Source: a virus
Direction: 5' to 3' (one strand)
Length of the DNA stretch: 21,154 nucleotides
Virus record (IMG/VR): IMGVR_UViG_3300042090_002954
Span: 1 to 21,154 of that record
Shown: positions 1 to 21,154 of the stretch, one piece after another
How positions within the stretch are numbered: position 1 is the stretch's first letter
Layout: each line of letters starts with the position of its first letter
The notes under the pieces: generated by a model
The model's input: only the letters and a program-made list of their open reading frames with translations
Told to the model about the DNA's origin: nothing
Database searches by the model: none
Program-made: the position numbers and the translations under genes

Positions 1-2
1 CT

Positions 3-71
3 GCGTCGCACTCGGTGGCGACGATGACGCCGGCCCTGGCCGCGATCGTCGACTCGGCGCGTTGGGATTGA
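3..71 (+). CDS. C-terminal end of an unidentified protein (partial)
   Basis: The third frame is open from the window edge to a TGA at 69-71 and reads a 22-residue tail ending in SARWD. Almost every codon ends in G or C, which matches real genes here, while the other two frames stop early or show no such bias. No family can be named from so short a tail. It converges on the phospholipase-like gene, and the roughly 120 bases between them hold no gene that I can see. Confidence 0.4.
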   Translation, partial: ASHSVATMTPALAAIVDSARWD

Positions 72-191
72 CGCGACGGTGAAGGCGACCGCGTAGGGCG
101 GCCGGGCGTTGGCCGCGGCGGATGCGGCCGCTGTTCATTCTAAGGGGGATCGGCGAGGCGCGTCGGCGGGGCTCCTGGCGCGTTTACGCCG

Positions 192-743
192 CTAAGGCTT
201 CGCCGCGCCCCACAGCCGGGCGAAATTGGCCGCGAAACCGGCGCAGGCGCCACTCCCGCGAACGATCACCAGGTCGTTGTCCTGGCGCTTCTCACCCGAG
301 GCGCTGAAATTGGCCGCGCCACTGCGCAGGGTCAAGCCGTCGACGCAGTAGGATTTCAGGTGCATCAGGTCGCCGGGCGGCTTGACGCGCAGCGCCGCAC
401 CGGAGGCGGCGAGCCTGGCGATCTCGGTTGCGGAGCCGTAGCCCTCGGTCGAACTCTCGCGCCAGATCCGCACCCTGACGCCGCGCGCGGCGGCGTTGGT
501 CAGCGCGTCGATCACCGCGAAGTCGGTCAGCACATAGGCCGCCATGTCGATCGTCTCGCCCGCCGCGTCGATCAGCTCGACGTCGAGCCGCTCGAGGTTC
601 TCGGCCGGGGCGTAGTGGATCTCGACGACAGCGGCAGGCGCCGCCGCATAGACAGTCGGCCGCGGCAGGTCCCGGTCGATCGCTAGCGCCGCCAGCGCGA
701 GGATCGCCACTGCTGCTGCGGCGATCATTGGCCGCCCTTGCAT
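192..743 (-). CDS. Secreted phospholipase D-like (HKD) protein
   Basis: This 183-aa protein has one phospholipase D/nuclease (Nuc-type) domain. The HxKx4D catalytic motif is visible as HLKSYCVD, followed by the usual GAANFS and DND segments. The N-terminus is a hydrophobic Ala/Leu stretch (IAAAAVAILALAALAI), which suggests a signal peptide or membrane anchor and an envelope or periplasmic location. Single-HKD proteins of this size usually act as dimers and cleave phosphodiester bonds in DNA or phospholipids; the substrate cannot be told from sequence. The ATG at 743 was chosen because GGGGAGGAG lies just upstream; the frame is open further to 884 but has no better start. It lies outside the integrase and the junction-like DNA, so it is probably a host gene at the insertion point, although a phage-carried cargo gene is possible. 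Confidence 0.8.
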   Translation of the reverse strand: MQGRPMIAAAAVAILALAALAIDRDLPRPTVYAAAPAAVVEIHYAPAENLERLDVELIDAAGETIDMAAYVLTDFAVIDALTNAAARGVRVRIWRESSTEGYGSATEIARLAASGAALRVKPPGDLMHLKSYCVDGLTLRSGAANFSASGEKRQDNDLVIVRGSGACAGFAANFARLWGAAKP

Positions 744-840
744 CGTCTCTCCTCCCCGTCGATCGTCGCGCTGGAGCGCCAGCGACGCAACCTTCGGGTT
801 GTATAGCTGCTCCGCTTCGCGCGCGCGCTCAATCAAAATC

Positions 841-897
841 TGTGGGCTGATTTTCTTGGGAGACAAGCGGTTTTTATAGGCCAAATTTCAGCCCACA
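841..897. repeat. Inverted repeat TGTGGGCTGA / TCAGCCCACA
   Basis: Bases 841-850 and 888-897 are perfect 10-bp inverted copies separated by 37 bases. A related direct copy, TGTGGGATGATTTCTT, starts at 1023 inside the 3' end of the integrase gene and matches the DNA following the left arm closely. The position next to the integrase suggests integrase arm-type sites. This is inference. Confidence 0.55.
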
Positions 898-904
898 CAT
901 ACCG

Positions 905-917
905 TAAGCGATTGATT
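905..917 (-). promoter_or_regulatory. Candidate IHF binding site
   Basis: The minus strand reads AATCAATCGCTTA, which matches the established IHF consensus WATCAANNNNTTR at every defined position. It lies in AT-rich DNA beside the integrase gene, where IHF commonly bends attachment-site DNA in tyrosine-recombinase phages. Binding itself is inferred. Confidence 0.55.
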
Positions 918-929
918 TATAATCATAAC

Positions 930-950
930 GGCAGGCCCTCCTCTCCTGCC
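930..950 (-). terminator. Possible weak hairpin after the integrase gene
   Basis: GGCAGG at 930-935 and CCTGCC at 945-950 form a 6-bp stem with a 9-base loop, 5 bases past the integrase stop. No clean T-run follows on the minus strand, so termination is uncertain. Confidence 0.3.
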
Positions 951-955
951 AGAGC

Positions 956-2128
956 CTAACTCTGCGTTGAATTTGTTGGGTTTTCTGCCTGCTTTTCTCC
1001 CACATGCCGGATCGGCAAAAACTGTGGGATGATTTCTTCCGTCGATTCGCCCTTCGGGATCATCAAGTGCATGGCGCTTCCGGCGAGCTTCTTCTGACGC
1101 GCTGAGCGGGTGTAGAGGACGGCTTGCTTCGCATCCTCCCAGCCGAAGATCGCCATCAACTGCGCCTCGGTCGCGCCATTCTCGGCGGCGACGCTCGCGC
1201 CCGCCTTGCGGACGCCATGCGCAGAACAATGCGGCAGGCCGGCCGCGACGCACCAATCCTTGACCTTGTTCGCCGCGCCCTTGATCGAGAAGGGATGCCC
1301 GAACTCGGTGACGAGAAGCGTTGAATCGCCGGTCGGCGACTGATCGATGATCTGTTGCAGTTCGGGCAGCACGGGCACGCGGATGATCTTGGGCGCGCGG
1401 CGGCGGTTCTTGTGCTGCGGAAGCTCCAGCCAACCATCTCGGATGTGTTGCTTGCCGACCTGTCGGAGGTCGGAAACGCGAAGGCCGGTGAACGCCATCA
1501 GCGCCAGCGCCAGGCGCGCCTTGGTTCCGATCGGGTGTTTGGCCTCGAATTGGCGGACTTCGTCGGGCGTCCAGGCGTGGAAGCCCTTGCGCGGGACTTT
1601 CAGCTTTTTGACCTTCTCAAGCGGGTTCGATTCGGCAAGCCGCGCCTCGACCGCCCAGTCGAAAACCATCTTGAGATAGCGCAGCCGTTTGTTGGCCGCG
1701 TTGGGGAGCGCCGCCTTGCGGTCCCGCAGCACAACGGCATGGCGCGGCGTGAAGCTCTTGACCGGGCAATCCTCGAACAGCAGCGGGTTGTCGGGCGCCA
1801 GCTGTTCCTTGAGCACGCCCTCGATGACGCCGCGTTTGTCGGATTGGGTCAGCGGATCGGCGGCCACGTAATCCGAAGCCCGCCGGTAATATTCATCGAC
1901 CAGCGCCCGCAGCGAGCCAGTGGCGGCCTTCCGCCGCTTTGTCGTGCCATCGTCCACCGGCGCCGACTGGCCGGTTTTCGCGCTGGCGTAGGCCCGCCAG
2001 AAGGCGTCCGAGCCGAACGGCGTCGGCAGGTCGCGCGCAGGCGACCCAGGAGCGCGATAGCGAAGGCGGAGTCTTCCGTCGCGCTGCGTGTCTTGAATCA
2101 CGTATCGGGGCAGGCCGGATCGCTTCAC
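956..2128 (-). CDS. int: Phage integrase (tyrosine recombinase)
   Basis: This 390-aa site-specific recombinase would integrate and excise the prophage. The catalytic set of the tyrosine recombinase family is present: Arg217 in TGLRVSD, a candidate beta-hairpin Lys240, His304 and Arg307 in HGVRKAG, Trp330 in the H/W position (FGWED), and the nucleophile Tyr339 in LYTRSA. The first 70 residues resemble an arm-binding domain and residues about 70-165 a core-binding (SAM-like) domain. The start is a GTG at 2128 with AAAGGT six bases upstream. It is the last gene of the leftward operon, 11 bases after the AlpA-like gene, and its 3' end points at the AT-rich candidate attachment region. Length and motifs are normal, with no sign of decay. 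Confidence 0.95.
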   Translation of the reverse strand: MKRSGLPRYVIQDTQRDGRLRLRYRAPGSPARDLPTPFGSDAFWRAYASAKTGQSAPVDDGTTKRRKAATGSLRALVDEYYRRASDYVAADPLTQSDKRGVIEGVLKEQLAPDNPLLFEDCPVKSFTPRHAVVLRDRKAALPNAANKRLRYLKMVFDWAVEARLAESNPLEKVKKLKVPRKGFHAWTPDEVRQFEAKHPIGTKARLALALMAFTGLRVSDLRQVGKQHIRDGWLELPQHKNRRRAPKIIRVPVLPELQQIIDQSPTGDSTLLVTEFGHPFSIKGAANKVKDWCVAAGLPHCSAHGVRKAGASVAAENGATEAQLMAIFGWEDAKQAVLYTRSARQKKLAGSAMHLMIPKGESTEEIIPQFLPIRHVGEKQAENPTNSTQS

Positions 2129-2139
2129 CGTCTACCTTT

Positions 2140-2376
2140 TCACGCGACCCGTGAGAAGGGGTCGTTGGGTTCGGCGGCATCAAACAACCGGTCAAGAGCG
2201 CGGTCAAGTTGACGGCGGTCCCAGATGATCCGGCCGTCGAGCCGCGCGCCCTTGGGCATCCGGCCGTCGTCGACCAGGCGGTAGAAGAGCGACGGGCCGA
2301 CGCCGATATAGGTCGCGGCGTCGTCGCGACTCAATCCGCGCGGTTCGACATTGTTGCGGATGACGGCGCGGGTCAT
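2140..2376 (-). CDS. AlpA/excisionase-like HTH DNA-binding protein
   Basis: This 78-aa protein has a MerR-like winged helix of the HTH_17/AlpA kind at about residues 14-63: GLSRDDAATYIGV, then LFYRLVDDGRMPKG, then the wing GRIIWDRRQLDRALD. Proteins of this kind act as recombination directionality factors (Xis) or as activators of integrase expression. Its place directly upstream of the integrase fits an excisionase. The ATG at 2376 is chosen over an upstream in-frame start because GAGG precedes it and it follows the ASCH stop by one base. Whether it directs excision or regulates transcription cannot be decided from sequence. Confidence 0.8.
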   Translation of the reverse strand: MTRAVIRNNVEPRGLSRDDAATYIGVGPSLFYRLVDDGRMPKGARLDGRIIWDRRQLDRALDRLFDAAEPNDPFSRVA

Positions 2377-2377
2377 A

Positions 2378-2770
2378 TCAGAGCGCCTCAAGATCCGGTT
2401 TGAAAAACCCGAGTTTCCCACGGCAGGGGCGGAAGGGCAGCGTGTGAGCGTTGCACAGCACGAAGGCGTAGGGGCCTTCGAACCAAGGCGAACAGGACTC
2501 GGTGACGCAGTCGACGATCTCGGCCTCGCCGACGATTCCGCCGCGCAGCAGGTCGTCGAGGCTCGCCGGCGCGGCGACGCCGGCGTCGCGCGCCCATTCG
2601 GCGCAATCGAGCAACGCCTCGTGCGCCGGCCCTTCGAACGACAGGCCGGCGTGAATGAGAACCCGGCCGCGATGGCGGGTCGGCCACGAGCGGTTCTCGA
2701 CGTCTTTGCCGGCGTAGAGGATCGCCCACGCCCAGGGTTGGCGGATCGACAGGGCGAGCGGGGCGGTCAT
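2378..2770 (-). CDS. ASCH domain protein
   Basis: This 130-aa protein is essentially one ASCH domain (PUA-like beta barrel). It opens with ALSIRQPWAWAIL, followed by KDVENRSWPTRHRGRVLIHAG, then GGIVGEAEIVDCV and a closing block GPYAFVLCNA with GKLGFFKP. The family is associated with RNA or modified-nucleotide binding, and some members have nuclease or amidohydrolase activity; the substrate of phage members is unknown. Its start overlaps the DUF4326 gene by 4 bases and GAGG lies 7 bases upstream. It shares the operon with a cytosine methyltransferase, so a role around modified bases is conceivable but not shown. Confidence 0.88.
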   Translation of the reverse strand: MTAPLALSIRQPWAWAILYAGKDVENRSWPTRHRGRVLIHAGLSFEGPAHEALLDCAEWARDAGVAAPASLDDLLRGGIVGEAEIVDCVTESCSPWFEGPYAFVLCNAHTLPFRPCRGKLGFFKPDLEAL

Positions 2771-3159
2771 CGGACGGCCTCACAAATTGGCTCGTTGGCG
2801 ACCCGGCCCAAGGGGTCCACGTGGCAGGGCGAGCAATCGGGGCAGTCCTCGTTGAGTGGCTTGCCGGCTGCTGCGTGCTTCGCGCAGAGATGGCAAAAAC
2901 AGGCTAAGTTTCGGCCGCGAAGGTCGTCGAGATCGCGACCGCCAAGCCATTTGCGGCCGAGAGGAAGATTGGCGGCGAAAGCGTCGACTGCATCCTGCGC
3001 GTCGGCGATGAAGACGGTCCCGATGCGGTAGGGGTTTCCCCACTTTCCCGGCCGCGCACAGTTGACCGCCGGCAGCCCATTGATTGCGCGCGACCAGGCC
3101 TGCAGGTCGAAGCCCTTCCGGCGGGAGAGTTGAAGGCGGACGGGGCGGACGGCGGTCAT
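2767..3159 (-). CDS. DUF4326 domain protein
   Basis: This 130-aa protein matches the DUF4326 family in its order of blocks: an N-terminal QLSRRKGFDL, then INGLPAVNCARPGKWGNPY, then LRGRNLACFC and a final CHVDPLGRVAN. The C-terminal half contains a Cys/His cluster (CFCHLC, then CPDCSPCH) that could bind a metal. The family is common in phages and its biochemical role is not established. It overlaps the genes on both sides by 4 bases, so it is translationally coupled within the operon. The start at 3159 has AAAGGA about 10 bases upstream. Confidence 0.85.
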   Translation of the reverse strand: MTAVRPVRLQLSRRKGFDLQAWSRAINGLPAVNCARPGKWGNPYRIGTVFIADAQDAVDAFAANLPLGRKWLGGRDLDDLRGRNLACFCHLCAKHAAAGKPLNEDCPDCSPCHVDPLGRVANEPICEAVR

Positions 3160-3500
3160 AGCTCGGGGTTCCTTTCGGCGAGGCCGCAGGCGAGGCAGGC
3201 GCGGTAGAGCAGGTCGTAGACGCCGCGGCGCGTGCGATGGTGGCCGGTGGCGAGGGCGACGATCGCTGTCTCGTCCTCGCCGGCGACCGCCCCGTTGACC
3301 GTGGCGTCATCGCAGGTCAGCCGGCCCTTGCGCCAGGCGGCGCGAAACGCGCCGGCGAAGGGCGGCGTCTTGGTCATCACGACGGCGTAGTCGGCCGTCC
3401 CGTCGAGATGGGTCTTGACGTTGGCGATCTCCATCAGGCCGATGCGCCGGGCGCGCGATTCGTCGCCGCCGGGGAGGAGTTCGAAGGTGACGCGGATCAT
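3156..3500 (-). CDS. Conserved-looking small phage protein of unknown function
   Basis: This 114-aa protein begins MIRVTFELLPGGDESRARRIG, then a segment containing IEIAN-like residues (MEIANVKTHLDGTADYAVVM), a WRKGRL patch, and ends in a short Arg-rich helix GVYDLLYRACLACG. The layout recalls small phage proteins found near SSB and methyltransferase genes, but I cannot assign a function. The ATG at 3500 overlaps the upstream stop (ATGA at 3497-3500), which decides the start over an in-frame codon 33 bases further up. No clear ribosome binding site precedes it, consistent with coupled translation. Confidence 0.7.
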   Translation of the reverse strand: MIRVTFELLPGGDESRARRIGLMEIANVKTHLDGTADYAVVMTKTPPFAGAFRAAWRKGRLTCDDATVNGAVAGEDETAIVALATGHHRTRRGVYDLLYRACLACGLAERNPEL

Positions 3501-4126
3501 CGGACGAACGCCCGGCGCGCGAGCTGGGCCCACGCGTAGATGTGGAGCAGGAAACCCCTGGCGACCGGGATCGCCATCACCGGGTGTTCGACGCCTTCCC
3601 AGGTGATCACGCCGGCGAGATAGCCGTCGACCTCATGGGCGCCGCCGACCTTGCGGATCGGGTCGCCATAGGCGATCGCTGGGGCGGCGCGTCGGTGAGA
3701 CTCCGTCTGAGGGGCAGCGCCTGACTCTTCTTCTATCCTCATGGCGACGCGCACTTTCCGTGCCGCCTCTTCCTTGCTCGGGTCGACGAAGTGGTGTGCG
3801 GCCGCCGCGCGTTCGCGCATGCGAGCGCGGTCGCGGCGGATGGCGTCGAATTGTTCGGCGTCACTTTCGCGCTCGCCGCTCAAGGCTTCGTCGCGCTCGC
3901 GCTCGGCGTCGCGGGCGCGGACGAGCAGGCGGTTGTTGGCCGCCTGAAGGTCGCGATTCTGGCGCTCGAGTTCGGCAACCCGGAATGAGGTCGTCTCGTC
4001 GATCGGCAGGGCGCGGATCGCGGCGGCGCTCACCTGATGAAACTCCATCTCGAAGGCGTCGGGCGTGTTGATCGCGCGTTGGTCGTGCCACTCGGCCGCC
4101 ATTTCGCGCATGTCGTGAGCGTCCAT
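3497..4126 (-). CDS. Coiled-coil phage protein of unknown function
   Basis: This protein has 209 aa. Residues about 50-120 are rich in Glu, Arg, Leu and Ala and form a likely coiled coil (VAELERQNRDLQAANNRLL, then an ERERDEAL stretch). The C-terminal 50 residues contain a more ordered segment, DGYLAGVITWEGVEHPVMAI followed by FLLHIYAWAQLA. The start at 4126 shares one base with the methyltransferase stop (TGATG) and has a very strong AAGGAGG 7 bases upstream, so it can be translated independently. No enzymatic motif is visible. It may be a structural or adaptor protein. Confidence 0.7.
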   Translation of the reverse strand: MDAHDMREMAAEWHDQRAINTPDAFEMEFHQVSAAAIRALPIDETTSFRVAELERQNRDLQAANNRLLVRARDAERERDEALSGERESDAEQFDAIRRDRARMRERAAAAHHFVDPSKEEAARKVRVAMRIEEESGAAPQTESHRRAAPAIAYGDPIRKVGGAHEVDGYLAGVITWEGVEHPVMAIPVARGFLLHIYAWAQLARRAFVR

Positions 4127-5823
4127 CACACGGCCTCCTTGAACAGCGGGCCGTCGTCGACCGCGCGGGCGCGCCGCGGCGCGGCGACCTGGTCGGCGAC
4201 GTAATTGGCGGCGACCAGCGCGGCGGCGACCGGCGGCGAGACGGAATTGCCGCACATGCGGATCTGCGCGCTCTGCGTCAGCGCGGCGCCGTCGGCGCCG
4301 GCGGCGATCTGATAGGAGTCGGGGAAGCCCTGGGCGCGAAACAGCTCGCGGGGCGTCAGCATCCGCATGCCGATGTCGGCGATCTGATAGGTCTCGCCGG
4401 GGATCGTCACCAGGCCGAAGTGCGCATGGCAAGACACCGTGTGCAGCGGCTCGCCGGCGGCTTGGTCGGTGCCGCCCTCGCCGTAATACTTGACCAGGAA
4501 GGCGCGGACGTCGGCGGAATGGCAGCCCTGCGCGGTGACGGTCGGATGCGGCGCGTCGGGCGCGCTGGCGCGGCGGTCGGATCCTTTGAGGCTGAGCAGC
4601 CCGGCCGAAACGACCGCCTGCGTGCAGCCCTTCTGGACGATCGTCGACACCGGCTCGCTCGCCGCGTGGCCGACCATGTCGGTGTTGTGCTGGGCGAGGA
4701 AGGCGGCGACGAGATGGAGATGCGCGCCGCCCGACGTGACGGTGTGGGTCGGCTCGTCGGCGCCGTTGAACGGCTTCTGCGAATTGCGCATCGTCATCAG
4801 GTGCGCCGCGACGACGCCGATCGGCGGCGCGCCGCCGGGCCGCTTGCGAAAGCTGTTGGCGGTCACCGTCGGCGCCGGGTCGTCGAGGTCGGCGCCGACG
4901 CTGTTGGAGTTAAACTTGGTCAAGAACGGCGCGACGACCGCATTCGTGTCCTTGCGCGACGCCGTGACGGCGTGCAGCGGCTCGCTACCGGCGCGGCTCG
5001 CGCCGCCGTGCTGGCCGTAGGTGACGATGAACGGCTCCGCGGCGTCGAGCACGTAGCGCTTCACGCCTTTGGCGATGCGCGCCATGGTCGCGTCGGCGAG
5101 CGGGCGCTTGACGCCGAGCGCGCGGGCCGCGTCGCGGTCGAGGAAGATCGACGGGCAGGGCAGCGACCAGTCGATGATCTCGGCCGCTGTGCGCCACGGC
5201 TTCAGCTTGCCGGATTTGACATCGGCGGACTTCGGATCGCCGTGCGTCGGCTCCGGCCAGACGATCTTGCGCCCGTCGCAGCGGGCGACGAGGAACAGCC
5301 GCTTGCGGATCGTCGGCGCGCCATAGTCGCAGGCGCGAAGCTCGCGATGCTCGACGCGATAGCCGAGGCGCGTCAGCTCGCCGAGCCAACGCTTGAACGT
5401 CTCGCCCTTGCGCTCCGGGCAGGGGCGGTTGTCTTCGGCGAGCGGGCCCCAGGTGCTGAATTCCTCGACGTTCTCGAGGCAGATGACGCGCGGCCTGACC
5501 TGGCGCGCCCAGCGCACGACGACCCACGCGAGGTCGCGAATATTGCGCGCCACCGGCTTGCCGCCCTTGGCCTTGGAGAAGTGCTTGCAGTCCGGCGACG
5601 CCCACAGCAGGCCGACCGGCCGGCCGCCGCACACGGCGAGGGGATCGACCCGCCACACGTTGTGCGGCAGGTGCAGCGTCTCCGGGTGATTGGCGGCGTG
5701 CATCGACAGCGCGACGGCGTCGTGATTGATCGCGACGTCGGGCGCCCGACCGAGCGCCAGCGCGATGCCGAGCGATGCGCCGCCGCCGCCGGCGAAGGAG
5801 TCGACGATGATCTCGGCGGGCAT
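4126..5823 (-). CDS. DNA cytosine-C5 methyltransferase with a repeated target-recognition region
   Basis: This 565-aa enzyme transfers a methyl group from S-adenosylmethionine to cytosine C5. Motif I is DSFAGGGGASLG (8-19), the nucleophile is Cys79 in WASPDCKHFS, motif VI is ENVEEF (117-122), motif VIII is IRKRLFLVA (172-180), motif IX is PRELFRAQGF (491-500) and motif X is GNSVSPPVAAAL (525-536). Between about 263 and 475, where the target-recognition domain normally lies, the chain consists of about six related units of 33-40 residues. Each has a core like EP-x-HTVTA followed by a hydrophobic VVAxFL. Common dcm proteins are shorter. The gene sits after ssb in the leftward operon, with GAGG 8 bases before the ATG. 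No restriction nuclease is visible beside it, so it is likely an orphan enzyme protecting phage DNA. Confidence 0.92.
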   Translation of the reverse strand: MPAEIIVDSFAGGGGASLGIALALGRAPDVAINHDAVALSMHAANHPETLHLPHNVWRVDPLAVCGGRPVGLLWASPDCKHFSKAKGGKPVARNIRDLAWVVVRWARQVRPRVICLENVEEFSTWGPLAEDNRPCPERKGETFKRWLGELTRLGYRVEHRELRACDYGAPTIRKRLFLVARCDGRKIVWPEPTHGDPKSADVKSGKLKPWRTAAEIIDWSLPCPSIFLDRDAARALGVKRPLADATMARIAKGVKRYVLDAAEPFIVTYGQHGGASRAGSEPLHAVTASRKDTNAVVAPFLTKFNSNSVGADLDDPAPTVTANSFRKRPGGAPPIGVVAAHLMTMRNSQKPFNGADEPTHTVTSGGAHLHLVAAFLAQHNTDMVGHAASEPVSTIVQKGCTQAVVSAGLLSLKGSDRRASAPDAPHPTVTAQGCHSADVRAFLVKYYGEGGTDQAAGEPLHTVSCHAHFGLVTIPGETYQIADIGMRMLTPRELFRAQGFPDSYQIAAGADGAALTQSAQIRMCGNSVSPPVAAALVAANYVADQVAAPRRARAVDDGPLFKEAV

Positions 5824-5840
5824 GCCGGCGCCTCGGGCGG

Positions 5841-6305
5841 TCAAAACGGGATGTCGTCGTCGAGATCGCCGCCGGCGGCCGGCCCGCTGGCCGTCGCGCC
5901 GGCGCGCGGCGCCGAGCGGGTTGCGCCGTAGTCGCCTTCGTTCGGCGGCGGGCGGTCGGCCTTGTCGAGCCCCAACAGCGTTCCGCGGAACTGGGCGAGC
6001 ACGATCTCGGTCGTGTACTTGTCGACGCCGGCCTGGTCGGTCCATTTGCGCGTGTGCAGTTCGCCCTCGACGTAGGCCCGCGAGCCCTTCTTGAGATATT
6101 GCTCGGCGAAGGCGACCAGCGGCTCGTTGAAGACGACGACGTTGTGCCACTCGGTGCGCTCCTTGCGCTCGCCGGTGGCCTTGTCTTTCCAGGATTCGGA
6201 CGTCGCGATCGAGAAGGTCGCGACCTTGTTTCCGGAATTGGTGACGGTGACCTTCGGATCCTTGCCGAGGTTGCCGATCAGCATCGCCTTGTTGAGCGCA
6301 GCCAT
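5841..6305 (-). CDS. ssb: Single-stranded DNA-binding protein
   Basis: This 154-aa protein has a normal bacterial-type OB fold. It opens AALNKAMLIGNLGKDP, continues with VATFSIATSESWKDKATGE, then TEWHNVVVFNEPL and GSRAYVEGELHTRKW. A Pro/Gly/Ala-rich tail ends in the acidic tip DLDDDIPF, which in the family binds partner proteins of replication and repair. It would coat single-stranded DNA as a tetramer during phage replication. The ATG has GAGG 7 bases upstream and follows the previous stop by one base. The intact acidic tip suggests it can engage the host's SSB partners as well as phage proteins. Confidence 0.96.
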   Translation of the reverse strand: MAALNKAMLIGNLGKDPKVTVTNSGNKVATFSIATSESWKDKATGERKERTEWHNVVVFNEPLVAFAEQYLKKGSRAYVEGELHTRKWTDQAGVDKYTTEIVLAQFRGTLLGLDKADRPPPNEGDYGATRSAPRAGATASGPAAGGDLDDDIPF

Positions 6306-6306
6306 G

Positions 6307-6591
6307 TCATGTCCTCGTGCGATAGAAGCTGGCGCCGCCGGCGGCGGTGAGCGACGCGCCGAGAGCGCGGGCGCCGGACGGATTGAGTTTGAGCGTGAAG
6401 CTTTCGATGCCGGACTCGACGATCAGGCGGACTTCGTCGCCGAGGCGCTTGACGGCGACGTCGGCCGGCAGACCGTCGTCGCCGCCGTCGCCTCCCGCCG
6501 CAGCGGCGGTTTTGGCGGGCGGCCGCCGGTCGCCCTCGCCGGTCGCCTCGGTGGCAGGCGTGGGCGCGGCGAGGGCTTCGAAGCGGATCAT
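6307..6591 (-). CDS. Small phage protein of unknown function
   Basis: This 94-aa protein has an Ala/Pro/Gly-rich N-terminal half and a more ordered C-terminal half (DEVRLIVESGIESFTLKLN, then GARALGASLTAAGG). The C-terminal part has the alternating pattern of a small beta sheet. The start shares one base with the preceding stop (TGATG) and the stop lies one base before ssb, so it is tightly coupled to ssb. I do not recognise the family. Its position between the clamp and ssb suggests an accessory replication role, which is only context. Confidence 0.6.
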   Translation of the reverse strand: MIRFEALAAPTPATEATGEGDRRPPAKTAAAAGGDGGDDGLPADVAVKRLGDEVRLIVESGIESFTLKLNPSGARALGASLTAAGGASFYRTRT

Positions 6592-6983
6592 CAGTGCGCC
6601 TTCGCCGGCGCGAGCCGCGACTTGGCGCGCATCTTCTGGACGGCGTTGGACGCCTTGAGAGCGGCGTCGTTGATAACAGCCCGGGCGTTCTCAACTTCGG
6701 TTTCGTAGGGCCTGAATCTGCGTACGCAGGCGGCGCGGAAGCGGGCGACAAGCGCCTTCGACCCGAAGGCGTGAATGTCGTGGCGCGGAATGATCTGCAG
6801 CCGCTGGCTGGCATAACTGCGCCATCGGTGCGTGTACGTCACCAGCGCATATTCGGGCGTGGCGAAGACGATGCGGTCGAGCGACCATTCCGCCGGCGGG
6901 GCGTTATATCCGACGCGGCAGGTGTGCAGCGCCCAGTCGCCGGCGACGAGCGCGCCAGCCTCGGTTTTCGGTTTGGCTTCCAT
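6591..6983 (-). CDS. Phage protein of unknown function
   Basis: This protein has 130 aa. The start at 6983 is preferred to an ATG 12 bases upstream because GGAG lies 6 bases before it, whereas the upstream ATG has no ribosome binding site. Residues about 10-70 (VAGDWALHTCRVGYNAPPA, then SLDRIVFATPEYALVTYTHRW) look like a small beta-rich domain. The C-terminal half is helical and basic (FRAACVRRFRPYETEVE, then a Lys/Arg-rich end), which may mean nucleic-acid contact. No family was recognised. Confidence 0.6.
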   Translation of the reverse strand: MEAKPKTEAGALVAGDWALHTCRVGYNAPPAEWSLDRIVFATPEYALVTYTHRWRSYASQRLQIIPRHDIHAFGSKALVARFRAACVRRFRPYETEVENARAVINDAALKASNAVQKMRAKSRLAPAKAH

Positions 6984-7012
6984 CTTGATCTCCATTGCGG
7001 CGCGCGGCGCCG

Positions 7013-7063
7013 CCCCTCATCCGGCCGCTACGCGGCCACCTTCCCCCGCGAGCGGGGGAAGGG
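7013..7063. repeat. Twin-hairpin palindromic element, REP/RIME-like
   Basis: Two adjacent perfect hairpins lie between the clamp gene and the next gene of the same operon. The first is GGCCGC (7023-7028), a TAC loop, and GCGGCC (7032-7037). The second is CCTTCCCCCGC (7039-7049), a 2-base gap, and GCGGGGGAAGG (7052-7062). The leader CCCCTCATCC and the paired hairpins resemble the dispersed intergenic palindromes of Rhizobiales genomes. The second hairpin begins 2 bases after the clamp stop and could slow transcription or protect the 3' end of the clamp message. No T-run follows. Confidence 0.75.
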
Positions 7064-7064
7064 T

Positions 7065-8174
7065 TCACACCCTCACCGGCATGATGACGGCGATCTGGTC
7101 GGGCAGGCCGGGGTCGCGGAAGACGGTCGGCGAGCTGGGGTTGTCGAGGTCGATCGTCAGCCGCGGGTTGGGCAGCGGCCCGAGCGTGTCGAGCAGGTAG
7201 CGGGCGGAAAAGCCGATCTCCATCGTCGGCGCGTCGCTGTCGAGATCGATCGACTCTCTGGCCGAACCCGAGTCGGGGCTCACCGTCGACAGCGTCAGCG
7301 CACGATCGGCAAAGGCGAGCTTGACGGCGCCGCCGCGCCCGTCGGAGATGATCGACACGCGCTCGATCGCCGCGGCGAAGGCGTCGCGATCGAGCGCGAC
7401 GGCGTTGGGGTTGGACGGAACGACGCGGCGATATTCCGGGAAGGTCCCGTCGACCAGCTTGCTGGTCAGCGCGATCGCTCCCGCCTCGACGCGGATCTTC
7501 GCCGCCGAGACGCCGAGCTTGATCTCGCCGCCCGACTCGACGGCGCCGGCGAGGCGGCCGATCTCGACGCAAGCGGCGCGCGGTACGATGACGGATGGCA
7601 TGGCGGCGGCGCCAGCGGGCAGCGCGACGTCGCGCAGCGCCAGCCGGTGGCCGTCGGTGGCGACGGCGCGCAGCCGCGCCGGCTCGGCGCTCGCCTCGAG
7701 GAAGATGCCGTTGAGGTAATAGCGCGTCTCTTCGGTCGAGATCGCATAGGCGACATCGGCGATCAGCGCGCCGAGCAGGGCGGCCGGCATGGCGAATTCG
7801 CAGGTCGGCGGCTCGGCGGCGAAATCGGGGAAGTCTTCGGCCGGCAGCGTCGCCAGCGAAAAGCGCGCGCGGCCCGAGCGGATCGACAGGCGGTCGTCGG
7901 CCCAATCGAAGCCGACCTCGGCGTCGGGCGCGAACTTGCGCAGGATGTCGGCGAGGATATGGGCCGGCGCGGTGACGGCGCCTTCGGCCTCGACCTTCGC
8001 CGCGGCGCGCGCCGACAGCGCCATGTCGAGATCGTTGGCGACGAACGTGACGGCGCCGTCGCTGACGACGATCTTGAGGTTGGCGAGGATCGGGATCGTC
8101 GAGCGGGCTGGCGCGATCTTGGCGGCCGGCGCGAGCGCGGCGAGCAGCGGCTTGACGAGGGCGGAGAAACGCAT
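7065..8174 (-). CDS. dnaN: Phage-encoded DNA polymerase III beta sliding clamp
   Basis: This 369-aa protein is a full-length beta clamp with three clamp subdomains, and its length is normal for the family. Landmarks are STIPILANLKI (25-35), YYLNGIFLE (152-160), VATDGHRLALRD (171-182), DGTFPEYRRVVP (242-253), SARYLLDTLGPL (323-334) and the C-terminal MPVRV that forms part of the partner-binding cleft (MPMRL in E. coli). As a dimeric ring it would tether a polymerase to DNA. AGGA lies about 8 bases before the ATG. It sits in a phage operon with ssb and between small phage genes, so it is a phage copy, not the host dnaN, which normally lies beside dnaA or recF. No phage polymerase is visible in the window. 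Confidence 0.95.
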   Translation of the reverse strand: MRFSALVKPLLAALAPAAKIAPARSTIPILANLKIVVSDGAVTFVANDLDMALSARAAAKVEAEGAVTAPAHILADILRKFAPDAEVGFDWADDRLSIRSGRARFSLATLPAEDFPDFAAEPPTCEFAMPAALLGALIADVAYAISTEETRYYLNGIFLEASAEPARLRAVATDGHRLALRDVALPAGAAAMPSVIVPRAACVEIGRLAGAVESGGEIKLGVSAAKIRVEAGAIALTSKLVDGTFPEYRRVVPSNPNAVALDRDAFAAAIERVSIISDGRGGAVKLAFADRALTLSTVSPDSGSARESIDLDSDAPTMEIGFSARYLLDTLGPLPNPRLTIDLDNPSSPTVFRDPGLPDQIAVIMPVRV

Positions 8175-8245
8175 CGGCGGGTTCCTGATTGATGGGGATG
8201 GCGCAGCGGGAGATGGCGTCGCCGCCCCCCGCCGGGCGATGATGG

Positions 8246-9208
8246 TCAGGCTTCCGGCGCGCCTTCGAAGCCGGGCAGGCCGGTCTGCTGGACGGCGATG
8301 GCGAAGTCGCTCTGGACGCGCTGGCGCAGCCAGAATTTCCAGCGGTACATCGCATAGGTCCACTCGAGCACGCCGTTCTTGACGCGGTAGCGCAGACGCG
8401 CCGGGATGCCGACCAGCGAGCCGTCGACGAACAGCGGCAGCCGCAGCATGAACAGGCCGGGGACGACCAGCGGCTCGCCGTCGCCGTTCTTGTGCTCGGT
8501 CGAGAAGTGGATCTCCGCTTCGCCGCTCTGCATCAGATGCGCGTTGACGACGCGCTCCTCGACGTTGACCTTGAGGCCGCGCGCCAGCATCACCATCTCG
8601 GTCGGGATGGCGAACTTGGTCTTGAACAGCGGCTCGTATTCTTCGCGCTCGCTGTCGAGCGGCACGCTGAGATCGGAGATGTGTTCCTCGACGAAGGCGC
8701 CGAATTCGAACTGGGTCATCGGCTTGCCGTCGCCGTCGATCCACGCGGTGAATTCCTCGGTGACGGGGAAGGCGTAGTCGACGCGGTGGTCGCAATTGTC
8801 GGCGAGATCCTTGTCGTGGTAATCGATCACGCCGGTCAGCGACGGCTCGGGCCACAAGGTGCGGGCGAACAGCGCCGAGTGATCGCCCTTGTGGCGGTTG
8901 ACCAGGTCGATGAACGAAGCCAGCGTCGTCACTTCCGCGACGCCCTTGCGTCGCGCGGGCTTTTCGCGCCAGTCCTCGAACAGCGACTTCAGCGACGAAA
9001 ACGCCGGTTCCTTGCCGACGCGCTTAGCGACCGGCACGCTCGTCGGCAGGCCGACGCTGCCCGAGGGCGGCGACAGCGAAGCGGTTTCGATCGCGCCGGC
9101 GGCTTTCTGCGCCAGGTCGGCGAAAGTCTTGATCGCCTCGGCGTCGGCGCACACGCCTTTGAGTTCGGCGACGCCGGCGGCGGCCTGTGGGGTGTATGGG
9201 GGGGCCAT
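8246..9208 (-). CDS. DUF2303 (YfdQ-like) phage protein
   Basis: This 320-aa protein fits the DUF2303 family found in many prophages. Visible family-type blocks are TTLASFIDLVNRHKGDHSALFA, GVIDYHDKD with DHRVDYAFPVTEEFTAWID, the helix QFEFGAFVEEHISDL, and the C-terminal LRLPLFVDGSLVGIPARLRYRVKNG. The function of the family is not established; it usually occurs in early regions near recombination or replication genes. The ATG at 9208 has AGAGGA 6 bases upstream, and no longer in-frame start has a comparable site. It is followed by a 71-base gap before the clamp gene. Confidence 0.85.
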   Translation of the reverse strand: MAPPYTPQAAAGVAELKGVCADAEAIKTFADLAQKAAGAIETASLSPPSGSVGLPTSVPVAKRVGKEPAFSSLKSLFEDWREKPARRKGVAEVTTLASFIDLVNRHKGDHSALFARTLWPEPSLTGVIDYHDKDLADNCDHRVDYAFPVTEEFTAWIDGDGKPMTQFEFGAFVEEHISDLSVPLDSEREEYEPLFKTKFAIPTEMVMLARGLKVNVEERVVNAHLMQSGEAEIHFSTEHKNGDGEPLVVPGLFMLRLPLFVDGSLVGIPARLRYRVKNGVLEWTYAMYRWKFWLRQRVQSDFAIAVQQTGLPGFEGAPEA

Positions 9209-9237
9209 TCGATTTCCTCTTGGGTTGGGCCTGATCG

Positions 9238-9594
9238 TCAGGCCGGTTGAGCGGCGGCGCCGCGATCCGCGCGCGCCTCGGCGTCGCGCGGACCGAACAT
9301 GTCCATCTGGCTCGGGTGTTCGACCGACAGGCCGTGGTCGATCGACCAGAACGGCGTCGCGGCGAAGCCCTTTTCCTCGGGCAGCTTGGCCTTGACGGTC
9401 GGCTTGACGTCGACGCGGCCCTGCACGAACGAAAAGTCGAAGGTGACTGTGAGCTGCGCCTTGCCCTTTTCGTCGGGGCAGGCCTCGAGCGCCTCCATGA
9501 CGCGGGCGAGCTGGTCGTCGCATTTCTCGACGAAGCGCCCGCGAGAGAGAAGGCCGAGCGTTTCGGCGAAAGAGCGGATGATGCGTTTGGCCAT
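9238..9594 (-). CDS. Small phage protein of unknown function
   Basis: This 118-aa protein begins MAKRIIRSFAETLGLLSRG, an amphipathic helix. It continues with KAQLTVTFDFSFVQGRVDVKPTVKAKLP, a likely pair of beta strands, and ends in LSVEHPSQMDMFGP followed by a charged Ala-rich tail. The central strands are followed by a WSID turn. It lies just upstream of DUF2303 with a 29-base gap, and AGGA precedes its ATG. Its regular pairing with DUF2303 in phages is an impression from memory. No function can be assigned. Confidence 0.65.
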   Translation of the reverse strand: MAKRIIRSFAETLGLLSRGRFVEKCDDQLARVMEALEACPDEKGKAQLTVTFDFSFVQGRVDVKPTVKAKLPEEKGFAATPFWSIDHGLSVEHPSQMDMFGPRDAEARADRGAAAQPA

Positions 9595-9610
9595 GCGGAG
9601 TCCTTTCGGT

Positions 9611-9952
9611 TCAGGCGGGGTGACGGGCGCGGTCGACCGCGCCCTGCAGCCGCGCGCGCGTTGCGGCGCGGCGGGCGATTTCGGCGGCGATCTCGCGGCC
9701 GCGGCGGGTGAGGCGGTAGAAAGCGCGGCCGGTCAGCGGATCGAAGCGCTGGACGGCGAGGCCGCGCGCGGCGCAGGCGGCGAGCGTGGCGGCGCGCACG
9801 CTGCTCATCGGGATGGCCGGCCAATAGTCGCCGCCGCGGAGCGTCAGCTTGCCGTCGCTGGCCATCAGGGCGATCGCTTCGCGCATTGCCGGCGCAAGGC
9901 CGGCGAGCGCGTCGCGCCTGCGCCAATGGCCGGCGGCGTAGACGGCGGTCAT
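9611..9952 (-). CDS. Possible winged-helix phage protein
   Basis: This 113-aa protein has a layout that suggests a winged-helix DNA-binding fold: helix APAMREAIALMASDGKL, helix SSVRAATLAACAARGL, a two-strand wing AVQRFDPLTGRAFYRLT, and a terminal basic helix RRGREIAAEIARRA. Wings with the pattern GRAFYRLTRRG are typical of MarR/PadR-like or transposase-like winged helices, but no family is certain. It overlaps the upstream gene by 4 bases (9949-9952). It may regulate the early operon. Confidence 0.6.
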   Translation of the reverse strand: MTAVYAAGHWRRRDALAGLAPAMREAIALMASDGKLTLRGGDYWPAIPMSSVRAATLAACAARGLAVQRFDPLTGRAFYRLTRRGREIAAEIARRAATRARLQGAVDRARHPA

Positions 9953-10203
9953 TGCGCCTCTCCCGCGGCGTTCGCCTTGGCGGCGATGGCTTCGGCGGCG
10001 TCGCGCGACGTGAACATCTGACCGGTCGGGAAGCGCAGCAGATTGAGCAACCCGTTCGGCCGGCTCCTGTCCGCCTGACAGACCATCCAGAATGGCCAGT
10101 CGTCCGTCTTGTCTGAAGCCGAGCGCGCGACGAAAGGACCCGGGCCCAACAGGCGGATGTCGAGACCGTCAAAGCGGATCGTGACCGCAGCGGCGCTGCT
10201 CAT
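9949..10203 (-). CDS. Small phage protein of unknown function
   Basis: This 84-aa protein has a beta-rich N-terminal half (AVTIRFDGLDIRLLGPGPF), an aromatic segment DDWPFWMVCQADRS, then FPTGQMFTSRDAAEAIAAKA. It overlaps the genes on both sides by 4 bases (ATGA junctions), which supports translation. No catalytic or metal-binding motif is visible and I do not recognise it. Confidence 0.55.
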   Translation of the reverse strand: MSSAAAVTIRFDGLDIRLLGPGPFVARSASDKTDDWPFWMVCQADRSRPNGLLNLLRFPTGQMFTSRDAAEAIAAKANAAGEAQ

Positions 10204-10523
10204 GACGCGCGCGCCTCGGCCTCGCCGAGCGCGGCGATGAGATGGTCGGCGGCGGCGGCGTGGACGCGCAGGAAGGCAAGCGCCGCCTCAAGGATCGGCG
10301 CCAGCGCGCCGAGCGCGTCGTCCGTTCCTTCCGGCGCGTCGACCTCCATGCCGCGCAGCAACTGCAGCCGCATCTGTTCGTCGAGGGTGCGCTCAATCGC
10401 CGACCGCCGCAGCCTGATCAGCAGCGCGCAGGTGTCGAGCGCCGTCAGCATCTGGTCGAACGGCTGGCCGACCTGCGCCGGGTTCGGCGTGAAGGCGGCG
10501 GCGAGGGAAGGGGCGGCGCCCAT
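10200..10523 (-). CDS. Small helical phage protein of unknown function
   Basis: This 107-aa protein is almost entirely helical, with many Ala and Leu residues (FDQMLTALDTCALLIRLRR, then DEQMRLQLLRGM, then a long Ala-rich helix). The ATG at 10523 is preferred to a GTG one codon upstream because it shares one base with the stop of the small membrane gene (TGATG), the junction type used across this operon. No function can be assigned. Confidence 0.55.
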   Translation of the reverse strand: MGAAPSLAAAFTPNPAQVGQPFDQMLTALDTCALLIRLRRSAIERTLDEQMRLQLLRGMEVDAPEGTDDALGALAPILEAALAFLRVHAAAADHLIAALGEAEARAS

Positions 10524-10636
10524 CACGCGCCCGCCAGCTTGGCGAGGGCGCCGATGACCGCGACGAGGAAGGCGCAGCCGGCGAGCGACGCGGCGGCGTC
10601 GAAGAGGGCGGCGACGAATGATTTGGCTGAGCGCAT
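10523..10636 (-). CDS. 37-aa single-pass membrane peptide, first gene of the leftward operon
   Basis: The reading frame runs from ATG at 10634-10636 to TGA at 10523-10525. It begins MRSAKSFVAALFDAAASLAG and ends CAFLVAVIGALAKLAGA. About 20 residues in the middle are hydrophobic and would cross the membrane once, with a positive N-terminal end. GGAG lies 7 bases upstream, the sigma70-like promoter at 10665-10692 is correctly placed to give a 5' leader of about 20 bases, and the stop is coupled to the next gene by TGATG. Small first-gene membrane peptides in phages can affect host exclusion or lysis, but nothing in the sequence shows this. Confidence 0.6.
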   Translation of the reverse strand: MRSAKSFVAALFDAAASLAGCAFLVAVIGALAKLAGA

Positions 10637-10664
10637 GTCCCGGCTCCGATTGGAGACGGGAGGG

Positions 10665-10692
10665 ATTATAGGCTAGCCGATAACGGCGTCAA
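10665..10692 (-). promoter_or_regulatory. Leftward early promoter (sigma70-like)
   Basis: On the minus strand, TTGACG (10687-10692) and TATAAT (10665-10670) are separated by 16 bases. This is 5 of 6 and 6 of 6 matches to the sigma70 consensus. Transcription would start near 10658 and enter the 37-aa peptide gene at 10636, then the whole leftward operon. It is the best promoter match I found in the window. Confidence 0.8.
10666..10683. promoter_or_regulatory. Operator-like palindrome inside the leftward promoter
   Basis: TTATAGGCTAGCCGATAA is palindromic except for one base pair, around a perfect GGCTAGCC core (10671-10678). It fills the spacer between the -35 and -10 boxes and overlaps the -10, so a bound dimer would block RNA polymerase. 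The phage repressor or Cro is the natural candidate. Confidence 0.5.
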
Positions 10693-10693
10693 T

Positions 10694-10706
10694 AGGAAAA
10701 GCGATT
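10694..10706 (+). promoter_or_regulatory. Repeat AGGAAAAGCGATT, shared with the repressor/cro region
   Basis: This site lies just upstream of the leftward -35 box. A copy differing at one base (AGGAAAACCGATT) is at 11643-11655 between the repressor and cro genes. Shared sites at the two early control regions are what a common repressor would need. Confidence 0.5.
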
Positions 10707-10719
10707 GACCGCGGCGCCG

Positions 10720-10884
10720 TCAATGCGGCGAGCACATCGCCAGCAGGCCGAAGGCGAGCAGCGTCAGGACGATGAAGGCGGCGGGAAGGTTGCTGGTCAT
10801 TTGGCGCAGCGGTGCGCCGCAGTGCGGGCAGACGCGGGCGGCGCGGGCGATTTCCTCGCCGCAGGTCGGGCAGTCTCGCAACAT
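10720..10884 (-). CDS. Zinc-ribbon membrane peptide
   Basis: This 54-aa protein has an N-terminal zinc ribbon, CPTCG then ten residues then CPHCG, followed by a single transmembrane segment (LPAAFIVLTLLAFGLLAMC). The ribbon would face the cytoplasm. The ATG at 10884 has GGAG about 9 bases upstream; the frame is open further up but lacks a better start. It lies 26 bases after the repressor gene in the same direction, so it is probably transcribed with it in the lysogen. A lysogen-expressed membrane peptide suggests a superinfection or conversion role, which is speculation. Confidence 0.7.
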   Translation of the reverse strand: MLRDCPTCGEEIARAARVCPHCGAPLRQMTSNLPAAFIVLTLLAFGLLAMCSPH

Positions 10885-10910
10885 GGCCTCTCTCCCCGGC
10901 GCCGATTCGC

Positions 10911-11618
10911 CTATCGGCGGGTGAACTTGCCGACCACGCGATGCGCCTTTGACCACTCGGCCTTGGCGAGTTCGATCTCCTTGGCTGGGTTGAATTGTCG
11001 CACCAGCCAATGGGTCGCGGTCTGCCGCACGAACTCCTTGATCAGCACGCGCGTCTTGCCCAGCTCGGCGTTGACGGCGTAGAAGATCGCCGGCTCGTCA
11101 CGGATCGGCCCGAGGCGCGGATCGACCAGGACGCGCTCGCCCGGCTTATAGGCGGGGGCCATCGAATCGCCCGACACCAGCATCATGTAAGCGTCTTTGG
11201 CGTTCTCCAGGAAACTCGGCCGCGGCTCGTAATCAATTGGTTCTGCTGATAAAATCATCGCCCCGTCGCCACCTTCGGCGCTGGCGTAGAGCGGCAGCGC
11301 GTCGCGCGCATTAAAGGATGGCCTTTGCAAGACGTATACGGCATCGTTGTCGCAGGGCGGATTTTGTAACGCTCCCTGTAACGCTTTGCCGTAGCTTGGG
11401 TCGAGTTCGGCGACGTCGACGGCCAGCGCCGCCGCCAGTTTCGGCAGGTGCTTGGTGCTGCCCTGCTCGCCGCTTTCGATATCGGCGATCGTCGCCTGGC
11501 TCACGCCTATGCGTCGCGCCAGCGCGGACTGCGAGAGTTTCGCCTTCTCGCGCAACTGTCTGACCAAAGCCCCATTGATCATGGGGGTTTTGGTAGCTTT
11601 TCCGCGTCTCTTGCGCAT
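10911..11618 (-). CDS. Phage repressor: HTH (XRE) plus S24 peptidase domain
   Basis: This 235-aa CI-like repressor has an XRE helix-turn-helix at about 17-72 (LREKAKLSQSALARRIGVSQ, then IADIESGEQG). A linker follows, then a LexA/S24 domain with catalytic Ser152 in VSGDSMAP and the likely general-base Lys194 in RVLIKEF. It would repress the lytic promoters and respond to DNA damage through RecA-stimulated self-cleavage. The linker reads LPLYASAEGGDGA; a standard Ala-Gly cleavage pair is not evident there, so self-cleavage is uncertain. The ATG at 11618 has AGGA 9 bases upstream. It is divergent from the Cro-like gene and followed by the zinc-ribbon gene. Confidence 0.92.
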   Translation of the reverse strand: MRKRRGKATKTPMINGALVRQLREKAKLSQSALARRIGVSQATIADIESGEQGSTKHLPKLAAALAVDVAELDPSYGKALQGALQNPPCDNDAVYVLQRPSFNARDALPLYASAEGGDGAMILSAEPIDYEPRPSFLENAKDAYMMLVSGDSMAPAYKPGERVLVDPRLGPIRDEPAIFYAVNAELGKTRVLIKEFVRQTATHWLVRQFNPAKEIELAKAEWSKAHRVVGKFTRR

Positions 11619-11668
11619 TCGGATTTTTCCTGTTGCGTTAAAAGGAAAACCGATTATTATTGCCGTTC
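11619..11668. promoter_or_regulatory. Divergent repressor/cro control region
   Basis: This short AT-rich gap separates two diverging regulators. TTTTCCT (11625-11631) and AGGAAAA (11643-11649) form a 7-bp inverted repeat with an 11-base spacer. A TATTAT box at 11655-11660 could be the -10 of the rightward promoter, with a weak -35 (TTGCGT, 11633-11638) 16 bases away. It would start transcription within a few bases of the cro ATG, suggesting a leaderless message. AATAAT on the minus strand overlaps this box and could serve the repressor gene. Confidence 0.5.
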
Positions 11669-11911
11669 ATGGACAGCGCCAAAGCATCCCGGGCCGAACT
11701 CGTCGGACGCGCCGTGAGCCTTCTCGGCTCCGAGGCCAAATTGGCGGCCGCGGCCGGCGTCGCCCAGGCGACGATCAACGAAGCGAAACACACTGGCACG
11801 GTCGGTCCAAAGCTCGCAATGGGACTCGACCGCGCAACCGGCGGCAGGATTTCCCGGAGCGCCCTGCGCCCCGACCTGTGGCCGCCGGCCGAAGGGGAGG
11901 GCTCCCTGTGA
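11669..11911 (+). CDS. Cro/YdaS-like HTH regulator
   Basis: This 80-aa protein is of the YdaS/Cro type. The helix-turn-helix is VSLLGSEAKLAAAAGVAQATI, followed by the family's typical tail GLDRATGGRISRSALRPDLWP. Such proteins bind the phage operators and turn off the repressor gene on entry to the lytic cycle. No good ribosome binding site precedes the ATG at 11669; AAGGA is about 20 bases away. A TTG at 11660 in the same frame is the alternative start. A leaderless transcript from the adjacent promoter would explain this. It is the first gene of the rightward operon. Confidence 0.8.
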   Translation: MDSAKASRAELVGRAVSLLGSEAKLAAAAGVAQATINEAKHTGTVGPKLAMGLDRATGGRISRSALRPDLWPPAEGEGSL

Positions 11912-12351
11912 CCACTTTTCCTTCCGTCCTGATCGCCTGCGATTGCGGGTTCGCCGCCGAGGGACGGCCGCGCGCGACCTGCGAGGGCGCGCGGTTCTGG
12001 TTTGGCCGCTGCATCGGCTGCGGTCGCGAACTGATGGCGCGCGCGCCTGCGGCGAATTCACCCATACCCCGAGGGGCGTCTGGCACGGCTCGCGAGGCCT
12101 CCAGCCGCCTGCGCAGCGGGCCCGCTGCGTTTGGCGATCCGGACCACAGGTCGCGCCCCGCTTTTCCTTTCGCGCTGGCTTCGGCCGACGCTCCCGAGGC
12201 CCCAGTGGGCGCTCCCTCCCCGGGCGGCGCGGCGGCGATCCTCCCCGCCGTCGCGCCGCTTGGGCGGGCGCTCGACCGCCTGGGCGCGCTCTCGGCATGG
12301 ACGACCTTGGTTCTCGCCGCCGCGCTGATCGCGCTGCGGCCGTGGGGGTGA
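11908..12351 (+). CDS. Cys-rich protein with C-terminal membrane segment, function unknown
   Basis: This 147-aa protein starts at a GTG that overlaps the cro stop by 4 bases (GTGA) and has GGAGG 7 bases upstream. The N-terminal 40 residues hold five cysteines (11, 13, 25, 35, 38) in CDCG, TCEG and CIGCG settings, likely a small metal site. Residues 45-125 are Ala/Pro/Gly-rich and probably unstructured. The end, AWTTLVLAAALIALRPWG, looks like a short membrane segment. The pattern of metal site plus C-terminal anchor is unusual for an early gene just after cro. I do not recognise a family. Confidence 0.6.
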   Translation: MTTFPSVLIACDCGFAAEGRPRATCEGARFWFGRCIGCGRELMARAPAANSPIPRGASGTAREASSRLRSGPAAFGDPDHRSRPAFPFALASADAPEAPVGAPSPGGAAAILPAVAPLGRALDRLGALSAWTTLVLAAALIALRPWG

Positions 12352-12441
12352 AGCATCGGATGAAGCCCTCCTGACGCCGCGATCCTGGCGCCGGCGGGGT
12401 CCTTGAACAGGGAAACGTCGTCCCGAAACGGGGAATGTTGC

Positions 12442-12771
12442 GTGAGCGTGAAAGCGGAAGCCGCGAGCCTGTTGCGCGAGATCTGCGCGCCGCCTGCGCC
12501 GGGCGAAAGCGTCAAGGCGCTGATCGGCCGCGCGGCGCGGGCGAGCGGCCTCACGTTCATCCGCGCCAAGAAACTCTGGTACGGCGAGGCGGCCAATGTC
12601 CTCGCCGAAGAATGGATCGCGCTGCAACAGACGGCGCGCCGACGATGCGGGGACACAGATGCGGTTCGATCCGAAAGCCAAGCGCTTGGGGCCTCACTCG
12701 AACGGATCGAAGCCGAGCTGGCGCGACTGCGTCTGCGCCTGGATGGCGCATCGCCTGATCGCCCGCGCTGA
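12442..12771 (+). CDS. Small phage protein, probable HTH, function unknown
   Basis: This protein has 109 aa. Residues about 5-55 (AASLLREICAPPAPGESVK, then ALIGRAARASGLTFIRAKKLWYG) look like a helix-turn-helix of the kind found in small early-region phage proteins. The C-terminal half is helical with heptad-like spacing (ASLERIEAELARLRLRL). The start is a GTG at 12442, 7 bases after GGGGA; a second in-frame GTG lies two codons on, and a TTG at 12403 is a weaker option. The preceding 90 bases (12352-12441) hold no gene that I can see. Confidence 0.65.
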   Translation: MSVKAEAASLLREICAPPAPGESVKALIGRAARASGLTFIRAKKLWYGEAANVLAEEWIALQQTARRRCGDTDAVRSESQALGASLERIEAELARLRLRLDGASPDRPR

Positions 12772-12850
12772 ACGCCTGGCGGCGCGCGCCTGGCGGCTCA
12801 AGATCAAGGCCGACGCGCTGCTCGACCTCGGCGGCGCGGAGGGTGCCTGA
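12743..12850 (+). CDS. Possible 35-aa basic helical peptide
   Basis: From an ATG at 12743 this frame gives a short peptide, beginning MAHRLIARAERLAARAWRLK, that would form one basic amphipathic helix. It overlaps the end of the preceding gene by 29 bases and lacks a clear ribosome binding site. Support comes from its stop, which shares one base with the next ATG (TGATG at 12848-12852), the junction used throughout this operon. It may be real or a coincidence of GC-rich sequence. Confidence 0.4.
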   Translation: MAHRLIARAERLAARAWRLKIKADALLDLGGAEGA

Positions 12851-13596
12851 TGGCCAAGCGCAACGGCCTCTGGCACGCCGCAGCGATGGAACTAGCGAAG
12901 CGCTACTCGCCGGCGACCATCACCCTCATCGTCCACGTCAGCGAGCGCCAGGTGCGGCGGCTGCTGGCGGCGAATTCGCGCGGCGGGGCGGCGAGCGAAC
13001 ACAGGGCGCCCGTAGCGCAGGCCTCCGCGCCACTGTTGCGACACAGCGCGCCGTCGACCTCTTGCGAGCCTGTTGTTTCCGAGCCTGACGGGCTGTCAAG
13101 GGGCGAAGCCGGCCTGCGGCCGCGCGCGCAGCGCGCCCTTGACAGCCCATCAGGCTCGGAAGGAGACGTTGGCAAGAGGTCGACGGTGCTCCCCGCCGAA
13201 GCGCCAGACCCCACGGCCGTCGCGCCACGCCGCGCCGAAGCGGTCGCGTTGCTGGCGGATGGTCAATCGCTCGGCGCCGTTCAGCGCCAGCTCGGCTGCA
13301 CGCGGGCCCAGGTCGATCGCATGCGCGACAGCGCGGTGTTGGCCGGCGAGATCGAACCGCCGCCGCCCGATGACGGCGGCGATAAGGCCGCCGCGGCCGC
13401 CAAGCGCCGCTGCGACGCCCATCTCGCCGACCTTGTCGCCGTCTACGGCGCGCCCGGCGAATTCGATAAGGGGCGGCCGCCGAAGGATCGGATCGAACTG
13501 CCGATCGCCGCCGGCCCGGCGCGCCACGTGGCGCACGGCGGCTATAGCGGCTCGGGCTCGTCGAGCCCGGCGGCGGCTTGCGCGGATCTCGGGTGA
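12850..13596 (+). CDS. Two-HTH phage protein with an in-frame palindromic insert
   Basis: This protein has 248 aa. The N-terminal segment LAKRYSPATITLIVHVSERQVRRLL looks like one helix-turn-helix. A second, RAEAVALLADGQSLGAVQRQLGCTRAQVDRMR, lies at about 128-158. Between them, residues about 68-111 are encoded by a 132-bp imperfect palindrome and have no fold-like character. The C-terminal part (CDAHLADLVAVYGAPGEFDKG, then KDRIELPIAAGP) may form a further small domain. The start and stop both share a base with neighbouring genes (TGATG), so the frame is intact across the insert. It is probably a regulator or replication accessory factor; the family was not recognised. Confidence 0.65.
   Translation: MAKRNGLWHAAAMELAKRYSPATITLIVHVSERQVRRLLAANSRGGAASEHRAPVAQASAPLLRHSAPSTSCEPVVSEPDGLSRGEAGLRPRAQRALDSPSGSEGDVGKRSTVLPAEAPDPTAVAPRRAEAVALLADGQSLGAVQRQLGCTRAQVDRMRDSAVLAGEIEPPPPDDGGDKAAAAAKRRCDAHLADLVAVYGAPGEFDKGRPPKDRIELPIAAGPARHVAHGGYSGSGSSSPAAACADLG
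13053..13184. repeat. 132-bp imperfect palindrome inside a coding sequence
   Basis: The outer arms GTCGACCTCTTGC (13053-13065) and its exact inverse (13172-13184) flank inner arms of about 26 bp (13077-13103 and 13136-13161). The inner arms differ by one base substitution and one extra G; they read TTCCGAGCCTGA then GGGCTGTCAAGGG. The loop is GC-rich. The element length is 44 codons, so the host reading frame stays open. It resembles a REP- or MITE-like mobile palindrome inserted in frame. Confidence 0.85.
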
Positions 13597-14741
13597 TGCT
13601 GTCGCCGGCGGCGATTGCCGATCTCAACGCGCATACCGACCTGCGCGGGCTCGCCGAACAGCTCGGCGCGCGGCTGAACAAGCGCGGCGTCGGGACTTGC
13701 CCGCTGTGCGGCGGCGGCAAGACGGCGCAGCGCTTCGAACTCAAGGACCACGAGTCGCGCTGGGTCTGCGCGGTGTGCGACGACGGCGGCGACGCGATCA
13801 AGCTGGTGATGAAGGCGCGCGGGATCGACTTTCCCGCCGCGGTCGACTGGCTGGGCGGCGCGCGACAGATCGACCCGGCTGAGGCGGCGCGGCGCGAGCG
13901 CGAGATCGCAGCGAAGCGCGCGCGACGCGAGGCCGAGGCGGCGCGCTATCGCGAGGCCGAGCGGCGCCGGCTCTACGACATGTGGTCGCGGGCCGAGCCG
14001 GGCGTCGCCTCGGCGGCGCTCAACGCCTATTTCGCCTTGCGCGGCGTCGGCTTCTTCGCCGATCTGCCGCTGCGCTTCGCCGCCGACGTTCCCTATTTCG
14101 ACGGCGAGGTCGAGGATGAGCGCGGCCGCAAGGAACCGCGGCTGATTTATCGCGGCGCGGCGATGCTGGCGCCGATGGTCGACGCGGCGCGCTTCTTCCG
14201 CGGCCTGCACATCACCTGGCTCGATCTTTCGCAGCCCAAAGGCAAGGCGCGGATCTGCGACCCCGACACGGGCGAGAGCCTGCCGGCGAAAAAGATGCGC
14301 GGGTCGAAGGCGGGGACGTTCATTCCGCTGTCGCGCGGCGGCGATCCGAGGCGGCTGCGCGCCGGCGAGGGGATCGAGACGACGCTGACGCTGCGCGACG
14401 CGCTGCGCGACGGCGCGACCTATCAGGCGGCCGGCGACCTCGGCAATCTTGCCGGACGGGCCACGGAAAGCGCGCCCCATTCGACGTTGAAGATGAAAGA
14501 CGGCAAGCGGGCGCTGCGCATCCCCGGCCCGCAACCCGACTTCGATTCGCCGGCCATGCCGGTTTCCGACGCGGTCGACGAGATCCTGTGGGGCGCCGAC
14601 GGCGACTCCGATTCCGAGACGACGCATTGCGCCATGGACCGCGCGGTCGCCCGCCGCGCGCGGCCGGGGCGCGTGCAACGCGTGCTGTGGCCGCCGACGG
14701 GCAAGGATTGGAACGACCTGGCGCGAGGGCTGCCGCGATGA
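13596..14741 (+). CDS. Zinc-finger/Toprim DNA primase
   Basis: This 381-aa phage primase has a zinc finger at about residues 35-61 (CPLCGGGK, then WVCAVCDDGGD), the CHC2-like element that reads template DNA. A charged helical linker follows (about 92-130), then a catalytic Toprim core. The Toprim glutamate lies in GEGIETTLTL (257-266) and the acidic DxD motif in GADGDSD (333-339), with a closing GKDWNDLARG. It would make RNA primers for phage replication. The ATG at 13596 shares one base with the previous stop; a GTG six codons upstream is less likely. It overlaps the next gene by 4 bases. Similar Toprim proteins usually work with a phage helicase, here the DUF5906 protein downstream. Confidence 0.88.
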   Translation: MLSPAAIADLNAHTDLRGLAEQLGARLNKRGVGTCPLCGGGKTAQRFELKDHESRWVCAVCDDGGDAIKLVMKARGIDFPAAVDWLGGARQIDPAEAARREREIAAKRARREAEAARYREAERRRLYDMWSRAEPGVASAALNAYFALRGVGFFADLPLRFAADVPYFDGEVEDERGRKEPRLIYRGAAMLAPMVDAARFFRGLHITWLDLSQPKGKARICDPDTGESLPAKKMRGSKAGTFIPLSRGGDPRRLRAGEGIETTLTLRDALRDGATYQAAGDLGNLAGRATESAPHSTLKMKDGKRALRIPGPQPDFDSPAMPVSDAVDEILWGADGDSDSETTHCAMDRAVARRARPGRVQRVLWPPTGKDWNDLARGLPR

Positions 14742-15379
14742 AAGAGGAATTTCCGCTCGTCAACCGGGTGACCGAGCGCGGCCTGCCGCCGCGGCCGGTG
14801 CACGCGATCGTCTGTTCGCAATGCCCGGAAGAGGATTTCGTTTCGGCGCTCAACAGCCGTCTGCCGCCGCACACCGTCGCGGCGCGGTTTCAGCGCGCCG
14901 GATGGGTCGTGCGCGATCACGGCAAGCATCTCTGCCCGGCCTGCGCCAAGGCGCGCCGCGCGGCGTTTCACAGCGAGGGCGTCATGACGACGAAAGCAAC
15001 CGTCAAACCGGCGATCGACGACGCGGTCAAACGCGCGCTTCCCGATCTCTATATCGAACTCGGCGTCAACTATGACCGCGACGCGCGAGCCTACAAGGGC
15101 GGAGCGACCGACGCCACGATCGCCGGCAAGCTCGGACTGCCGGAGGCGGTCGTCGCCGAGCGGCGCGAGCGCGATTTCGGTCCGTTGGTTGAGAGCGAGG
15201 CGGCGCGGCGCAAGCGCGAGGCGGCGGCGGCGATCGTGGCGGCGCAACGCTCGTTTCGGGCCGAATGCGACAAATTCGAGCAGGCGCAGCGCAACGCGCA
15301 GGCCGCGGCGGAGGCCGTCATCACCGCATACGGCTCCTGGATGGCGGCGGTCGCCGCACAGCAGGACCGCGCGGCGTGA
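14738..15379 (+). CDS. Zinc-finger protein fused to a second helical domain, function unknown
   Basis: This protein has 213 aa. The first 80 residues carry a four-cysteine metal site (Cys26 and Cys29 in CSQCP, Cys66 and Cys69 in CPACA) around SRLPPHTVAARFQRAGW. The second part starts near Met83 and reads TVKPAIDDAVKRALPDLYIE, then DATIAGKLGLPEAVVAERRE, a possible helix-turn-helix, followed by a long Ala/Glu/Arg-rich coiled coil. A good AGCGAGGG lies just before the internal ATG at 14984, so a shorter second product may be made from the same gene. Start and stop overlap the neighbouring genes (ATGA and GTGA). Confidence 0.7.
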   Translation: MKEEFPLVNRVTERGLPPRPVHAIVCSQCPEEDFVSALNSRLPPHTVAARFQRAGWVVRDHGKHLCPACAKARRAAFHSEGVMTTKATVKPAIDDAVKRALPDLYIELGVNYDRDARAYKGGATDATIAGKLGLPEAVVAERRERDFGPLVESEAARRKREAAAAIVAAQRSFRAECDKFEQAQRNAQAAAEAVITAYGSWMAAVAAQQDRAA

Positions 15380-16779
15380 ACGCGCTCGCCGACTATCGCG
15401 GCCTCATCGCCGCCAAGAAGGTCGCCGCGCCGGCGCGCGGGATGGCGCACGTCCCGGCGTTGCACCCGGCGCTGTTCGACCATCAGCGCCACTCGACCGA
15501 ATTCGCCCTGCGAACCGGCTGCGCGGCGCTGTTTCTCGACACCGGACTCGGCAAGTCGTTTTGCGCGCTGGAATGGGGTCGGGCGATCGTCGAGGCGACC
15601 AACAAACCCGTTCTGATGCTGGCCCCACTCGCCGTGTCGCCGCAGCACCAGCGCGAGGCGGAGCGCTTCGCCATCGACGCCAAGGCGATCCGCGACCCGG
15701 GCGCGATGCGCGGCGCGCGGGTCTACGTGACGAACTACGAGCGGCTCGACCGTTTCGACGTCGGCGACTTCGCCGGCGTCATTCTCGATGAATCCAGCAT
15801 CGTCAAGAGCTTCACCGGCGCGACGTCGCGCAAGCTGCGCTCCGCCTTCGCCCGCACGCCGTTTCGCCTCGCCTGCACGGCGACGCCGGCGCCCAACGAC
15901 CATATGGAACTGGGGCAACACAGCGACTTCCTCGGCGTCATGCCGCCGAGCGAGATGCTGTCGCGCTGGTTCATCGCCGATCAGCAGAACATGGGCCGCT
16001 ATCGCGTCAAGGCCGCGGCGCGGCGCGCCTTCTGGGAATGGGTGGCGAGCTGGGCGCGGGCGATCGGCAAACCATCGGATCTCGGATTCTCCGATGACGG
16101 TTTCGTCTTGCCCGAGCTCGTCGTCGAGCATCACGAAGTCTCGGCCGACCGGACGCTGAACGCCGGGGCGGAGAAGGACGGGCAGGGGCTGCTGTTTCGC
16201 GTGCCCGACACGTCGGCGACCTCGATCCACCGCGAAAAGCGGCTGACCGCCGCCGCGCGGGCGGACGTCGTCGCCGCGACCGTCGCCGCGGAACCGCGCG
16301 AACCGTGGATCGTTTGGGTCGACACCGACTATGAAGCCGACGCCGTCATGGCGCGGCTGCCCGGCGACTTCCTCGAGGTTCGGGGATCGATGCCGGCCGA
16401 CGAAAAAGAGGCGAAGCTCGACGGCTTCTCGACCGGCCGCGTCCGCGGCATCGTCACCAAGGCGAGCATCGCCGGCTTCGGCCTCAACTGGCAGCATTGC
16501 GCCCGCCAATGCTTCGCCGGACTGTCGTTCTCCTACGAGAGCTACTACCAGGCGATCCGCCGCTGCTGGCGCTTCGGGCAGAAGCGTGAAGTGCGCGCCC
16601 ATGTGGTGTGCGCCGACACTGAGCGGTCGATCTGGGCGGCGATCGCCCGCAAGGCCGGCGACCACGAAGCGATGAAGCGCGAGATGGTCGCTGCGATGCG
16701 CCGCGCCGCGCTGACCAGCGGCATTCTCGACGACTACCGACCCGATCAGGAGGCGCATTTGCCCGCGTGGCTGGCATGA
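15376..16779 (+). CDS. SNF2-like superfamily 2 helicase/translocase
   Basis: This 467-aa DNA-dependent ATPase has motif I as LDTGLGKSF (54-62), motif II as ILDESSIVKS (136-145, with DESS in place of DEAH), motif III as CTATPAPND (167-175), and a C-terminal motif VI in YYQAIRRCWRFGQKREV. The spacing is that of phage SNF2-type helicases, which are usually shorter than chromatin remodellers. It would move along double-stranded DNA during replication or recombination. The GTG start overlaps the previous stop by 4 bases. It overlaps the methyltransferase gene by 4 bases, so the two may act together. Confidence 0.9.
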   Translation: MNALADYRGLIAAKKVAAPARGMAHVPALHPALFDHQRHSTEFALRTGCAALFLDTGLGKSFCALEWGRAIVEATNKPVLMLAPLAVSPQHQREAERFAIDAKAIRDPGAMRGARVYVTNYERLDRFDVGDFAGVILDESSIVKSFTGATSRKLRSAFARTPFRLACTATPAPNDHMELGQHSDFLGVMPPSEMLSRWFIADQQNMGRYRVKAAARRAFWEWVASWARAIGKPSDLGFSDDGFVLPELVVEHHEVSADRTLNAGAEKDGQGLLFRVPDTSATSIHREKRLTAAARADVVAATVAAEPREPWIVWVDTDYEADAVMARLPGDFLEVRGSMPADEKEAKLDGFSTGRVRGIVTKASIAGFGLNWQHCARQCFAGLSFSYESYYQAIRRCWRFGQKREVRAHVVCADTERSIWAAIARKAGDHEAMKREMVAAMRRAALTSGILDDYRPDQEAHLPAWLA

Positions 16780-17684
16780 AGGTGCTCGATCAGGCCGCAG
16801 GCCGCGACTGGACCTTGTTGAACGCCGACTGCGTCGAGGCGATGGCCGAGATGCCGGCCGCCTGCGTCGACTTCTCGGTCTACTCGCCGCCGTTTTCCTC
16901 GCTCTACATCTATTCGGAATCCGAGCGCGACATGGGCAACGTCGCCAACGACGCTGCGTTTCAGGCCTGCTATCGCGCCGCGGTGCGCGAGAAGTTCCGC
17001 CTGACCAAACCGGGCCGGCTGACGGCGATCCACGTCAAGGACCTCGTCTATTACTCGAACGCCAGCGCGCGCGGCGACCGCGGCCTGCGCGACTTCACCG
17101 GCGACTGCATTCGCACGCATCTCGCCGAGGGGTGGAGCTTTCACACGCGGATCACGATCTGGCGCGATCCGGTCAAGGAGCAGCGCAAGAGCAAGCCGGA
17201 CGGCCTGCTGTTCAAGAACTTCAAGGCCGATGCGGCGCGCTGCCGGGTCGGCATGCCGGAATACATGATCGTCTTCCGCAAGTGGGGCGACGGCATGGAT
17301 GAGGCGACGCCGATCGTCCACGACGAGCGCGAGTTTCCGCTGTCGATCTGGCAGCAGTGGGCCTCGCCGGTGTGGCTGGACACGCGCGAAACCGACGTGC
17401 TCAACGCCAAGATCGCCCGCGACGACGAGGCTGAGAAGCACCTTTGCCCGATGCCGCTCGATCTCAGCGAACGCTCGATCCGGCTGTGGTCGAACCCGGG
17501 CGACGTCGTGCTGTCGCCATTCGCCGGCGTCGGGTCGGAGGGCTGGTCGGCCTTGAAGGCGCAACGGCGCTTCGTCGGGATCGAACTGAAGGACGCCTAT
17601 TTCCGCCAGGCGGCGAAATATCTCGCCGAGGCCGAGGCGTCGGCGAGCGACGGGCTTTTCGGCGCCGCGAGGGCGGCTGAATGA
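16776..17684 (+). CDS. Beta-class DNA methyltransferase (N4-cytosine or N6-adenine)
   Basis: This 302-aa enzyme has circularly permuted motifs: the catalytic SPPF (37-40) comes first and the S-adenosylmethionine loop SPFAGVGSEGW (247-257) near the end, preceded by HLCPMPLDLSERSIRLWSNPGD-like family sequence (222-243). SPPx is more typical of N4-cytosine enzymes, while N6-adenine enzymes favour DPPx, so N4-cytosine is my first choice. The target site cannot be read. The ATG at 16776 overlaps the helicase stop (ATGA); a GTG three codons upstream is the alternative. No partner restriction enzyme is visible, so it is likely an orphan phage enzyme. It is the second DNA methyltransferase in the prophage. 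Confidence 0.9.
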   Translation: MKVLDQAAGRDWTLLNADCVEAMAEMPAACVDFSVYSPPFSSLYIYSESERDMGNVANDAAFQACYRAAVREKFRLTKPGRLTAIHVKDLVYYSNASARGDRGLRDFTGDCIRTHLAEGWSFHTRITIWRDPVKEQRKSKPDGLLFKNFKADAARCRVGMPEYMIVFRKWGDGMDEATPIVHDEREFPLSIWQQWASPVWLDTRETDVLNAKIARDDEAEKHLCPMPLDLSERSIRLWSNPGDVVLSPFAGVGSEGWSALKAQRRFVGIELKDAYFRQAAKYLAEAEASASDGLFGAARAAE

Positions 17685-19201
17685 ACGCCGCGCCCGAATC
17701 CCCCGCGCGCGAAGCCGTGCTGGCGGCGCTCGCCGCTGCGCCGCCGATCGTCGGCGATCTCGGCGACGGCGCGCCTGAACCCACGGACCCGCCTGCCACG
17801 AGCGGCGATTCCGATGCCGCCGTCGAGGCGACGCCCCAGCAGCCGCGCCCGCTCGGCTACGACGTCGAAAGGCTCAATCGCGAATATGCGATGGTGCTGC
17901 TCGGCTCCAAGGCGGTCGTCTATATGGAGCGAGCCGACGCCAAGCTCGACGAACAGAAACGCTTCCTGACCATCGACGCCTTCCGCGCCTGGTTCGCCAA
18001 CACAGCGACCGAGTATTGCGGCGCCGACGGCAAGGTGAAGTCGCATAGCTGGGCGGCGCATTGGATCGCCGATCGGCGACGGCGCTCGTACAAGGGCATC
18101 GAATTCTTTCCCAATCCCGACGGCGCGCCGTCGACGCCGAACTACCTCAACCTGTGGTCGGGCTTCTCTTGCGCGCCCTGCGCCAAGCCGAACGGCTACG
18201 CCGTGTTCCGCGACCATCTGTTGAACAACCTGTGCGCCGGAGACCAAGCGCTCTACGCCTGGGTGTTTGGCTTTTTCGCCCAGATGGTGCAGCGGCCGCG
18301 CGAGCGCATCGGCGTCGCGATGGTGATTCGCGGCCGAATGGGCTCGGGCAAGACCAAGATCGGCGAAGTGATCGGCTCGCTGTTTCCGCGCCACTATTTC
18401 CTCGTCGACGATCCGCGCTACGTCACCGGCCAGTTCAACGCCCATATGGCGTCGTGCCTGCTGTTGCAGGCCGACGAAGCGGTGTGGGCGGGCGACAAGG
18501 CGGCGGAAGGGCGGCTCAAGGGCCTGGTCACCGCGCCGATTCAACAGATCGAGGCCAAGGGCGTCGACCCGGTGCGGCTGACCAATTACGTGCGGCTGCT
18601 GATGACCTCGAACGAGGATTGGGTCGTCCCGGCGGGCAAGGACGAGCGACGTTTCTGCGTGCTCGACGTCGACCCGCGCTGCGCCCAGGATTCCGCCTAT
18701 TTCCGCGAAATGGACGCTGAGTTGGCCGACGGCGGCCGCGAGGCGTTGCTGCATGATCTGTCGACGTTTGACCTGACCCAGGTCGACCTGCGGCAGATCC
18801 CGCGCACCGCGGCGCTGTTCGAACAGAAGGTGCGCTCTTTCCATTCGATCGACGCGTGGTGGTTCGACCGCCTGCAGTCCGGCGAGCCGACGCATGGCCT
18901 CGGCCGCTGGCCGCCCGAGATCGCCAAGGCGGCGCTGGTCGACGACTACGTCAAGCACTCCGAGCGCATCGGTCAGAAGCGCAAGGCGAGCGACACCGAG
19001 CTGGCGATGAAGCTGCGCAAGATCGTGCCGGAGCTCAAAGATCGGGTCGGCTGGATCGACGCTGGGCCGGACGCCACGCGGCGCTGCGCCATGTGGGTGC
19101 TGCCAAGTCTCGACGGTTGCCGCGCCGCCTACGCCGAAAGCCTGCAACAGGACGTCGAATGGCCGCAACCTTTGGGCGAAAGAGCGGCGGAAGACGGCTG
19201 A
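17681..19201 (+). CDS. DUF5906 / SF3-type replicative helicase
   Basis: This 506-aa protein has an AAA+ core of the superfamily 3 or DUF5906 type. Walker A is RGRMGSGKTKIGE (217-229), Walker B is LLQADEAVWAG (261-271), motif C is RLLMTSNEDW (305-314), and an arginine-bearing DERRF follows (321-325). The first 55 residues are Ala/Pro-rich and disordered. Residues about 60-170 form a conserved-looking N-terminal domain (EYAMVLLGSKAVVYME, then NYLNLWSGF). It would unwind DNA at the phage origin with the primase three genes upstream. Start overlaps the methyltransferase stop (ATGA). The 9-bp repeat array begins 13 bases after its stop. Confidence 0.92.
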   Translation: MNAAPESPAREAVLAALAAAPPIVGDLGDGAPEPTDPPATSGDSDAAVEATPQQPRPLGYDVERLNREYAMVLLGSKAVVYMERADAKLDEQKRFLTIDAFRAWFANTATEYCGADGKVKSHSWAAHWIADRRRRSYKGIEFFPNPDGAPSTPNYLNLWSGFSCAPCAKPNGYAVFRDHLLNNLCAGDQALYAWVFGFFAQMVQRPRERIGVAMVIRGRMGSGKTKIGEVIGSLFPRHYFLVDDPRYVTGQFNAHMASCLLLQADEAVWAGDKAAEGRLKGLVTAPIQQIEAKGVDPVRLTNYVRLLMTSNEDWVVPAGKDERRFCVLDVDPRCAQDSAYFREMDAELADGGREALLHDLSTFDLTQVDLRQIPRTAALFEQKVRSFHSIDAWWFDRLQSGEPTHGLGRWPPEIAKAALVDDYVKHSERIGQKRKASDTELAMKLRKIVPELKDRVGWIDAGPDATRRCAMWVLPSLDGCRAAYAESLQQDVEWPQPLGERAAEDG

Positions 19202-19213
19202 AAATGCCGGCGG

Positions 19214-19509
19214 CTGTCGAACCTGTCGAACCTCGCAAAAAGGTTCGACAGTCGCAACGGATTGATTTTGTTGGGTTTGGTGAACCTGTCGAACCTGTCG
19301 AACCTTTTTCCGCCCCGCGCGCGCGGGCGCGCGAAACGGCGAGCGCAACCCGGACGATTTTTCCCGGCGAAACGCCCTCGCCCAGCAAAAGGCAAAAACA
19401 GCGGAAATTGGCAAAAAGGTTCGACAGGTTCGACAGAGCGAGCGGGATCAATGGCTTATCAGTGTTGAACCTCTCAAAAAGGTTCAACAAGGTTCAACAG
19501 GTTCGGCAA
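19214..19509. repeat. Iteron-like array of 9-bp repeats in both orientations
   Basis: CTGTCGAAC occurs in tandem at 19214-19231 and 19286-19303, and its inverse GTTCGACAG at 19243-19251 and in tandem at 19419-19436. A variant family with GTTCAACA follows at 19463-19500, in both orientations. Four copies carry an A-tract, AAAAAGGTTC then G or A then ACA (19235, 19411 and 19474, plus an inverted copy ending near 19310). The 323 bases between the helicase and the next gene contain no other clear gene. Such clusters next to a replication helicase suggest an origin or a regulator-binding array. Confidence 0.75.
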
Positions 19510-19524
19510 AGCAAGGATTGCGCC

Positions 19525-20382
19525 ATGTCAAAGCGGACGATGACGATCGAAGATGCTCTGCGCTGGGTTTATCGGGAGGAGCTGCCGAAGCGCGAATTCG
19601 GCGGCGCGGACGGCTCGTCGTGGTTGGCGACCTATGTCGAGTTGGGGACGCGGATCGACGTCAATGCGTTCGGCGTCGTGCCCTATGCGGTCGGCTCCGA
19701 CGCGCCGCCGCATCCCGATGCGGTCAAGCTGTGGCAGGCGGTGCAAGCCCTCGACGCGCTCGAGATCGAAGCGCCGGAGGGTTGGAACCCGATCGCCGAT
19801 CTCGGCGACCTCGGGCCGCTCGGCGCGGCGGCGGTCGCCAAGGCGTTCGCCGCCGAGACCATCGTCGGCGTCGACGGCAAGCGGCGGTTCAAGGTCAAGC
19901 CGAGCCGGCTGATCGTCCACTTCGCCGTGCTCGGCGATCAGGAGGAATGGCGCGCCGAGCCGACCGTGGTCGCGCCGGTGATGGAAAACGGCAAGGCGAA
20001 ATGGTTTCGCCGCCAGACGGTGTGGGTCGATCGCGGCCGCTATGCAGAACAGAACCTCGGCCACTGGGCGGAGGTCGAGGTCAACGGCTACAACCTGAAG
20101 GCCAAGCGGCCCTATCCGGACGCCTATCGCAAGTACGTCCTCACGCCGGATCCGCACATGGCGATCGTCGCGCGCATGGAGTGGCAGTTGTGGCGCTCGT
20201 CGATCGACCTGCTGGCCGAGGACGTCGAGCTCGAGGCGATCGCGATTCTGCCGAGCGTGTTGCCGCAATGGCCATGGGAATGCGCGCGCGCGACGTCGCG
20301 CGTGTTGCCGTCGCTGGTCGCCGCGCCTGCGCCGACCGCGCCGCTTCGTCGTCGGGGGCGGCGAGTCGCCGTCGCGGCGTGA
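19525..20382 (+). CDS. Phage protein of unknown function
   Basis: This protein has 285 aa. It begins TIEDALRWVYREELPKREFG. The centre contains TPWNPIADLGD-like sequence (GWNPIADLGDLGPLGAAAVA), then a beta-rich block (RLIVHFAVLGDQEEW, KAKWFRRQTVWVD) and WAEVEVNGYNLKAKRPYPDAYR. The end is Pro/Arg-rich and probably unstructured. No catalytic motif was recognised. The ATG at 19525 has AAGGA 8 bases upstream. The same frame is open back to an ATG at 19204 through the repeat array, which would add 107 low-complexity residues (VEPVEP, FDRFDR), but that start lacks a good ribosome binding site. It is the last gene of the rightward early operon. Confidence 0.7.
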   Translation: MSKRTMTIEDALRWVYREELPKREFGGADGSSWLATYVELGTRIDVNAFGVVPYAVGSDAPPHPDAVKLWQAVQALDALEIEAPEGWNPIADLGDLGPLGAAAVAKAFAAETIVGVDGKRRFKVKPSRLIVHFAVLGDQEEWRAEPTVVAPVMENGKAKWFRRQTVWVDRGRYAEQNLGHWAEVEVNGYNLKAKRPYPDAYRKYVLTPDPHMAIVARMEWQLWRSSIDLLAEDVELEAIAILPSVLPQWPWECARATSRVLPSLVAAPAPTAPLRRRGRRVAVAA

Positions 20383-20426
20383 GTTTCTCGGAGTCGAGCG
20401 GAAAACAACAAAATGTCCGCCCGATT

Positions 20427-20455
20427 TTGACTGCGGCAGTCGCTTGACATAAACC
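20427..20455 (+). promoter_or_regulatory. Possible late-region promoter with operator-like palindrome
   Basis: Two -35-like boxes occur 17 bases apart, TTGACT (20427-20432) and a perfect TTGACA (20444-20449). The 13-bp palindrome GACTGC-G-GCAGTC (20429-20441) lies between them. A good -10 is not evident: TAAACC at 20450 matches half the consensus. A regulated promoter that needs an activator is plausible. The assignment is weak. Confidence 0.35.
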
Positions 20456-20474
20456 AAACACGCTGAGAAAGAAC

Positions 20475-20507
20475 GGGCCGCCGGCGGGGACGCGAGGCGG
20501 CCCTTTT
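20475..20507 (+). terminator. Rho-independent terminator at the early/late boundary
   Basis: GGGCCGCC (20475-20482) and GGCGGCCC (20496-20503) form a perfect 8-bp GC stem with a 13-base loop, followed directly by TTTT. It lies between the last early gene and the first late gene, and would stop rightward early transcription. Confidence 0.75.
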
Positions 20508-20528
20508 GATTCCCGCGAGGGGCGTCGC

Positions 20529-21095
20529 GTGCTGATCATCGCCAAGATGGATGCGCGCGCTTTCGAGCGCCTGATGACCAAGCTCGCCGCCTTCGACCAC
20601 GAAGGGCCGACGATCATGGCCGAAGCGCTGAATAGCGCCGGCGTGGAATTGCGGCTGGCGACGGTCGCCGCCGAGACGCAGCAGACCGGCCTCGCCGGCG
20701 ATGTGGTCGACCGGGCGCAAACGACGATTGACGCTTCGCGTGGCCGGCTCGCTTTCAGCATCGTGGTGCGCGGCGGCTCGGTGCGATTGAAGTACTTCGG
20801 CGCGAAAGAAGGCGGCGGAGGGGTCTCGGCGAGACCATGGAATAGACCTTCCTTCTATCGCGGGGCGTTCATCACGTCCGGACGTCCGGGCAATCGCCGG
20901 GCGTCGCCGCGGCTTGGCGGGCAGGTCTACACCAATGTCGGCGGCGGTAAGTGGCGGGGACACATCACGCAGGTGCGTCCCGGCCTGTTCATGCCGACCG
21001 AACTCACGCGCGGCGCGACGGCGAAGTCGTTCGAAGCGGGGTCGCGCCGCGCCCTTGAGGGGATCGCAACGCGGCTTGCCGCCCTCCTCAACTGA
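20529..21095 (+). CDS. Minor tail protein, lambda gpZ-like
   Basis: This 188-aa protein is about as long as lambda gpZ (192 aa). It has the family's general layout: an N-terminal helical part (DARAFERLMTKLAAFDH, then IMAEALNSAGVELRLATVAAE) and a beta-rich core with LKYFGAKEGGGGVSARPW, followed by FYRGAFITSG, LGGQVYTNVGGGKWRG, and a late segment LFMPTELTRGATAKSF. Such proteins complete or cap the tail end before it joins the head. The start is a GTG at 20529 with GAGG 8 bases upstream. It lies just beyond the terminator, where the late region begins. Its placement ahead of any terminase or capsid gene in this window is unusual. Confidence 0.65.
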   Translation: MLIIAKMDARAFERLMTKLAAFDHEGPTIMAEALNSAGVELRLATVAAETQQTGLAGDVVDRAQTTIDASRGRLAFSIVVRGGSVRLKYFGAKEGGGGVSARPWNRPSFYRGAFITSGRPGNRRASPRLGGQVYTNVGGGKWRGHITQVRPGLFMPTELTRGATAKSFEAGSRRALEGIATRLAALLN

Positions 21096-21154
21096 GCCGG
21101 CCGACCCTCGCGGGTCCTTCCCCGGCCACCCCCAACAGCCCACGGGCAAGACGT
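21096..21154. other. Non-coding end of window, possible packaging-site region
   Basis: The last 59 bases hold no start of a convincing gene. GACCC (21103-21107) and GGGTC (21112-21116) form a small hairpin followed by CTTCCCCGGCC. GC-rich direct and inverted motifs before the terminase genes are where cos or pac sites lie in many phages, but nothing here proves it. Confidence 0.2.

Follow-up and report, generated by a model that had tools for sequence, protein, structure and literature searches.

We propose that an array of short iterons directly behind the gene for an SF3 helicase is a phage replication origin, very probably read by the C-terminal winged helix of that same helicase, which would probably act as two face-to-face hexamers. 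The array was found in a 21-kb IMG/VR virus record (21,154 nucleotides), the whole of which was analyzed and is called the window here. The original prediction, that these repeats are the iterons of a replication origin beside the helicase, is strongly supported by comparison with relatives (place, layout, co-variation, and occurrence on a small plasmid) but not experimentally proven. Specifically, the comparison supports the position of the array, its layout, its coupling to the helicase, and the assignment of protein parts to the half-sites that they would read. Direct binding, origin activity, the two hexamers, and the place of melting are inferred in the absence of binding, replication, or read-depth data, all of the evidence being drawn from sequence.

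Within 285 bp of the window (19215 to 19499), the motif GGTTCRACA occurs in 10 exact copies, namely, seven of GGTTCGACA, each within CTGTCGAAC or its inverse, and three of GGTTCAACA; counting two degenerate sites, GGTTCACCA and GGTTCGGCA, the array has 12. Across the whole window, 11 9-mers of this type were counted compared to 0.22 expected from dinucleotide shuffling (0 of 100 shuffles reached 11), bearing out the prediction of at least seven exact copies plus variants within 300 bases. The array starts 13 bp past the helicase stop (19201), and its sites run in the order of two on the minus strand, one on the plus strand, three on the minus strand, a 113-bp spacer, two on the plus strand, one on the minus strand, and three on the plus strand. 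This order of two mirrored six-site halves was absent from the original prediction. The left half comprises an outer pair (two copies of GGTTCGACA; 19215 to 19232, minus strand), an inverted iteron (19242 to 19250, plus strand), and an inner triple of one degenerate GGTTCACCA and two exact sites (19278 to 19304, minus strand). The central spacer (19305 to 19417) carries T5 (19305 to 19309) and A5 (19413 to 19417) at its ends. To its right lie an inner pair (19418 to 19435, plus strand), an inverted iteron (GGTTCAACA; 19463 to 19471, minus strand), and the outer iterons (two copies of GGTTCAACA and one of GGTTCGGCA; 19481 to 19508, plus strand); the third site of the usual right inner triple was not recognizable in the window. 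As predicted, A5 or T5 tracts adjoin four sites (19238, 19305 to 19309, 19413 to 19417, and 19476 to 19480), and two opposed pairs are capable of forming hairpins (19214 to 19223 with 19242 to 19251; 19463 to 19471 with 19481 to 19489). No second array was detected in the window, which is possibly a fragment. A lone exact GGTTCGACA outside the array (2342 to 2350), near a small excisionase-like ORF, is probably due to chance.

The gene preceding the array (17681 to 19201, plus strand) encodes the proposed origin initiator, a 506-amino-acid SF3 helicase of the DUF5906 family (Pfam PF19263; E = 7.7 × 10−22) with the Walker A motif GRMGSGKT. In a Foldseek search, its AF2 model matched the helicase of phage NrS-1 (E = 2.5 × 10−12), the nearest solved fold and sequence for the helicase part, and also SaPI5 PriRep1 and D5. 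Residues 374 to 496 were modeled (pLDDT 89) as a helix, a recognition helix, and a two-stranded wing, that is, as a winged-helix DNA-binding domain; the best PDB matches of this C-terminal model were winged-helix proteins, at weak significance (E = 0.025). The AF2 secondary structure and the co-variation described below place the recognition helix at residues 438 to 448 (18992 to 19024, plus strand), with T439 near its start, and the two-stranded beta wing at residues ∼453 to 473 (19037 to 19099, plus strand). Position 456, in the wing, is R or K in almost every relative, but the window helicase has V there, followed by G at 457. A DnaG-type primase (CHC2 zinc finger, DUF7146, and Toprim; 13578 to 14741, plus strand), the likely priming partner, is encoded by a gene separate from that of the helicase. 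Other window genes encode an integrase, a CI-like repressor, a YdaS-like protein, an SNF2/DEAD-type helicase, a DNA methyltransferase, and a neck/tail-completion protein. By eye, FAGGGGAS and ENVEEF motifs make a large ORF on the minus strand (4126 to 6150) resemble a cytosine-C5 DNA methyltransferase; another methyltransferase gene occupies 16767 to 17684. Two other candidate binders of the array were set aside: matches related to the upstream DNA methyltransferase were found in few of 47 relatives, mostly far from the helicase, and the two-HTH protein put forward in the original prediction had no counterpart in any of the 47 relatives examined initially.

Relatives were gathered via the helicase and comprised 47 viral loci, followed by 79 genome loci and 80 further viral loci; these later additions were mostly from Rhizobiales, with Rhodospirillales, Geobacterales, and others also represented. 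For the 141 relatives with distinct C-termini and sufficient downstream DNA, we scanned 700 bp from 60 bp before the helicase stop, with a score of at least 4.3 taken as an array. Arrays were present directly behind the helicase gene in 112 of the 141, compared to 2 of 116 random segments; the score fell under the cutoff in 29 of these 141 closer relatives. Among isolated phage relatives (Pam3, Yuavirus PAE1, Bordetella FP1, Ab19, and others), no array was found after the gene, and array-less relatives such as Yuavirus PAE1 and Bordetella FP1 are 32 to 36% identical. GenBank labels the helicase-primase homolog "integrase" in Pam3, RHph_I65, Bordetella CN1, CN2, FP1, and MW2, and Pseudomonas MP1412, which looks like a propagated misannotation.

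The arrays share a common layout of about 12 sites (<< > <<< ... >>> < >>): an outer pair, an inverted site, an inner triple, a spacer, and the mirror image. These sites were located by an unsupervised finder in which spacing was not imposed and by which weak sites may be missed or shifted. Within runs, 447 site steps are 9 bp; the triple is separated from the inverted site by ∼36 bp, and spacers of relatives span 45 to 140 bp. The distance from the innermost to the inverted site was matched to within 1 bp between the left and right halves in 72% of 75 loci, compared to 33% after shuffling (Spearman 0.62). A 6+6 split was the commonest arrangement (34 of 106 loci) but is no law, since some lineages lack inverted sites or carry additional ones. 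The letters of the repeat vary among phages (AGGTTGGACA, AGGTGGGGCA, AGGTAGGACA, GCTTGGACC, CTAGGACA, ACATTGGAC, GCCAGTGAC, and others), with G9 and C11 the most conserved letters of the aligned site. C at iteron position 8 (AGGTTCGACA) was seen in the window alone among the loci of the first set. A DNA similarity search of phage records with the array returned no match, as expected where letters are not conserved. Repeat conservation in relatives, proposed originally as a check, was thus borne out for place and layout but not for the letters themselves. The idea that two sequence variants reflect two binding activities was not sustained, given that the variants differ by one base and that other arrays have similar internal wobble.

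The spacer was not AT-rich overall (mean of 39% AT compared to 37% for the loci). An alternating CG run of at least 8 was present in 64% of 105 spacers but in only 3% of random segments of the same length from the same loci. This tract sits 0 to 30 bp after the left inner triple, on one side of an otherwise mirrored array; in the window it occupies 19316 to 19333. Toward their right ends, spacers tend to be AT-rich and pyrimidine-rich, and many loci (for example, L006, L043, and L373) have a recurrent pyrimidine block there, in forms such as CCCGCTCTCGCGG, TACCCCTTTGG..CCTGTTCTC, and CTCTAACCCTCAAAAA, that is possibly a priming or melting signal. The function of the CG-tract asymmetry is unknown, and both Z-DNA propensity and fork direction are guesses.

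We compared the iteron letters with the proteins encoded nearby, controlling for overall relatedness through the ATPase part of the helicase. Given the ATPase, the winged-helix region (residues 415 to 482) tracked the iteron (partial r of 0.29; permutation P = 0.002). No tracking was detected for the ATPase given the winged helix (r = 0.005), for the N-terminal part of the helicase (0.003), for the primase in loci having one (r = 0.009), or for the next gene (r = −0.01, with the winged helix reaching 0.46 over the identical set of loci). We then divided the site into a left half (positions 3 to 6) and a right half (positions 8 to 12), with the limits of helix and wing fixed from AF2. For the left half, the association was with the recognition helix (0.37; P = 0.003) rather than with the wing (0.03; P = 0.14); for the right half, it was with the wing (0.24; P = 0.003) rather than with the helix (−0.07). 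The strongest single column was residue 439: G stood at position 5 in 50 of 51 loci with T439 compared to 5 of 50 loci with another residue (P = 8 × 10−22). Mantel-type permutation P values ignore tree structure, a concern partly answered by tree-based analysis and by pairs from the same genome. When a tree was built from the remainder of the protein, the T439/G5 association was upheld by 8.1 independent pairs and contradicted by 0 (P = 0.008). Three rules (T439 with G5, P457 with C12, and K456 with G10) were fixed before 25 new loci were fetched. In these held-out loci, the T439 rule held (G5 in 7 of 7 with T and 4 of 17 without; P = 0.001). However, the P457 (0 of 3) and K456 (0 of 7) rules, though strong in the first set, failed in these distant loci; they are therefore valid at most in the lineages of the first set, and our claims are limited to the T439 rule and the half-site split.

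In each of two genomes (G001 and G058), two prophages of this kind are present whose helicases are almost the same in their ATPase parts. In the G001 pair (L371/L372), half of the recognition-helix positions differ, against 14% of those in the wing; the iterons of the two share the right half AGGACA, but their left halves read AGGT in L371 and ACTT in L372 (site type ACTTAGGACA). In the G058 pair (L373/L374), the wings diverge at 32% of positions and the helices hardly at all; here it is the right half of the iteron that is altered, from GGACA to TG(A/C)CA, with AGGTT retained on the left. Both pairs match the half-site split exactly. In a third genome, both prophages (L375/L376) carry one and the same iteron (AGGTGGGACA), so that two of the three same-genome pairs differ. 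Two prophages can therefore coreside without differing iterons. Strict incompatibility between residents is thereby made less likely as the driver of iteron change, although we leave this question open. The iteron letters and the DNA-reading domain of the helicase thus vary together, suggesting that origin and reader coevolve; that the coupling reflects direct binding is an inference from co-variation, for which we have no binding data.

The helicase-array cassette also occurs on plasmids. A 9.7-kb circular Roseomonas plasmid (NZ_CP024585; L216) has a DUF5906 protein as its sole replication-like gene, with a ACCCTGGAC array in both orientations directly after it. On the Vibrio plasmid pMP1 (L220), repeats follow the DUF5906 gene (score of 6.4), and a stronger repeat region lies elsewhere on the plasmid; on pMNOD07 (L219), short GTGCAG-type repeats were seen by eye, under the score cutoff. 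We regard all three as candidate natural minimal replicons of the helicase-array kind. Their true origins are inferred, and they support the idea that helicase plus array makes a replicon only indirectly.

These data bear on several other explanations of the array. The helicase or another phage protein might bind it mainly as an operator, repressing or timing downstream genes, while replication starts elsewhere. The array does lie between genes of one direction, and the initiators of iteron replicons often self-regulate as well; nevertheless, it follows the helicase gene rather than preceding it, and its two-sided, distance-matched layout would be unusual for an operator. In addition, the gene downstream (19525 to 20382, in frame; PHROG 9306, function unknown) is not constant, 27 of the 104 iteron loci having a homolog of it, and shows no co-variation with the iteron letters, leaving this explanation only a small chance of being correct. 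Slighter still is the chance that the sites serve host or copy number control only, titrating the helicase with the true origin elsewhere. Phage P4 offers a precedent in having an ori plus a separate iteron region, crr, and mirrored halves could mediate the pairing of two DNA molecules. Against this, the window holds a single array plus one isolated GGTTCGACA at 2342, and the SaPI/PICI counterpart in the equivalent position is a functional origin (PMC6092414).

That terminase binds the repeats at a packaging (cos/pac) site seems highly improbable: while terminase and portal genes lie ∼2 to 5 kb downstream in several relatives, the array keeps beside the helicase and not the terminase, its letters co-vary with the helicase domain (helix and wing separately), and it is found on small plasmids too. 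We see virtually no prospect that the repeats encode a repetitive peptide, a role that the original prediction had kept in view. As it had noted, the frame is open through the array in the window (VEPVEP and FDRFDR, within the mechanical ORF from 18856 to 20382), but 66 of 105 relatives lack any frame open across the array. Moreover, the letters differ, and site spacings are often not divisible by three (10, 11, 28, and 37 occur besides 9), yet the sites retain their order and orientation; it is thus the DNA layout and not the peptide that is conserved.

The reading of the array as an origin finds its closest parallel in the origins of SaPI/PICI satellites. There, the gene of a self-loading initiator helicase, Rep, is followed at once by an array in which a spacer separates two sets of short iterons; the C-terminal domain of Rep binds these iterons, and it is believed to do so as two hexamers of the protein (PMC6092414, PMC7581432). 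Likewise, the array in the window follows the helicase stop by 13 bp (112 of 141 relatives have theirs in the equivalent place), two iteron sets surround a central region, and the AF2 model of the helicase matches SaPI5 PriRep1. Strong co-variation of the C-terminal domain with the iterons bears on the criterion of binding by Rep, without being a measurement of binding. The differences are that the SaPI/PICI center is AT-rich, whereas the present spacers (39% compared to 37% AT) lean to AT only in their right part and carry CG repeats in their left; that the satellites lack virion genes of their own, whereas the carriers here are tailed phages, in which terminase and/or portal genes lie downstream of the array in five checked relatives (L006, L016, L031, L043, and L049) and the window encodes a neck protein; that the primase is of the AEP type there and the DnaG type here; and that the present arrays have a conserved site order, an inverted site per half, and very diverse iterons with a partly readable code. 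By analogy, then, these arrays appear to work like a PICI origin, yet they are not classed as one because of their tailed-phage carriers, DnaG-type primase, and lack of a clear AT-rich center.

Cch2 of SCCmec, a related helicase, likewise uses its C-terminal domain to bind direct repeats that follow its gene, at a putative origin, and it requires these repeats for unwinding (PMC7581432). Its iterons are, however, three 5-nucleotide AAGTG repeats, and the 6+6 mirror layout is not described in that work (PMC7581432). The helicase domain of the NrS-1 primase-polymerase, as noted above, is nearest to the helicase part but is fused to an archaeo-eukaryotic Prim/Pol; no discussion of iterons for NrS-1 was found in the papers retrieved. 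The alpha protein of phage P4 reportedly (work by Yeo in 2002, cited in PMC4234260) pairs an SF3 helicase with a winged-helix domain at its C terminus that binds the origin, and its replicon has short iterons, as proposed here. In P4, however, primase and helicase form one protein with two cis regions, whereas the window has separate genes and one array was found. Lambdoid phages likewise have phage-specific pairs of iterons and initiators, but the O protein is not a helicase, recruits DnaB, and has its iterons inside the O gene, whereas the window array follows a helicase gene. Plasmid origins of the RepE/pi type differ in having direct repeats of 17 to 22 bp and a Rep_3-type initiator, compared to 9- to 10-bp sites in both orientations and an SF3 helicase here.

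In the mechanism that we envisage, the winged helix of each helicase subunit would bind one iteron, with the recognition helix touching the AGGT side of the site and the wing touching the (G/C)GACA side. The roughly six sites on each side of the spacer would gather six subunits, giving one hexamer per side; the two face-to-face hexamers would open the spacer and then unwind outward, and the separately encoded DnaG-type primase would prime. Weighing against this reading are the incomplete right inner triple of the window, the absence of the usual R or K at 456 from its wing, spacers without overall AT richness, the failure of the P457 and K456 rules, and the relatives in which no array was found or none reached the cutoff. 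We also entertain, with more doubt than confidence, an extension in which a fixed 6+6 mirror scaffold loads the two hexamers, while the iteron "word" is rewritten in each lineage via separable changes in helix (left) and wing (right), giving many orthogonal replicons, and the one-sided, Z-DNA-prone CG tract sets the place of melting or the direction of the first fork. No description of such arrays or of a similar phage origin was found in the literature (open-access papers; most subscription papers fell outside the search). If correct, the origin proposed here would supply a mechanism and an origin for DUF5906, a large family of phage helicases so far named only as a "family of unknown function." The more than 100 initiator-origin pairs, with one layout and changing letters, amount to a natural library in which the co-change of origin and reader without loss of function becomes directly testable. 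The construction of sets of noninterfering plasmid replicons for Alphaproteobacteria would become testable as well.
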